The position numbers and the translations under genes were made by a program. The notes below the pieces were generated by a model, which was not told the DNA's origin, did no database searches, and saw nothing but the letters and a program-made list of their open reading frames with translations. Below are positions 1 to 64,000 of a stretch of 64,000 nucleotides of DNA, piece by piece. The DNA lies in NCBI RefSeq assembly GCF_002970935.1, contig NZ_CP027194.1:2170001-2234000 (forward strand), read 5' to 3'. Origin of the DNA: Lactobacillus sp. CBA3606 (GTDB lineage: Bacteria; Bacillota; Bacilli; Lactobacillales; Lactobacillaceae). Numbering within the stretch: position 1 is the first letter of the stretch; each line of letters opens with the position of its first letter.

Positions 1-1
1 A

Positions 2-733
2 TGGAATCCAGGAACCGTTGGGACCAATGGCCAGCCAGCAGTTGGGGCGTTACCAATGTTAGTTGGGTCGTTTCTAATCACAATTTTATCGGCCTTGATT
101 GCGACGCCATTTGCCATTGGGACGGCGGTGTTTATGACTGAAATTTCACCACGGCGCGGGGCCCAAATCTTGCGACCAGTTACGGAATTATTAGTCGGGA
201 TTCCTTCCGTTGTGTATGGGTTCATCGGCTTACAAGTTGTCGTGCCATTTGTAAGAAGTACTTTTGGTGGCAGTGGGTATGGGATACTATCCGGGACCTT
301 TGTCCTATTCGTTATGATTCTACCAACGGTCACATCGATGAGTGCTGATGCGCTAAATGCCGTCCCAAGGTATTATCGCGAAGCTTCGCTAGCATTAGGT
401 GCGACTCGGTGGCAAACCACGTATAAAGTGGTTTTGAGAGCCGCAATCCCCGGTATGTTAACGGCCATTGTTTTTGGGATGGCTCGAGCTTTTGGGGAAG
501 CTTTAGCTGTACAAATGGTGATTGGGAATGCGACCTTGCTGCCGCATAATTTAGTTTCACCGGCCTCAACGTTAACCAGTATCTTAACCATGGGAATCGG
601 GAATACAGTTATGGGTTCCTTACAAAATAATGCGTTGTGGTCCTTAGCCATGATGTTATTGCTCATGTCACTGTTCTTTAACTTAGTGATTCGCTATATT
701 GGACGAAAGGGGAAACTAAATAATGAACGCTAA
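2..733 (+). CDS. pstC: Phosphate ABC transporter permease PstC (5' truncated by window edge)
   Basis: Inner-membrane permease subunit of the high-affinity phosphate ABC transporter, pairing with PstA. The reading frame is open from base 2, with WNPG and NGQPAVGALPMLVGS before the first internal ATG at 56, so the N-terminus lies upstream of the window. The 243 visible residues are hydrophobic and contain the binding-protein-dependent permease signature around ALGATRWQT...GMARAFGEALAV, which contacts the ATPase. It overlaps pstA by 11 bases, showing translational coupling. Family assignment rests on this motif plus the pstA-pstB-pstB-phoU context. The Pho regulator sites that would control the operon are outside the window. 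Confidence 0.93.
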   Translation, partial: WNPGTVGTNGQPAVGALPMLVGSFLITILSALIATPFAIGTAVFMTEISPRRGAQILRPVTELLVGIPSVVYGFIGLQVVVPFVRSTFGGSGYGILSGTFVLFVMILPTVTSMSADALNAVPRYYREASLALGATRWQTTYKVVLRAAIPGMLTAIVFGMARAFGEALAVQMVIGNATLLPHNLVSPASTLTSILTMGIGNTVMGSLQNNALWSLAMMLLLMSLFFNLVIRYIGRKGKLNNER

Positions 734-1607
734 ACGAATGGATAAGCTGGCTACCGGTATCTTATATGCCGTTGCTGCTTTAGTTGTAATTATTTTGGTG
801 GCTTTACTTGGTTATATCCTAGTCCAAGGGGTGCCAGAAATTTCCTGGCATTTTTTAACCTCACCGTCGCTTTCATTTGAAGCCGGTGGTGGGATTGGTA
901 TTCAACTCTTTAATTCATTCTATCTGCTGTTCTTGGCATTACTGATTTCGTTGCCCATTTCGTTGGGAGCAGGAATTTATCTGAATGAATATGCAAGTCA
1001 AAATACGTTTACTAGCTTGATTCGAACGACCATTGAAATTTTAAGCTCACTGCCTTCAGTTGTGGTTGGCTTGTTCGGTTATTTGTTCTTTGTGGTTCAA
1101 TTTAAGTTAGGCTTTTCAATCCTGTCAGGGGCATTTGCACTCACTGTCTTTAATCTGCCAATTCTAACGCGGAGTATTGAAGAAGCGTTAGCTAATATTT
1201 CTGATAGTCAACGTGAAGCTGGTTATGCTTTAGGATTATCACGTTGGGAAACGGTGACCAAGATTGTCGTGCCTGCAGCGTTGCCAAGTATTATTACCGG
1301 GATTGTTTTAAGTGCCGGTCGGATTTTTGGCGAGGCCGCAGCGTTGATTTATACGGCAGGCCAAAGTGCGCCAGCGTTAAATTTCAGTGATTGGAATCCA
1401 TTTAATATTAGTAGTCCCTTAAGTCCGTTGCGCCCGGCTGAAACTTTGGCCGTGCATATTTGGAAGATTAATTCTGAAGGGATTATGCCGGATGCTAAGG
1501 CGGTCTCAGCGGGCGCCTCAGCCGTGCTGATTATTGCAGTCTTACTCTTTAACTTCTTAGCCCGTTGGCTTGGAAAACGCTTGTATAAACATTTAACCGC
1601 TGAATAA
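723..1607 (+). CDS. pstA: Phosphate ABC transporter permease PstA
   Basis: Second membrane permease of the phosphate importer, 294 residues, normal length for PstA. The N-terminal segment around residues 15-37 and several later stretches are membrane-spanning. The EAA-type loop (QREAGYALGLSRWETV...LSAGRIFGEAAAL) is the coupling site for PstB. The start ATG at 723 lies inside the end of pstC and is preceded by AAAGGGG, a good ribosome binding site. It is followed after 13 bases by the first pstB. Distinguished from PstC by order in the operon and the shorter N-terminal extension. Confidence 0.93.
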   Translation: MNAKRMDKLATGILYAVAALVVIILVALLGYILVQGVPEISWHFLTSPSLSFEAGGGIGIQLFNSFYLLFLALLISLPISLGAGIYLNEYASQNTFTSLIRTTIEILSSLPSVVVGLFGYLFFVVQFKLGFSILSGAFALTVFNLPILTRSIEEALANISDSQREAGYALGLSRWETVTKIVVPAALPSIITGIVLSAGRIFGEAAALIYTAGQSAPALNFSDWNPFNISSPLSPLRPAETLAVHIWKINSEGIMPDAKAVSAGASAVLIIAVLLFNFLARWLGKRLYKHLTAE

Positions 1608-1620
1608 GGAGGTCCTTTTA

Positions 1621-2433
1621 ATGGCAGATGCAACAATGATGACGACAGATCAACGAAATATTATGAAGTTCGATGAAAAAGCACATGAAATTGCACTTTC
1701 AACGCAAGATTTACACGTGTTCTATGGGAAGTCAGAAGCAATTTCAGAAGGTGACTTACAATTTGAACGGTATAAGATCAGTGCGCTGATCGGGCCATCT
1801 GGTTCAGGGAAATCAACCTATTTGCGGTCTTTGAATCGCATGAATGATCGAATTGCCACGGTTAAGGGCCAAATTATGTATCGAGGTCTAGACATTAATA
1901 GTAATGCGATTGATGTTTATGAGATGCGGCGCCATATTGGTATGGTTTTCCAGCGGCCTAATCCCTTTGCCAAATCAATTTATGAAAATATCGCCTTTGC
2001 ATTACGACAACGTGGGATGAAGAACAAGCAAGAACTAGATGAAGTTGTCGAACGGTCTTTACGGCAGGCAGCCATGTGGGATCAAGTTAAGGATGATTTA
2101 AATAAGAGTGCTTTGGCGCTTTCTGGTGGGCAACAACAACGGTTGTGCATTGCCCGGGCAATTGCGATTAAGCCTGATATCTTATTGTTGGACGAACCGG
2201 CTAGTGCTTTGGATCCCATTTCAACGAGTCAGATTGAAGATACTTTGTTGGAGCTAAAGCAAAATTATACAATTATTATTGTGACTCATAATATGCAACA
2301 AGCGTCACGGATTAGTGACTACACGGCGTTCTTTAATCTCGGTAAAGTTTTGGAATATGCTGAAACGGGTGACGTTTTCACCAATCCAAAAGTTGATCTG
2401 ACAAATGATTATATCTCTGGTAATTTTGGCTAG
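1621..2433 (+). CDS. pstB: Phosphate ABC transporter ATP-binding protein PstB (first copy)
   Basis: ATPase that energises phosphate import. It has 270 residues with Walker [10 protein letters not shown] (about 58-66), a Q-loop (FQRPNPF), the signature LSGGQQQR and Walker [14 protein letters not shown], and ends with the PstB-typical NDYISGNFG. It carries an N-terminal extension of about 20 residues compared with the second copy. AAGGAGG precedes the ATG. Tandem pstB genes are common in lactobacilli. The two copies differ throughout, so this is an old duplication, not a recent repeat. Whether they form homo- or heterodimers cannot be read from sequence. Confidence 0.93.
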
Positions 2434-2444
2434 GAGGCGAGTTA

Positions 2445-3200
2445 ATGAGTACAATTTTAAAGACAGAAAATTTATCACTTTTTTATGGCAAGAAAGAGGC
2501 GTTGAAGAGCGTTAACCTTAGTTTTGAAACCAAAGGGATTACAGCTTTAATCGGACCATCAGGATGTGGTAAATCAACGTTTTTACGGTGCTTGAATCGG
2601 ATGAATGACTTAATTCCTAATGTGACGATTACTGGTGAGGTGGTCTTTAATCAGGCGAATATTTATGCGCCGACGACGGATACGGTCCAATTAAGAAAAG
2701 AAATCGGGATGGTTTTCCAACAGCCTAATCCCTTTCCCTTTTCAATTTACGAGAATGTTGTTTATGGCTTACGTTTGGCCGGGGTTCGAGATAAGGAAAC
2801 GTTAGATGCCGCCGTTGAAAAAAGCTTGAAACAAGCGGCAATTTGGGATGAAGTCAAAGATCGCTTACATGTCAATGCGCTATCCCTATCAGGTGGTCAA
2901 CAGCAACGGATTTGTATCGCACGAGTGCTGGCGGTTGAACCAGCAATTATTCTTTTGGATGAAGCTACCAGTGCGTTGGACCCAGTTTCAAGCCATATGA
3001 TTGAAACAACCCTATTGAATTTACGGCATGATTACACTATCATAACTGTTACGCATAATATGCAACAGGCATCACGAATTTCTGATCGGACCGCTTTTTT
3101 CTTGAACGGTGAGTTAATTGAGGTAAATGATACGAAACAGATTTTCATGAATCCAGTTAAGCAAGCAACCAATGACTATATTTCAGGCCGATTTGGTTAG
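2445..3200 (+). CDS. pstB: Phosphate ABC transporter ATP-binding protein PstB (second copy)
   Basis: Second phosphate transporter ATPase, 251 residues, the usual PstB length. Walker A is GPSGCGKST (about 38-46), followed by [15 protein letters not shown], the signature LSGGQQQR, and a Walker B written [11 protein letters not shown], with Ala in place of the more usual Pro. That is tolerated in this family. The C-terminus NDYISGRFG is PstB-typical. It starts 11 bases after the first copy and is followed 12 bases later by phoU, so all five genes are one transcription unit. Confidence 0.93.
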
Positions 3201-3212
3201 GAGGATAAAACC

Positions 3213-3887
3213 ATGCGACGACTATTTGATGATGAATTAAATGATATTGATGCTAATTTCACTGAAATGGGAATGATGGTTAGTGAAACCATTGAAAAAG
3301 CGGTGAAAGCTTTTATTGACCATGATCGTGATTTAGCCCAAGAAATCATTGATAATGATGCCAAAATTAATGAACGTGAAGTTGAGTTGGAACAAAAATC
3401 ATTTGAAATGATTGCTTTATACCAACCTGTCACTTCTGATTTACGTGAAATTGTAACGATTTTAAAGGCTGTTTCAGAATTAGAACGGATGGCTGATTAT
3501 GCCCGGAACATTGCACATGCGACGATTCGGGTTAAAGGACATGTACGCGTCCCTGAAATTGAAGCGCAGTTATCTGAGATGGGGAATCGGGTCCGTAAAA
3601 TGGTCGAAGAGATGTTAGCGGCCTATGTTAAAAGCGATGATTTGGCAGCCCGTAAAGTTGCGGCCAAGGATGCTAAAGTTGGTGAAATGTACGATAAAAT
3701 CAACGAAAAAGGAATTTCGAAGATGGAACGCCATCCAGAAACTGTGATTGGATCGACCGATTATCTTAATGTTGCGAGTTATTTGTTACGAATCGGTGCA
3801 TTGGTCACTAATGTTGGTGAATGGATCGTTTACTTGAATACCGGAAAAATCATAGAATTGAATCCAGAAAGTTCGAATTTAGTTTAG
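3213..3887 (+). CDS. phoU: Phosphate uptake regulator PhoU
   Basis: PhoU, 224 residues, an all-helical metal-binding protein that restrains the Pst transporter and signals phosphate sufficiency. Two tandem three-helix repeats are visible, each carrying the family pattern of acidic and Arg residues (SELERMADYARNIAH in the first, STDYLNVASYLLRIGALVTNVGEWIVYL in the second). The start is preceded by AGGAGG. It is last in the pst operon. No clear terminator hairpin with a T-run follows, and the next gene has its own promoter at 3925. Confidence 0.92.
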   Translation: MRRLFDDELNDIDANFTEMGMMVSETIEKAVKAFIDHDRDLAQEIIDNDAKINEREVELEQKSFEMIALYQPVTSDLREIVTILKAVSELERMADYARNIAHATIRVKGHVRVPEIEAQLSEMGNRVRKMVEEMLAAYVKSDDLAARKVAAKDAKVGEMYDKINEKGISKMERHPETVIGSTDYLNVASYLLRIGALVTNVGEWIVYLNTGKIIELNPESSNLV

Positions 3888-3924
3888 TGATTCATAAATA
3901 ATTTCTAAAGCCGGTCCATCAAGT

Positions 3925-3953
3925 TTGCAACCTGCTTTTACAATTAGTAGAAT
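3925..3953 (+). promoter_or_regulatory. Sigma-A-type promoter for the pspC-yvlD pair
   Basis: TTGCAA (3925-3930), a 17-base spacer and TAGAAT (3948-3953), 34 bases upstream of the likely pspC start. Read directly from sequence; not experimentally supported. Confidence 0.6.
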
Positions 3954-3987
3954 GTAATTAGACTAAACTTATGTGAGGGGTCTAATT

Positions 3988-4311
3988 ATGAAGACTAAAA
4001 CTAATCGTAAACTAACTAAATCTAACAATCGGGTCGTCGCCGGTGTCTTGGGTGGCATTGCCGCCTATCTACAGTGGAATGCTACCGTATTGCGTGTGTT
4101 ATTTGTGTTACTGACAATTGCGTCACATGGTTTTGGGATTTTGTTGTACTTAGTCCTAATGACCATTATTCCCAGTCAGCCTAAGCAATCTGGCTTTTTT
4201 GATCAGATGCGCCAAGCTACAGGGCAGTCATCACAAACTACGCAGCAACCGCAAGGACGTAAAGAAATTCATAACGTCCATGAAGAAGATGAGCCGCGCC
4301 ACCAAGATTAA
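3988..4311 (+). CDS. PspC-domain membrane protein (YvlC-like)
   Basis: Small PspC-family protein of 107 residues. The N-terminal half (NNRVVAGVLGGIAAYLQW...VLRVLFVLLT...LLYLVLMTIIP) is the classical PspC domain with one or two membrane segments. The C-terminal about 45 residues are polar and Gln/His/Glu rich. An upstream in-frame GTG at 3973 exists, but the GTGAGGGG ribosome binding site sits correctly for the ATG at 3988. It is followed 14 bases later by a YvlD-like gene, the same pairing as yvlC-yvlD in Bacillus, where the genes belong to envelope-stress regulons. That role is inferred here. Confidence 0.82.
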   Translation: MKTKTNRKLTKSNNRVVAGVLGGIAAYLQWNATVLRVLFVLLTIASHGFGILLYLVLMTIIPSQPKQSGFFDQMRQATGQSSQTTQQPQGRKEIHNVHEEDEPRHQD

Positions 4312-4325
4312 TGGAGTGATAGTGA

Positions 4326-4691
4326 GTGGGTTTTTGGAAACGAATTATAATTAATACCGTATTATTTATTGCCATTGCTGGCTTTTTTAAGAGTGATTTC
4401 CATGTTGCCAATGTGTGGATTGCTTTATTGGCAAGTTTTGTTTTAGCAGTCTTAAACGCAGCGGTTAAACCCGTGCTACTGTTATTATCATTACCGATTA
4501 CGTTATTGACCTTAGGGTTATTCAGTATTGTGATCAATGGTTTGATGCTCCAACTGACGTCTTATTTTGTCGGCAAAACCAGTTTTGGATTTTCCAGTTT
4601 TGGAATGGCCGTCTTAGTGTCGGTTTTAATGTCCTTGGCAAATGTGATTGTTTCTAATTTTTTAGCTAAGCGTGATGTAAATGGTGAATAA
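4326..4691 (+). CDS. YvlD-like four-helix membrane protein (phage holin 4_2 family)
   Basis: A 121-residue protein, almost wholly hydrophobic with four predicted membrane helices, including NVWIALLASFVLAVLNAAVKPVLLLLSLPIT, the family hallmark with NAxVKPxL. Databases name the family 'phage holin 4_2', but it is a chromosomal YvlD-type envelope protein with no phage context here. It starts with GTG at 4326, preceded by GGAG, and forms a two-gene unit with the PspC protein. Probably involved in envelope stress response; the mechanism is unknown. Confidence 0.8.
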   Translation: MGFWKRIIINTVLFIAIAGFFKSDFHVANVWIALLASFVLAVLNAAVKPVLLLLSLPITLLTLGLFSIVINGLMLQLTSYFVGKTSFGFSSFGMAVLVSVLMSLANVIVSNFLAKRDVNGE

Positions 4692-4741
4692 AGCGCTTTA
4701 AAGTGCTAAGATTAACAGATAGGAATGATCCATTTTCAGTC

Positions 4742-4809
4742 AAAAAAGTGCGAGCGGCTTGAAAGAAGATTGCAATAGCAATCTTGGACAATGCCACTGG
4801 CTTTTTTTT
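4742..4809 (+). terminator. Structured intergenic element, probable terminator before hprK
   Basis: An inner perfect stem AAGATTGC/GCAATCTT (4766-4773 with 4778-4785, AATA loop) sits inside weaker outer pairing (CGGC with GCC, and AAAAAAG at 4742-4748 with the CTTTTTTT tract at 4801-4808). The T-run argues for a terminator of the pspC-yvlD unit. The long, interrupted stem is unusual for one, so another cis-acting role is possible. Confidence 0.5.
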
Positions 4810-4837
4810 ATAGCTGAATAATTTGGGAGGGATTAAC

Positions 4838-5788
4838 TTGGCAGAAAGTGTAACTGTTGCCGATTTAGTGAAAAATACCCGCTTGGATGTTTACCATGGC
4901 GCCAAGCTACTAGCAGATAAAGAAATTACAATTAGTGATATTTCACGACCTGGCTTAGCACTAACGGGCTACTTTAACTACTACCCGCGTGAACGGGTAC
5001 AATTGTTAGGAAAAACTGAAACCGCTTATTCAAAGAATATGAGCCACGATGAACGGTTAATGATTTTTCGGAAGATGTGTCAATTAACGACGCCAGCTTT
5101 TGTGGTTTCTACGGGATTACCCGTACCCGCTGAGCTTGTTCAGGCTGGTGATGAGAACAAGGTACCAATCTTAGGGACTAAGATGACTTCTTCGCGAATT
5201 TTAAGTAATATGACCAATTACTTGGAAGGTAAATTAGCTGAACGCCAATCAGTTCATGGTGTTTTAGTCGACATTTATGGGCTAGGGGTTTTAATTACTG
5301 GTGATTCAGGGGTCGGGAAAAGTGAAACGGCTTTGGAACTCGTCAAACGGGGGCATCGCTTGATTGCGGATGATCGAGTGGATGTTTATCAACAAGATGA
5401 ACAAACCCTAGTTGGGGAAGCACCTAAGATTTTAAACCATCTTCTTGAGATTCGTGGGATTGGGATTATTGACGTGATGAACTTGTTCGGTGCCGGAGCA
5501 GTCCGCCAAGATACTGATATTGATTTAATTGTTCACTTAGAGAATTGGACGCCAGATAAGCAATTTGATAGACTAGGAAATGGCGAAGCATCGCGTAAGT
5601 TTTTTGATGTTGAAGTGCCGGAAGTGTCTATTCCGGTTAAAACTGGGCGTAACTTAGCCATTATTATTGAAGCAGCTGCGATGAACTTTCGGGCTGAAAG
5701 CATGGGTTATGATGCGACTAAGGTGTTTGATGACAATTTGAATTCCTTAATCAAAGAAAATTCAGCCCATGATTCTGAAAAGCATTAA
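4838..5788 (+). CDS. hprK: HPr kinase/phosphorylase
   Basis: Bifunctional HPr(Ser46) kinase/phosphorylase, the sensor enzyme of carbon catabolite repression in Firmicutes. 316 residues: N-terminal domain to about 130, then the kinase core with conserved H140, Walker A GDSGVGKS (155-162), and the HprK signature LEIRGIGII (about 203-211). TTG at 4838 is chosen as start because GGGAGGG lies at the right distance and the product then begins AESVTVADLV like homologues; the frame can be extended to TTG at 4823. Followed by lgt after 15 bases in the conserved hprK-lgt arrangement. Confidence 0.95.
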   Translation: MAESVTVADLVKNTRLDVYHGAKLLADKEITISDISRPGLALTGYFNYYPRERVQLLGKTETAYSKNMSHDERLMIFRKMCQLTTPAFVVSTGLPVPAELVQAGDENKVPILGTKMTSSRILSNMTNYLEGKLAERQSVHGVLVDIYGLGVLITGDSGVGKSETALELVKRGHRLIADDRVDVYQQDEQTLVGEAPKILNHLLEIRGIGIIDVMNLFGAGAVRQDTDIDLIVHLENWTPDKQFDRLGNGEASRKFFDVEVPEVSIPVKTGRNLAIIIEAAAMNFRAESMGYDATKVFDDNLNSLIKENSAHDSEKH

Positions 5789-5803
5789 GGAGATGGCGAC
5801 AGC

Positions 5804-6652
5804 GTGAAACTCGTCTTGGGGGCGTTAAACCCGATTGCGTTAAGATTAGGGCCAATTGAGGTTCATTGGTATGGCGTATTTATTGCAAGTGCCGTTATTA
5901 TTGCGGTGACTTTGGCCGTGCGCGAAGGTCTGCGGCGTGGTATTCGACCAGATGATATTTACGATATGATTTTATGGGCGTTACCGTTTACTTTGATTGC
6001 GGCTCGATTATATTATGTTGGGTTTCAATGGTCCTATTATAGCCAAAATCCAGGTGAAATTATCCGAATCTGGGATGGCGGTATTGCCATTTATGGCGGC
6101 TTAATTGGTGCGGCAATTGTGGTGATTCTATTTTGCCGATCACGGTTTGTCCCCGTTTGGTTAATGTTAGATGTTGCGGCACCAACTGTCATTATGGGCC
6201 AAGGAATTGGTCGCTGGGGTAATTTCATGAACCAGGAAGCTTTTGGCCGGGTGACTAGTCTTAGCTTTCTACAAGGGTTACATTTACCGCAGTGGTTGAT
6301 TTCTCAAATGTATATCAACGGTGCGTATCGGCAACCGACGTTTTTATATGAGTCGGTTTGGGATTTACTCGGATTCGTCGTATTAATGACGACGCGACAT
6401 AAAAAAGGACTTTACAAACAAGGTGAAGTCTTCTTGACCTATGTTGCCTGGTATTCATTTGGACGCTTCTTTACAGAAGGGATGCGGACAGATTCTTTAA
6501 TGTTATTTGGCGTCATCCGTATTTCACAGGCCTTATCCGTGGTATTATTTATTGGTAGTTTGACTTTGATTATTTGGCGTCGACGCCGATTAACCGAGAA
6601 TCGTTGGTACCTTGATGGTTCTGGTCAAAAAATTGCCACCGAAAATAAGTAG
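5804..6652 (+). CDS. lgt: Prolipoprotein diacylglyceryl transferase
   Basis: Integral membrane enzyme that transfers diacylglycerol from phosphatidylglycerol to the lipobox cysteine of prolipoproteins, the first step of lipoprotein maturation. 282 residues with about seven membrane helices. The Lgt signature [13 protein letters not shown] and the conserved N-terminal HWYG are present. Starts with GTG, preceded by AAGGAG. In this window it would process the OppA-like protein at 42.4 kb and the GH8-like lipoprotein at 11.1 kb. Sits between hprK and gpsA, the usual order in lactobacilli. Confidence 0.95.
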
Positions 6653-6669
6653 ATTAGAGGTATATTTGA

Positions 6670-7686
6670 ATGACAGAAAAAGTTGCCGTTCTAGGTGCTG
6701 GCTCATGGGGCAGTATTTTGGCGAACTTATTAGATGAGAATGGAAATGAGGTACGGCTCTGGTCTAACTCGGCTGCGCAAGCAGCTGAACTAAATGATCA
6801 GCATACGAATGAACGCTATGTCCATGGTTTTCATTATTCGGAGTCGTTAACGGCTTATACGGATTTGAAGGCGGCGTTAGATGGGGTTGCGGTGATTCTG
6901 TTCGTCGTACCAACCAAGGCCATCCGCAGTGTGGCACAACAAGTCACAGCGGTGTTACAAGCAACTGGGCAACGGCCGATCATTGTTCACGCTAGCAAAG
7001 GCTTAGAATTAGAGACTCATAAGCGGTTGTCACAAGTATTGGCAGAAGAAATTCCAGCCAATCTTCGGCAAGCAATTGTGGTATTATCTGGTCCTAGTCA
7101 TGCGGAAGAAGTTGCTAAACGTGATATCACGTTAATTACAGCGGCAAGCGCCAACGATGCGGCTGCTAAGCTGGTACAGCAACTCTTTATGAATGACTAT
7201 TTCCGAATCTATACGAACCACGATGTGATTGGGGTTGAATTAGGCGCTGCCCTGAAAAACATTATTGCATTAGGTGCCGGTGCGTTACATGGCTTGGGCT
7301 ATGGTGATGATGCCAAAGCTGCTTTGATGACACGTGGATTGGCTGAAATTAGCCGCTTGGGTGTAGCATTAGGGGCTGAACCGTTAACTTTTATTGGGTT
7401 ATCGGGTGTTGGTGACTTAATTGTAACTGCTACAAGTGTGCATTCACGTAATTGGCGGGCCGGTAATGAACTTGGCGCTGGTCAAGATTTGAAGACGGTC
7501 GTTGCAACTATGGGAATGGTGATTGAAGGAATTCCATCTACCAAGGCAGCTTATGAATTAGCCCAACAACAGCAGATTGAAATGCCAATCACCGAAGCCA
7601 TCTATGATGTTTTGTATAATGGCGCCGATATTAAGCAAGTTATTCCTCAATTAATGCAACGTGAGGGGAAACCTGAAATTCAATAG
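6670..7686 (+). CDS. gpsA: NAD(P)-dependent glycerol-3-phosphate dehydrogenase
   Basis: Cytosolic enzyme reducing dihydroxyacetone phosphate to sn-glycerol 3-phosphate for phospholipid and teichoic acid synthesis. 338 residues, standard length. The N-terminal Rossmann motif GAGSWGS is at about 9-15, and the catalytic-lysine region reads [13 protein letters not shown], followed by the GpsA signature [14 protein letters not shown]. Ribosome binding site AGAGG. Third gene of the hprK-lgt-gpsA-galU run. Confidence 0.95.
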
Positions 7687-7725
7687 GTTATCATTTTATT
7701 TCATTATTCTTAGGAGGATGTCCAA

Positions 7726-8643
7726 ATGTCTAAAGTTAGAAAAGCAGTTATTCCCGCCGCTGGTTTAGGAACTCGTTTCTTACCAGCTACTAAAGCAATG
7801 CCCAAGGAAATGCTGCCAATTGTTGATAAGCCAACGATTCAATTCATCGTTGATGAAGCACGGAAGTCTGGTATTGAAGATATTGTGATTGTTACGGGTA
7901 AGAGCAAGCGGAGTATCGAAGACTACTATGATTCAAATCCAGAACTGGAAGATAATTTACGGGCTAAGCACAAGGAAGAAATGTTAAAACTCGTTCAAGA
8001 AACGACTGATATTAACCTCTACTTTATTCGGCAATCACATCCCCGTGGCTTAGGTGATGCAGTTTTAACGGCTAAAGCCTTCGTTGGGGACGAACCTTTT
8101 GTTGTCATGCTGGGTGATGATTTGATGGAAGACAAAGTACCATTGACGAAACAATTAATGGATAGCTATGATCAAACACACGCCTCAACCTTAGCTGTGA
8201 TGAAGGTGCCGCATGATGATGTTTCGAAATATGGGGTTATTAATCCTGAAAGCGAAAAAGCGCCTGGCTTATACAATGTGAATAACTTTGTTGAAAAGCC
8301 AAGTCCCGAAGATGCGCCTAGTGATTTGGCGATTATTGGGCGTTACTTGTTAACTCCTGAAATTTTTGATGTCTTAGAACATCAAAAGCCAGGTAAGGGT
8401 AATGAAATCCAATTAACCGATGCTATTGATACGTTGAATAAAACGCAACGTGTCTTCGCCCATGAATTTAAAGGGACGCGTCATGATGTTGGCTACAAGT
8501 TTGGTTACTTAAAGACGACGATTGAATATGGGTTAACCCATCCCGATGTTAAGGATGATTTACGGGCCTATATTAAAGATTTGGGGACTAAGTTAACCAA
8601 AGCGGATGCTAATAAACCTGCTACGAAAAAAACTACGAAATAA
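7726..8643 (+). CDS. galU: UTP-glucose-1-phosphate uridylyltransferase
   Basis: Makes UDP-glucose from UTP and glucose-1-phosphate, feeding cell-wall and exopolysaccharide synthesis. 305 residues. The nucleotidyltransferase signature [20 protein letters not shown] is at the N-terminus, then VMLGDD and [11 protein letters not shown]. The last 15 or so residues are Lys/Thr rich and not part of the fold. AGGAGG precedes the ATG. Together with pgm at 24.3 kb it completes the route glucose-6-phosphate to UDP-glucose within the window. A strong bidirectional terminator follows. Confidence 0.95.
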
Positions 8644-8644
8644 T

Positions 8645-8687
8645 AAAAAATGATTCAGCTGAGTAAATCAGCTGGATCATTTTTTTT
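8645..8687. terminator. Bidirectional terminator between galU and the EAL gene
   Basis: AAAAAATGAT-t-CAGCTGA / TCAGCTG-g-ATCATTTTTTTT. Long stem with an A-run on the left and a T-run on the right, serving both convergent genes. Confidence 0.9.
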
Positions 8688-9366
8688 AACGGTCAGATTT
8701 AAGCTTGAAAAGATGTGGCTTGCCGTAATAATACCCTTGGCGAAGTGGAATATTTAAATTATCCGCCAATTGATCCTCAGCGTCATCTTCGACCCCTTCA
8801 AGAATTAGACGGGCATCATGTTCTAAGGCAACATTATTCCAGAACTTTAGTTGTGCTGGAATTTCATCAGTTCGCTCTTCTTTACGGAAGTTTTGCATGG
8901 CAAATTTAATTTCTTCAGCGTAACCAAGCAATGGCTTAATATGGTCAAAGACGTTAATCCCAGTACCAACGTCATCTAGGCTAAACTCTAACCCATGTGC
9001 TTTGATTAATTCAATTTGCTTTTGCATATCAGCTAGTGAATAGGCCTCTTCATCAGGTTCTTCAGTTACTTCAACAATCACTTTAACCGGAAACAATTTA
9101 GCTTGGGCGTCAATTACGGCGGCCGCAATCGCAGGTGTTAAAAATTGCTTACGGTTGAAATTAATAGAAACTGATCCAATCTTCAAAGACAACTCACTAG
9201 CGGTTGCCTTCAATAAATCAATTTGCACATCAATTGGAATGGCTTCAAAGTTTGCTGGTAGTGTCCAACGATCTGCTTCGGTTTCACGGTAACGAATAAG
9301 CATTTCGTAACCAATCAAAGAATTATTGAATTTATTTAATTGTGGTTGAATAAAATAGCGATACAT
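8686..9366 (-). CDS. Stand-alone EAL-domain protein (candidate c-di-GMP phosphodiesterase)
   Basis: 226 residues that form one EAL domain and nothing else, so probably soluble and cytosolic. Residues matching those known to be needed for c-di-GMP hydrolysis are all visible: E21 in YEMLIRY (ExLxR), N69, E99 in VEVTE, D131 and D132 in DDVGTG, K154 in IKF, E190/E193 in LEGVE and Q210 in QGYYYGKP. The ATG at 9366 is preferred over a TTG at 9387 because AAGGGG lies seven bases before it. A paralogue is encoded at 22312, on the other side of the polysaccharide cluster. Activity is inferred, not shown. Confidence 0.85.
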   Translation of the reverse strand: MYRYFIQPQLNKFNNSLIGYEMLIRYRETEADRWTLPANFEAIPIDVQIDLLKATASELSLKIGSVSINFNRKQFLTPAIAAAVIDAQAKLFPVKVIVEVTEEPDEEAYSLADMQKQIELIKAHGLEFSLDDVGTGINVFDHIKPLLGYAEEIKFAMQNFRKEERTDEIPAQLKFWNNVALEHDARLILEGVEDDAEDQLADNLNIPLRQGYYYGKPHLFKLKSDR

Positions 9367-9420
9367 ACACTGGCCCCTTACGTTCAAATTATGTTCAGTA
9401 AAATTACCCCTAAGTTACAT

Positions 9421-9429
9421 AGTATACCA
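9421..9429 (-). promoter_or_regulatory. Extended -10 promoter for the EAL gene
   Basis: On the minus strand the sequence reads TGGTATACT (a TGn extended -10) about 55 bases before the start codon. No good -35 box is visible. Confidence 0.45.
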
Positions 9430-9505
9430 AATAATGATTTAGTGGAATGCGAAGGCCTCGCCTTTTTTCAATTGAGCGATGGGTTTAAGCAAGGGTGGGA
9501 ATGGT

Positions 9506-9519
9506 TGAAAGCGATATCT
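9506..9519. promoter_or_regulatory. cre-like site in the EAL/nox divergent region
   Basis: TGAAAGCGATATCT matches the catabolite-responsive element TGWAANCGNTNWCA at 13 of 14 positions. It lies between the minus-strand EAL gene and the plus-strand nox/exopolysaccharide genes. No well-formed promoter overlaps it, so function is uncertain. Apart from this, the roughly 300-base gap 9367-9663 holds only the EAL -10 element and a lone TATAAT at 9596-9601 that may serve nox. Confidence 0.4.
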
Positions 9520-9663
9520 AAACTTTTTTTACGTCGATATTAAAATAATGTGGGTGTTTTAACAAATCCGGATATAAATTAATTGAAAAAGCGGTTATAA
9601 TTAAGTTGGTCTGTATCAACGTATTTGTGACAAATAAATTAATTCTGTGGAGGAATATTTAGT

Positions 9664-11062
9664 ATGAAAATTGTAATTGTTGGGTGTACCCATGCCGGAA
9701 CAGCGGCAGCAAATCAAATTTTAAAGAATCATCCAGAATCAGAAGTGACGATTTATGAACGTAACGATAACATTTCATTCTTATCTTGTGGGATTTACCT
9801 TTATTTAGGTGGTAAGGTGAATAAGCTAGAAGATATGTTTTATGCGTCACCAGAAGAATTGGAAGCAGCGGGCGCTAAAGTCAAGACAAAGCATAATGTG
9901 CTTAAAATTGATGCAGCCGCTAAGACGATGCAAGTTGCAGATATGGAAACAGGTCAGGTTTTTGATGACCATTATGACAACTGGGTCATCCGTTGCTGTG
10001 CCACCAATCTTTGGGATTGATGAATCGAAAGTTCTCTTGTGCAAAACGTATGAACAAGCACAGGAAATTTATAAAACCGCTAAAGATAACAAACGGATTG
10101 CGATTGTTGGGGCTGGTTATATTGGGACTGAATTATCTGAAAGTTATGCCAATACCAATCATGAAGTAACCTTGTTCCAATCACATGATCAGATCTTAAA
10201 TCACTATATTAGCAAAGATATGTCTGACCAAGCGGTTGACTTATTGAAGCAACATGGCGTTAAAGTGCTCTTAAATCATCGGGTTACCGCATTTACTGGG
10301 AACGATAAAGGCGAGTTAGTCATTGAAACTGCCCAAGGCGATTTTGTGGCCGACTTAGCGATTGTTGGGACTGGCTTTATTCCAACGACTGAATTATTAC
10401 GTGGTCAAGTGGACATGGACAAACATGGTGCCATCATTATCAATGACTATGTTCAAACGTCTAATCCTGATATTTATGCTGCGGGCGATTCTTGTGTGGT
10501 TAACTTTAACCCAACGGGCCGGTCAGCTTATACGCCATTAGCAACGAATGCGGTACGGCAAGGGGCCTTAGCTGGGGTTAATATCTTTGGCAATATCCAA
10601 CCTTACATGGGAACGCAAGCAACGTCTGCCATGCAGTTATTTAATTACACGTTGGCGACAACCGGGTTGACTTATGAAGTTGCGAAAATGAGTAATATGC
10701 CCGTTAAACGAGTTGTCTTTGATGGTACATGGCGGCCAAGTTATATGCCAAGCACAGATCCATTGAGAATTGAATTAACTTATAATCCTGAAAATCGGCA
10801 AATCTTAGGTGCCCAGTTCTGGAGTCCTCACGAAGTTGCCCAGTCAGCCAATACGGTTTCAGTAGCTATTCAAAATGGGAATACCATTGATGATTTAGCC
10901 TTTGTTGATATGCTATTCTCACCAAACTTTGATGATCCCTTCAATTATTTGAACTTAGTCGCTCAAATGGCGGTTGACCAAGAAGCTAAGGCTGGCAATG
11001 CACAAGGGCGGATTACAGCTATTGGTGATTGGGCTAAATTAAACAATCCTGAAAACAAGTAA
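9664..11062 (+). pseudogene. nox: NADH oxidase, frameshifted
   Basis: Flavoprotein NADH oxidase of the pyridine nucleotide-disulfide family, split between two frames. Frame 1 from 9664 gives the FAD-binding N-terminus (VIVGCTHAGTAAA) and redox cysteine (FLSCGI) and stops at 10020. The rest, from about IMTTGSSVAVPP with the NADH-binding motif GAGYIGTEL and the second FAD motif IYAAGD, runs in frame 2 to 11062. Homologues read YDKLIMTTG at the junction; here YD and IM are read from the same bases, 9971-9979, in different frames. Either a real loss of function or a sequencing error. AGGAGG precedes the start. The polysaccharide genes begin 22 bases after the remnant. Confidence 0.85.
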
Positions 11063-11083
11063 CTCGTAGAATGGGGTCTTACG

Positions 11084-12220
11084 ATGCATAGCAAGTGGTT
11101 AGGGTGGTGGCTATTATTGCCGCTAGTGTTGCTAGGATTAAGTGGTTGTAAAAAAGAAGTGACGGTTAAGCCCCCAACGCAGGCACCGACTGCTTTTAAA
11201 CTGAAAAGTCAGTATGCGACTACGACGGATCAACAACAGGCGCGTTCATTAGTTAAGTTCATTAAACGTGGACTTTTGACGCCGCAAGGGTTGTATACCA
11301 ACTATGTGGATACGGTGAAACGATCGTCTGGGGCCGCTACGGGGCATGAATTATTGAGCGAATCTGCTGGGATGTGGTTACAGTATTTAGTGACAACTAG
11401 TCAGTGGCACCAGTTTCGAACCTTTTATCAAGCCACTAAAAAAACATTCGATGATCATGGTCAATTTAGTTATCGCTATGACCCCCGTTCTAAAAAACGT
11501 TATCGCGTTAATGCCACGCTGGATGATCTACGGATCATTCGCGCGCTATTAGCGTACGATCAAATGCATCATACGACGCATTATCGGCAAGAAGCGACCG
11601 CACGCTATCAAACCTTAATTAATACCAGTATTAAGGATGGTCATCTGGTTGATTATTATGATATGAAGACTGGTAAAGCGGCCACAACGGGGAGTCTAGC
11701 TTACTTCGATTTACAAACATTAAAATATTTTGAACAAAACAGTAAAGCCGGTCGTACAGCCTATCAACATCAATTAACGGTGGTCAAAGGTGGTTATCTA
11801 GGCGATGTATTCCCGCTATATGCTAAGAACTATCAATGGACGACTAGCCAGTATAGTGATGCATCGCTTAATACCTCTGAAGCCTTGGAAACGTTATTGC
11901 ATTTGGCCGAAGTAGGTCAACTTAAAGCAACCAGTCAACACTGGTTAGTACAACGATTGCAACAACGTAATTTGGCTAATGGTTATACGACAACTGGCAC
12001 GGTTAGTGTTAACGGTGAATCAGCGGCCAATTATGCATTAGCGGCCATGATTTTTGCAGCGGTACATGATCGACCACATTATCAACAAGCAATGCGGCAA
12101 GTCTGGCGGTTACAAGTGACAACCTCAACGTCAGCCATATTTGGCGGCATTGGTGATGCGAAAACGCACCAGGCGTACTCTTACAGCAATTTAACTGCTT
12201 TGAATGCCGCTTTTAAATAA
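11084..12220 (+). CDS. Lipoprotein, GH8-like glycoside hydrolase (PssZ-like)
   Basis: 378-residue predicted lipoprotein: N-terminal helix followed by lipobox LSGC with Cys22, so anchored outside the membrane. The remainder looks like an alpha/alpha-barrel glycoside hydrolase of the GH8 type. E93 in LLSESAGMW matches the position of the general acid, and D147/D148 in ATLDDLRIIRAL matches the acidic site after it. In Listeria the GH8-like PssZ trims the c-di-GMP-dependent exopolysaccharide. Here the gene is first in the polysaccharide run, 22 bases after the broken nox. No promoter was found directly upstream, so it may be read from the nox promoter. Substrate unknown. Confidence 0.7.
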   Translation: MHSKWLGWWLLLPLVLLGLSGCKKEVTVKPPTQAPTAFKLKSQYATTTDQQQARSLVKFIKRGLLTPQGLYTNYVDTVKRSSGAATGHELLSESAGMWLQYLVTTSQWHQFRTFYQATKKTFDDHGQFSYRYDPRSKKRYRVNATLDDLRIIRALLAYDQMHHTTHYRQEATARYQTLINTSIKDGHLVDYYDMKTGKAATTGSLAYFDLQTLKYFEQNSKAGRTAYQHQLTVVKGGYLGDVFPLYAKNYQWTTSQYSDASLNTSEALETLLHLAEVGQLKATSQHWLVQRLQQRNLANGYTTTGTVSVNGESAANYALAAMIFAAVHDRPHYQQAMRQVWRLQVTTSTSAIFGGIGDAKTHQAYSYSNLTALNAAFK

Positions 12221-12245
12221 AGGCGATGGACAGAGCTGAGAGGTA

Positions 12246-13739
12246 ATGAATGTGACTAAGTTAAAGCGAGGGCTGATTAAGGCCGGCAAGGTTTTCCAAA
12301 AAATACTGCCACCGCCACTATTAGCAATGCTAATTTGTGCGATTTTGGCTAGTTATATTAATTTTATGCCACCAATTAATGGGTTAGCAGATAATGGGGA
12401 CTATTACCGCGCCATGTATAGTAACGGTATCTATAAACTTTTAGGGACGCATTATAGTTATTTTGACTTCGTCACGCAGAAATTTGGATTGATGAAATAT
12501 TATAATGACTATCAATCAGTTAACTTTTCGTCGCAACCATTATTTGTGAAGCTAGCGATTGGCTTAAATAAATTATTTTATAGCCAAACAGTCTTTGATA
12601 TTCGCTTTATGGGTTTAGTGAATACTGGCTTTTATTTGGGTAGTATTTATTTATTAACAGATGCACTGACTTATCCGGCTAAACGACCACGTAATTATTT
12701 AATTGCTGGCTTAGTTGTGTTTGTGTTCGGGGATTCGTCGTTTACCTTGTATTTCAATTCGTTTTTTGCCGAACCGCAAATGTTAAGCATGACGTTATAT
12801 TCGTTTGCAGCGGTGCTTTTATTAGCCCGGCACCGTTATCGCCGTCGTTGGCCACTATTACTGCTGTTCGGTGTGAGCACCATGTTACTAATTTCGAGTA
12901 AGTCACAAAATGCGCCGTTAGCATTAAGTTATGTGGTTGTTGCATTAGGGTTATTATTTTTACCAAACTTTAAAGCACAACGCCTAATTATTTTTGCTGG
13001 TATGGCTGGCTTGCTCGTGGTTGGGGTGCTGACGTATAAGTTGATTGGGTCAAGTTTTACGCAGATTAATCAGTACCAGGCTTTTTCACATGGGGTGTTG
13101 ACCCAAACTGGCGACCCAAGTACCGATTTGCGCAAAAGCGGTATTGATGAGCAATATGCCCTCATGAAAGATCAAGATTATTATGCAAAGCAGTTTGCAC
13201 CGATTGATGCTTCTGGAAAGTATGTGAAGAAAAATTTACTGACTAAGTATAATTTTAGTTGGATTGCAACATATTATGCGAAGCATTTGCCACAGTTTGG
13301 CAAGTTGTTAGACTTAACGGCGGCAGATGCCATGATTACGCAGGTCAAGGCGGTTGGTGATTATACTAAAGCCTCGGGCGCGCCGGCTGGCAAACAGGTC
13401 ACTTTCTTTACGGGATTTAGTTCAATTGCGGGCGCCTTCTTCCCGCAAAAATATGCTTTTAATTGTTTATTAGCCGTGGCTTTAGCAATGGTATATGCCG
13501 TGGGCTTTTATAATGATTTGAAAGCTCATGCCAGTGAAGGGGTGCTCCGTTTCTTTCTCGTTTTAGGGTACCTGACGATTTTTATTTTTGTCCCGATTAT
13601 TTCAATTGTTGGTGATGGCGATGCGGACCTGGCAAAACACATTTTTATGGTACCGGTCAGCATTGATTTGATTTTCTTGCTAGTTGTATCGGATATTTTA
13701 AATCATCGGTTGTGGCACGCTTATCATGAAGGGACGTAA
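12246..13739 (+). CDS. Multi-pass membrane protein, GT-C-like (WsfD/PssA-like)
   Basis: 497-residue protein with about ten membrane helices. Just after the first helix is an extracytoplasmic acidic motif, NGLADNGDYYRAM (D49, D52), in the place where GT-C glycosyltransferases carry their catalytic aspartates. A large outside loop lies at about 275-385. Best guess is a membrane glycosyltransferase that decorates the polymer with a sugar from a lipid carrier, as suggested by similarity in layout to WsfD-type proteins. The gene is 25 bases after the GH8-like gene and just before an exported DUF2334-like protein. The exact function is not certain. Confidence 0.6.
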   Translation: MNVTKLKRGLIKAGKVFQKILPPPLLAMLICAILASYINFMPPINGLADNGDYYRAMYSNGIYKLLGTHYSYFDFVTQKFGLMKYYNDYQSVNFSSQPLFVKLAIGLNKLFYSQTVFDIRFMGLVNTGFYLGSIYLLTDALTYPAKRPRNYLIAGLVVFVFGDSSFTLYFNSFFAEPQMLSMTLYSFAAVLLLARHRYRRRWPLLLLFGVSTMLLISSKSQNAPLALSYVVVALGLLFLPNFKAQRLIIFAGMAGLLVVGVLTYKLIGSSFTQINQYQAFSHGVLTQTGDPSTDLRKSGIDEQYALMKDQDYYAKQFAPIDASGKYVKKNLLTKYNFSWIATYYAKHLPQFGKLLDLTAADAMITQVKAVGDYTKASGAPAGKQVTFFTGFSSIAGAFFPQKYAFNCLLAVALAMVYAVGFYNDLKAHASEGVLRFFLVLGYLTIFIFVPIISIVGDGDADLAKHIFMVPVSIDLIFLLVVSDILNHRLWHAYHEGT

Positions 13740-13743
13740 CCGT

Positions 13744-15312
13744 ATGCACAAACTAAGAGGTTGGCGATGGGGGTTGCTAGTGCTAGGCGTGTTGTTGGGA
13801 TTTGGTCTAGTGCGTCCAACGGTCCATGCTGCAACGAAAGTTTTATTGGTTTATGATTCTCAAAATAGGGCCACTCATGGTGAAAATAAAATTGCGACGG
13901 TCCAACGGATTTTAGCGGGACTAAATATTGACGTTAAAACAGTTGCAGCAGCGGATTATCAGGCTGGTCAGTTGCAGGCTTATCAAGGCGTGGTGACGAT
14001 GATTAATTGGCCGCAGACGGATTTAAATAATGCTGCGTTTACACATGATCGCCAACAATTTAAAGGGACCAAGCTACACATTGGTCGCAATCTAACGGCG
14101 ACCGAAGCCCGAGACTTAGGTGCTCAGCCTGTAAAATTATATCATCAGCAATTTACGTTACAGAATTCAGCGGGTACAATTCATCAGCTCCTCCCGTTTA
14201 GTGAGACGATGACTGTGTTAACCAAGTTACCGAAAGAAGCTCAGTCAGTTGGTGTTTTGAAAACCCAAGCGGTCACGGCGCGTACCTATTCGTATGGAAC
14301 CATTGTGAATCATCAGGGTTACTTACCGTATTTAGCCACACGTGGCTATAGTTTTGTGGTGGCAGCGCAAATGATGGCCCAATTGTTTGGCCACCGTGGT
14401 CATTATCAACCGTTGCTGACGATTACGAAAGTCACGCCGTATTCTAATCTGACCTTATTAGCGCACTTGAGTCAGACCCTTTATGAACAAGGCATTCCTT
14501 TTGCGGTTAGTACCACTAGTGTGAGTGAAAATGGTCACTTCAAAGCGTTTCAACGTTTTGCAAAAGTATTACGATTAGTTGAAAACCGTGGTGGGGTAGT
14601 TTTCTTAAAGACACCAACGGTCGGTGGGGTGACTGCCAGCAGTGGTGGCAGTCTGAGTCAATTAATGGATGATGAGTTGGTTCAATTAGCACAGAACCAG
14701 GTTTTCCCGGTTGGTATCAGTACATCGATTTATTGGAATCAAGATGCTGTTTATCGTCAATACGCTTTGAAAAAGGCCTCGCATGTTTTATTTTTGCCGA
14801 ATCCGGCGAATTTAACGTATGCTAAACAAGATAATCAGGCGACTCACTTTAAACAAAGCCTGTATGGCTTGGATGCAACGTCCTTGGCTACGGTTACTAG
14901 TGGATCGGATTTAGGAAAACTAGCCGTTGATTTTGCCATACCAACGGCGATAACGGTTACGATGCCAAATAGTTCCCGTAGTTTACGAACGTTAGAGCGG
15001 CGGATTCAGCAGTTACCGTATCAATGGTTTAATCCGGTGACGCAAGGTTGGCAGACGAAAATCACCAGTGGTACCGCCACTTTTGAGTACCGGCAAGGGG
15101 CGTACTTCTTGAATGGCACTCAGACTACGATTGCAGCCAGTGCCACGCGGACAAAGACGTTGGCGCCAGTCAAACCGGCTGAGAGTTGGATGAATCGGTT
15201 CTTTAAAGTTCAAGGGAGTGTTTTGTTAATCTTTTTCGGGATTACTTTCGTGATTTTTATTGGCTTCATTTGGTTTGGTCGGAAGATTTATTTGAATATG
15301 TTTAAACGTTAG
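13744..15312 (+). CDS. Exported DUF2334-like protein, degenerate polysaccharide-deacetylase fold (PssB-like)
   Basis: 522 residues with a signal peptide (cleavage near VHAATK), a long extracytoplasmic region and a C-terminal membrane helix plus short basic tail, so tethered outside the cell. The section LLTITKVTPYSNLTLLAHLSQ, later EQGIPFAVSTTSV, resembles DUF2334 deacetylases, in which this first strand normally carries Asp metal ligands (R-x-E/D-D-V). Those are replaced by T-K-V here, so catalysis is doubtful. ATG at 13744 is preferred to 13726 since AAGGGA lies before it. In context it would modify or guide the nascent polymer at the membrane surface. Confidence 0.6.
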   Translation: MHKLRGWRWGLLVLGVLLGFGLVRPTVHAATKVLLVYDSQNRATHGENKIATVQRILAGLNIDVKTVAAADYQAGQLQAYQGVVTMINWPQTDLNNAAFTHDRQQFKGTKLHIGRNLTATEARDLGAQPVKLYHQQFTLQNSAGTIHQLLPFSETMTVLTKLPKEAQSVGVLKTQAVTARTYSYGTIVNHQGYLPYLATRGYSFVVAAQMMAQLFGHRGHYQPLLTITKVTPYSNLTLLAHLSQTLYEQGIPFAVSTTSVSENGHFKAFQRFAKVLRLVENRGGVVFLKTPTVGGVTASSGGSLSQLMDDELVQLAQNQVFPVGISTSIYWNQDAVYRQYALKKASHVLFLPNPANLTYAKQDNQATHFKQSLYGLDATSLATVTSGSDLGKLAVDFAIPTAITVTMPNSSRSLRTLERRIQQLPYQWFNPVTQGWQTKITSGTATFEYRQGAYFLNGTQTTIAASATRTKTLAPVKPAESWMNRFFKVQGSVLLIFFGITFVIFIGFIWFGRKIYLNMFKR

Positions 15313-15334
15313 TAGGAAAGGCTAAAGGTTGACT

Positions 15335-16582
15335 ATGTTAGATGGATTTTTATTTGTCGCGATTGTGGCCATTTGGGGAATTTTAGTCATCAATGTCATT
15401 TTAACGATTGCCGGTTATGCTAATTACTTACAAAAAAATCGGCAACCAGCGCCAGAACTACCGGCTGAGGTTCCTTTTGTTTCGATTATGGTGCCTGCGC
15501 ATAACGAGGGCATCGTGATTGTCAAAACACTCCAAGCCTTGTTGAATTTTGATTACCCACATGATCGCTACGAGATCATTATTATAAATGATAATTCAGA
15601 CGATAATTCAGCGGAATTATTGGCTCAAACCCAGCGATTGTATCCTAAAAGGCATCTAAAAGTGATTAATACGGATCAGATTACTGGCGGGAAGGGTAAG
15701 TCGAATGCGTTGAACATCGGCTTAAAACAGGCTCGTGGGTCGTTGATTTCCATTTATGATGCGGATAACACGCCACAAGTCAGTGCGTTACGCTATCTGG
15801 TGGCAGAATTAATGGGTGATCCACAGCTGGCGGCGGTGATTGGTAAATTTCGCACGCGTAATAAGAATGCGTCCTTGTTAACACGATTTATTAACATTGA
15901 AACGCTCTCATTTCAATGGATGGCACAGGCGGGACGAGAAAAGTTATTCAAGTTATGTACGATTCCTGGGACGAATTACGTCATCCGGCGTGATATTCTA
16001 GAAAAAATTGGTGGCTGGGATGTGAAAGCGTTAGCCGAAGATACTGAAATCAGCTTTCGTATTTATCGGATGGGTTACCGTATCCGGTTTCAGCCCTTAG
16101 CCGTGACTTGGGAGCAAGAACCGCAAACGTTAGATGTCTGGTTTCATCAGCGGACTCGCTGGGTGAAAGGCAATATTTATGTGATTCTAAAAAATGCTAA
16201 ATTATTGTTTACTAAAACCGGCCGACCGATTCGGTTTGATTTACTTTACTTCTTATCAATTTATTTCTTATTAATGACGTCATTAATTTTATCAGATACG
16301 ATGTTTGTGTTATCAGTTGCAGGGGTCGCACATTCTGATTTAGTCGGTTTTAGTAATGGGTTATGGTTAATGGCAGTGCTCACTTTTGTGATCAGTACCT
16401 TTGTGACGATTACAACGGAAAAAGGCGAAATGACGTTTGCTAATTTGATGATCATTATCTTTATGTATCTTGTTTATAGTCAGATGTGGTTAGCCGTAGC
16501 AACCTATGGGATGGTGGGATATGTTCGTGAGCAAGTTTTTCATCAACAAGCAAAATGGTACAAAACCAAACGGTATCAGTAA
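15335..16582 (+). CDS. Processive family 2 glycosyltransferase, BcsA/PssC-like synthase
   Basis: Membrane polysaccharide synthase of 415 residues. An N-terminal helix (residues 3-27) is followed by a GT-A domain with INDNSDDNS, the DxD motif YDADN (D142, D144), the acceptor motif LAEDTE (E235, D236) and QRTRW (Q272, R275, W276), which marks processive synthases. Three or four helices follow. Unlike BcsA it ends without a PilZ domain, so c-di-GMP must act through another subunit. ATG at 15335 has AAAGG seven bases upstream. The downstream BcsB-like gene overlaps by 62 bases. The sugar donor cannot be told from sequence. Confidence 0.85.
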   Translation: MLDGFLFVAIVAIWGILVINVILTIAGYANYLQKNRQPAPELPAEVPFVSIMVPAHNEGIVIVKTLQALLNFDYPHDRYEIIIINDNSDDNSAELLAQTQRLYPKRHLKVINTDQITGGKGKSNALNIGLKQARGSLISIYDADNTPQVSALRYLVAELMGDPQLAAVIGKFRTRNKNASLLTRFINIETLSFQWMAQAGREKLFKLCTIPGTNYVIRRDILEKIGGWDVKALAEDTEISFRIYRMGYRIRFQPLAVTWEQEPQTLDVWFHQRTRWVKGNIYVILKNAKLLFTKTGRPIRFDLLYFLSIYFLLMTSLILSDTMFVLSVAGVAHSDLVGFSNGLWLMAVLTFVISTFVTITTEKGEMTFANLMIIIFMYLVYSQMWLAVATYGMVGYVREQVFHQQAKWYKTKRYQ

Positions 16583-18668
16583 ATGGGTCATCGGACTACT
16601 CTTGATGGTGGCGCTCAGTAGCAGCGTGCTGTTAGCACCAACTTTAACGGCGACTGCTGCTAAAAAGTCGACCGATTTAACTTATACCCAAGCATTTCAG
16701 AATACGACCACGACGCTGTCGGGGACGTCCGTTGAAGCAAACATGTACTTTATAAAAATGGATTATTGGGACGTTAAAAAAGCGACCATTAACCTTAATT
16801 TTCAAATCTCACAGTTGGCGAATCGCGCAACATCAGACCTAACCGTTTCATTAAATGGCACTAAATTTTATTCTTTCCGGCCTGAAAAGAAGACTGGGTT
16901 ACAGACCAAGTCGATCACGGTGCCATTACGACTATTACAGGGTGAAAATCAACTGAAAATTAGTGGGCAAATCTTGAATCAAGCTGGTCAAAAAGACTAT
17001 CAGTTGGCGCAAACGCCGGCTAATTGGTTAACTATTTATGATGGCGCGACTGTCAACTTTCAATATCAATTAAAAGCGCCAACGACAGCCATCAAGTCAT
17101 TTTATGCCCACTTTTCAGGGACGGACACGATTGCTAATGAGAACTCTGTTATTACGGTGCCCAAGCAAGCTAGTAATGCGGAATTAACGGCGGCGATGTA
17201 TGCCTTATCTGGCGAAGCGCGAACAATTGCGACTGAAACATCGCAGATTCAAGTGACAACCGCCGATAATGCCACGGCCAAAGCGGCTGACTATCAATTG
17301 GTATTGGCGACGTATGATCATTTGCCAGCACAATTCAAAGCTAAGCTGACTCGGGCACAATTGAAAAACCGAGCGGTGATTAAGACTGTCTACACTGGTG
17401 GCAAGCACTATCTAATTGTGACCGCCTTAACGGGACAACACTTGAAGCAAGCGAGTCGCTTTATTGCGAATCAGGAACTGATGCAAGAAACCGAAGCAGC
17501 AACCGAATATGTGGATGATCAAACCGCCACGGTAACATCGGAGTTGCAATATGACGGGAGTTATCAGTTAACGACGACTGCGGATCAATTGACGGGTGCT
17601 AAACATCAGTCCAGCACTTATTTTGTTAATTTACCGGTTGATCGCACGAATGCGGATGGGTCTAAAATCCGCATTCATTTTCGATATTCGAAGAATTTAA
17701 ACTTTAAGCGAGCCTTGGCAACCGTTTATTTGAACGGCAGCCCGTTAGGCAGTAAGAAGCTCAGTGCGGCCCGTGCGGATGATGACAGCCTGACGGTAAC
17801 GTTGCCAAAAGGCCAAGCATTAGGCCATAGCTTTACAATTCGAGTTGGATTTGATTTGGAAATGGCAGATCAGCGTAGTTCAGATAATACGCAAACCCCA
17901 TGGGCAACTATCGAAACTGATTCTAAAGCGATGATTAAGTCGAAGCCAGTGACGGATGTGTTATTTACGAATTACCCGAACTTGTTTTTGAAAAATGACA
18001 CGTTCAACAATGTGGTCGTGGTACGACCGAAGACATTAACCAGTTATGATTATCAGACGTTATCGAATATTTTTAATTTGATTGGTAATTATGCGCAAAG
18101 TAACACTGGTAGTGTCCGGTTTTACACCCATCAGCCAAGTCAGTCAGTCTTGAAAACGAGTCAGGTGATTGCCTTTGGCACGCCAACTCAAAATGAATTC
18201 ATTAAGCGACTCAATCATAAGTTGTACTTTAAATACGGTAAAGGCCAGCAAGGATTTGTATCTAATGAAAAGTTAAGCATTGAACGCACGTATGGTGAAA
18301 ATATTGGGACTGCCCAGCTATTGCGGTCACCATATAATGCCAAGACAGGCTTGTTAGTGGTTACCGCCAAGCAATCGAGTGATGTGTACCGTGCGTCGAC
18401 ACAACTCAACTACCAACGTAACATTGCCCAGTATTCAGGTGACGCAATTGTGGTTGACCATGATAATAATCATTATAATTATCGGTTTAAGAAACATAAG
18501 TCGGTGACGGCTGACAATGTCACTGCCAAAACGGTGCTGTCAAAGAATTCACAGTTAGTCGTTTATTTGGGAATCGCGTTAGTTGGGCTTATTTTGATTG
18601 GGTTAGCTGCCTTTTTGATTTTACGGAAGCATGGGTTAACCGTACGAAGGGGGTCGCACCATGAATGA
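16521..18668 (+). CDS. BcsB-like membrane-anchored synthase partner (PssD-like)
   Basis: 715 residues: N-terminal signal/anchor helix (WVIGLLLMVALSSSVLLAP), two large extracytoplasmic beta-rich halves with BcsB-like carbohydrate-binding and flavodoxin-like modules (for example VSLNGTKFYSF, and VYLNGSPLGSKKL in the second half), and a C-terminal helix (YLGIALVGLILIGLAAFLIL) with basic tail. BcsB proteins accept the polymer as it leaves BcsA and are needed for synthase activity. Start uncertain: ATG 16521 with GGTGGGAT before it, or ATG 16506; both overlap the synthase gene heavily. The next gene begins inside its last codons. Confidence 0.78.
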   Translation: MFVSKFFINKQNGTKPNGISKWVIGLLLMVALSSSVLLAPTLTATAAKKSTDLTYTQAFQNTTTTLSGTSVEANMYFIKMDYWDVKKATINLNFQISQLANRATSDLTVSLNGTKFYSFRPEKKTGLQTKSITVPLRLLQGENQLKISGQILNQAGQKDYQLAQTPANWLTIYDGATVNFQYQLKAPTTAIKSFYAHFSGTDTIANENSVITVPKQASNAELTAAMYALSGEARTIATETSQIQVTTADNATAKAADYQLVLATYDHLPAQFKAKLTRAQLKNRAVIKTVYTGGKHYLIVTALTGQHLKQASRFIANQELMQETEAATEYVDDQTATVTSELQYDGSYQLTTTADQLTGAKHQSSTYFVNLPVDRTNADGSKIRIHFRYSKNLNFKRALATVYLNGSPLGSKKLSAARADDDSLTVTLPKGQALGHSFTIRVGFDLEMADQRSSDNTQTPWATIETDSKAMIKSKPVTDVLFTNYPNLFLKNDTFNNVVVVRPKTLTSYDYQTLSNIFNLIGNYAQSNTGSVRFYTHQPSQSVLKTSQVIAFGTPTQNEFIKRLNHKLYFKYGKGQQGFVSNEKLSIERTYGENIGTAQLLRSPYNAKTGLLVVTAKQSSDVYRASTQLNYQRNIAQYSGDAIVVDHDNNHYNYRFKKHKSVTADNVTAKTVLSKNSQLVVYLGIALVGLILIGLAAFLILRKHGLTVRRGSHHE

Positions 18669-19512
18669 TGATCAACGGGCTGCCGTGTTTGCAGACGTCT
18701 ATTTATTATTATTCTTAGCCTTGTTTAGTGTAACCGCAGTGTTAATGACCTTAACCGCCAATCTAACCCTCAATACGATCTATTTAGGGTTGACGGTCTT
18801 TATGATTTTAATGACGTATTTTTTTGGAGCGGTTACTGGATTGGTTGCCAACCTTTTATTTATCTTTGCGCAAGCAGTGGTGATGATTTATATTAATGCA
18901 ACCCATCAAGCTGAAATACCAATGATTATGATTTTTTGGTTAATCATGCCGTTACTTTTATCGGCGACGTTTTATGCGATGACCCGGCGGTTAGCGGCCT
19001 TACAAGCGGCCAATGCCAAATTACGGGGCGATATTATGCAGCGTGGGGCATTCGATGAACGAACGGATTTACGGACGACGGTGGCGTATATTCAAGATGC
19101 TCAAGTATTTACAGAAACGAATCGCCGGTTCCAATTACCAGTGACGACGGTGATTGTCCGAATTCGTTACTTCAACGAAATCAAACGGATGATGAGTGAT
19201 CAACAATTTTCAGATCTATTGCGATTGACTTCCGATACAATTACCGGCGCGACTCGCGATAATGACATTACGTATTCATTGGATCAAGAGAATCCAACTT
19301 GGGCGATTTTATTATTTTCAGATGTTGCAGGGTCAAAGATTGCTGCTAATCGAATTAAAACGAGTTTTGACAAGGGCCTACAAGCTTCAGTTAGTTTGAG
19401 TTCGTTAGAAATTTTGTTAGTCGTGGGGATTGCTAGTTGGGACCCGGAAAAAATGAAGAGTCCCTATGATTTAATGAACACAGGGATTAAAGAAACTGAA
19501 TACGATGTGTAA
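18661..19512 (+). CDS. Membrane protein with degenerate GGDEF domain, probable c-di-GMP receptor (PssE/PelD-like)
   Basis: 283 residues: four membrane helices in the first 108, a short linker helix (RRLAALQAANAKLRGD), then a GGDEF-type fold. The active-site motif is replaced by DQENP (208-212), so it should not make c-di-GMP. An inhibitory-site motif RxxD (R199, D202, read RDND) remains exactly five residues before it, the canonical spacing. This is the pattern of PelD and Listeria PssE, which bind c-di-GMP and switch on polymer export. ATG overlaps the BcsB-like gene by eight bases with AGGGGG upstream. Receptor role is a strong inference from motif spacing and neighbours. Confidence 0.8.
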   Translation: MNDDQRAAVFADVYLLLFLALFSVTAVLMTLTANLTLNTIYLGLTVFMILMTYFFGAVTGLVANLLFIFAQAVVMIYINATHQAEIPMIMIFWLIMPLLLSATFYAMTRRLAALQAANAKLRGDIMQRGAFDERTDLRTTVAYIQDAQVFTETNRRFQLPVTTVIVRIRYFNEIKRMMSDQQFSDLLRLTSDTITGATRDNDITYSLDQENPTWAILLFSDVAGSKIAANRIKTSFDKGLQASVSLSSLEILLVVGIASWDPEKMKSPYDLMNTGIKETEYDV

Positions 19513-19552
19513 CGGTACGGTCACGTTTTTCAGTTGTGTACAAACAACTTAG

Positions 19553-19581
19553 TCGACAAACTGGATTTTTGGGGGTATATT
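19553..19581 (+). promoter_or_regulatory. trxB promoter
   Basis: TCGACA (19553-19558), 17-base spacer, TATATT (19576-19581), 38 bases before the trxB start codon. Confidence 0.6.
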
Positions 19582-19619
19582 TAGCCACGTAGATTAGTTA
19601 AGTGGAAGGGGTTTTAGAA

Positions 19620-20558
19620 ATGGCAAAGCGTTACGACGTGATTATTATTGGTGCTGGTCCTGCTGGGATGACAGCGGCCTTATATGCCTCACGGGCCAAT
19701 TTATCAGTATTACTATTAGATCGTGGGATTTATGGTGGACAAATGAATAATACCGCCGCAATTGAAAACTACCCGGGTTTTAAATCAATTTTAGGGCCAG
19801 ATTTGGCTAAGGAAATGTATGAATCCTCAACGCAATTTGGCGCAGAATATGCTTATGGTAGTGTTGAATCTGTTGAAGATCAAGGCGACATTAAAGTGGT
19901 CAAAACGGATTCGGACACGTTTGAAACTAAAGCAATCGTCATTGGCACGGGATCAGAGTACCGCAAGCTTGGGGTACCTGGCGAAGATACCTATGGTGGC
20001 CGGGGTGTTTCGTACTGTGCCGTTTGTGATGGGGCATTCTTCCGTAACAAGCACGTGGTCGTCATTGGTGGCGGTGATTCTGCCATTGAAGAAGGCAGTT
20101 ACCTAACGCAATTAGCTGATAAAGTGACTGTTATTCATCGGCGTGATCAATTACGAGCACAACAAATTTTACAAGACCGGGCCTTTGCAAATGAAAAGAT
20201 GAACTTTGTCTGGAACAGCAACGTCACGGAAATTGTTGGTGATGGGAAAAAGGTCACTGGTGTGAAAGTAACTAATAATCAAACGGGTGAAAATAGCGAA
20301 ATTGCGGTTGATGGGGTCTTTATTTATGTTGGGATTAACCCAATTACCAAGCCTTTTAGTAATCTAGGTATTACGGATGAAAATGGTTGGATCGAAACGA
20401 CTGACCATATGGAAACCAAAGTTCCTGGAATCTTTGCTGTAGGCGATGTACGTAAAAAAGATTTGCGGCAAGTTGCTACCGCTGTCGGTGAAGGCGGTAC
20501 GGCTGGACAACAAGTCTATTCATACATTACAGCTCTCGGTGATAAAGTTAAAAATTAG
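19620..20558 (+). CDS. trxB: Thioredoxin reductase
   Basis: NADPH-dependent FAD enzyme that reduces thioredoxin in the cytosol. 312 residues. FAD motif GAGPAG at 11-16, redox pair CAVC at 133-136, second nucleotide motif GGGDSA near 151, and C-terminal FAD motif GIFAVGDVR. ATG 19620 is preceded by GAAGGGG; a longer frame from GTG 19602 lacks a site. It has its own promoter, so it is separate from the polysaccharide genes upstream. Its downstream terminator region has been interrupted by an insertion sequence. Confidence 0.95.
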   Translation: MAKRYDVIIIGAGPAGMTAALYASRANLSVLLLDRGIYGGQMNNTAAIENYPGFKSILGPDLAKEMYESSTQFGAEYAYGSVESVEDQGDIKVVKTDSDTFETKAIVIGTGSEYRKLGVPGEDTYGGRGVSYCAVCDGAFFRNKHVVVIGGGDSAIEEGSYLTQLADKVTVIHRRDQLRAQQILQDRAFANEKMNFVWNSNVTEIVGDGKKVTGVKVTNNQTGENSEIAVDGVFIYVGINPITKPFSNLGITDENGWIETTDHMETKVPGIFAVGDVRKKDLRQVATAVGEGGTAGQQVYSYITALGDKVKN

Positions 20559-20575
20559 GTCACGAGTGTCAGTTT

Positions 20576-20628
20576 AAAAGTCTGCTAGTTTGCGAGCATT
20601 AATATAAACTCGGAACAAACGGACTTTT
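20576..20628 (+). terminator. Hairpin after trxB
   Basis: AAAAGTCTG (20576-20584) pairs with CGGACTTTT (20620-20628) with further inner TTTG/CAAA pairing. The T-run is only four bases, so it is a moderate terminator at best. A stronger second hairpin downstream is split by the IS. Confidence 0.4.
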
Positions 20629-20860
20629 AGGACATGTTTCGAGATGACTGATGACAAATAGTCACGGCAGGAAGTCACAAATTCTGGTTCTAAAATATCT
20701 GTTGTTGGTAATTGAGTGAAAACTTGATTACTGGCAGCGGATATTTTTGTATGTATTTTATTTGTAGTATATTAAAAAAGTGCAGAAAAAGAGATATAGT
20801 CGGCAGACTTATATATCTATCCACTACCACATTTCAAGAGAAAGAAGCGACTATACCCCT

Positions 20861-22117
20861 ATGAGTAAGGATACTAAATTTTTATTGGGAATTAAAGACC
20901 AAAACATCAAAAAAGTAACTATTATCAATAACATTCAAGAAAAAGGACCAATCGAGGTTCAAGCAGTTTTGGACTATCGTCCAAAAGCGTGTCCAAAGTG
21001 CGGCGTGCTCAACAGAAAAAGCATCATTCGTTATGGCTGGCGGCAAGTAAAAGTTAAGCTACTTAGGAGCAGTGAGCGAGACGTTTTACTGCATCTAAAG
21101 AAACGGAACTTTAAGTGTAAAGTGTGCAACAGCTATTTTTTAGCAGCAACCAGTTTAACGCAACGGAATCATACAATCTCTAATAATGTTCGTATCGCTT
21201 GCTTAGAGAAGCTGAGTGAACCGGTGACCATGACACACATTGCTCACGAATTGAATATTTCAAGTAGTACAGTTGTCTCAATGTTAAAGACCTACGAACG
21301 TGATTTATTGACCCATTATGATTGGTTGCCAAGTGTCATTTGTATGGATGAAATCAAGTCAACCAAAGATGCCAATGGTTCGATGAGTTTCGTCTTTATG
21401 GATGGAGAAACTCATCAATTTATAGATATCTTAGAATCGAGAACACTTGCTAGTCTTGAAAAATACTTTAACCGTTATACGAAAGCAGCCCGAATGGGTG
21501 TCAAAGTTATTGTAACGGATATGAATTATACGTACCCTGAGCTAGTGTCAGTATTTCCAGAGGCCATAATCGTTACTGACCGGTTGCACATCGTGAAATC
21601 GGCGGTGGTAGGCTTTAATCAAACTCGTATTCGCGTCATGAAACAATTTGCTAAATCAAATATTAAATATAAAGCACTAAAGAGATATTGGAAACTACTC
21701 TTAAAACCTAACGAGAAACTTGATATCAAGAACTATAGGCACTATTCCTTTATTGCCGGACGCCATACCCAAAATCAAATTGTTGAAGAGATGCTGGAAT
21801 TTGATCCAGATTTAAAACGAGCCTATGACGCCTTGCATACACTCAGAAGCGCCGTCAAATATCGAGATTTACCCCGTTTAAGACAGGTTCTCGATGCTAG
21901 TAATCAATTTCCAGAGGAAATGGAGAAACATTTTTTGAAACTACGAGATAGCCAAGAGTCGATTGAGAACGCACTTAGATATCAATATTCAAATGGTCCT
22001 TTGGAAGGGACAAATAACAAAATCAAAGTTTTAAAACATACCGCCTATGGTTTTGGAAATTTCAATAATTTCAGATTGCGTATACATTTAATGTTCGCAT
22101 TAAAAAAAGGTGCTTAG
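20861..22117 (+). CDS. ISL3-family transposase
   Basis: 418 residues from ATG 20861; the frame continues upstream to 20780, but the homologous start is MSKDTKFLLGIKD. A zinc-finger N-terminus (CPKCG ... CKVC), a helix-turn-helix (HIAHELNISSSTVVSML) and a DDE domain are visible: D in CMDE, D in VTDMNY, and E in SNGPLEGTNNKIK with the family ending TAYGFGNFNNFRLRI. Length and motifs are complete, so the transposase is probably active. The gene ends within a hairpin at the right end of the element. Confidence 0.93.
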   Translation: MSKDTKFLLGIKDQNIKKVTIINNIQEKGPIEVQAVLDYRPKACPKCGVLNRKSIIRYGWRQVKVKLLRSSERDVLLHLKKRNFKCKVCNSYFLAATSLTQRNHTISNNVRIACLEKLSEPVTMTHIAHELNISSSTVVSMLKTYERDLLTHYDWLPSVICMDEIKSTKDANGSMSFVFMDGETHQFIDILESRTLASLEKYFNRYTKAARMGVKVIVTDMNYTYPELVSVFPEAIIVTDRLHIVKSAVVGFNQTRIRVMKQFAKSNIKYKALKRYWKLLLKPNEKLDIKNYRHYSFIAGRHTQNQIVEEMLEFDPDLKRAYDALHTLRSAVKYRDLPRLRQVLDASNQFPEEMEKHFLKLRDSQESIENALRYQYSNGPLEGTNNKIKVLKHTAYGFGNFNNFRLRIHLMFALKKGA

Positions 22118-22137
22118 CTGTTGCGCGGCTAAGCACC
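22109..22137. terminator. Hairpin at the IS right end
   Basis: GGTGCTTAGC / GCTAAGCACC perfect 10-bp stem, overlapping the transposase stop codon. The A-run to its left makes it a rho-independent terminator for minus-strand transcription entering the IS; on the plus strand it lacks a T-run. Confidence 0.65.
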
Positions 22138-22225
22138 AATAAAAAGATTACCAACAACAGTTGACAGAGAACCCAAATTCTTGCCATGACTATTTTTTTG
22201 CGTGATTTTGTTGGTCGCATTTTAG

Positions 22226-22277
22226 TTGCCCTCAGGGCGGTAATTCGCTATAATCAGCAACACTGAAAGCGATTACG
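22226..22277 (+). promoter_or_regulatory. Promoter with overlapping downstream cre site for the second EAL gene
   Basis: TTGCCC (22226-22231), 17-base spacer, TATAAT (22249-22254). TGAAAGCGATTACG at 22264-22277 matches cre (TGWAANCGNTNWCA) at 13 of 14 positions and begins around +3, a position where CcpA bound to HPr-Ser-P typically represses. Both elements are read directly; regulation is inferred. Confidence 0.65.
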
Positions 22278-22311
22278 ATTAGACCCTTAACTCACAGTGA
22301 AGGAGGCAACC

Positions 22312-22977
22312 ATGCCAACGTATAAATATTTTGCCCAACCCATTAAAAATGTCCTGACGAACCAGACTATTTTGTATGAATTATTATTACGACAATGGCA
22401 TGAGGCGCACCAAAATTGGGGAATTCCAACTGATTTTGAGCTCACTCCAGCGGCGGTTATCCAGTTGTTGGATGTGGCTGTTAAGGAATTAAAGTACCAC
22501 AATGTTTCAATTAACCTGACCCAAAAACAATTTGCCGATCCGGTCATGCAACGTGACTTGAATGCGTATGTAACTGAAAATTTATTGCCACGCCAATTAA
22601 CCATTGAATTAGTCAGCACGCCGGATTTAGCGGTATTAAAAGCTATGAGCCGAGATTATCGCTCGGCAGGGGTGCTAATTGCGTTTGACGATGTGGGCTC
22701 GGATAATTTGTTGGCAGACATTGCCCCCATGTTACCGTATGCCAACACGATTAAGTTTGCATTGCAAAATAGCCGTCAAAATGGTCAGACCAATTTGAAA
22801 ACAGCAATTTCAGAGCTCCGTTTTTGGTTTGAAAAAGCGGAAGCCGAGCAAATGCTGTTTACCTTTGAAGGGATTGAAACGGCTGCTGACTTGCAATTGG
22901 CACATCACTTGCGGATCACAAGGGGACAAGGGTATTTGTTTGCCAAGCCACAGTTACCCGCGACATTTAATCGTTAA
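22312..22977 (+). CDS. Stand-alone EAL-domain protein (second candidate c-di-GMP phosphodiesterase)
   Basis: 221 residues, a single EAL domain paralogous to the minus-strand protein at 8686-9366. Catalytic positions are retained: E23 (YELLLRQ), N68, E99, D126/D127 (FDDVGS), K148 (IKF), E186/E189 (FEGIET), Q206 (GQGYLFAKP). Differences from canonical enzymes are loss of the second Glu in the E-x-x-E strand (IELVS) and an altered loop after the DD pair (DDVGSDN in place of DDFGTG). Hence activity is likely but less certain than for the paralogue. ATG 22312 has AAGGAGG before it. Own promoter with a cre site. Confidence 0.8.
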   Translation: MPTYKYFAQPIKNVLTNQTILYELLLRQWHEAHQNWGIPTDFELTPAAVIQLLDVAVKELKYHNVSINLTQKQFADPVMQRDLNAYVTENLLPRQLTIELVSTPDLAVLKAMSRDYRSAGVLIAFDDVGSDNLLADIAPMLPYANTIKFALQNSRQNGQTNLKTAISELRFWFEKAEAEQMLFTFEGIETAADLQLAHHLRITRGQGYLFAKPQLPATFNR

Positions 22978-22978
22978 A

Positions 22979-23028
22979 AACGCACTAACCGTGGTATCAG
23001 GGTCATTGCCATGGTTAGTGCGTTTCTT
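22979..23028. terminator. Terminator between the EAL gene and DUF421 gene
   Basis: AACGCACTAACC (22979-22990) pairs perfectly with GGTTAGTGCGTT (23013-23024), followed by TCTTT. Preceding A-run serves the convergent minus-strand gene. Confidence 0.8.
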
Positions 23029-23660
23029 TAATGTTGATAGGGAAATAATAAGAGTTGTTTATTCGTATAAGTGCCTAAATAAATATCGCTTAGGGTGTAA
23101 TGTTTGGCATCAAGTTGCGCTTGTAGCCAAGCTAAATCATGATTGCTACTCTCTAAGGCATCCGTATTTAGCTGACCATCGACAATTAAAGGATATTTGA
23201 TGGCATCGTCACCAACTTGCGTAATTGTTAATTGACCGTTCTGTTCGAGAATCGCACGTTTAACGTAACGGATGTCGGTAATGCCCTCAGTACGCAAACG
23301 GAAGGTTAAGTCATTAGCACTCAACCCGTTTTTTAGGGCGGTTGCGACCATCAGCTCACCATTTTTAATTAAGAGTTGTGGTTGACCGTCAATCAAGGTT
23401 TTAATATAGCGATTATGATGGGTCAAAAATCGGAGGACTAAGACGAGTAACGTCCAGATTAACAGCACTAAGATATATTGAAGGACAGTGACACTCGTGC
23501 TATAAATCATCCCACCAACGATGGCACCCAGTACATAGTTTTGAACCTGATCGAGCGCACTGATAGGGGCGAGGTTACTTTTCCCGGATAGATTAATTTG
23601 AAGAATGATAGTTAATAAGCCTAGGCCTAACTTAATGGGCACATCCCAGTATGAAAACAT
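23028..23660 (-). CDS. DUF421 (YetF-like) membrane protein
   Basis: 210 residues with three N-terminal membrane helices followed by the DUF421 soluble domain. The YetF-type signature is visible as SALDQVQNYVLGAIVGG and LLIKNGEL, with RLRTEGITDIRYVKRAILEQNGQL in the C-terminal part. Function is unknown; relatives in sporulating bacteria include germination and stress proteins. It overlaps the upstream DUF3290 gene by one base. This DUF3290-DUF421 pairing is a recurring two-gene unit in lactobacilli and suggests a membrane complex. Confidence 0.82.
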   Translation of the reverse strand: MFSYWDVPIKLGLGLLTIILQINLSGKSNLAPISALDQVQNYVLGAIVGGMIYSTSVTVLQYILVLLIWTLLVLVLRFLTHHNRYIKTLIDGQPQLLIKNGELMVATALKNGLSANDLTFRLRTEGITDIRYVKRAILEQNGQLTITQVGDDAIKYPLIVDGQLNTDALESSNHDLAWLQAQLDAKHYTLSDIYLGTYTNKQLLLFPYQH

Positions 23661-24112
23661 TATTGGTCCCCCTTAACGTAAGTGATTTGCGGATTAATTG
23701 GGGTGGCTTTGGTTAAGGTATAGCTATTTCCATCGGGATTAATCGTCACGTTATAAATGGTTTTATTCACTATAATTAACATGCCACTATTGACGGTGGC
23801 AGTATTTGACCAGATCTTGTGGCGCGAGACGTGGTGTTTTTGTGCCACCCGTTGCATAATCTGAGTGACTTGCGACTTTTGGGATGAATTAGATTGTAAC
23901 GTCTGCCATTCATTAAATTGAATGCCAATCAGCAAGAATAATAATAAAACCATGATAATAAATAAATCACGATACTTTAAGTCGGTTTGATGCCGATACC
24001 AGAGCCAACTAACTAGACCGATAATTAAAATAATAATACTAATTACTGCCAGTTGGATTAGCGTGTGGTTACTGTTTTGTTGCGTTAAATAAGTGTATGA
24101 ATAAAAAGTCAT
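23660..24112 (-). CDS. DUF3290 membrane protein
   Basis: 150 residues, two membrane helices near the N-terminus (residues 18-40 and 47-65), then an extracytoplasmic domain of about 80 residues. Matches DUF3290, an uncharacterised family. AAGGGGG precedes the ATG on the minus strand. An extended -10 (TGGTATAAT, minus strand, 24134-24142) lies just upstream. Partner of the DUF421 protein. No function can be assigned. Confidence 0.75.
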   Translation of the reverse strand: MTFYSYTYLTQQNSNHTLIQLAVISIIILIIGLVSWLWYRHQTDLKYRDLFIIMVLLLFLLIGIQFNEWQTLQSNSSQKSQVTQIMQRVAQKHHVSRHKIWSNTATVNSGMLIIVNKTIYNVTINPDGNSYTLTKATPINPQITYVKGDQ

Positions 24113-24133
24113 GATAGCCCCCTTATGAGCTTA

Positions 24134-24142
24134 ATTATACCA
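24134..24142 (-). promoter_or_regulatory. Extended -10 promoter for the DUF3290-DUF421 pair
   Basis: Minus strand reads TGGTATAAT about 20 bases upstream of the start codon. No clear -35 box. Confidence 0.5.
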
Positions 24143-24306
24143 ATTTTTCAAGTAAAAGAGACTGAAATAATAATGGCAATAGTGGTGCTAGCAGCATAAA
24201 TTGCAAGGCAAACGCAGATTTATCATGATTTTTAACTTGTAAAGGGGTCACATGTTGTATACTATTTTTGTAAGCACTAACAATTATATGAATTGGGGAT
24301 GGTCAC

Positions 24307-26034
24307 TTGAGTTGGAAAGAAACATATTCAACTTGGAAGCAACAGGCAACACTCGAACCAAGCCTAAAAGCAGAATTAACGAATTTAGCAGGCGATGAAG
24401 CGACGTTAGAAGATGCCTTTTATCAGCCAATGGAATTTGGAACAGCCGGGATGCGTGGTATTCTCGGCCCTGGGATTAATCGCATGAATATCTATACAGT
24501 CCGTCAAGCAACGGAAGGGCTGGCGCGGTTCATGGATACGCTACCAGCTGAGGTTAAAGACCGTGGTGTGGCAATCAGCTTTGATTCACGCCATCATTCG
24601 ACCGATTTTGCGCATGAAGCGGCGCATGTTTTAGGGGCACATGGTATTAAATCATTTGTCTTTGAAGGGTTACGACCAACACCTGAATTATCGTATACTG
24701 TGCGCCACTTAAAGACTTATGCTGGGATTATGATTACAGCTAGCCATAATCCAAAACAATATAATGGTTATAAGATCTATGGTGAAGATGGTGGTCAAAT
24801 GCCACCGAAGGAATCTGATTTAATCACATCATATATTCGCAAAGCTACTGATTTATTCGCTATTGACGTGGCTGATGAAACGCAATTGTTGGCTGATCAT
24901 ACCATGACGATGATTGGTGATGATGTGGATCAAGATTACTTGGCTGAAGTTAAGAAGATTACCATTAACCAAAAGCTAGTGGATGAAGTGGGGAAGGACA
25001 TGAAGCTTGTGTTCACGCCATTACATGGGACTGGCCAGATGTTGGGTGAAAAAGCCCTCCGCAATGCAGGCTTTAAAAACTTTAGCATTGTTAAGGAACA
25101 AGCCATTGCTGATCCCGAATTTCCAACGGTCAAGTTTCCTAATCCTGAATTTCCATCTGCTTTTAAGATGGCGATTGAATTAGGGAAAAAGGAAGGCGCC
25201 GATGTTTTAATTGCGGTCGATCCTGATGCTGACCGGTTAGGGACGGCAGTGCGTCAGCCCAATGGTGACTACGTGTTATTGACGGGTAACCAAATTGCGG
25301 CGGTCTTGTTACATTACATCTTACAAGCCAATAAAGATGCTGGCACGTTGCCAGCGAATGCTGCTGCGGTGAAGTCGATTGTTTCAAGTGAATTTGCAAC
25401 GAAGGTTGCGGCATCATATCATGTCGACATGGTTAATGTCTTAACTGGTTTTAAATACATTGCAGAACAAATCGAACACTTTGAAGCGACTGGGGAACAC
25501 ACCTTTATGTTTGGTTTTGAAGAAAGCTATGGTTATTTAATCAAGCCATTTGTTCATGATAAAGATGCCATTCAAACCACAGTATTATTGGCCGAAGTAG
25601 CAGCTTACTACAAACGTCAAGGCAAGAACTTGTATAATGGGTTGCAAGACTTGTTTGCTGAGTACGGGTATTTCCGTGAAAAGACGACTTCAGAAGAATT
25701 CGATGGTGTAGGCGGTAGTGACAAGATTGCGGCTCTCATGACTAAGTTCCGTGAAGAGGCCCCTGTTGAATTTGCGGGCTATGAAGTTGTTTCAACGGAA
25801 GACTTCCAATCACAAGTTGAAACCTTTGCGACTGGCAAAACGGCGCCAATTGCGTTACCAACGGCGAATGTTTTGAAGTATAAGTTAGCGGATGGTACTT
25901 GGATTGCCATCCGGCCTTCTGGGACTGAACCTAAGATTAAGTTTTATATTGGGACCTTAGGGGATTCTTTGGATGCTGCTAATACGAAGTTAGAACAATT
26001 TGATCAAGCGATTCAGGCTTTTATTAAAGCTTAA
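24307..26034 (+). CDS. pgm: Phosphoglucomutase/phosphomannomutase
   Basis: Interconverts glucose-6-phosphate and glucose-1-phosphate, supplying GalU. 575 residues, the length of Firmicute alpha-phosphoglucomutases. The active-site serine loop TASHNPKQYNGYK has Ser146; the metal loop is DPDADRLG; the sugar-binding loop is FEESYGY; the phosphate-binding loop is RPSGTEPKIKFY near the C-terminus. Starts with TTG, preceded by GGGGA. Monocistronic, with a terminator directly after. Supplies precursor for teichoic acid and exopolysaccharide. Confidence 0.94.
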   Translation: MSWKETYSTWKQQATLEPSLKAELTNLAGDEATLEDAFYQPMEFGTAGMRGILGPGINRMNIYTVRQATEGLARFMDTLPAEVKDRGVAISFDSRHHSTDFAHEAAHVLGAHGIKSFVFEGLRPTPELSYTVRHLKTYAGIMITASHNPKQYNGYKIYGEDGGQMPPKESDLITSYIRKATDLFAIDVADETQLLADHTMTMIGDDVDQDYLAEVKKITINQKLVDEVGKDMKLVFTPLHGTGQMLGEKALRNAGFKNFSIVKEQAIADPEFPTVKFPNPEFPSAFKMAIELGKKEGADVLIAVDPDADRLGTAVRQPNGDYVLLTGNQIAAVLLHYILQANKDAGTLPANAAAVKSIVSSEFATKVAASYHVDMVNVLTGFKYIAEQIEHFEATGEHTFMFGFEESYGYLIKPFVHDKDAIQTTVLLAEVAAYYKRQGKNLYNGLQDLFAEYGYFREKTTSEEFDGVGGSDKIAALMTKFREEAPVEFAGYEVVSTEDFQSQVETFATGKTAPIALPTANVLKYKLADGTWIAIRPSGTEPKIKFYIGTLGDSLDAANTKLEQFDQAIQAFIKA

Positions 26035-26055
26035 GGGATTACTGAATTTAAATTT

Positions 26056-26097
26056 AAAAGGAATGCCGCTGATTTTTTTCAGGGCATCCCTTTTTTG
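26056..26097. terminator. Terminator between pgm and the dipeptidase gene
   Basis: AAAAGG-a-ATGCC / GGCAT-c-CCTTTTTT around a 15-base loop. Shared by the two convergent genes. Confidence 0.8.
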
Positions 26098-26100
26098 TAT

Positions 26101-26655
26101 TTAATAATCATTAGGATTAGCAGCCAAGGGTTGGTAATCCGCCATTTCAGCGTCGCGATAATCCCACCATTCATTGTCATAACCGACAAAGCCAGCGGTT
26201 GTCATCGCCGTATTGAGAATTTGGTAATAATGATCTTGAATTGCAGTCCGTGGCGCATCCCGATGAGCTAATGGACTAAAATCGTCAAAGGCGGTCGGCA
26301 TTGGACAAGCTTCACCAGTTGCGGTGACCAAAGTTAAATCAAGGGTAACGCCCTTTTGGTGACTGAAATTCGGATTAGGTGGCGCGACAAATTCTGGATC
26401 AGGGTAGGCGTCGAATAAGCGTTTTTGAGCGCTAACCGGCCGGTAAGCATCCCAAATCTTTAACCGGAGCTGCTGTGTTTGGACGAGCGCACTCGCCTGG
26501 ACCAATTTTTGTGCCGTACCAGTCCGAGCGATGGCCGTGGTGAAATTATAAATCACCTGATGGGTAAAATTATTGGGCGTAGCATAGCGTAAGTCCACGA
26601 TAATGTTGGGATCAAGCTTTTTGAGATTTGTGAAACCAGTTAATTCAGGGGACAT
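26101..26655 (-). CDS. D-alanyl-D-alanine dipeptidase, VanX family
   Basis: 184-residue VanX/DdpX-type zinc dipeptidase that splits D-Ala-D-Ala. In lactobacilli whose peptidoglycan ends in D-Ala-D-Lac this removes the ordinary dipeptide and accompanies intrinsic vancomycin resistance. Visible motifs: WDAYRP with the oxyanion-side Arg72, and SHQKGVTLD with zinc ligands H99 and D106. The family's third site normally reads EWWHY; here it is EWWDY, keeping catalytic Glu162 but with Asp165 at the third zinc ligand. AAGGAGG precedes the ATG. No signal peptide, so cytosolic. Confidence 0.85.
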   Translation of the reverse strand: MSPELTGFTNLKKLDPNIIVDLRYATPNNFTHQVIYNFTTAIARTGTAQKLVQASALVQTQQLRLKIWDAYRPVSAQKRLFDAYPDPEFVAPPNPNFSHQKGVTLDLTLVTATGEACPMPTAFDDFSPLAHRDAPRTAIQDHYYQILNTAMTTAGFVGYDNEWWDYRDAEMADYQPLAANPNDY

Positions 26656-26741
26656 TTTGCAGACCTCCTTAAGCGTTGATACCCCTCATTGTACGCAAGT
26701 CAGGGTGATTTGTCTGGTGATAAGGATTGTAAGCTTTAAAG

Positions 26742-26770
26742 TAGACAGGGGCGATGGTGGTTGTTATGAT
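26742..26770 (+). promoter_or_regulatory. Promoter for the MFS transporter gene
   Basis: TAGACA (26742-26747), 17-base spacer, TATGAT (26765-26770), 44 bases before the ATG. Confidence 0.6.
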
Positions 26771-26814
26771 GGACGATACTGCGTGAAAAAATAAGACAAC
26801 CAGAGGTGAAGCTA

Positions 26815-28014
26815 ATGACACGCCAAACGCGACGAGCCATTTTTATTTTAATTTTTAGTGAATTTTTAGTTTGTTTAGGGATTAGTTTAGTCATTCCAGT
26901 AATGCCATTTATTAAGAATGATCTCAAACTAACTGCAACGGATATGGGGATTATGAACGCTTTATTTGCGCTGGCGCAATTTGTGGCTTCACCTTTGATT
27001 GGTCGATTATCTGACCGCATTGGTCGTAAACCAGTCTTAGCAGGTGGACTATTCTTATACATGGTGTCAGAATTCTTGTTTGCTTTGACCAATCAGCTAT
27101 GGGTCTTCAATATTTCTCGGCTAATTGGTGGATTATCAGCGGCAATGGTCGTGCCAACTGCGATGGCCTTAGCTTCTGATATTACAACCAAGCGACAACG
27201 AGCTAAGGTTATCGGCTGGTTATCAGCGGCTTTTAGCGGTGGCTTGATTTTAGGACCAGGGATTGGTGGTATTTTAGCAGGAATCAGTTATAAGACCCCA
27301 TTTTGGGTGGCCGGTAGTTTAGGCTTAATTAGTGCAATTGTCTTATTAAGCTTACTCCCGAGTGATGCTGAAACCTTGGCCCAACGAGAACCAGAGCTGG
27401 ATTCGAAGGCTGAGCCAGCCAGTCATCCCTTAAGTCGTGCCTTTTGGACCGTGCCGATTATTATTTTATTTACGATGATTTTAGTCTCTTCATTTGGCTT
27501 ACAAGGATTCGAAAGTATTTACAGTATTTATGTTAACGAGGTCTTTCACTTTAGCTTAAGCAATATTGCAATGGTCTTAACTTTAAATGGGTTAATTTCG
27601 TTATTCTTGCAAGTGGCTTTGTTCGATACTTTTGTGCAAAAGTGGGGCGAACGACGGGTTATTCGTGTTTGTTTTGCAGCGGCGGCCATCTGTACGATTT
27701 GGATTACCCAAGCGCATACTAAATGGGAAGTTATGATTGCGACTTTGGTCATCTTCTCAGCATTCGACCTGTTACGACCAGCGATTACGACTTTATTGAC
27801 CAAAGCCAGTGAGTCCAATCAAGGCCTGATTAATGGGTTGAACATGTCACTAACAAGTGTGGGTAACATTGTCGGACCCATTATGTCCGGTATGTTATTG
27901 GATATGAATACGCATTATCCGTATATTGTCGTGGCAGGATTCTTAATTGTGTCTTATCTGATGGCTTTCTTACTGCATCGGCCACAACAACCACTACCAT
28001 CAACTAAACAATGA
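26815..28014 (+). CDS. MFS drug exporter, DHA1 family
   Basis: 399-residue, twelve-helix major facilitator. Motif A between helices 2 and 3 reads GRLSDRIGRKPVL, and the antiporter motif C in helix 5 reads GLILGPGIGG, which together indicate a proton-coupled drug/H+ antiporter of the NorA/Bmr/TetA type. Substrate cannot be told. The GTG at 26806 belongs to the ribosome binding site (AGAGGTG), so ATG 26815 is the start. Monocistronic, divergent from the dipeptidase gene and closed by a terminator. Confidence 0.85.
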   Translation: MTRQTRRAIFILIFSEFLVCLGISLVIPVMPFIKNDLKLTATDMGIMNALFALAQFVASPLIGRLSDRIGRKPVLAGGLFLYMVSEFLFALTNQLWVFNISRLIGGLSAAMVVPTAMALASDITTKRQRAKVIGWLSAAFSGGLILGPGIGGILAGISYKTPFWVAGSLGLISAIVLLSLLPSDAETLAQREPELDSKAEPASHPLSRAFWTVPIIILFTMILVSSFGLQGFESIYSIYVNEVFHFSLSNIAMVLTLNGLISLFLQVALFDTFVQKWGERRVIRVCFAAAAICTIWITQAHTKWEVMIATLVIFSAFDLLRPAITTLLTKASESNQGLINGLNMSLTSVGNIVGPIMSGMLLDMNTHYPYIVVAGFLIVSYLMAFLLHRPQQPLPSTKQ

Positions 28015-28017
28015 GTT

Positions 28018-28056
28018 AAAACGGGACTAGCAAAAATTGCTGGGACCGTTTTTTTG
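28018..28056 (+). terminator. Terminator after the MFS gene
   Basis: AAAACGG-g-ACTAGC / GCTGGG-a-CCGTTTTTTT hairpin with long T-run. Confidence 0.75.
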
Positions 28057-28113
28057 GTTGCTAGTAAGTAGTGGATTTGGTACACTGAGGCCAATTTAAA
28101 TGAGATTAGGACG

Positions 28114-28770
28114 GTGTTTAAGATGGGGATGCATCAATATTTACAAAGCTTGAGTAATTTAGAAACGATTCAACGGGCGCCTGGATTTTTTAAGTATCAG
28201 AATCATTCGGTGGCTGCGCATTCATTTAAGGTTGCTGAGATTGGCCAGTTCTTAGGGGACGTCGAAGCCAATGCAGGGCAGAAAGTGGATTGGCGGTCCC
28301 TGTATGAAAAAGCGTTGAATCATGATTATAATGAGCGTTTCATTGGCGATATTAAAACGCCTGTTAAATATGCAACTAAGACTCTCCGGGAAATGTTAGC
28401 GGATGTCGAACATAAGTTGTCCCAAAATTTTATTCAAAATGAAATTCCAACCGAGTTTCAGGCTGCCTATTCACGCCGGTTGTCAGAAGGTAAGGATGCC
28501 ACCTTAGAAGGTCAAATCTTATCAGTGGCGGATAAGATAGACTTACTGTATGAATCATTTGGTGAAATTCAAAAAGGAAATCCAGAACCGGTGTTTACGG
28601 CAATCTATCAAGAAAGTTTGAAAACCATTGTCGCTTTCAAACAACTGGCTTGTGTGCAGTATTTTCTGCAAGCTGTCTTGCCAGAAATGTTAGCTGAGTC
28701 GTTTACCAATCAAGAAAAAATGCAGGCCTTGACGCAACAAATTCTAGCGGCAACGACGCAACCTGATTAA
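28114..28770 (+). CDS. HD-domain hydrolase (YfbR-like)
   Basis: 218-residue HD-superfamily phosphohydrolase. Metal-binding histidines and the HD pair are visible in NHSVAAHSFKVAEI and NHDYNERFIGDIKTPVKY, and a later ADKIDLLYE supplies the C-terminal Asp. The arrangement is like YfbR 5'-nucleotidases. The start is uncertain: GTG 28114 sits only three bases after AGGAC, while ATG 28123 or 28129 have looser spacing. A LexA-like box begins four bases after the stop codon but points to uvrB. Substrate unknown. Confidence 0.72.
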   Translation: MFKMGMHQYLQSLSNLETIQRAPGFFKYQNHSVAAHSFKVAEIGQFLGDVEANAGQKVDWRSLYEKALNHDYNERFIGDIKTPVKYATKTLREMLADVEHKLSQNFIQNEIPTEFQAAYSRRLSEGKDATLEGQILSVADKIDLLYESFGEIQKGNPEPVFTAIYQESLKTIVAFKQLACVQYFLQAVLPEMLAESFTNQEKMQALTQQILAATTQPD

Positions 28771-28773
28771 TGG

Positions 28774-28799
28774 CGAAAGTATGTTCGATGTGCTAAAAT
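28774..28799 (+). promoter_or_regulatory. LexA (DinR) SOS box and extended -10 upstream of uvrBA
   Basis: CGAAAGTATGTTCG (28774-28787) agrees with the Firmicute LexA box CGAACRNRYGTTCG at 13 of 14 positions. TGCTAAAAT (28791-28799) is an extended -10, so the box lies in the promoter spacer, a typical repressing place. Fits SOS control of nucleotide excision repair. Confidence 0.7.
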
Positions 28800-28819
28800 G
28801 AATAGCGGTTTTGTAAGTG

Positions 28820-28848
28820 ATAGGGAAGCCACGGCTTGCCTATTTTTT
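28820..28848 (+). terminator. Hairpin terminator between the SOS promoter and uvrB
   Basis: ATAGG-g-AAGCC AC GGCTT-g-CCTAT followed by six T. Lies downstream of the LexA-box promoter but 100 bases before uvrB, so it either ends the HD gene transcript or acts as an attenuator in the uvrB leader. Confidence 0.75.
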
Positions 28849-28949
28849 ATGAGAAATGACGCCAGTTAAATGGCGAATGGCTGGGCTTAAGCTGTACTAG
28901 TCTAGTTAATGATAAAACTTAAAAATAGCTTTTAGAGGAGGAGTCGCTT

Positions 28950-30953
28950 TTGATTGATCGTATCGATAATAATCAATTTGATTTGGTTTCTGAATATCAA
29001 CCTACCGGGGATCAACCGCAGGCCATTCAGCAATTAACGGCCGGCTTAAATGCGGGTGAAAAAGAACAGATTCTGTTAGGTGCCACCGGGACTGGGAAAA
29101 CTTTTACAATTTCAAATGTTATTGCACAAGTTAATCGACCGACCTTAATTTTATCCCATAACAAAACGTTAGCTGGGCAACTATACGGGGAATTTAAAAA
29201 GTTCTTCCCGCATAATGCGGTCGAATATTTTGTCAGTTATTATGATTACTATCAACCAGAAGCCTATGTGCCTTCCAGTGATACTTATATTGAAAAAGAC
29301 TCGGCTATTAATGATGAAATTGATAAGTTACGACATTCGGCGACGAGTTCATTGTTGGAACGAAATGATGTGATTGTTGTGGCCTCGGTTTCCAGTATTT
29401 TTGGGTTAGGGGATCCGACTGAATATAAGAATCATGTGGTTTCTTTACGAGTGGGGATGACTTTAGAGCGTGATGCGTTGTTACGGAAACTTGTGGATAT
29501 TCAATTCGATCGGAATGACATCGATTTTCAACGGGGACGTTTCCGGGTTCATGGCGATATTGTTGAGATTTTTCCAGCTTCGCGGGATGACCATGCCTTG
29601 CGGGTTGAGTTTTTTGGTGATGAGATTGACCGCATTCGCGAGATTGATGCGTTAACGGGAGAAGTTGTGGGTGACCGGGACCATGTTGCTATCTTCCCAG
29701 CGACCCATTTTATGACGAATGATGCCATTATGGAACAAGCAATTGATGGCATTGATGCTGAATTAGCAGACCGATTAAAAACGTTAACAGCGGATGGAAA
29801 GTTGTTGGAAGCTCAACGGTTAAAGCAACGGACGACTTACGATATCGAAATGTTACGTGAGATGGGGTATACCAACGGGATTGAAAATTACTCGCGGTTT
29901 ATGGACGGCCGCCATCCTGGCGAGCCACCATATACGTTATTAGATTTCTTCCCGAAAGATTTTTTAATGGTGGTTGATGAGTCTCATGTGACCATGCCAC
30001 AAGTGCGTGGTATGTACAATGGTGACCGCTCACGGAAACAAATGTTAGTGGATTATGGCTTTCGGTTACCAAGTGCGCTCGATAATCGGCCTTTAAAGTT
30101 AGCTGAAGTGGAACAGCACGAAAATCAAGTTGTGTATATGTCAGCGACTCCTGGGCCTTATGAAATGGATCGTACAAAGCATGTGGTCCAACAAATTATT
30201 CGACCAACCGGATTATTAGATCCTAAGATTGAAGTGCGGCCGATTATGGGGCAGATTGATGACCTAGTTGGTGAAATCAATGCACGGGTTGAACGTCATG
30301 AACGTGTCTTCGTCACGACGTTAACCAAAAAGATGTCCGAAGATTTAACGGATTATATGAAAGATTTAGGGATTAAAGTGCGTTACTTGCATAGTGATAT
30401 CAAGACGTTGGAACGAACTAAGATTATTCGTGATTTACGATTAGGTAAGTTTGATGTCTTGATTGGGATTAACTTGTTGCGTGAAGGGATTGATGTTCCA
30501 GAAGTGTCCTTAGTGGTTATTTTGGATGCCGACAAGGAAGGCTTTTTACGAAATGAACGGTCGTTAATTCAAACTATTGGTCGTGCCGCACGGAATGAAC
30601 ATGGATCGGTCATTATGTATGCCGATAAGACCACCGTTTCTATGCAAGCAGCCATGGATGAAACTGCTCGACGGCGGCAGATTCAAGAACAGTATAATCA
30701 CGATCATCACATCACACCGCACACGATTAAGAAATCAATTCCAGAGTTGATTGCCTCAACGAAAGCGACGGCTGATACTGGTAAAAAGGATGATTTCTTA
30801 GAAACTGATTTTGATGATATGACCCATGAACAACAACTCGATATGATTGGCAAGTTGGAAGAGCAGATGAAGACGGCGGCTAAGAAGTTAGACTTTGAAC
30901 AGGCCGCAACGTTACGAGATACTGTCATGGAATTAAAAGCGCAGATTAGCTAG
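28950..30953 (+). CDS. uvrB: Excinuclease ABC subunit B
   Basis: Damage-verifying helicase-like subunit of nucleotide excision repair. 667 residues. Walker A GATGTGKT at 44-51, beta-hairpin region [21 protein letters not shown], helicase motifs including VDESH and TIGRAARN, and a C-terminal UVR domain ([22 protein letters not shown]) that contacts UvrC. Starts with TTG, preceded by GAGGAGG. Followed by uvrA after 12 bases. Confidence 0.96.
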
Positions 30954-30965
30954 GAGGTCATTTTT

Positions 30966-33821
30966 TTGGCGAACGATAAGATTGTCATTCATGGGGCACG
31001 AGCCCATAATTTAAAAAATATTGATGTCACGATTCCTCGGAATAAATTAGTGGTCGTGACGGGACTATCTGGTTCCGGTAAGAGTTCGCTGGCGTTTGAC
31101 ACATTGTACGCTGAAGGGCAACGACGTTATGTTGAAAGTCTGTCAGCGTATGCGCGGCAATTCTTAGGGCAAATGCAAAAGCCGGATGTTGATTCAATTG
31201 ATGGGTTAAGCCCGGCAATCTCAATTGATCAAAAGACGACGTCCAAGAATCCGCGCTCAACAGTCGGTACGGTCACTGAAATTAACGATTATTTACGCTT
31301 GTTATGGGCACGGGTTGGGCAACCAATCTGTCCGAATGATGGGACGTTAATCGCCAGTCAAACCGTTGAACAAATGGTTGATCGGGTGCAAAAATTACCA
31401 GAACGGACTAAATTACAGATTCTATCACCAGTGGTACGTCAAAAGAAAGGCGAACACAAAAAAATCTTTGAAAAGATCAAGCGCGAAGGTTTTGTACGTG
31501 TCAGAGTTGATAATGAGGTTCATGATATTGGCGAAACCTTTGAATTGAATAAGAATCAACAACATACCATCGAAATTGTGATTGACCGTATCGTGGTCAA
31601 GTCGGGTGAGCGCTCACGGTTGTTCGATTCGTTTGAAGCAGCTTTACGTTTAAGTGGGGGCTATGCGATTGCGGATGTCATCGGTGGCGACCCAATTCTG
31701 TTTTCTGAACACTATGCTTGTCCAGTCTGTGGGTTCACGGTGGGTGAACTTGAACCACGGTTATTCTCTTTTAATGCGCCCCAAGGTGCCTGTCCTGATT
31801 GCGAAGGTTTAGGCGTTAAGCTCGAAGTAGATGAAGATTTAGTGGTTCCAGATAAAAGCCTCACGTTAGCCGAAGGCGCTTTAGCACCTTGGAATCCAAT
31901 TAGTTCACAATACTATCCAGAGATGTTAAAGCAAGCCTGTGAACAGTTGTCAATTCCGCTGGATGTGCCATATGAAGACTTAAGTAAAGCTGAACGACAA
32001 ACGGTCTTATTTGGTTCGGCGGATCAACAATTCCACTTCCATTACCAAAATGATTTCGGTGGCGTACGCGATGTAGATGCGGTCTTTGAAGGGGTTATTA
32101 ATAACGTTGATCGGCGTTACCGAGAGACTAGTAGTGACTTTACACGTGACGTGATGCGTAAATACATGACGGAATTAACTTGCCAAACTTGTCACGGTTT
32201 CCGGCTGAATCGAAAAGCCTTAGCCGTTAAAGTTGGTGGTCAACATTTAGGCACTGTTTCAGCAGAAGCTATCGGGGATGAACTTGATTTTTTTGCGCAG
32301 TTAAAATTATCAGCGCAAGAATTAATCATTGCACAGCCGATTCTAAAAGAAATTCGTGATCGGTTAACGTTCTTACAAAATGTGGGCTTGGCCTATTTGA
32401 CGTTAAGCCGGGCTGCCCGGACCTTATCTGGGGGCGAAGCACAACGGATTCGCTTGGCAACGCAAATTGGATCGAATCTATCAGGCGTGCTATACATTTT
32501 GGATGAACCGTCGATTGGGTTACATCAACGGGATAACGATCGGTTAATTAAGTCGCTAAAGAAAATGCGTGACTTAGGCAATACGCTAATCGTAGTTGAA
32601 CACGATGAAGATACGATGCGCGCAGCAGATTACATTATTGATATTGGACCAGGTGCTGGCGAAAATGGTGGTGAAGTCATGGCCGCTGGGACACCGAAGC
32701 AAGTGGCCCGTTCTCGTAAATCATTGACAGGTCAATATTTAGCCGGCAAACGCTTCATTCCAGTGCCGACCACTCGGCGGCCTGGTAATGGCAAAAAAAT
32801 TCGGATTACCGGCGCAGCTGAAAATAATTTGAAGCAAATTGATGTGGATTTCCCCTTAGGCGAATTAGTTGTTGTAACCGGGGTTTCTGGATCAGGTAAG
32901 TCAACGCTGGTTAATGATATTTTGAAGCGCGCTTTAGCCCAAAAATTAAATCGTAATTCGGAAAAGCCTGGGAAGTACCGGTCAATTAGTGGTGTCAAAA
33001 ACATTGAACGGTTAGTTAATATTGACCAAAGTCCGATTGGCCGTACGCCACGGAGTAATCCAGCAACGTATACCGGCGTCTTTGATAATATTCGGGACCT
33101 ATTTGCCCAAACTAATGAAGCTAAGCTCCGTGGGTATCAAAAAGGGCGCTTTAGTTTTAATATTAAGGGCGGCCGCTGCGAAGCTTGCCATGGTGACGGG
33201 ATTCTAAAGATTGAAATGAACTTTTTACCAGATGTCTTTGTACCGTGTGAAGTGTGTCATGGTCAACAATATAATTCTGAAACTTTGGAAGTCGAATACA
33301 AAGGGAAAAACATTGCGGATATTTTAAAGATGACCGCTTCAGAAGCAGTTAAGTTCTTTGAACCAATTCCTAAAATTCGACGGAAACTACAAACCTTAGT
33401 GGATGTTGGTCTTGGTTACGTTAAGTTAGGCCAACCAGCCACGACACTGTCTGGTGGTGAAGCCCAACGGATGAAGTTGGCGTCAGAGCTACACAAACAA
33501 CAATCTGGGAAGAATTTCTATATTTTGGATGAACCAACGACAGGCTTGCATAGCGAGGATATTCGGCGACTCATTGGCGTTTTGGAACGCTTGGTGGATG
33601 CCGGCAATACGGTTTTGATTATTGAACATAACTTAGATATTGTTAAGTCAGCGGATCACTTGATTGACTTAGGGCCAGAAGGTGGTGCTGGTGGGGGGCA
33701 AGTCCTAGCGACTGGGACCCCAGAAGAAATTGCGGCTGTGCCTGAAAGTTATACTGGTCAATACTTGAAGCCAGTCTTGGCGCGCGATGCTGCTCGACAG
33801 GCAACTCCGGTAACCAAATAA
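30966..33821 (+). CDS. uvrA: Excinuclease ABC subunit A
   Basis: Damage-recognition ATPase of nucleotide excision repair, 951 residues, full length. Two ABC modules with Walker [10 protein letters not shown] and GVSGSGKST and signatures LSGGEAQR twice. Zinc modules appear as CPVCG...CPDC and CEACHGDG...CEVCHG. Starts with TTG; TAGGAGG is upstream, nine bases away. Operon with uvrB. The C-terminal tail after the ATPase is short and variable. Confidence 0.96.
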
Positions 33822-33832
33822 CCTAAAGTTTG

Positions 33833-33841
33833 TGGTACACT
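33833..33841 (+). promoter_or_regulatory. Extended -10 promoter for luxS
   Basis: TGGTACACT, about 40 bases before the luxS start codon. No good -35. Confidence 0.4.
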
Positions 33842-33880
33842 AACTATGTTATTAGAATTTAATTAGAGGAGTGTTTCAAA

Positions 33881-34357
33881 ATGGCTAAAGTAGAAAGTTT
33901 TGCATTAGATCATACGAAAGTTTTAGCACCCTATGTGCGTAAAATCACGGTTGAACATGGTGCCAAGGGTGATGCCATCACTAACTTTGATCTACGGTTA
34001 GTTCAACCTAATCAAACGGCGATTGATACCGCAGGGTTGCATACTATTGAACATATGTTAGCCGGATTATTGCGGGACCGGATGGACGGCGTCATTGATT
34101 GTTCACCATTTGGTTGCCGAACGGGCTTTCATTTGATCACTTGGGGCGAACACAGTACTGAAGAAGTGGCGAAAGCTTTAAAATCTTCCTTAGAATTTAT
34201 TGCGGGTCCTGCCAAGTGGGAAGACGTTCAAGGCACAACGATTGATAGTTGTGGGAACTATAAAGATCACTCGTTATTTTCAGCTAAGGAATGGTCAAAG
34301 CTGATTTTGTCACAAGGGATTTCTTCTGATCCATTTGTGCGTCAAGTGGTTGAATAA
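33881..34357 (+). CDS. luxS: S-ribosylhomocysteine lyase
   Basis: Splits S-ribosylhomocysteine to homocysteine and DPD, the autoinducer-2 precursor, in the activated methyl cycle. 158 residues. The metal-binding HTIEH motif gives H54 and H58 with E57, C124 in [10 protein letters not shown] is the third ligand, and [10 protein letters not shown] holds the catalytic cysteine. AGAGGAG precedes the ATG. Single gene, closed by a strong terminator. Confidence 0.96.
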
Positions 34358-34374
34358 GGTTAAAATTTAATGTT

Positions 34375-34414
34375 AAAAAAAGTTGTCATACCCAGTCGGT
34401 TATGACAACTTTTT
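34375..34414. terminator. luxS terminator
   Basis: AAAAAAGTTGTCATA / TTATGACAACTTTTTT, long near-perfect stem. Confidence 0.9.
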
Positions 34415-34445
34415 TAGTTAAAATGAGAACGAAAATACATTAGCT

Positions 34446-34506
34446 TATGAATAAATGTATAAATAACCGTTTTAAAAGTGAATATTTCGTTTTATATGAA
34501 TATTTC
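34446..34506. promoter_or_regulatory. ARG-box-like operators upstream of argGH
   Basis: TATGAATAAATGTATAAAT (34446-34464) resembles the ArgR/AhrC ARG box. A second segment at 34478-34506 holds TGAATATTTC twice (34479-34488 and 34497-34506), spaced 18 bases, the usual ARG-box period. They lie just upstream of the argG -35 box. Confidence 0.55.
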
Positions 34507-34516
34507 CCGTAAATCA

Positions 34517-34545
34517 TTGCATAAAGTTAAAATGGGTGGTACGAT
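34517..34545 (+). promoter_or_regulatory. argGH promoter
   Basis: TTGCAT (34517-34522), 17-base spacer, TACGAT (34540-34545), 45 bases before the argG ATG. Confidence 0.62.
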
Positions 34546-34590
34546 ACTGTCATTGAGAAGCGATGTTTAAAATTATGGAGGTATAAATCA

Positions 34591-35829
34591 ATGGTCAAAC
34601 AAAATGATAAAATTATTCTTGCTTATTCAGGTGGATTAGACACGTCGGTTGCGATTAGCTGGTTAAAAGACAAGGGATATGACGTCGTCGCTTGTTGTAT
34701 TGATGTCGGCGAAGGCAAAGATATGGCAGCGATTAAAGCCAAGGCCTTACAATTAGGTGCTGTTTCGTCATACATGATCGATGCCAAGCAAGAATTTGCC
34801 GCCGAATATGCCTTAATCGCGTTACAAGGACATACCTTGTACGAAGGCGAATATCCATTAGTTTCAGCATTATCACGACCATTGATTGCTAAAAAATTAG
34901 TGACCTTAGCCAAACAAGAACATGCGGTTGCCATCGCGCATGGTTGTACGGGTAAAGGGAACGATCAAGTTCGTTTTGAAGTTGCCATCCATGCTTTAGC
35001 GCCAGATATCAAGATTGAAGCGCCAGTTAGAGATTGGCATTGGTCACGTGAAGAAGAAATTGACTATGCTAAAAAACACAACATTCCGGTGCCAATTAAG
35101 TTAAATAGCCCTTATTCAATTGATGAAAATCTTTGGGGCCGGGCTAACGAATGTGGTATTTTGGAAGATCCTTGGGAAGGTGCGCCGGCGGATGCCTTTG
35201 ATCGGACCAAGGCATTAGCTGACACTCCCGATACACCAACGACTTTAGCAATTACGTTTGAAGCGGGGGTCCCAGTCGCGTTAGATGGTGAAACTTTAAA
35301 CTTAGCTGATTTGATTGTTAAATTGGACAAGCTTGCTGGTGAACATGGTATCGGCCGGATTGACCATATTGAAAACCGGTTAGTCGGAATTAAATCACGG
35401 GAAGTCTATGAAGCCCCCGCTGCGACGGTCTTACTCAAGGCCCACAAAGATTTAGAAGATTTGACTTTCGAACGGGAATTGGCGCATTTTAAACCGTTAA
35501 TTGAACAAAAGTTAGCCGATACCATCTATAACGGTCTTTGGTTCTCACCATTAATGGATGCGATGTTGGCGTTCTTAAAGCAGACGCAAGCTGTCGTGAA
35601 TGGGGTTGTCCGGGTTCAATTATTTAAAGGCAATGTCATCACCGAAGGTCGGAAATCACCAAACTCATTGTATGATAAGAATTTGGCCACTTATACAGCG
35701 GCAGATGAATTCGATCAACAAGCGGCGGTGGGCTTTATCAAGCTTTGGGGCTTACCAACGCAAGTTAATGCGCAGGTTCAAGCAAAGGCACAAGCTGACG
35801 CACAAGCGACGCAGGCCCACGTCGAATGA
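34591..35829 (+). CDS. argG: Argininosuccinate synthase
   Basis: Joins citrulline and aspartate with ATP, the penultimate step of arginine synthesis. 412 residues, with the ATP pyrophosphatase loop AYSGGLDTS at 11-19 and the conserved [13 protein letters not shown]. The C-terminal tail is Ala/Gln rich ([13 protein letters not shown]) and about ten residues longer than usual. Ribosome binding site GGAGG. Overlaps argH by four bases (ATGA). Confidence 0.95.
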
Positions 35830-37232
35830 GTACGAAAAAATTATGGGGTGGCCGGTTCACAGCGACCGGTGCCAAGTACGTGGATGAATTCGGTGCTTCA
35901 ATTGGCTTTGATCAATTACTAGCTGCTGAAGATATTGCCGGTTCATTAGCGCACGTTAAGATGCTTAAAAAGACTGGTATTTTACCAGCCAATGAAGTTG
36001 ATCAAATTGTCGCCGGGCTCGAAAAGTTATCCGAACAGTTAGCAGCCGGCGACTTGACCTTTGATACGGTTAATGAAGATATTCATATGAATATTGAAGC
36101 GTTATTGACCGCTGAAATCGGACCGGTAGCCGGTAAATTGCATACGGCACGGTCGCGGAACGATCAGGTGGCAACGGACTTTCATCTGTATCTGAAACAT
36201 CAGTTACCACAGGTCTTGGATCGGTTACAAGCGTTAGAGACTGTACTGGTTGATAAGGCTAGTGAAAATATCGAAACGATTATGCCCGGTTATACGCATT
36301 TACAACATGCGCAACCCATTTCCTATGCGCATTATTTATTGGCTTACTATCAAATGTTTAAACGCGATATGGAACGGTTTGAGTTTAATCAGCAACATAC
36401 TGATATTTCACCGTTGGGTGCGGCGGCTTTAGCTGGGACGACCTTTCCCATTGATCGGGAATATAGTGCCAAATTACTAGGGTTCAGTGCGGTTTACCAT
36501 AATAGTCTGGATGCTGTTTCAGATCGGGATTTCGTGCTTGAATTTCTAAGTAATGCCGCCATTCTAATGATGCATTTATCGCGGTTCTGTGAAGAACTTG
36601 TTGCTTGGAGTAGCTATGAATTCAAGTATATTAGTTTGAGCGATCAGTTTTCAACCGGGAGTTCCATCATGCCGCAAAAGAAAAATCCCGATATGGCGGA
36701 ATTAATTCGCGGGAAATCTGGCCGAGTTTATGGGAACTTAATGAGTTTGTTGACGGTGATGAAGGCGATTCCGTTGGCCTATAATAAGGACCTACAAGAA
36801 GACAAAGAGGGCGCTTTTGACACGGTGACAACGGTGTTAACAAGTTTACACGTCTTTACGGGCATGTTGGCGACACTAACTGTGAATGAGGACCAGATGG
36901 CAGCGGCGACGGTTAACGATTTCTCCAATGCGACGGAATTGGCGGACTATCTTGCTAATAAGGGGATTCCGTTTCGAGAAGCCCATGCGATTGTTGGCAA
37001 GTTAGTCTTAGATGGCTTGCAGAAGCACCGGCCATTACAGGATATTCCATTAGCTGAATACCAACAGATTTCACCGTTGATTGAAGCGGATGTGTATCAT
37101 GATTTGGATGCTAAGGTGGCCGTTGAACGGCGGCATTCCTTGGGTGGAACGGGCTTTGACCAAATCAAGCTTGAGTTGGCGCATGCGCGGACCCAGTTGG
37201 CAGCGTATCAATCAGAAACAGATCAAAATTAG
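35826..37232 (+). CDS. argH: Argininosuccinate lyase
   Basis: Splits argininosuccinate to arginine and fumarate. 468 residues. Fumarase-superfamily signature [11 protein letters not shown] with the catalytic serine, plus [11 protein letters not shown] and [10 protein letters not shown] near the N-terminal third. Start codon inside the end of argG, so coupled translation. Only argGH is visible; with no carbamoyltransferase nearby the substrate citrulline must come from elsewhere. Terminator follows. Confidence 0.95.
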
Positions 37233-37252
37233 CAAGTTAGTTGATGATTAGT

Positions 37253-37288
37253 GAGGAATCTGGGCGATCAACCTAGGTTCCTCTTTTT
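37253..37288 (+). terminator. argGH terminator
   Basis: GAGGAA...TTCCTC with further inner pairing (GGCGATC/... ACCTAGG imperfect), then TTTTT. Confidence 0.7.
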
Positions 37289-37362
37289 AATTGTGATGGC
37301 TTAATTAGTTGTCACAACTAACTTAAACCGGTATATTGAGAGTATTAAAAGGAGGTTATCAA

Positions 37363-37692
37363 ATGACAAAAATTTTAGTGACAACGACGGAACAAGTTCC
37401 CGGCCAAACGTATGAAATTATTGGTGAAGTTTTTGGGGTCACAACGCAGTCTAAGAACCTTTTCCGCGACATTGGCGCGTCACTTAAGAATGTGGTTGGT
37501 GGCGAAGTCAAAGATTATACCAAAATGTTAAATGAAGCGCGTACGATGTCGGTGGCGCGATTACGGACTAATGCAACGGCGTTAGGTGCGGATGCCGTTG
37601 TGATGATGCGATTTGACTCGGGGTCAATTGGCACCGATATTCAATCCGTCGTTGCATATGGCACGGCAGTAAAATTTACCACTGCAAGTTAA
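37363..37692 (+). CDS. YbjQ-family (UPF0145) protein
   Basis: 109 residues from ATG 37363 (GGAGG upstream; the frame extends to 37336 without a site). The YbjQ/DUF74 pattern is visible: [57 protein letters not shown]. These proteins form pentamers and are named 'heavy-metal-binding domain' from structure only. Function unknown. Single gene between argH and a DUF308 protein. Confidence 0.85.
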
Positions 37693-37713
37693 GTTAGGGT
37701 TTATTTAAGGTTA

Positions 37714-37742
37714 TTGGAAACTCTTTCATGAACTGGTATGAT
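37714..37742 (+). promoter_or_regulatory. Promoter for the DUF308 gene
   Basis: TTGGAA (37714-37719), 17-base spacer, TATGAT (37737-37742) preceded by TGG as an extended -10. About 27 bases before the chosen start. Confidence 0.65.
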
Positions 37743-37768
37743 AGAATCAAAGAGAATTGGAGATGTTA

Positions 37769-38311
37769 TTGCGTATGTTTAATGATCATCGTTGGGGCTT
37801 TGACTGGAGCGAATTCATGACTGGAGTCGTGTTCCTCATTGCCGCTTATTTTGTTATGAAACAACCTAAGGCTGCGTTATTGAGTCTGGTATTCTTATTT
37901 GCCATTGCGGCAATTATTAGTGGGATTACGACGATTGCTGGTTATACGAAGCTTCGTCGCGAAACGGGATTACGGGCTAACTTCGCCTTGGTTTTTGCGA
38001 TTATTGATATTTTGGTGGGCCTGTTATTCCTATTCCATGCGCCTAGTGGTATTTTGGTCTTAGGGTATGTCTTTGCGTTCTGGTTCTTAATTGATTCAAT
38101 TGAACGTTTGACGGTGGTCTCACATTTAAAAGTCTTTGGCATGGGATATTACGTGCTATCGTTGATTTTGGATATTGCCAGCTTGGTATTAGGGATTCTG
38201 TTAATCTTTAATCCAATGATTGCAATTATTTCATTCAACATTTTGGTGAGTGTTTACTTTACAATTTTCGGGATCAATGCGATTTTAATCGCGTTTGCTC
38301 GGCGAAACTAA
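37769..38311 (+). CDS. DUF308/HdeD-like membrane protein
   Basis: 180-residue protein with six short membrane helices in three pairs, the HdeD/DUF308 layout (for example FALVFAIIDILVGLLFLFHAPSGILVLGYVFAFWFLIDSI broken by a Gly-rich turn). In enteric bacteria HdeD is an acid-resistance membrane protein; the role here is unknown. Start is uncertain: TTG 37769 lies six bases after GGAG and is preferred, with TTG 37757 and ATG 37775 as alternatives. Confidence 0.75.
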   Translation: MRMFNDHRWGFDWSEFMTGVVFLIAAYFVMKQPKAALLSLVFLFAIAAIISGITTIAGYTKLRRETGLRANFALVFAIIDILVGLLFLFHAPSGILVLGYVFAFWFLIDSIERLTVVSHLKVFGMGYYVLSLILDIASLVLGILLIFNPMIAIISFNILVSVYFTIFGINAILIAFARRN

Positions 38312-38329
38312 AAGTCACCTAGAATTGAA

Positions 38330-38367
38330 AATAAGGGGCTAGGGCCAATGGCGTTAGCCCCTTTATT
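38330..38367 (+). terminator. Terminator after the DUF308 gene
   Basis: AATAAGGGGCTA (38330-38341) with TAGCCCCTTTATT (38355-38367), perfect arms. Confidence 0.75.
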
Positions 38368-38409
38368 GCGAGCAAAACGGGGCCGTTACTAGAAATGACA
38401 CACCCGGTA

Positions 38410-38418
38410 TGCTATACT
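38410..38418 (+). promoter_or_regulatory. Extended -10 promoter for rapZ-yvcK-whiA
   Basis: TGCTATACT, about 30 bases upstream of the rapZ ATG. No convincing -35. Confidence 0.5.
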
Positions 38419-38448
38419 ACCAACAACATCGATCAAAGGAGCAACGTT

Positions 38449-39333
38449 ATGGCAGAATCTTTACAATTAGTAATTATCTCTGGAATGAGTGGTGCCGGTA
38501 AGACCGTCGCTGTTCAAAGCTTTGAAGATCTCGGCTATTTTTGTATTGATAATATGCCGCCAGCTTTGTTACCAAAATTTTCTGAATTGGTTGAAGAATC
38601 CGGGAAAATTAACAAGGTCGCTTTGGTGATTGATTTACGATCACGAGCGTTTTATGACGAGATTATTGATATGTTAGCTAATTTGGACAATACCGACTTC
38701 GTGTCGACCAAAATTATCTTTTTGGATGCGTCCAATGAAGAATTAGTGTCACGCTATAAAGAAACGCGGCGGGCTCATCCATTAGCCATGGAAGGTCGAA
38801 TTATGGATGGCGTGTATAAGGAACGAGATTTACTAGCGCCGCTAAAGGATCGCGCCTCTTATGTGATTGATACGACCACGTTAACGCCACGTGAACTCCG
38901 CGAATCAATTTTTGATAAATTTGAAACGAATGCCGATGAGACCTTTCACATCGAAATGGTCTCCTTTGGCTTTAAATATGGCTTACCGATTGATGCTGAT
39001 ATCGTCATGGATGTACGTTTTTTACCCAATCCATATTACATTCCAGCCTTAAAGGGCCAAACTGGGCTAGATCAACCAGTCTATGATTATGTGATGGCAC
39101 AACCAGCGACTGAAGCTTTTTATCAACAGTTTTTAGGCATGCTTGAAAGTATCATGCCAGGATATGAAGCGGAAGGCAAAACCAGCTTGACCATCGCAAT
39201 TGGATGTACTGGTGGGCAGCATCGCTCGGTAGCACTTACTAAGCGTATTGGGGCGGCTTTAGCGAAAAGCTATAAGGTACACATTAGCCACCGCGATATC
39301 GAAAAACGGAAGGAAACAGTTAATCGCTCATGA
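38449..39333 (+). CDS. rapZ: RNase adapter / nucleotide-binding protein RapZ
   Basis: 294-residue RapZ (YvcJ) protein, a P-loop nucleotide-binding protein known as an RNase adapter for amino-sugar control in E. coli and linked to competence in Bacillus. Walker A GMSGAGKT at 12-19, and the C-terminal signature [13 protein letters not shown] 38449 has AAAGGAG before it; an upstream extension of 18 residues lacks a site. First gene of the conserved rapZ-yvcK-whiA operon, overlapping yvcK by four bases. Confidence 0.94.
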
Positions 39334-40331
39334 GAAAATATACGTTTAAGACTCAGCGACCAAAAATCGTCGTGATTGGTGGGGGAACTGGGTTACCAGT
39401 TGTCCTCAATGGTTTGCGCAAGCAAGCGGTTGACATCACGGCGGTTGTGACGGTGGCTGATGATGGGGGTTCGTCTGGCATTATTCGCAATTATGTTAAC
39501 GTCGTGCCACCAGGTGACATTCGAAATGTCATGGTGGCATTGTCTAGCTTACCCCATTTATATAAAGATATTTTTCAGTACCGGTTCCAAGGTGATGACC
39601 AATTTTTTGCCGGTCATGCCATTGGAAATTTGATTATTGCCGCTTTAACCGAGATGAAATCCGGGGTTTTTGATGCGGTCCAAGAATTATCTAGCATGAT
39701 GCAAGTTGAGGGCCATGTCTATCCAGCAGCCAACGAAGCTTTGACGCTGCATGGTAAGTTTAAGGATGGTTCTGAACTTGTTGGTGAAGCTGAGATTACG
39801 GCCGCACATAAGTCGTTAGACCGGGTGTGGGTGACTGATAAAGATGGGCAACGTCCCGCAGCGGTGCAACCAGTTATCGATGCCATCATGGCTGCGGATC
39901 AGATTGTCTTAGGTCCCGGGAGCTTGTTTACGAGTATTTTGCCTAATTTAACCATTGATAATATTGGTCGGGCTGTCTGTGAATCGGATGCTGAGGTTGT
40001 CTATATTTGTAATATTATGACCCAAAAGGGTGAAACCGATGACTTTTCAGATGCAGACCATGTCCGGGTTCTGAATCGACATTTAGGCGAAGCTTTTATT
40101 AATACAGTGTTAGTTAATACAGAAAAAGTACCGGATGATTATATGGATTTTCACAAATTCAACGAGGTTTCACGTCAAGTTAGCCATGATTTTCGGGGGC
40201 TCCGAGATCAAGGGTGTAAAGTGATTTCGTCGAACTTTTTACAATTGCGTGATAACGGGGCCTTTCATGACGGCGATCAAGTGGTCACGGAACTGATGAA
40301 TTTAGTCGGTCATTCCGACATTTTAAGGTAG
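39330..40331 (+). CDS. yvcK: YvcK/GlmR family gluconeogenesis factor
   Basis: 333-residue protein of the CofD/YvcK family, needed for growth on gluconeogenic carbon and for cell-wall precursor supply in Bacillus, where it binds UDP-GlcNAc. The N-terminal [14 protein letters not shown] and VADDGGSSG motifs are characteristic. Start overlaps the end of rapZ (ATGA). No CofD-type catalytic context, so a regulatory role is expected. Followed after 11 bases by whiA. Confidence 0.93.
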
Positions 40332-40342
40332 GAGGTAGCCAG

Positions 40343-41275
40343 ATGTCATACGCCAGTGAAGTTAAAAAAGAACTAACTAACCTCGCTGTCCATCGCGAGA
40401 ATGCGAAAGCTGAATTAATGGCTCTGATTCGAATGAATGGGACAATTACTTTAGCACATCATCACTTAATATTGAACATTCAGACGGAAAACCCGGCCAT
40501 TGCGCGGCGTATCTATCGGTTATTAAAACAATTTTATGACGTCGCCAGTGAATTAATTGTGCGCCGTAAAATGAAATTAAATAAAAATAACTTGTATATC
40601 GTTCGTTTGCAGACCGGAACTGAAATGGTCTTAGCTGATCTAGGTATTTTTAAGGATTATCAGATTGTGGAAGTCGTACCAACCGAGGTTTTAACCGACG
40701 ATGCGGCGGTGCGATCCTATTTGCGGGGGGCTTTTTTAGCCGGTGGGTCGGTGAATAATCCCGAAACGTCACGGTATCATTTAGAAATCTATTCCCTGTA
40801 TGAAGAACATAATTCGATGATTTCACAAATGATGAATCAATACGGTATGAATTCACGCACGACGGATCGTCGTGGCGGCTTTATTACGTATATCAAGGAA
40901 GCTGAAAAGATTGCGGACTTTTTGTCGTTAATCGGGGCCACGAATGGCATGTTGAAGTTTGAAGACGTGCGGATTATGCGCGATATGCGTAACTCGGTTA
41001 ATCGACTGGTTAACTGTGAGAATGCAAATATGGATAAGGTCGCAAATGCGTCCAGCAAGCAGATTGAAAATATTTTATTGATTGATGATACGGTCGGCTT
41101 GCAACAATTGCCACCGAAGTTACAAGAAGTTGCGGTAACTCGGCTAGCGCATCGGGAAGTGAGCCTCAAAGAATTGGGGACTTTAGTGCCCGGTGGTCCG
41201 ATTTCAAAATCGGGGATTAATCATCGGTTACGTAAAATTAACCAGTTTGCTGAACAATTGCAAAAAGAAGCCTAA
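40343..41275 (+). CDS. whiA: DNA-binding protein WhiA
   Basis: 310 residues with an N-terminal degenerate LAGLIDADG homing-endonuclease-like fold ([24 protein letters not shown]) and a C-terminal helix-turn-helix ([27 protein letters not shown]). WhiA influences cell division and chromosome organisation in Firmicutes. AGGAGG upstream. Last gene of the rapZ-yvcK-whiA operon, followed by a very long palindrome. Confidence 0.94.
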
Positions 41276-41287
41276 TTAAAAACGAAT

Positions 41288-41352
41288 GGCCAACATTACA
41301 AATAGTCGCGATAAGAATTTAAATTCTTGTCGCGACTATTTGTAATTGGTCA
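41288..41352. repeat. Long palindrome between whiA and the YjbR gene
   Basis: 26-base arms (41295-41320 and 41321-41346) complementary at every position except one T-G wobble, extended outward by GGCCAA (41288-41293) with TTGGTC (41347-41352) around a one-base bulge. Folds as a stem of about 30 bp with a tetraloop. Lies between convergent genes and probably terminates both, though no T-run follows on either strand. Confidence 0.85.
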
Positions 41353-41377
41353 TCAAGGGGCCAAAAGCATCCTAAAA

Positions 41378-42043
41378 TTATTGGGCCAAGTCATAACTTA
41401 GCTGTAAATAATGGCGTAAATCAGCATCGGTAACCCGATCATCTAAGATGATTGAAAACCAGTGTTGCTTGTTCATATGGTAAGCTGGAAAATAATTTTT
41501 TTGATCGATTAAGGGGTGTTGATTGGCTAATCGGAAATCAACAACGGTGACAATTTCGTCTGAGGCCAGTCCCAGTTTACGTTGTGGTATTTTGACCAGC
41601 AAGGCATACCATTTTTGGGTGTCTGAGCGTCGTAAAATAGCGTTGTTTGGAAACTTTGACCATAAGAATTCAAGGTCATTGTGATAGTCGGCCTTGACGG
41701 TCTCGATTAACCAACGGGCTTGGCGTGATGGAAACACTGCAGGTTCAAAAGCTTGGTCAGCAACGGCTTGAAGTGCGTTGAGATAGGCTTTTCGAACGGT
41801 TGCAACAAAAGTACCGGTATTGCTGGCTGCCAGATGTAGCGTGTAGGGTTGCTGGGTGGCGTTGTCGATTAAGGTCGTGGTGACCGTGTTAGGTAGGGTT
41901 ACTGTGATGGTTAATGTAAATGTTGGTGCTAATAATGGTTGTGACCGAATCAGGTCATGATTGTAGTGGGTAAATCCCATTTTTAATAGCTGAGCTAGTT
42001 GACCACGTTGCGCTTTAAAAATGGTTTGGGCCATATCATCCAT
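41378..42043 (-). CDS. MmcQ/YjbR-family protein with N-terminal extension
   Basis: 221 residues. The C-terminal half is a YjbR (DUF419) domain, seen in KWYALLVKIPQRKLGL, VVDFRLANQHPLI and FPAYHMNKQHWFSIILDD. The first 100 residues are an additional region without a motif I recognise, including a Thr-rich stretch (FTLTITVTLPNTVTTTLID). YjbR proteins have a double-wing DNA-binding-like fold but no proven function. AGGAGG lies before the ATG on the minus strand. Confidence 0.72.
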   Translation of the reverse strand: MDDMAQTIFKAQRGQLAQLLKMGFTHYNHDLIRSQPLLAPTFTLTITVTLPNTVTTTLIDNATQQPYTLHLAASNTGTFVATVRKAYLNALQAVADQAFEPAVFPSRQARWLIETVKADYHNDLEFLWSKFPNNAILRRSDTQKWYALLVKIPQRKLGLASDEIVTVVDFRLANQHPLIDQKNYFPAYHMNKQHWFSIILDDRVTDADLRHYLQLSYDLAQ

Positions 42044-42080
42044 GGGTTGATCGCCTCCTAAAATAACTGTTCACTATTAG

Positions 42081-42102
42081 TTTAAACCTGATTAAGTTTA
42101 AA
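42081..42102. promoter_or_regulatory. Inverted repeat in the YjbR/leader divergent promoter region
   Basis: TTTAAAC-N8-GTTTAAA, perfect seven-base arms, within a possible minus-strand promoter (TTGCCA-18-TAAACT) for the YjbR gene. Candidate operator; regulator unknown. Confidence 0.4.
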
Positions 42103-42129
42103 TGGCAATGCCAGCATTAAATAAATCAC

Positions 42130-42159
42130 TTGACAAAAGTAAGTAAGACTATCTATACT
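42130..42159 (+). promoter_or_regulatory. Promoter of the Cys-leader/peptide-binding protein unit
   Basis: TTGACA (42130-42135), 18-base spacer, TATACT (42154-42159). A strong consensus promoter, 33 bases before the leader ORF and 270 bases before the binding-protein gene. Confidence 0.75.
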
Positions 42160-42192
42160 AAAGCCATCTTATGAAATCGGAGAGACGTTGCG

Positions 42193-42300
42193 ATGCAAAT
42201 GAAAAAACAAGTCATGTTAATGAACTGCTGTCCATGTTGTGAAACTAACAACATGGCTATTTGCGTCGAATTACAAGCGTCTCTACTGCATCAAAACTAA
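42193..42300 (+). CDS. Cysteine-rich leader peptide, 35 codons
   Basis: Short ORF starting at ATG 42193, preceded by GGAGAG at proper spacing. The peptide begins MQMKKQVMLMNCCPCCETNN and has a further Cys (ICVE); four of five cysteines are in a CCPCC run at codons 12-16. Codons 14-16 (CCATGTTGT, 42232-42240) form one arm of a perfect nine-base stem with ACAACATGG (42248-42256). AGAGACG at the ribosome binding site (42181-42187) can pair with CGTCTCT (42278-42284) near the ORF end. No signal peptide; it looks like a regulatory leader whose translation senses cysteine supply or ribosome stalling. Function is inferred. Confidence 0.65.
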   Translation: MQMKKQVMLMNCCPCCETNNMAICVELQASLLHQN

Positions 42301-42328
42301 CGGCATTGAGCTCAAAACGTTATTTTTG

Positions 42329-42374
42329 AAACGCCTGCTTGGAATCTGACGAGATTCCTAGCAGGCGTTTTTTT
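42329..42374 (+). terminator. Strong terminator between the leader ORF and the binding-protein gene
   Basis: AAACGCCTGCT-t-GGAATC (42329-42346) pairs with GATTCC-t-AGCAGGCGTTT, then a run of T to 42374. Lying between the promoter at 42130 and the gene at 42430, it is placed as an attenuator. Confidence 0.85.
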
Positions 42375-42429
42375 GTTACCGATTCGAGGGTAGATTCACC
42401 AAAAAAAGTAAATTAAAGGGGCGAGAGTA

Positions 42430-44082
42430 TTGAAGAAGCGATCAGTGTTAGCAGTTATTTTTAGTGTCATATTAGTCACGGTGTTAGCGGCCTGCGGTAA
42501 GCAAAGCAGTCAAACGACGACCAGCGGTAACTACGCAACTAACCAAGTTTTAAATCTTTCATATCCAAGTTCGCTTGATTCAATTGATATTTCGACGATG
42601 TCTGGTTATGGCAGTACGGGGAACTTGTTTGAGAGTTTATATCGGTTAGGTAAGGATGGGAGTGTCACGCCTGGTTTAGCTAGCCAAAGTAAGGTTTCAA
42701 AAGATGGTAAAACTTATACGTTCACGATTCGCAATGCCAAGTGGAGTGATGGCTCAGCGATTACGGCGCAAGACTTCGTCTACTCATGGCGGCGTACGGT
42801 CACGCCCGCGACTAAGTCTCAGTATGCGTATTTATTTTCAGGCGTTAAAAATGCAGATGCAATTGTCGCTGGAAAAAAGTCGGCCAACACGTTGGGAGTC
42901 AAGGCCAGTGGCAAACATACCTTTATCGTGACGTTGGATAAACCCATCACTTATTTCAAGAAATTGATGACTTATCCATTATTTGGCCCAATCAGTGAAA
43001 AAGCTATTAAAAAATGGGGGAGTAAGTACGCCACCAAAGCGCAATACATGGTATACAGTGGGCCATTCAAGTTAACTGGCTGGACTGGGACCAATAATAA
43101 ATGGACGTATGTTAAAAATAATCAATATTGGGATAAAAAAGTCGTTCATTTAAATAAAATTAACTATAGTGTGAATGAAAGTTCGACGACCACTTTGAAC
43201 TTGTTTCAAGAGAATAAACTGGATTTAACGCAGTTATCAAGTGAACAAGTGAAAAATATGAAAGCGAATAAGACTTACACCACGTATCCTTATTCAATCA
43301 CGGCCTTCCTGGTTTATAATTTCCAAGATAGTAATGCCACGATTAAAAAGGCTTTGAGCAATCAAAAGATTCGCCAAGCTATCTCGTTATCAATTAATCG
43401 AGATCAACTTGTCAAAAATGTAATTGGAGACGCATCGAAGCCAGCCAAAACGTTCGTGCCACAAGATCTCGCCAAAGATCCCAAAAATGGTCAAGATTTT
43501 GCCAGTGAATCAACCGTCAAAAATTCGACGTCATATAATCCCAAGCTAGCAAAAAAGCTTTGGCAACAAGGGTTAAAAGAGGTTGGAATTAAACGGTTAA
43601 CGATTAGCATGTTAACGTCGAATGACGAACCAAATAAACCAATTTCCCAATATTTCAAAGGCCAATTAGAGAAGACTTTACCAGGCCTAACGATTAATCT
43701 TTCAAATCTCCCGGCCAAGGTGGCGTCTTCCCGAGCACAACAAGGTGATTTTGATGTTTATCTGAGTGGTTGGGGTGCTGATTTCAATGATCCAATCTCA
43801 CATCTACAAATTATGACGAGTGGCAGTGGTTATAATTATGGTAAATATAACCGTAGCACCTATAACGCATTGATTAAGAAAGCTCAAAATCAAGATGCTA
43901 ATAATGCCGAAGCCCGCTGGCAAGATACGTTGCAAGCGGAAAAGGTGATTATGCAAGATCAAGGGATTACGCCAATTTATCAGACGGTTTATTCCTACTT
44001 ACAGAATCCTAAAGCCAAGGGTATCATTCACAATACAGCCGGTACCCAATGGAATTACAAGTATGCTTATATGGAAAAATAA
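42430..44082 (+). CDS. Peptide ABC transporter substrate-binding lipoprotein (OppA family)
   Basis: 550-residue family 5 solute-binding protein, anchored as a lipoprotein by LAAC with Cys22. Signatures of oligopeptide-binding proteins are present: GLASQSKVSKDGKTYTFTIR, WSDGSAITAQDFVYSW and DVYLSGWGADFNDP. Starts with TTG, preceded by AAAGGGG. No permease or ATPase genes are beside it, so it must work with a transporter encoded elsewhere. Expression is probably controlled by the leader ORF and terminator upstream. Ligand unknown; peptides are usual, and the Cys leader hints at sulfur-containing ones. Confidence 0.88.
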   Translation: MKKRSVLAVIFSVILVTVLAACGKQSSQTTTSGNYATNQVLNLSYPSSLDSIDISTMSGYGSTGNLFESLYRLGKDGSVTPGLASQSKVSKDGKTYTFTIRNAKWSDGSAITAQDFVYSWRRTVTPATKSQYAYLFSGVKNADAIVAGKKSANTLGVKASGKHTFIVTLDKPITYFKKLMTYPLFGPISEKAIKKWGSKYATKAQYMVYSGPFKLTGWTGTNNKWTYVKNNQYWDKKVVHLNKINYSVNESSTTTLNLFQENKLDLTQLSSEQVKNMKANKTYTTYPYSITAFLVYNFQDSNATIKKALSNQKIRQAISLSINRDQLVKNVIGDASKPAKTFVPQDLAKDPKNGQDFASESTVKNSTSYNPKLAKKLWQQGLKEVGIKRLTISMLTSNDEPNKPISQYFKGQLEKTLPGLTINLSNLPAKVASSRAQQGDFDVYLSGWGADFNDPISHLQIMTSGSGYNYGKYNRSTYNALIKKAQNQDANNAEARWQDTLQAEKVIMQDQGITPIYQTVYSYLQNPKAKGIIHNTAGTQWNYKYAYMEK

Positions 44083-44103
44083 ATTTAATTAAAAAAAATA
44101 GTA

Positions 44104-44141
44104 AGACGGCAACCGGTATGTTAAAGGTTAGCCGTCTTTTT
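44104..44141 (+). terminator. Terminator of the peptide-binding protein gene
   Basis: AGACGGC-a-ACC / GGT-ta-GCCGTCT followed by TTTT. Confidence 0.75.
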
Positions 44142-44146
44142 GGCGC

Positions 44147-44180
44147 AAAAAAAGTGAGCTAACCGCAGTTAACTCACTTT
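44147..44180 (-). terminator. clpP terminator
   Basis: AAAGTGAG-c-TAAC / GTTA-a-CTCACTTT, with the plus-strand A-run at 44147-44153 serving as T-run on the minus strand. Confidence 0.8.
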
Positions 44181-44186
44181 AAATGA

Positions 44187-44777
44187 TTATTTTAGCTTGT
44201 TGTTTTCCATAATATCATCGATCAAACCATATTCTTTGGCTTCTTGCGCCGTTAAATAGTTATCACGTTCAGTATCATGATTCAACTTTTCAACTGGTTG
44301 ATCAGAATTGCTTGCTAAAATTTCGTTGATCTTTTTACGGGTCTTCAAAATTTCTTCAGCAACGATTTCAATTTCAGTTTGTTGCCCTTGAGCACCACCA
44401 GAAGGTTGGTGAATCAAGATTTCTGAATTAGGTAAAGCAAAACGCTTGCCCTTAGTCCCAGAAGAAGCGAGGACACTGGCCATAGAAGCTGCCATCCCCA
44501 TAACAATGGTTTGGACATCGGACTTGATAAAGTTCATCGTGTCATAGATGGCTAAGCCGGCGGTTACAACCCCACCTGGTGAGTTGATATAAAGATAAAT
44601 GTCTTTGTCAGAGTCTTGCGCGTCTAAGAAGAGTAATTGCGCAATAATCGCATTGGCCATGTTGTCTTCAATGGGACCAGATAACATAATAATACGGTCT
44701 TTTAAAAGTCGTGAGTAAATGTCATAAGCACGTTCGCCACGTGATGACTGTTCGATAACTGTCGGAACTGGATACAT
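44187..44777 (-). CDS. clpP: ATP-dependent Clp protease proteolytic subunit
   Basis: Serine peptidase that forms the ClpP tetradecamer and works with Clp ATPases in protein quality control. 196 residues. The catalytic triad is visible: S98 in GMAASMAS, H123 in LIHQPSGG and D172 in [14 protein letters not shown] precedes the ATG. The promoter (minus strand) has TTGACC at 44859-44864 and TAAACT at 44836-44841 with 17 bases between, and a CtsR site overlaps the -35 box. Single gene. Confidence 0.96.
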
Positions 44778-44835
44778 ACTTGTTAGCCTCCTAAAGTTTC
44801 AATCTGATAAATTAGCTCATTGCTAATATAAATGT

Positions 44836-44865
44836 AGTTTACCGCTAAGGTCAGTAAAGGTCAAA
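44836..44865 (-). promoter_or_regulatory. clpP promoter with CtsR operator
   Basis: The plus strand reads GGTCAGTAAAGGTCAAA (44849-44865), matching the CtsR heptad repeat GGTCAAA-NAN-GGTCAAA at 5 and 7 bases of the two halves and in the spacer. On the minus strand it covers the -35 box TTGACC; the -10 is TAAACT at 44836-44841. Confidence 0.72.
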
Positions 44866-44939
44866 AGAAAAACCTCAAAAACAAAATTCCGTTTTTTTAG
44901 GTTCCGTGGTATACTTAGGATTCTATCATATACGGCTTG

Positions 44940-44967
44940 AGATTGGGGGAATCCCAATCTCTTTTTT
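44940..44967 (+). terminator. Isolated plus-strand terminator
   Basis: GAGATTGGG GGAAT CCCAATCTC followed by six T. About 25 bases downstream of an extended -10 (TGGTATACT, 44907-44915). No ORF lies between them; see findings. Confidence 0.65.
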
Positions 44968-45070
44968 ATGTCCAAATATCCTGACTGACAAGCAGCAGGG
45001 GTACCGCCTAGGTTGCTGAGTATGGTATGATGAAAGCGGTATAAGTTTTATTTTTGCTTGATTTGGGTAT

Positions 45071-45097
45071 AAAAAAAGCTGAGATATAATCTCAGCT
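45071..45097 (-). terminator. tRNA-Arg terminator
   Basis: AGCTGAGAT ATA... perfect nine-base stem (45078-45086 with 45089-45097); the A-run 45071-45077 gives the minus-strand T-run. Confidence 0.85.
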
Positions 45098-45103
45098 AAG
45101 TGA

Positions 45104-45175
45104 TGCGCCCGGAGGGAATCGAACCCCCATTTCAAGAACCGGAATCTTACGTGCGATCCATTACACTACGGGCGC
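45104..45175 (-). tRNA. tRNA-Arg (anticodon CCG)
   Basis: On the minus strand: seven-base acceptor stem GCGCCCG/CGGGCGC with discriminator A, a short D arm, anticodon stem TAAGA/TCTTG around loop TTCCGGT (anticodon CCG, codon CGG), and T arm GGGGGTTCGATTCCCTC. About 72 bases. The CCA end is not encoded. Followed by its own terminator. Confidence 0.92.
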
Positions 45176-45256
45176 CTGAACAACATGTTATAGTTTAGCG
45201 GATTATGGCTGAAAACACAAGAGGTATTTATAAAAAATATTTGGGAGGCATTATTT

Positions 45257-46597
45257 ATGGCATTAGGACCAGGCTTTCGCCAGCAACAACGGCAAACCCA
45301 AAAGTTAGCCATGACGCAGCGATTACAACAATCGATTCAAATGTTGCAATTTAACGTTGAAGAATTACGTGACTTTTTAACCCAAAAAGCGCTTGAAAAT
45401 CCATTAATTGATGTTGATACTAATTGGAATGCCAATCATGCCAGCTTGAGTACGGCTAAGAACGTTACGGCTCATGATGATTTTATTGAACGGGTTTCAA
45501 CATCTAACCAACACTCGTTGTTTGAATACCTATTAGATCAGATTCACTTAACCATGCGGGATACAAAGCTACGCAAAATTGTGTTGTACTTGATTGAATA
45601 CGTGGATGTTAATGGGTATTTAAAAGTGGCTGATGAACAAGTGCTAGCGGCAACGCAAGCGACGCCAATTGAATTACTAGATGCCATCACCTTGTTACAA
45701 CAACTTGATCCACCAGGGGTTGGGGCGCGGAACTTACAACAAGCATTGATGTTACAAACTGAAAATGATGATAGTGCCCCTAATTTGGCGTACATTATTT
45801 TAGAAGAAAGTTTTGATGCATTGGTTAATCGTAATTGGGCCCAACTAGCTAAAAAATATGCAGTTGAGTTGGCAGATATTTCAAGTGTTTACGACTATGT
45901 ACGGACGCTAAGTCCAACACCCGGGGCGGCAGTCGGGCAAGAAACAACGGGATATATTTTTCCAGACTTAATTGTGACCCAACCAACGGCGGGACAATTG
46001 GCATTGAAGACGGCGTCGATGGCGCAGCCAGTTGTCAAATTTCAAAGTCGGTATTATCAACAGATGAGTCAGCATGATGATCAAGAAGTCACGGAGTATC
46101 TCAAAGAGAAAAAATCTGAGTACGATTGGATTGCGAGCAGCTTGCAACAGCGTGAGGCAACTATTTTTCGCGTAGGGACTGCGATTATCGAACGCCAGTC
46201 GGCATTTTTCCTTGAAAAAACCAAAAGCTTAAAACCATTATTATTGCGCGATGTGGCCCAACAGCTACAAGTTCATGAATCGACAATTAGTCGGAGTATC
46301 AATGGTAAATATGTGCAAACTGACTTTGGTATGTTTGAACTTAAACGTTTCTTTACTCAGGCGGTCAGCAAGCGTCCCACAGATGGCGAACTTGTCTCAG
46401 CTGATAACGTGCAACACCGGATTGTGGCCTTAATTAAGCAGGAAGATAAAGAAAAACCGCTTTCAGACCAAAAAATAGTTCAGATTCTTAAGTCGGAAAA
46501 TGTCGAACTTTCACGGCGCACAGTGGCCAAATATCGGGAAAATCTTAACATTCCGGCCTCGTCGAAACGAAAACAATATTTAAAAACCGAACAGTAA
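45257..46597 (+). CDS. rpoN: RNA polymerase sigma-54 factor
   Basis: 446-residue sigma-54. The N-terminal region I is Gln/Leu rich (QQQRQTQKLAMTQRLQQSIQMLQ) and binds activator AAA+ proteins; the helix-turn-helix reads LQVHESTISRSINGKYVQT; the RpoN box appears as SRRTVAKYREN near the C-terminus and reads the -24 element. GGGAGG upstream. In lactobacilli its known targets are mannose-type PTS operons activated by LevR-type proteins; none is in the window. Confidence 0.94.
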   Translation: MALGPGFRQQQRQTQKLAMTQRLQQSIQMLQFNVEELRDFLTQKALENPLIDVDTNWNANHASLSTAKNVTAHDDFIERVSTSNQHSLFEYLLDQIHLTMRDTKLRKIVLYLIEYVDVNGYLKVADEQVLAATQATPIELLDAITLLQQLDPPGVGARNLQQALMLQTENDDSAPNLAYIILEESFDALVNRNWAQLAKKYAVELADISSVYDYVRTLSPTPGAAVGQETTGYIFPDLIVTQPTAGQLALKTASMAQPVVKFQSRYYQQMSQHDDQEVTEYLKEKKSEYDWIASSLQQREATIFRVGTAIIERQSAFFLEKTKSLKPLLLRDVAQQLQVHESTISRSINGKYVQTDFGMFELKRFFTQAVSKRPTDGELVSADNVQHRIVALIKQEDKEKPLSDQKIVQILKSENVELSRRTVAKYRENLNIPASSKRKQYLKTEQ

Positions 46598-46647
46598 TGA
46601 AAACAACCATTTTAAGCAGTCGGTTATCGGCTGTGATGGGTTCTCAT

Positions 46648-46676
46648 TTGCAACCATTACATGAACCTGTTATAAT
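46648..46676 (+). promoter_or_regulatory. cggR-gap operon promoter
   Basis: TTGCAA (46648-46653), 17-base spacer, TATAAT (46671-46676). Followed by a leader of about 130 bases with a CggR-like operator. Confidence 0.75.
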
Positions 46677-46754
46677 TCAAGTTGTGGTTAAGAGAGGTAT
46701 GCAACATCGATTTCATCGTAAATTATCGTTGTGTGCTTTGTTTTTTTAAGTCTT

Positions 46755-46790
46755 TGGGTCGTTATTCGACATAGCTGGACTAAATCCGTC
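46755..46790 (+). promoter_or_regulatory. CggR operator candidate
   Basis: TGGGTC-N6-CGAC-N4-CTGGAC-N6-CGTC reproduces exactly the spacing of the Bacillus CggR operator CGGGAC-N6-TGTC-N4-CGGGAC-N6-TGTC, with matches of 4/6, 2/4, 5/6 and 3/4. It lies downstream of the promoter, as in Bacillus. Confidence 0.6.
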
Positions 46791-46814
46791 CCACTAGAGA
46801 GCAGGTTGGATGCC

Positions 46815-47843
46815 ATGCATTCAGATATTCAATGGATTGAGGCAATTGCCCCAGACATGGTTGAAATGCTAAGTCATCGTTACTTGGTATTAAGAACCAT
46901 TAATTGGATGGCCCCAGTTGGACGTCGGCTATTGGCTCAAACCTTAGAAGTCAGTGAACGGACGTTACGGACCGAAACGGATACGTTACGGAAGTTAGAT
47001 TTAATTGTGACTGATAAGGCGGGCATGCAGTTGACGCAACCGGGAAAAGATGTTTTACTCGGGTTAAGCCAATTCATGGATGAGTTAATGGGAATTCGGC
47101 AGAAAGAACGACAGTTAGCGCAACGCTTCAATTTAAAACGTTGCATTATTGTCTCTGGCGATTCCGACCGACAGTTAAAGGTTATCGGGACCATGGGCGA
47201 AGAAGTTAATCAACTATTACAGCGGTTATTGCCAGAAGGAAATAACATTATTGCGGTAATGGGTGGTCATACCATGGAACATGTGGCAAATCATTTATCT
47301 AGCAAGCTTGCTAGTAAGCGTGACTTGCTGTTTGTTCCGGCGCGTGGTGGGGTTGGTGAATCGGTTGCGATTCAAGCGAACACGATTGCGTCACAAATGG
47401 CACAACATACCGGTGGTAAATTTCGGTCGTTGTTTGTGCCCGAACAGGTCAGTGAACGAACTTATGAACCACTCCTTAAAGAACCAAGTATTCAAGAGGT
47501 GTTGGGGATTATTCGTCAAGCCAATGTGGTGATTCACAGCGTAGGTGATGCGGTTTCAATGGCGCATCGTCGGAACATGTCTGAGGATCAAATCAAAGTA
47601 TTACGTGGCCGTCATGCGGTTGGGGAAGCTTTTGGTTATTTCTTTGATAAAGACGGCAACGTTGTTTATCGAATTCCACGCATTGGGTTGCAAATCGGAG
47701 AACTGGTCAATATGGAGATTATACTCGCAGTGGCGGGCGGTGCTTCTAAGGCGACCGCGATTGAGGCGTATATGAAGATCGCACCTAAGAAGACGTGTTT
47801 AATCACGGATGAAGGTGCAGCAAACTTGATTTTAAAAAAGTAA
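46815..47843 (+). CDS. cggR: Central glycolytic genes regulator CggR
   Basis: 342-residue SorC/DeoR-type repressor of the gap operon, with fructose-1,6-bisphosphate as known inducer. N-terminal helix-turn-helix (GRRLLAQTLEVSERTLRTETDTL) and a sugar-phosphate-binding domain with MGGHTMEHVANHL, ARGGVGESV and TDEGAA. The frame extends to 46731, but the product beginning HSDIQWIEAIAPDMVEML aligns with homologues, so ATG 46815 is chosen despite a weak ribosome binding site (AGGTTGGA). First gene of the operon. Confidence 0.9.
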   Translation: MHSDIQWIEAIAPDMVEMLSHRYLVLRTINWMAPVGRRLLAQTLEVSERTLRTETDTLRKLDLIVTDKAGMQLTQPGKDVLLGLSQFMDELMGIRQKERQLAQRFNLKRCIIVSGDSDRQLKVIGTMGEEVNQLLQRLLPEGNNIIAVMGGHTMEHVANHLSSKLASKRDLLFVPARGGVGESVAIQANTIASQMAQHTGGKFRSLFVPEQVSERTYEPLLKEPSIQEVLGIIRQANVVIHSVGDAVSMAHRRNMSEDQIKVLRGRHAVGEAFGYFFDKDGNVVYRIPRIGLQIGELVNMEIILAVAGGASKATAIEAYMKIAPKKTCLITDEGAANLILKK

Positions 47844-47911
47844 TCTTCTATAGTGAAGTTGCTTTTTAAAATAAAAAAATATTTTTATTTCCACAAGGAG
47901 GAAATTCTAGT

Positions 47912-48934
47912 ATGTCTGTAAAAATTGGTATTAATGGTTTCGGACGTATCGGTCGTTTAGCATTCCGTCGTATCTTAGAACTTGGTGCAAAATCAAGTGA
48001 TATCGAAGTTGTTGCTATTAACGATTTAACTTCACCTGCATTGTTGGCTCATCTTTTGAAGTATGACTCAACTCATGGTACTTTGGACGCTGAAGTTTCA
48101 GCAACCGACGATTCAATCGTGGTTAACGGTAAGACTTACCGTGTTTATGCTGAACCTAAAGCACAAAATATTCCTTGGGTAAAGAACGACGGCGTTGACT
48201 TCGTTCTCGAATGTACTGGTTTCTACACATCAAAGGCTAAGTCACAAGCTCACTTGGACGCTGGTGCAAAGCGTGTCTTGATTTCTGCTCCTGCTGGTAG
48301 CGATTTGAAGACCATCGTTTACAATGTTAACGATGACATCTTAAACTCAGATGACCGCATTGTTTCTGCTGGTTCATGTACGACTAACTGTCTTGCACCA
48401 CTTGCCTTCTTCGAAAACGAAGAATTCGGCATCAAAGTTGGTACGATGACTACTATCCATGCTTACACATCAACTCAAATGTTACTTGATGGTCCTGTAC
48501 GTGGTGGTAACTTCCGTGCTGCTCGTGCTGCTGGTGTGAACACTATTCCTCATTCAACTGGTGCTGCTAAAGCTCTTGGCTTAGTAATCCCAGAATTGAA
48601 GGGTAAGTTACAAGGCCATGCACAACGTGTTGGTGTTGTTGACGGTTCATTAACTGAATTAGTTGCTATCTTAGACAAGAACGTTACTGCTGATGAAGTT
48701 AATGCAGCAATCAAGAAGCATACTGAAGGTAACGAATCATTCGGTTACAACGAAGACGAAATTGTTTCTTCTGACGTAATTGGTACTACTTTTGGTTCAA
48801 TCTTCGATCCTACCCAAACTGAAGTTACTTCTGATGGTGAAAGCCAATTAGTTAAGACTGTTGCTTGGTACGATAACGAATATGGCTTCACTTGCCAAAT
48901 GGTACGTACTTTATTGAAGTTCGCTACTCTCTAA
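47912..48934 (+). CDS. gap: Glyceraldehyde-3-phosphate dehydrogenase
   Basis: NAD-dependent glycolytic enzyme, 340 residues. Rossmann motif [14 protein letters not shown] at the N-terminus, catalytic Cys156 in [13 protein letters not shown], and WYDNEYGF near the end. Codon use shifts sharply to the highly-expressed set (GGT, GCT, CGT), unlike cggR. AAGGAGG precedes the ATG. A terminator hairpin after it probably lowers expression of the genes that follow. Confidence 0.97.
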
Positions 48935-48976
48935 TATAAATTAGTTTGTCAGAACTTTAAAACCGCATAGGTTTTG

Positions 48977-49017
48977 AGACGGCGGGGGGAGGCAATCTCC
49001 TTCTGCCGTCTTTTTTT
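48977..49017 (+). terminator. Terminator between gap and pgk
   Basis: GAGACGGC... GCCGTCT with inner GGAG/CTCC pairing, then seven T. Readthrough or a separate pgk promoter must serve the next genes. Confidence 0.75.
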
Positions 49018-49051
49018 AATTCAAACCCACGAATTCTAGGAGGATTTTAAC

Positions 49052-50254
49052 TTGGCTAAATTAATCGTTTCAGATTTAGATGTTAAAGATAAAAAAGTTT
49101 TAATTCGTGTCGACTTTAATGTGCCAATTAAAGACGGCAAAATTGGTGACGACAACCGGATCGTCGCTGCTTTACCAACAATCAAATACGTTAGCGAACA
49201 TGATGGTAAAGCTATCTTGTTCTCTCACTTAGGTCGGATCAAGAGTGAAGACGACAAGAAGGGCCTTAGCTTACGTCCAGTTGCTGAACGCCTTTCAAAC
49301 TTGTTAAACAAGCCAGTTACCTTCGTACCTGTTACTGAAGGCGAACAACTTGAAACTGCTATTAACAACATGAATGATGGGGATGTTTTAGTTGTTGAAA
49401 ACACCCGTTTTGAAGACGTTGTTAACGGCGAACAAGTTAAACGTGAATCAGGTAACGACCCTGAATTAGGCAAGTACTGGGCATCATTAGGTGACGTTTA
49501 CGTCAACGATGCTTTCGGGACTGCTCACCGGGCCCATGCTTCTAACGTTGGGATTGCTTCAAACATGGATCAAGCTGCTGCTGGGTTCTTGATGGAAAAA
49601 GAAATCAAGTTCTTAGGTAACGCCGTTGATAATCCAAAGCACCCATTTGTTGCTATCTTAGGTGGTGCTAAGGTTTCTGATAAGATCGGTGTGATTGATC
49701 ACTTGCTTGCTAAAGCTGATAAAATCATCATCGGTGGTGGGATGACTTATACCTTCTATGCTGCTAAAGGCATGGGTATTGGGAATTCACTTGTTGAAAA
49801 AGACAAAATTGACTTAGCTAAGTCAATCATCGAAAAAGCTGGCGACAAGTTAGTCTTACCTAGCGACTCAGTTGTTGCTGAAAAGTTTGACAACGATGTT
49901 CCTAGCAAAGTCGTTGAAGGGTCAATTCCTGACGGTTACATGGCCTTAGACATCGGTCCTAAATCAGTTGAAGAATTTAAAGCTGTTTTAAGCGATGCTA
50001 AGACGGTTGTTTGGAACGGACCAATGGGTGTCTTCGAAATGAGTAACTATGCTAAGGGGACGCTTGAAATTGGCGAATTCTTAGGTACGTTATCAGAAGC
50101 AACGACCATCGTTGGTGGTGGGGATTCAACTGCTGCTGTTAAGCAACTTGGTGTTGCTGACAAGTTGACCCATATCTCAACTGGTGGTGGCGCTTCACTT
50201 GAATACCTTGAAGGTAAGACTTTACCAGGTATTGCTGCTATTTCTACTAAATAA
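49052..50254 (+). CDS. pgk: Phosphoglycerate kinase
   Basis: Transfers phosphate from 1,3-bisphosphoglycerate to ADP. 400 residues. N-terminal signature [13 protein letters not shown], hinge and nucleotide region [11 protein letters not shown], and C-terminal [14 protein letters not shown]. Starts with TTG, with AGGAGG upstream. Strong codon bias of a highly expressed gene. Followed after 26 bases by tpiA. Confidence 0.97.
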
Positions 50255-50259
50255 TTTAA

Positions 50260-51036
<777 letters not shown>

Positions 51037-51106
51037 GTAATTCATTATTGCAAGTTTAATCACAACCCACTACAATAAGATGTGAACCTATTACAAGCAA
51101 ACCTAA

Positions 51107-52447
<1,341 letters not shown>

Positions 52448-52460
52448 TTACAGATTATCG

Positions 52461-52490
52461 AAAAGTCACTCTTAGGAGTGGCTTTTTTTT
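52461..52490 (+). terminator. eno terminator
   Basis: AAAAGTCACTC TTAG GAGTGGCTTTT with a run of eight T. Confidence 0.85.
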
Positions 52491-52868
52491 ACACTAATTA
52501 ATAGGATGAATTAATTAATAATGATAGATTGATTTAAATTATCTATTGAAATATTTAATTTTTCTATCATTTTTATATATTTAAAATATTAAATAAATAT
52601 ATATAATACTTTTTGATAAGTTACTTAATCCCAAATGCTGGTTTGACGGGCCTGCTTACCTTTAGTTGAAATAGGTTTAGTGGTTAGGATTAAGTTGTGG
52701 TGGGGAAAGTGGTTGACTTATGGTTTGGACTGGTTGTATGATGACCTCGTTAGCAGCCGGATAAACTAACTGGTAATGGCCAGGTTTAGTGACTATTACG
52801 AATTTATATCAGATTAGTTAGACCAGACGCGGTTAATTAAGTGGGCAAGTGGTATCTTTTTATCAAAA
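52491..52868. other. Intergenic stretch eno-pox, very AT-rich then mixed
   Basis: About 52491-52620 is almost entirely A and T with many TAATTAAT and ATATATA tracts. The rest has ordinary composition. I see no ORF with a ribosome binding site. A possible promoter is TTGACT (52713-52718), 18-base spacer, TATGAT (52737-52742), which would give a leader of about 190 bases to pox. Confidence 0.5.
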
Positions 52869-52882
52869 TGTAACCGCTTACT
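52869..52882. promoter_or_regulatory. cre site upstream of pyruvate oxidase
   Basis: TGTAACCGCTTACT, 13 of 14 matches to the CcpA consensus. Pyruvate oxidase genes of lactobacilli are known CcpA targets. Confidence 0.65.
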
Positions 52883-52930
52883 TAAGTGCAACTGATCGGC
52901 TGACCTAAATCTAAGGAGCGCGACGTAATT

Positions 52931-54670
52931 ATGAGTAAAATTAAAGCAGCAACTGCTGGTTTAAAGGTATTAGAAGCTTGGGGCGTTAAAAACATCTATG
53001 GATTGCCAGGTGGGTCATTTGATTCAGGCATGCAGGCCATTTATGAACGTCAAGCGACCCTACATTATGTGCAGGTCCGGCATGAGGAGGCTGGGGCCTT
53101 GGCTGCTTCAGCGGAATCAAAGCTGACCGGCCACATTGGCGTTACCTTTGGGTCAGCCGGTCCTGGGGCAGTTCATCTGCTAAATGGGCTGTATGATGCA
53201 AAGCATGATCATACACCAGTTCTCGCCATTGTGGCGCAAGTGCCAACTAAGCGTATGAATGTTGATTTCTTCCAAGCATTGGACGAAGGGCCAATCTTTG
53301 AAGATGTTGCAGTGTGGAATCGGACCGCAATGACGGCTGCTGCGATTCCACAAATGATTGATGAAGCGATCCGCCAAGCTTATAAGTATTCCGGTGTGGC
53401 CGTTGTCACGATTCCTAAAGATTTGGGTTGGACGGAAATTGAAGACAAATTTGTTCCGACCGCTGCACTATATCAACACCCAATTATGCCAGAACCAGCG
53501 CCGCAGCAAATTGATGATGCTTGGGAGTTGATTAAGGCGGCTAAAGCGCCGTTGATTTATTTTGGCATTGGTGCCAAGCATGCGGCTAAAGAATTAAAAG
53601 CTGTCTCAGAACGCTTTAAGATGCCAATGATTTCTTCTGTGTTAGCGAAAGGAATTGTTGAAGATACCAATGAGAATTACTTGGGATCAACCGGCCGCGT
53701 TGCACCCAAGCCCGGAGTTGAAGCCGGCTTTGCAACCGATTTAATCTTATGGGTTGGGAATGATGTCCCCTTTAGTATTTTCTTAATTAATCCTCATGCA
53801 AAGGTCATTCAAGTTGATATTGATAGTGAAAAATTAGGGAAGCGGCACCACGTCGATGTCGGCATTTTAGCGGATGCTAAGCAGACGCTGAAAGCCTTAC
53901 TAGCAAAGGGCACAGCTTTACCAGCAACACCATTTTATCAAGCCTCATTGGCTAATCGGCAAAATTGGCGGGATTGGCAAGCTAGCTTCGCTAATGATGA
54001 TCAGACGCCATTGCGGCCAGAGCCGGTTTTTGACCAGTTAAACAAAATGGCAAGTCCCCAAGCAATCTTTGGGGTCGATGTCGGTAATGTAAATATTAAT
54101 TTTATGCGCTTAGTTAATTTGCATGCTGACCAGAAGTGGACGACTTCAGGGCAATATGCGACGATGGGTTACGGCGTGCCAGCAGCCATTGCGGCTAAAA
54201 GTGCTTATCCTGATCGTGATGTGTACAGCTTGAGCGGTGACGGTGCCTTTGCGATGTTAGGTGAAGAGATTATCACTGAAGTGAAATATCAGTTAAACAT
54301 TGTTAATTTTGTCTTCAGTAATGCCACGTTAGGCTTTATTGAAGCTGAACAAACGGATGATAGTCAACAACCATTATCGGGTGTGGCGTTGCCGGATACT
54401 GATTGGGCTAAAGTCGGTGAAGGCTTAGGGGCGCTTGGGATTACTGTGCGGACGTTGCCGGAACTCAAAGCAGCAGTGGCACAAGCCAAGACAGCGAACC
54501 GGCCGGTCGTGATTGATATTAAGCTGACGCATGCAATGCCGTTTACGACGGAACACATGGCCTTAGATCCAAAGTATCAATCACAAGCTGAAATTGATGC
54601 TTTTGTGAAGCAGTATCAGGCAGCTGGGTTACGGCCATACAGTTATTTCCTCGCGCAAGCCACTAAATAA
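52931..54670 (+). CDS. pox: Pyruvate oxidase
   Basis: TPP- and FAD-dependent enzyme converting pyruvate, phosphate and oxygen to acetyl phosphate, CO2 and hydrogen peroxide. 579 residues. N-terminal TPP domain with the active-site Glu in VRHEEAGALAA, a central FAD domain, and C-terminal TPP motif GDGAFAMLGEEIITEVKYQLN ending in NF. TAAGGAG lies upstream. Related acetolactate synthases share the fold, but the sequence LPGGSFDSGMQAIY and the length fit pyruvate oxidase. Single gene, preceded by a cre site. Confidence 0.88.
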   Translation: MSKIKAATAGLKVLEAWGVKNIYGLPGGSFDSGMQAIYERQATLHYVQVRHEEAGALAASAESKLTGHIGVTFGSAGPGAVHLLNGLYDAKHDHTPVLAIVAQVPTKRMNVDFFQALDEGPIFEDVAVWNRTAMTAAAIPQMIDEAIRQAYKYSGVAVVTIPKDLGWTEIEDKFVPTAALYQHPIMPEPAPQQIDDAWELIKAAKAPLIYFGIGAKHAAKELKAVSERFKMPMISSVLAKGIVEDTNENYLGSTGRVAPKPGVEAGFATDLILWVGNDVPFSIFLINPHAKVIQVDIDSEKLGKRHHVDVGILADAKQTLKALLAKGTALPATPFYQASLANRQNWRDWQASFANDDQTPLRPEPVFDQLNKMASPQAIFGVDVGNVNINFMRLVNLHADQKWTTSGQYATMGYGVPAAIAAKSAYPDRDVYSLSGDGAFAMLGEEIITEVKYQLNIVNFVFSNATLGFIEAEQTDDSQQPLSGVALPDTDWAKVGEGLGALGITVRTLPELKAAVAQAKTANRPVVIDIKLTHAMPFTTEHMALDPKYQSQAEIDAFVKQYQAAGLRPYSYFLAQATK

Positions 54671-54681
54671 ATGACTTAATT

Positions 54682-54717
54682 AGGTGACGTTACTTATGAT
54701 GAGTAGCGCCACTTTTT
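54682..54717 (+). terminator. pox terminator
   Basis: GTG-a-CG-t-TACT / AGTA-g-CG-c-CAC hairpin followed by TTTTT. Confidence 0.65.
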
Positions 54718-54823
54718 GTGTTATTAGCACGCCACTGCACAGATTGTTTCATACATCTTTTTAAATGCATGAAATCTCGTGGTAAAATAAGATTACTAGC
54801 ATTTAAAGGAGTTAATTAAGCGA

Positions 54824-55735
54824 ATGGATTATTTTCAAACTGAAATTAAGCAATGGTCAGATTGGCAAGCGGTAGTTACCAATAGTGCCGTCTTTGAACC
54901 GTTGATTCGTCAAATCTATTCAAGTGAACACGAACCATTTAAAACCCCCGTCGCTGTTACAACCGATTTTTGTGCTACTTTTGCGGTGGGGCCGACTCAA
55001 ATTGCCATTTTTCCACCGGCTGTAGTGGCTGTGACGACCCGTGACCGTTATCAAACGGAGCGGTTTAGTCTGACTCGGCTAGCGCGGTTACAGCTTGCGG
55101 CGCCACGCTTATGTCATGCGGGCTTTATTTTTGATGCTTACCAGTTTTATTATGTGATTTATCAACCCTTAACGGGGGTCACTTTGACGGAATTTAAAGC
55201 GACGGCTGAACCATTGGCAAAAGCAACGTTAGGTCAGCAACTGGGAACGGCACTTTTAAAATTGAACACAGCGGTCCCACAATTCAACCAAGTCGATCAG
55301 ACTAAGGTGGATCAGCGCGCCACTTGGCAACCTTTAGGCACAACGTTTGCAGCGGAACGGGCACAGTTTTTAGCACAACATTCGGTTCAAGGCGATCAGT
55401 TTGTCCATGGTGCGTTAACGGGTGAAACAATTGTCGTGACTGCTGATCAAGTGGGCTTTTGTCACTTTCAGACGGCGCATGTCGGCCCACGGCAAACTGA
55501 ATTAGTCCCACTATTATTGGCAGCCGCATATCAAGAGCCTGATCTAATCGCCGGCTTGAAGAAGGGATTAGCTCGTCCTGATTTAGCAACAGATTTATTG
55601 ATTGGTCTTTTATGGCGCACGGATGGTCCCAGTTGGATTCGCCAGGTGATGGGGCGTGAAACGGGCATAACGTTACCACAATTACAGGCACAATTAGCCA
55701 TTATCATCAATGGAAAGGCGGGGGCCGAAGGGTGA
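54824..55735 (+). CDS. Degenerate aminoglycoside-phosphotransferase-like protein
   Basis: 303 residues that look like an APH/choline-kinase fold: hinge region YYVIYQPLTGVTLTEF, and a remnant of the catalytic motif. Active members read HGDxxxxN; here it is HGALTGET (H195-T202), so both the catalytic Asp and the metal-binding Asn are missing. The following DxD is also not evident (CHFQTAH). Probably a pseudokinase or ligand-binding protein. AAGGAG upstream. Its stop overlaps the start of the ClC gene, so the two are co-translated. Function unknown. Confidence 0.6.
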   Translation: MDYFQTEIKQWSDWQAVVTNSAVFEPLIRQIYSSEHEPFKTPVAVTTDFCATFAVGPTQIAIFPPAVVAVTTRDRYQTERFSLTRLARLQLAAPRLCHAGFIFDAYQFYYVIYQPLTGVTLTEFKATAEPLAKATLGQQLGTALLKLNTAVPQFNQVDQTKVDQRATWQPLGTTFAAERAQFLAQHSVQGDQFVHGALTGETIVVTADQVGFCHFQTAHVGPRQTELVPLLLAAAYQEPDLIAGLKKGLARPDLATDLLIGLLWRTDGPSWIRQVMGRETGITLPQLQAQLAIIINGKAGAEG

Positions 55736-57282
55736 AATTACAACGTCAACCAATGAAGCATCATTTTGATTTAACCCGATTTAGTGCCGTTTGGCGGGGC
55801 TTAGTCGTCGGGTTAATTACTGGGGTGGTTGTCAGTGTTTTTCGGTTTTGTATCGAGCAAGGGTTATTACTGGTCCAATGGGGGTATGGTCAGATTCGTG
55901 GTAATCTGTGGTTATTGCTACCATGGCTTGGTCTTAGTGTCTTAGTTGCGGTCATCGTTGGCTTAATGGTGAAAAAAACGCCGGATATTAAGGGGTCTGG
56001 GATTCCACAAGTTGAAGGTCAACTCGCAGGCGAATTAGATTATGCTTGGTGGCCGGTGCTTTGGCGAAAATTTATCGGTGGTATTTTAAGTATCGGTTCT
56101 GGCTTGTATCTCGGTCGTGAAGGGCCGTCGATTCAGTTAGGCGCGACGATTGGTCAGGGGTTTGCAGAAGAGACGCATCAAACCGGAGCTGATCGGCGTT
56201 CCTTGATTGCAGGTGGTGCTGCTGCGGGCCTGTCAGCGGCCTTTAATGCGCCCATTGCAAGTACGCTATTTATTTTGGAAGAGGTTTACCATAACTTTTC
56301 ACCAATTATTTGGACGACTGCTTTGGCGAGTGCGATTGCAAGTAATTTTATTTCGTTAAACTTTTTCGGCTTGGTCCCCGTATTACACATTCCGTATGGG
56401 CGTAACTTACCGTTAAGTCAGTATGGCAATTTGATTGGGCTAGGCATTTTACTCGGGATTTTCGGCTATCTTTATCAAAACGTCACGCTAGTAATGCCTG
56501 GTTGGTATGCGAAGCTACGATTGCCAAGCTGGCTCAATGGGTTAGTGCCATTTTTATTAGTCATTCCCATTGGCTTATTATGGCCGCAATTATTAGGTGG
56601 CGGGAATTCGATTATTCTAAATATTGCTGGAGCACCACCATTGCTGCTCGGGTTATTAGGGATCTTTGTGTTACGATTTGTATTTTCAACGGTTTCGTAT
56701 GGGTCAGGCTTGCCGGGGGGGATTTTCTTACCGATTCTGTCCTTGGGGGCCATTTTAGGCGCCATTTATGCGCAAGCAATGGTGGCTATAGGCTTAATGC
56801 CTGCCCAATATGTGACCAACTTTATTATCTTTGCGATGGCCGGTTATTTTGCTGGTATTGGGAAAGCCCCGTTCACCGCAATTCTCCTGATTACCGAGAT
56901 GGTTGGGACTTTGCATCATTTGATGCCATTAGCAGTCGTTTCAATGACAGCTTATGTAGTCGTTGATTTATTAGGTGGGGCGCCGATTTATGAAGCCTTA
57001 TTAGAAAAATTAACACAACCCAAGTTGCCAGAACATAGTGGCGTTCAAGATCGACTAGAGATTCCGGTTTTTGAAGGGTCTGCGTTCGAAGGCCATCAAG
57101 TTCGTGATTTCAAATGGCCGCAAGAATCTTTATTAATTGCTATTCGGCGGGGTGAACGTCAGGTTATCCCACACGGGGATACTTTAATACGTGGTGGGGA
57201 TACCTTAATTATCTTAACGGATCGGAGTAATCGCGCCTGGGTCCATCACCAAATTGATAAGTTAAATGTGGTGACGACTTGA
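55732..57282 (+). CDS. ClC-family chloride channel/antiporter with C-terminal RCK_C domain
   Basis: 516-residue ClC protein. The chloride-selectivity motifs are GSGIPQ (88-93), GREGPS (128-133) with gating Glu130, and PGGIFLPILSLGA. About ten membrane helices up to residue 430, then a cytosolic TrkA-C/RCK_C domain (RLEIPVFEGSAFEGHQVRDF... TLIRGGDTLIILTD) that likely binds a ligand. Gating Glu suggests H+/anion exchange; fluoride export is less likely because the motif pattern is that of the classic type. GTG start overlapping the previous gene. Confidence 0.88.
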   Translation: MKLQRQPMKHHFDLTRFSAVWRGLVVGLITGVVVSVFRFCIEQGLLLVQWGYGQIRGNLWLLLPWLGLSVLVAVIVGLMVKKTPDIKGSGIPQVEGQLAGELDYAWWPVLWRKFIGGILSIGSGLYLGREGPSIQLGATIGQGFAEETHQTGADRRSLIAGGAAAGLSAAFNAPIASTLFILEEVYHNFSPIIWTTALASAIASNFISLNFFGLVPVLHIPYGRNLPLSQYGNLIGLGILLGIFGYLYQNVTLVMPGWYAKLRLPSWLNGLVPFLLVIPIGLLWPQLLGGGNSIILNIAGAPPLLLGLLGIFVLRFVFSTVSYGSGLPGGIFLPILSLGAILGAIYAQAMVAIGLMPAQYVTNFIIFAMAGYFAGIGKAPFTAILLITEMVGTLHHLMPLAVVSMTAYVVVDLLGGAPIYEALLEKLTQPKLPEHSGVQDRLEIPVFEGSAFEGHQVRDFKWPQESLLIAIRRGERQVIPHGDTLIRGGDTLIILTDRSNRAWVHHQIDKLNVVTT

Positions 57283-57382
57283 TGTGGTTTAGAATGTAAC
57301 TAATTACGCTTGAGACTGGAAAAGTGAGGCCAAATATGTTAAATTGTTATAGACATAGCGGACTCTTTAGGAGGCACTTTTA

Positions 57383-57619
57383 TTGTATAATTTACTGATG
57401 ACGTTAATATTGGTCGTTTCCGTTTTAATTATTATTGCGGTAATGATGCAACCATCCAAAACAAATGATGCCATGTCTTCATTAACCGGTGGTGCGGATG
57501 ATTTGTTTGCAAAACAAAAGCCCCGTGGTTTTGAAGCCTTCATGCAAAAGGTAACCATGGTATTAGGAATCGCTTTCTTTATCATTGCGTTAGCTTTAGC
57601 ATGGTACTCATCGAAGTAA
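57383..57619 (+). CDS. secG: Preprotein translocase subunit SecG
   Basis: 78-residue membrane protein of the SecYEG translocon. Two helices (residues 2-22 and about 56-76) flank the conserved loop PSKTNDAMSSLTGGADDLFAKQKPRGF. Starts with TTG, with AGGAGG upstream. Immediately before the esterase, rnr and smpB genes, the conserved order in Firmicutes. Confidence 0.93.
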   Translation: MYNLLMTLILVVSVLIIIAVMMQPSKTNDAMSSLTGGADDLFAKQKPRGFEAFMQKVTMVLGIAFFIIALALAWYSSK

Positions 57620-57625
57620 TCAACC

Positions 57626-57656
57626 GTCCTCCTGTGATTTCAGGAGGCTTTTTTTT
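57626..57656 (+). terminator. secG terminator
   Basis: CCTCCTG TGATTT CAGGAGG then C and eight T. Confidence 0.85.
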
Positions 57657-57671
57657 AAAGAAGGTGTCGAG

Positions 57672-58427
57672 GTGTTTAAACGACCAGAACCATTTTTCTT
57701 TGAACATAGTGAACGTGTTGTCATTTTGCTCCATGCTTATGCGGGTAGTGCTAACGATGTGCGCATGCTAGCTCGGGGCTTAGAACGGGCGGACTACAGT
57801 ATCTATGCGCCACAGTTTACCGGGCATGGGACTGGTCAGCCAAGCGATATTGTGACCCAAGGCTCGCCAGAACAATGGTGGCAAGATACGCAAGCAGCAA
57901 TTTCATTTGTGCGGCAAAAAGGCTATACTAAAATTAGTATTTTCGGTTTGTCGCTTGGTGGCATTTTTGCAACGAAAGCGTTGGCCGATGATTCGCAGTT
58001 GTTAGGTGGGGGAACTTTTAGCTCGCCAATTTTTCCAAGTGCGCATAGTCAGGTGCCAGCGATGTTCATGCAATTAAGTCAGCAACAACTTGTGCGAGCA
58101 GGTCAATCGTCAACGGAACAGACGACACAGCTGGCAGCGTTAAAGCCCGCCATGTTAGCCCAGTTACACGCAATTGAGCAATTTACAGCGACACAAGTGC
58201 GGCCACAGTTATCGCAGTTAACCCGGCCTTTTTTCATCGGGCAGGGCGGCCAAGATGAGTTAATCGATGCCACCGTCGCACAACAACTGCGCCAGCATTT
58301 ATTAGCGCAACAAGTACCGGTTGATTATCATTGGTATGCCACTGCTGGACATGTCATCACGGTCAATATTGCGCATCATCAATTAGAACAAGATGTCTTA
58401 AAGTATTTAAAAACTATTTATGAATAA
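57672..58427 (+). CDS. Carboxylesterase, alpha/beta hydrolase
   Basis: 251-residue serine esterase of the Est30/YvaK type, which usually sits between secG and rnr. Nucleophile S94 in GLSLGG, oxyanion-side LLHAYAGS, catalytic Asp in GQGGQDELID and His in TAGHVITV. GTG start with AAGGTG upstream. No signal peptide, so cytosolic. Natural substrate unknown; relatives hydrolyse short-chain esters. Confidence 0.87.
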   Translation: MFKRPEPFFFEHSERVVILLHAYAGSANDVRMLARGLERADYSIYAPQFTGHGTGQPSDIVTQGSPEQWWQDTQAAISFVRQKGYTKISIFGLSLGGIFATKALADDSQLLGGGTFSSPIFPSAHSQVPAMFMQLSQQQLVRAGQSSTEQTTQLAALKPAMLAQLHAIEQFTATQVRPQLSQLTRPFFIGQGGQDELIDATVAQQLRQHLLAQQVPVDYHWYATAGHVITVNIAHHQLEQDVLKYLKTIYE

Positions 58428-58446
58428 TAAAAAAATGAGGTAAATA

Positions 58447-60867
58447 ATGTCAGAATCTAACTTACAAGAACAAATCCTGACTTTTTTGCAAACTCATCCC
58501 GACCGCAGCTATAGTGTTGAACGGTTAAGCGATGAATTGCATTTTACAGGATCAACGGCGTTCACTTTCTTAGTCAAAGAACTTGCTAATATGGAACGCA
58601 CGAAACTGGTCACTACGGACGATCACGATCAATTCAAAATCGTCCAAGCAACTAAACTAGTCGATGGGTCTTTTCATGGAAATGATAAGGGGTTTGGGTT
58701 CGTGCGCTATGATCCCGAACTACCTGATATTTATATCAATCCAGACAATACGATGTTTGCTTTCACTGGTGATGATGTCCAAGTTGAGATCATCCGGCCA
58801 GCAAAGCCCGGCTCTGATCGCGGCCCTGAAGGTAAAATCGTCAGCATTACACAACGTAACTACTCTCAAATCGTGGGCGCTTTTGTGCCTAGTACCGAAA
58901 ATGCAGGTTTTATTGGGAAAGTTGAGATTAAAGAAAAGAAACTTTCTAAATATGAACTTTTAATTACGGCACAAGGGTTACACCCAACGGAAGGCGAAGT
59001 TATTATCGCTGAAGTTGCGGCCTACCCAGATGCCCAACATCCGACTCGAATTGTTGGTTTGGCGAAACAAGTCATCGGGAGTGTTGATGATCCTGGGATG
59101 GACGTTTTACAAGTGGTCTACCAACATGATGTCCCTTCAGTCTTTCCAGAAGAAGTGACGGATGAAGCTAATCGGATTCCAGATTATGTCACAGAAGCCG
59201 ATAAAGCTGGCCGGAATGACTTGACAGATCAGCCATTGGTGACCATTGATGGCGCCGAATCGAAAGACTTGGATGACGCGGTTGTGGCCTGGAAATTACC
59301 AAATGGTAACTTCCATTTAGGGGTCCACATTGCGGATGTGAGTCATTATGTGACTGAAAATTCTGAACTAGACCGGGAAGCCTTTAAGCGTGGTACCTCA
59401 GTTTATTTAACTGATCGTGTTATTCCAATGTTGCCACGGCGCTTATCTAATGGGATCTGCTCACTGAATCCAGATGTTGAACGCTTAGCCATGAGTTGCG
59501 AAATGGAAATTGATCAACAAGGGAACATCGTTAATCATAAGATTTCACAAAGTGTGATTAAATCGCATGCACGGATGACTTATGATGGGGTTAACCAGAT
59601 TTTGGAAGCCCATGATCCTAAAACCCGGGAAAAGTATGCAGATTTAGTGGATATGTTTGATACGATGGGTGACTTACACCGTATTTTATATAAACACCGT
59701 CGGCACCGCGGGGCAATTGATTTTGATGATAATGAAGCCAAAATTATCGTTGACGAAACGGGTCACCCAATCGATATCCAACTCCGTGTGCGGGGATTAG
59801 CTGAACGGATGATTGAAAGTTTCATGTTAGCTGCTAATGAAACGGTCGCAAAGCATTATAGCTTATTAAAAGTGCCTTTCATTTATCGGGTGCATGAAAC
59901 GCCTGACAGTGACCGGATGCTCAGCTTCTTCGAATTTGTCACTAACTTTGGGGTTAATGTGACGGGTAGTTCTAAGGATGTTAAGCCCAAGATGTTACAA
60001 GATGTGTTAAAGAAAGTTGCTGGCAAGCCTGAAGAAGCCATGGTTTCAGTCATGATGTTGCGGAGTATGAAGCAAGCCCGCTATGCCGACCAATCATTAG
60101 GACATTTCGGGTTAGCAGCGCCTTATTATACCCACTTTACCTCGCCAATTCGCCGTTATCCGGATATGATGGTGCACCGTTTGATTCGGCATTATGATGA
60201 AAATGGTACTGGGGAAGATGCCCGTGCTAAGTATCGGGACAATTTACCAAATATTGCGACTACGACGTCAGAGAATGAACGACGTGGTGTTGACACGGAA
60301 CGTGATGTTGATTCCATGAAGAAAGCTGAATTTATGGCGGACCATGTTGGTGAAAAGTTTGATGCCGTGATTGATTCCGTAATGAAGTTTGGCCTTTTCG
60401 TTGAATTAGAAAATACGGTTGAAGGTCTGGTTCACATCAGCGTGATGGATGATGACTATTACGAATATGTTGAAAAGCAGTTGGCATTAGTCGGTCGTAA
60501 GACGAAGCGGACGTTCCGCATCGGCCAACCAGTCAAGGTTCAATTGATGCGGGTCGATAAGGACCAGCGTGAAGTTGACTTTAAACTATTAAATCCAGAA
60601 GAAGCGCCAAAGACAGATTTATTGCCTAAACGGGAACATCATGATAACTATCGCGGCAATAACCGTCGTGGTGGTAATGGTAACTATCGTCGTAACGGTA
60701 GTAATAACAACAGTAATAATAATCGCAGTGGTAGTCGGTCAAGCAATGGCGGTAATCATAGTACCAATAATAATCACCGCAGCAATAGCACGACTGCCAG
60801 TCATAATAACCACAGTAGCAGCCAAAGTAACAATAATCGTCGGCGGACGACTGATAACCGGCGGTAA
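58447..60867 (+). CDS. rnr: Ribonuclease R
   Basis: 3'-5' exoribonuclease that degrades structured RNA and, with tmRNA-SmpB, non-stop mRNA. 806 residues: N-terminal helix-turn-helix, cold-shock domains from about 75, the RNB catalytic domain with Asp cluster DGAESKDLDDAV, and an S1 domain (VGEKFDAVIDSVMKFGLFVELE). After about residue 720 comes a low-complexity tail of Asn, Arg, Ser and Gly with few lysines, unlike the Lys-rich tail of the E. coli enzyme. Upstream of smpB by 11 bases. Confidence 0.95.
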   Translation: MSESNLQEQILTFLQTHPDRSYSVERLSDELHFTGSTAFTFLVKELANMERTKLVTTDDHDQFKIVQATKLVDGSFHGNDKGFGFVRYDPELPDIYINPDNTMFAFTGDDVQVEIIRPAKPGSDRGPEGKIVSITQRNYSQIVGAFVPSTENAGFIGKVEIKEKKLSKYELLITAQGLHPTEGEVIIAEVAAYPDAQHPTRIVGLAKQVIGSVDDPGMDVLQVVYQHDVPSVFPEEVTDEANRIPDYVTEADKAGRNDLTDQPLVTIDGAESKDLDDAVVAWKLPNGNFHLGVHIADVSHYVTENSELDREAFKRGTSVYLTDRVIPMLPRRLSNGICSLNPDVERLAMSCEMEIDQQGNIVNHKISQSVIKSHARMTYDGVNQILEAHDPKTREKYADLVDMFDTMGDLHRILYKHRRHRGAIDFDDNEAKIIVDETGHPIDIQLRVRGLAERMIESFMLAANETVAKHYSLLKVPFIYRVHETPDSDRMLSFFEFVTNFGVNVTGSSKDVKPKMLQDVLKKVAGKPEEAMVSVMMLRSMKQARYADQSLGHFGLAAPYYTHFTSPIRRYPDMMVHRLIRHYDENGTGEDARAKYRDNLPNIATTTSENERRGVDTERDVDSMKKAEFMADHVGEKFDAVIDSVMKFGLFVELENTVEGLVHISVMDDDYYEYVEKQLALVGRKTKRTFRIGQPVKVQLMRVDKDQREVDFKLLNPEEAPKTDLLPKREHHDNYRGNNRRGGNGNYRRNGSNNNSNNNRSGSRSSNGGNHSTNNNHRSNSTTASHNNHSSSQSNNNRRRTTDNRR

Positions 60868-60887
60868 TTTAGTAGGGGGTGCAGTCG

Positions 60888-61358
60888 ATGGCCAAGCAAC
60901 GAGGTAAGCATCAAGATACTGCCCTTGCTCAAAATCGTAAGGCCCGTCATGATTACGCAGTTGAGGACACTTATGAAGCCGGGATTGCTTTAACAGGGAC
61001 CGAAATTAAGTCGGTGCGGGATCGCCGGGCAAACTTAAAAGATGGTTATGTCCAAATCCGTAATGGTGAAGCCATTATGGTGAATGTGCATATTAGTCCG
61101 TTCAAAGAAGCGAATCGGTTTAACGTGGATCCATTGCGTAGTCGTAAATTACTTTTGCATAAAAAAGAGATCAAAAAGTTGAATGAAGCCACCGCAACTA
61201 AAGGGGTGACGATTATTCCTTTAAAAATGTATCTTAAGCATGGTTTTGCAAAGGTTTTGATTGGCGTGGCCCATGGGAAACGCGAATATGACAAGCGGCA
61301 AGATATTAAAAAACGTGAACAACAGCGTCAGATTGATCGCGTGATGAAACACTATTAG
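60888..61358 (+). CDS. smpB: SsrA-binding protein SmpB
   Basis: tmRNA partner in trans-translation, 156 residues. Conserved start region [43 protein letters not shown] and the Lys/Arg-rich C-terminal tail that enters the decoding channel. ATG 60888 is chosen because AGGGGG sits eight bases before it; a GTG at 60879 is inside the ribosome binding site region. The tmRNA gene itself is not visible in the window. Confidence 0.95.
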
Positions 61359-61371
61359 AATTTTTATACTT

Positions 61372-61407
61372 AACTAGGATGGCTTAAATGCTGTCCTAGT
61401 TTTTTTG
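61372..61407 (+). terminator. rnr-smpB terminator
   Basis: AACTAGGAT / GTCCTAGTT (one wobble) followed by seven T. Confidence 0.8.
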
Positions 61408-61659
61408 GGTTGACCCAAAAGTGAGCTAGTTTGTATGCTGAACGGAATAAGCCGACTTGGGGGCTCAAAGCGCGCTTCTTAGCGGCTAGTGGTGGTCAAT
61501 TGGCTGTCAGATGACCAAAAAAATTAATAAACACAATAAACCGGCTTTTTCCTCGTTTTCTTCGTTTAAAATTTGGTGCTGATTAAGAAAATGAAGCCAA
61601 GGATAAATGATACCGCAATCATTAAAAATAAATTAGATTATCATTACAGATTGAGTTGG
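61408..61659. other. Intergenic stretch smpB-glnP with no feature recognised
   Basis: About 250 bases with no ORF that has a ribosome binding site. Only a small TTGGGTTGACCCAA palindrome at 61408-61421 stands out; I attach no function to it. Confidence 0.5.
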
Positions 61660-61676
61660 TGAGATCTCATAAACTA

Positions 61677-61693
61677 TGTTATATTTTATGACA
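61677..61693. promoter_or_regulatory. GlnR box overlapping the glnPQ promoter
   Basis: TGTTATATTTTATGACA is a full match to the GlnR/TnrA operator TGTNA-N7-TNACA. It overlaps the extended -10 TGTTATATT (61677-61685), so GlnR binding would block transcription when nitrogen is ample. A perfect palindrome TGAGATCTCA (61660-61669) lies just upstream. Confidence 0.75.
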
Positions 61694-61730
61694 TACCGTT
61701 CAGGTAAAGCGAACTAGGAGGGGTCTCATC

Positions 61731-63167
61731 ATGAAAAAATGGCAGGTTGCAGTAGTCATGCTGCTAGCGGCAGTTGGGAGCTGGTTAACTTTAGCGCCAA
61801 CTGCGCAAGCTAAGACTTACACGATTGCGACAGATACGACTTTTGCACCGTTTGAGTTTCAAGCAAAAGGCGGTAAGTATAAAGGTATTGATATTGATAT
61901 TTTAAAAGCAATTGCTAAGAAAGAACATTTCAAGTACAACTTAAAAGCGATTAGTTTTGGTGCGGCCGTTCAGCAATTGAGTGCCAACCAAGTTGATGGC
62001 GTCATTGCCGGAATGAACATTACGCCGGCACGAAAACAAACCTTTGATTTTTCAACACCGTATTACACATCGGGGGTTGTCATGGCGGTGGCAAAAGGGA
62101 GTAAGATTACTAGTTTTAAAGGTTTAAAGGGGAAAACCGTTGCTTTGAAAACTGGGACGGCGGGCGCGGCCTATGCTAAGTCCATTCAAAGTAAATATGG
62201 GTTTAAAATTAAGTATTTCAATGATTCTAATAACATGTATAACGATGTCAAAGTAGGTAATTCATCAGCCTGTTTTGAAGATTATCCAGTGATGTCATAC
62301 GGGATTAAAAATGGGATTGCGTTAAAGATTGCGTCAAAACAATACGCTGCGGGTGATTATGGCTTTGCCGTTAAAAAAGGCAAAAACACTGAATTATTGA
62401 AGCAATTTAATGCCGGCTTAAAAGCAATTAAAGCGGATGGCACGTATCAAAAAATTGTTAATAAGTATTTACACTCGAGTGAAGCAAAATTAACTGGTGA
62501 AACTGCCAGCAGTCGGACGTTTGTTGGGCTGTTCACGCAGAACTTCAGTACCATCAGCAGTGGGTTGTTGATGACATTAGAGTTAACGGTCATTTCAATT
62601 ATTTTAGCCACTATCTTAGGTATGATTCTAGGCGTCTTAGGCGTGATGCCTGGCAAGCTGGGACCTGCAATTTCTAGCACGATTATTTATATCTTTCGTG
62701 GGATGCCATTAATGGTGTTGGCCTTCTTTATCTATATTGGTTTTCCAGATTTGATTGGGCACGGGTTTAAAATTCCTGCCTTTATCGCTGGGATGGTAAC
62801 GTTGATGCTGAATGAAGGGGCGTATACCGGGGCCTTTGTTAAAGGTGGTTTCCAAGCAGTTGATGCCGGTCAGATGGAGGCGGCTCGCTCACTGGGGTTA
62901 CCTTATTGGACTGCGATGCGCAAAGTCATTATGCCCCAAGGAATTCGCATTATGATTCCGTCATTTATCAACCAATTTATCATTACGTTAAAGGATACGT
63001 CGATTCTATCGGTTATTGGGATTGTTGAATTAACCCAAACCGGGACGTTGATTATTGCCCGTAACTTTGAAGGGTTCAAAATTTGGTTAATGATTGCGAT
63101 TATTTACCTCATTATTATTACTTTATTGACATGGTTATCGAATTGGGTTCAAAGGAGGTTAGGTTAA
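61731..63167 (+). CDS. glnP: Glutamine-type ABC transporter, fused substrate-binding and permease protein
   Basis: 478 residues. A signal segment (1-28) precedes one family 3 amino-acid-binding domain ([34 protein letters not shown]), then from about residue 265 a permease domain with the EAA loop [17 protein letters not shown]. The binding domain stays tethered to the transporter outside the cell, as in lactococcal GlnP, though only one binding domain is present here. AGGAGGGG upstream. Specificity for glutamine is inferred from family and the GlnR box. Confidence 0.87.
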
Positions 63168-63169
63168 CA

Positions 63170-63904
63170 ATGGCTAAAGTCAGTGTGCAAGATTTACACA
63201 AAAGTTATGGGGATAATGAAGTCTTAAAAGGGCTGAATTTAGAAGTTCAGAATAATGAAGTTGTTTGTATGATTGGGCCTTCGGGTTCGGGGAAAAGTAC
63301 TTTTTTGCGCTGCTTAAATGATTTAGAAGTTCCTAGCCAGGGTAAGGTGATTATTAGTGATTATGATTTATCTGATCGGGCTACAAATATTAACCTGGTA
63401 CGGGCTAATATTGGGATGGTTTTTCAACACTTTAATTTATTTCCACATTTAACCGTGTTGCAAAATATTACGTTAGCGCCGATTCAACTCAAAAAAGCCA
63501 CTAAGACAGCCGCTGAAACAGCCGCGCGCAAGTTGTTGGATACAGTTGGCTTGGCAGACAAGGCGGATGCAATGCCACAATCATTATCTGGTGGGCAACA
63601 ACAACGAGTTGCCATTGCCCGTGCTTTAGCCATGCGACCAAAGATCATGTTGTTTGATGAACCGACTTCAGCGTTGGACCCCGAAATGGTGGGCGATGTA
63701 TTAGACGTTATGAAAAAATTAGCGGCTGATGGCATGACGATGATTGTTGTCACGCATGAGATGGGATTTGCTAAAGAAGTCGCCGATCGAGTTGTCTTCA
63801 TGGCCGATGGGTTAATTCAGGAAAGTGGGCGCCCAGCAGATATTTTCGATCATCCGCAAAGTCCACGGTTACAAGATTTCTTGAATAAAGTGATTAATGT
63901 TTAA
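63170..63904 (+). CDS. glnQ: Amino-acid ABC transporter ATP-binding protein GlnQ
   Basis: 244-residue ATPase of the polar amino-acid importer. Walker [10 protein letters not shown] (36-44), Q-loop [12 protein letters not shown], signature LSGGQQQR, Walker [15 protein letters not shown] and switch [18 protein letters not shown] 63170 with AAAGGAGG upstream, which itself lies in the end of glnP; the frame runs on to 63083 but only as overlap. Forms the GlnPQ transporter with the preceding gene. Confidence 0.93.
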
Positions 63905-63925
63905 TGGTCCCATGTTTCAGGAGTC

Positions 63926-63972
63926 AAAAAGGCAACTGGTGTTGAGCTTGGCTCAGTACCAGTTGCCTTTTT
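63926..63972 (+). terminator. glnPQ terminator
   Basis: AAAAAGGCAACTGGT (63926-63940) with ACCAGTTGCCTTTTT (63958-63972), perfect 15-base arms. Confidence 0.9.
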
Positions 63973-64000
63973 ATGGAAAATATAATGAGGATGATTTTTG

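Follow-up and report, generated by a model that had tools for sequence, protein, structure and literature searches.

Lactobacilli of food and gut are prized partly for their surface polysaccharides, and c-di-GMP signalling in them has been little studied. The preliminary description of this DNA had made the latter point for lactic acid bacteria, fairly in our view: one published account concerns another type of operon (PMC6123363), and in the accessible text of a second, measurement of c-di-GMP in L. plantarum is the only aspect of this signalling that is treated (PMC13297897). Positions 11084 to 19512 of the stretch analyzed here (the window, 64,000 nucleotides of the Lactiplantibacillus genome CBA3606) raise the question of whether a whole polysaccharide system with its own c-di-GMP receptor is at work in these bacteria. 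We consider it very probable that the operon encodes a synthase-dependent machine for exopolysaccharide, of the Pss/Yda kind, switched by c-di-GMP through the protein of its last gene. The system is already known in kind and is common in Lactobacillaceae.

Gene content of the operon

Six tightly packed or overlapping genes had been described at this locus, and six plus-strand open reading frames (ORFs) are indeed found there, spaced by -77 to +25 bases. They encode, in order, a GH126 lipoprotein, a WsfD-type protein, a DUF2334/PelA-like protein, a processive-type GT2, a BcsB-like protein, and a protein with four transmembrane (TM) helices and a degenerate GGDEF domain. Genes 2 to 6 are orthologous one for one, and in the same order, to pssA-E of Listeria monocytogenes; in a database of the 12 window proteins, Listeria PssA to PssE matched them with 301, 98, 637, 367, and 152 bits, respectively. 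Combined with the receptor fold presented below, this orthology and gene order support the original reading of the locus as a Pss-like operon that carries its own c-di-GMP receptor.

The GT2 polymer synthase (15329 to 16582, plus strand, 417 amino acids) is 66% identical to PssC. Its ORF opens with TTG at 15329, and the start given earlier, 15335, is an in-frame ATG. The protein carries D88, D144/D146, ED at 237 to 238, and QRTRW at 274 to 278, which we take to be the residues of processive enzymes, and its best matches among solved structures are cellulose synthases, so that residue and structure comparison both place it with the processive type. Its partner, the PssD orthologue (16506 to 18668, plus strand, 720 amino acids), matches the Pfam BcsB family (PF03170; E value of 7.9e-38) and has a C-terminal TM helix by TM estimate; its true start may lie 3' of the first ATG. 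The proposed pairing of a BcsA-like synthase with a BcsB-like partner thus holds. In-frame stops inside the BcsB matches of one family, f62, were considered as possible disruptions and set aside as the ordinary gene end, judging from the annotated Listeria gene, because the BcsB model runs past it.

The BcsB match, the cellulose synthase structures, and a best NCBIfam GT2 model of PgaC/IcaA might together suggest a reduced bcs or ica/pga system making cellulose or poly-N-acetylglucosamine (PNAG). However, the synthase stays far under the curated cut-offs, scoring 179.6 of 422.3 bits for PgaC/IcaA and 99.8 of 699.1 bits for the cellulose synthase CelA, and it has no PilZ match in Pfam. The GT2 thus does not classify as a bcs-type cellulose synthase or as a PNAG synthase of the ica/pga type. 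The closely related PssC, moreover, belongs to a system whose product is described as N-acetylmannosamine (ManNAc) with galactose (PMC7479077, PMC5422440), and we regard a cellulose or PNAG product as very unlikely.

Two membrane-associated proteins are encoded upstream of the GT2, in the Pss order. The first, the PssA orthologue (12246 to 13739, plus strand, 497 amino acids), is a multispanning protein that we assume to be of the GT-C type; it scores 489 bits against the NCBIfam WsfD model NF051875 (cut-off, 80) and is a candidate side-chain hexose transferase. The second, the PssB orthologue (13726 to 15312, plus strand, 528 amino acids), is exported and membrane anchored. Alone it has no convincing Pfam match, and its description as DUF2334-like is upheld through its family, 16 of 42 members of which match DUF2334 (PF10096) at an E value of ≤0.1 (best, 1.2e-4). 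Among solved structures, its predicted model is nearest to PelA (9cgy; E value of 1.4e-9, TM-score of 0.37). An active deacetylase role was considered and thought unlikely: in the 42-sequence alignment, no histidine column within residues 200 to 450 is conserved at 60% or more, and the protein is therefore probably inactive as a metal-dependent deacetylase.

The first gene (11084 to 12220, plus strand) encodes a lipoprotein of 378 amino acids with the lipobox LSGC and its cysteine at position 22. It had been called GH8-like, an assignment that we replace with GH126: no Pfam or NCBIfam model, those of GH8 included, matches it, and the solved structures that do are the GH126 protein 3ren (E value of 5.5e-36) and 6r2m (E value of 4.9e-7), which is Listeria PssZ (PMC7479077). 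Glu93, Asp147, Arg150, and Tyr207 align with Glu84, Asp136, Arg139, and Tyr194 of CPF_2247, the catalytic residues named in the same source (PMC7479077). The product is accordingly predicted to be a dedicated polymer-cutting hydrolase of the PssZ/YdaJ type, the likeness to YdaJ being drawn from the literature.

Upstream, ending 21 bases before the GH126 gene, lies an accessory neighbor (9664 to 11062, plus strand) resembling NADH oxidase/CoA-disulfide reductase, a family assigned from the intact relative L155 with scores below the curated cut-offs. Here it is broken into two ORFs, since alignment with a close relative shows a gap of 14 bases at 9979. This break, and the fact that two genomes of the same genus keep only remnants of the operon, could mean that the operon survives in this strain as a decaying relic. 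The six operon ORFs, however, are all uninterrupted, similar in length to their relatives, and equipped with their catalytic motifs, which leaves decay a slim prospect. A promoter scan returned 26 promoter-like sites, fewer than the shuffle mean of 31.3. Only a tRNA exceeded the threshold in an Rfam scan of the window, and hence no known c-di-GMP riboswitch was seen.

The predicted receptor and the supply of c-di-GMP

The last gene (18661 to 19512, plus strand) encodes the PssE orthologue, with four TM helices and what had been described as a ruined GGDEF domain. The GG[DE]EF signature of an active diguanylate cyclase is absent; DQENP stands in its place at residues 208 to 212. Five residues ahead of it, an RxxD I-site is intact (R199 to D202), and the protein ends in YDV. 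Alone, it matches the GGDEF Pfam weakly (E value of 0.006, under the curated cut-off), and an E value of ≤0.01 is reached by 35 of the 43 members of its family, the best at 3.7e-8. Its predicted model (pLDDT of 87.4) retrieves GGDEF structures from an E value of 7.3e-10, and in it the DQENP residues sit on the hairpin where the signature of this fold belongs, which confirms the domain assignment. From motif, model, and the Listeria counterpart, we infer that this protein is a c-di-GMP receptor acting through its I-site.

The genome has the means to make and remove the signal, with four GGDEF proteins bearing an intact GGEEF and six EAL matches. Two stand-alone EAL phosphodiesterases flank the operon. 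The first (8686 to 9387, minus strand; PF00563, E value of 1.8e-16) appears from alignment to be intact at the EAL positions that we assume to be catalytic, with an ExL variant, and likely removes c-di-GMP; the second (22297 to 22977, plus strand; PF00563, E value of 2e-17) lies downstream, past trxB and an ISL3 element. An Epimerase_2 gene, of the family needed for ManNAc, is present in 22/22 carriers tested; it has no power to identify the sugar, since 11/14 control genomes also match and the family has other uses.

Distribution and a possible uncoupled branch

The operon is not peculiar to CBA3606: its receptor is matched in 49 of 251 Lactobacillaceae genomes, spanning 17 of 40 genera, with two of the 49 being remnants. 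Leaving aside the genome of the window itself, 48 receptor matches remain, and we fetched the surrounding stretch for 46 of these, all but G050 and G165. In 40, the WsfD-type gene, the receptor gene, and the three genes between them follow one another in the same order, which argues against a chance arrangement; of the remaining six, three are truncated at a contig end, two are remnants, and one has the receptor gene alone. The operon is dispensable, for it has been lost from G211, a relative with 95% DNA identity. Viral contigs scanned with the BcsB-like protein gave eight pattern matches, none confirmed as a relative, and thus no sign of phage carriage.

A strong GGDEF match occurs in 48/49 Lactobacillaceae carriers versus 62/202 noncarriers, the latter indicating that c-di-GMP has other targets. 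What is new here is this difference together with the comparison with Enterococcaceae-type carriers, 0/10 of which have a GGDEF match, which defines a testable uncoupled branch. RxxD is kept in 44/50 receptors from cyclase-bearing genomes (the six exceptions are five of genus g21, plus G793) but in 0/12 from genomes without a strong GGDEF match. The I-site therefore seems to be maintained where c-di-GMP is made, with enterococci keeping an uncoupled form, although on the tree the match amounts to two or three independent events, too few for significance. The genus Secundilactobacillus is mixed.

These I-site-free receptors speak for an operon that makes polymer with the last protein as a merely structural subunit, outside c-di-GMP control. 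Two Ligilactobacillus aviarius genomes likewise have a receptor without RxxD and no GGDEF match, and all nine full-length Enterococcaceae-type receptors keep the C-terminal YDV, which fits a structural role. Yet CBA3606 has both cyclases and an intact RxxD, a site that most receptors from cyclase-bearing genomes keep, and the published Listeria PssE and Bacillus subtilis YdaK act through c-di-GMP (PMC4125290, PMC5422440). The L. aviarius receptors have also lost the YDV end (not conserved in G017 either) and may be drifting rather than structural. For CBA3606, a purely structural last protein thus appears improbable, and we favor c-di-GMP control.

In Enterococcus, including E. faecalis, all six genes of the operon are retained, and the receptor has lost RxxD while the rest of its sequence persists. 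We see an even chance that enterococci hold a naturally uncoupled machine and an undescribed polymer system, in which the synthase cannot do without the receptor as a subunit and the receptor is either permanently on or responsive to a different cue. The series from coupled (most Lactobacillaceae carriers and Listeria) to uncoupled (Enterococcus and L. aviarius) offers a probe of what a degenerate-GGDEF subunit does apart from binding c-di-GMP, and the operon itself would be a defined c-di-GMP target in many Lactobacillaceae genera.

Proposed mechanism and comparison with known systems

In the mechanism that we infer, the GT2 would polymerize a sugar on the inside of the membrane and extrude the chain, which the BcsB-like and PelA/DUF2334-like proteins, anchored outside, would guide. 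The WsfD-type protein would probably attach hexose branches outside, and the GH126 lipoprotein may trim or release the polymer. The last gene would supply the switch: c-di-GMP, made by the four intact GGDEF proteins and removed by EAL enzymes, including the two beside the operon, would bind the dead-GGDEF membrane protein at its RxxD I-site and turn the synthase on. By analogy with Listeria, our best guess for the product is a ManNAc-rich, galactose-branched chain.

Listeria PssE shares both RxxD and the C-terminal YDV with this receptor and is reported to be a required I-site c-di-GMP receptor (PMC4125290). Differences from Listeria are the EAL genes that flank the operon here and the place of the hydrolase, whose gene is first in the Lactiplantibacillus operon, whereas Listeria lmo1913 is described within the dgcA-dgcB-pdeC operon (PMC4125290). 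The in-operon hydrolase had been pointed out as a departure from Listeria, which stands, but it is no novelty: 67 of 80 named relatives share it, as does B. subtilis with ydaJ (PMC5422440, PMC13274460). By published description rather than by sequence, B. subtilis ydaJKLMN also has glycosyltransferase genes, ydaL, and a four-TM receptor whose GGDEF domain is degenerate and whose RxxD precedes the signature by five residues (PMC5422440, PMC13274460), and YdaK requires its RxxD for exopolysaccharide (PMC5422440). It differs in having five genes, with that of the receptor second, and the accessible descriptions name no WsfD-type gene.

PelA, as noted, provides the best solved fold match of the DUF2334-like protein. 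PelD has a degenerate GGDEF domain. The Pel system also resembles this one in carrying a c-di-GMP receptor gene within the operon but is described as using PelF and PelG (PMC7112194), in place of the membrane GT2 and BcsB-like partner found here. Within Lactobacillaceae, the L. acidophilus gts operon likewise ties a BcsA-like GT2 to c-di-GMP; as described, however, it comprises only gtsA, gtsB, and pdeB, with a degenerate EAL protein as receptor, and is an operon of another type (PMC6123363).

Layout and products of the six genes

The genome containing the window measures 2.56 Mb in 4 contigs, and six open reading frames run along one strand at 11084-19512, separated by intergenic gaps of 25, -14, 16, -77, and -8 bases. 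The first product, initially described as GH8-like, is instead a GH126 lipoprotein, as it matches the C. perfringens CPF_2247 structure 3ren (E 5.5e-36) and structure 6r2m (E 4.9e-7). The latter is Listeria PssZ, assigned to CAZy family GH126 according to PMC7479077, and gene 1 has identical residues at the four positions compared out of the five listed there. The NCBIfam WsfD model is passed by both gene 2 and Listeria PssA. We take the gene 2 product to be of the GT-C type.

The gene 3 family is weakly DUF2334, with 16 of 42 members matching at E<=0.1; Listeria PssB matches at E 5.3e-5, under the curated cutoff. The predicted structure of the gene 3 product (pLDDT 88.5) has PelA as its nearest fold (9cgy; E 1.4e-9, TM score only 0.37), followed by human NDST1, a deacetylase-sulfotransferase. 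Between residues 200 and 450, only 286 and 340 are D/E/H/C columns conserved to at least 60%, and because no histidine column is among them, an active metal-dependent deacetylase seems unlikely.

Gene 4 encodes a processive-type GT2 protein in which the characteristic residues D88, D144, D146, E237, and D238 are invariant across 13 aligned sequences, as are the Q, R, R, and W of its QRTRW motif. Among the matches listed to named Lactiplantibacillus genes, the closest were L. nangangensis and L. daowaiensis (92%), followed by five others (89 to 91%); on this basis the genome is assigned to Lactiplantibacillus, in a search that may miss very similar records. The gene 5 product is BcsB-like. For gene 6 (18661-19512), the receptor gene, structure prediction places a GGDEF fold after four N-terminal helices, and the signature DQENP agrees with the ruined GGDEF domain proposed in the preliminary description. 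An RxxD I-site lies five residues ahead of the signature. In 87 of 94 receptors of at least 200 amino acids, including those of Listeria and Enterococcus, YDV occurs no more than nine residues from the C terminus; this ending is absent from the receptors of L. aviarius and genome G017.

Distribution and neighborhood of the operon

Receptor matches occur in 49 of 251 Lactobacillaceae genomes, spanning 17 of 40 genera and including two, G211 and G227, with remnants only. Around the 48 matches outside the window's own genome, 46 stretches were fetched (leaving out G050 and G165), and 40 of these contain the WsfD-type, DUF2334, GT2, BcsB, and receptor genes in the same order, some of them split. 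Of these 40 blocks, 31 open with the GH126 gene and 3 have it behind the receptor; in the other 6 it was not seen. The remaining six stretches comprise two remnants, one lone receptor, and three contig-end cuts. G211, a relative with 95% DNA identity, has lost the operon, as has G227, also of the same genus. Pieces of both the GH126 and the receptor gene are still present between the same neighbor genes in the stretch of G211 (L081, approximately 11820-12004) and in that of G227 (L076, 12721-13393). The lone receptor gene, in L080 of G086, encodes RxxD; synthase genes are absent from the 20 kb fetched, and the genome has a cyclase match.

A scan of genome contigs yielded 337 confirmed relatives of the GT2 protein, and synteny was scored on the best 80, including loci cut by contig ends. 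These 80 belong to Lactobacillaceae, Paenibacillus, one Bacillus sp. record, and Enterococcus; the block is in order in 78, and the other 2 are cut. GH126 leads in 67 of the 80 and follows in 3, and it was not seen in the remaining 10. Enterococcus faecalis has all six genes, with the BcsB gene split in two in that record and intact in the near-identical genome G854. The operon is unnamed for Lactobacillaceae or Enterococcus in the titles and abstract openings of the open-licence papers listed, which is no proof of absence.

Of 80 named loci, 20, from five genera, have an EAL gene and an NADH-oxidase/CoA-disulfide-reductase-like gene next to the operon, and every EAL gene counted (>150 bits) adjoins such an oxidoreductase gene; five weaker matches of 34 to 109 bits (L155, L200, L202, L214, and L219) were left out of the count. 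The pair was placed at window 8686-11062 and in L155-L162, L191, L192, L200, L203, L204, L206, L208, L209, L211, L212, L213, and L218. A redox link to c-di-GMP is possible from this pairing, which was counted beside the operon only. In L191 and L206, the oxidoreductase gene overlaps the GH126 gene, and at window 9979 it is broken by a 14-base gap relative to L081. An ISL3-type element (20686-22173) separates trxB from the second EAL gene; it is absent from L081, where the two flanking matches overlap by 8 bases, as would be expected for an 8-base target duplication.

The I-site and GGDEF cyclases across carriers

Strong GGDEF matches (best E <= 8.5e-30) were found in 48 of the 49 Lactobacillaceae carriers; the remaining one, G017 (87% complete), has a match only at E 6.5e-6. 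The 202 noncarriers include 62 with a match at E <= 2.1e-16 and another 10 whose match is weaker, strong having been separated from weak on the list of matches. Among 105 genomes of the Enterococcaceae-type family, a BcsB-like gene was matched in 10 (a fragment in G869) and GGDEF at E<=0.001 in 18, and none had both. Genome searches gave no GGDEF match in the carriers E. termitis, E. phoeniculicola, and E. moraviensis or in two L. aviarius carriers. The Enterococcus-type loci L103 (searched as a 747-kb record only), L137-L139, L147-L152, and L215-L217 likewise have the operon and no GGDEF match, and their receptors have lost RxxD. PMC13229355 describes E. faecalis as being without a diguanylate cyclase.

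RxxD is lost in all full-length Enterococcaceae-type receptors seen, L. aviarius, and G017. It is also lost despite cyclase matches in G793 (5% contamination) and in five Secundilactobacillus-type carriers, whose genomes have three to eight GGDEF matches each. The RxxD arginine is gone from the Secundilactobacillus-type receptors of L064, L066, L068, L072, L074, L203, L209, L211, L213, and L218. Secundilactobacillus is mixed, with RxxD retained in S. collinoides and both S. similis copies and RxxN in S. folii.

Across 62 receptors (63 rows, with L082 cut; remnants L076 and L081 and fragment L140 excluded beforehand), RxxD was kept in 44 and lost in 6 with a cyclase in the genome and was kept in 0 and lost in 12 without a strong GGDEF match. 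The Fisher p value of 8.6e-9 ignores kinship and should not be leaned on, because the GT2 tree leaves two or three independent RxxD/cyclase pairs, too few to reach significance. The correspondence supports a putative c-di-GMP-reading I-site in the window's receptor. On the same tree, L. aviarius is placed among rows from outside the Lactobacillaceae, at a fork with enterococci that the tree does not resolve, and this position suggests that it may have acquired the operon from an enterococcus-like or other non-Lactobacillaceae source.

Proposed pathway and comparison with Listeria and B. subtilis

Of the five GGDEF matches in this genome, four are GGEEF cyclases, and the other is a c-di-AMP enzyme of the GdpP type. 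In the likely chain of events, the four cyclases would raise c-di-GMP, the receptor would bind it and activate the GT2/BcsB pair, and the polymer would cross the outer proteins, with the WsfD-type protein perhaps adding branches and GH126 trimming it. EAL enzymes at both flanks would lower c-di-GMP. All 22 carriers tested have an Epimerase_2 gene, which makes a ManNAc polymer possible, although not proven, because the same family was matched in 11 of 14 control genomes. Two studies of c-di-GMP in lactobacilli turned up among open-licence papers: c-di-GMP has been measured in L. plantarum (PMC13297897) and described for a different operon (PMC6123363).

The proposed likeness to the Listeria pss parts holds, as pssA-E match genes 2 to 6 in order at 301, 98, 637, 367, and 152 bits (phmmer against a database of 12 window proteins). 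In Listeria, the hydrolase gene lies away from the pss operon, among cyclase genes, whereas here GH126 is first in the operon; it is absent from the operon in four of four Listeria-type loci examined and within it in four other genomes, three from family f5 and one from f2. The in-operon hydrolase sets this locus apart from Listeria but not from B. subtilis, whose yda operon, according to PMC5422440, includes its own hydrolase gene, ydaJ, and whose receptor YdaK requires R202 and D205.
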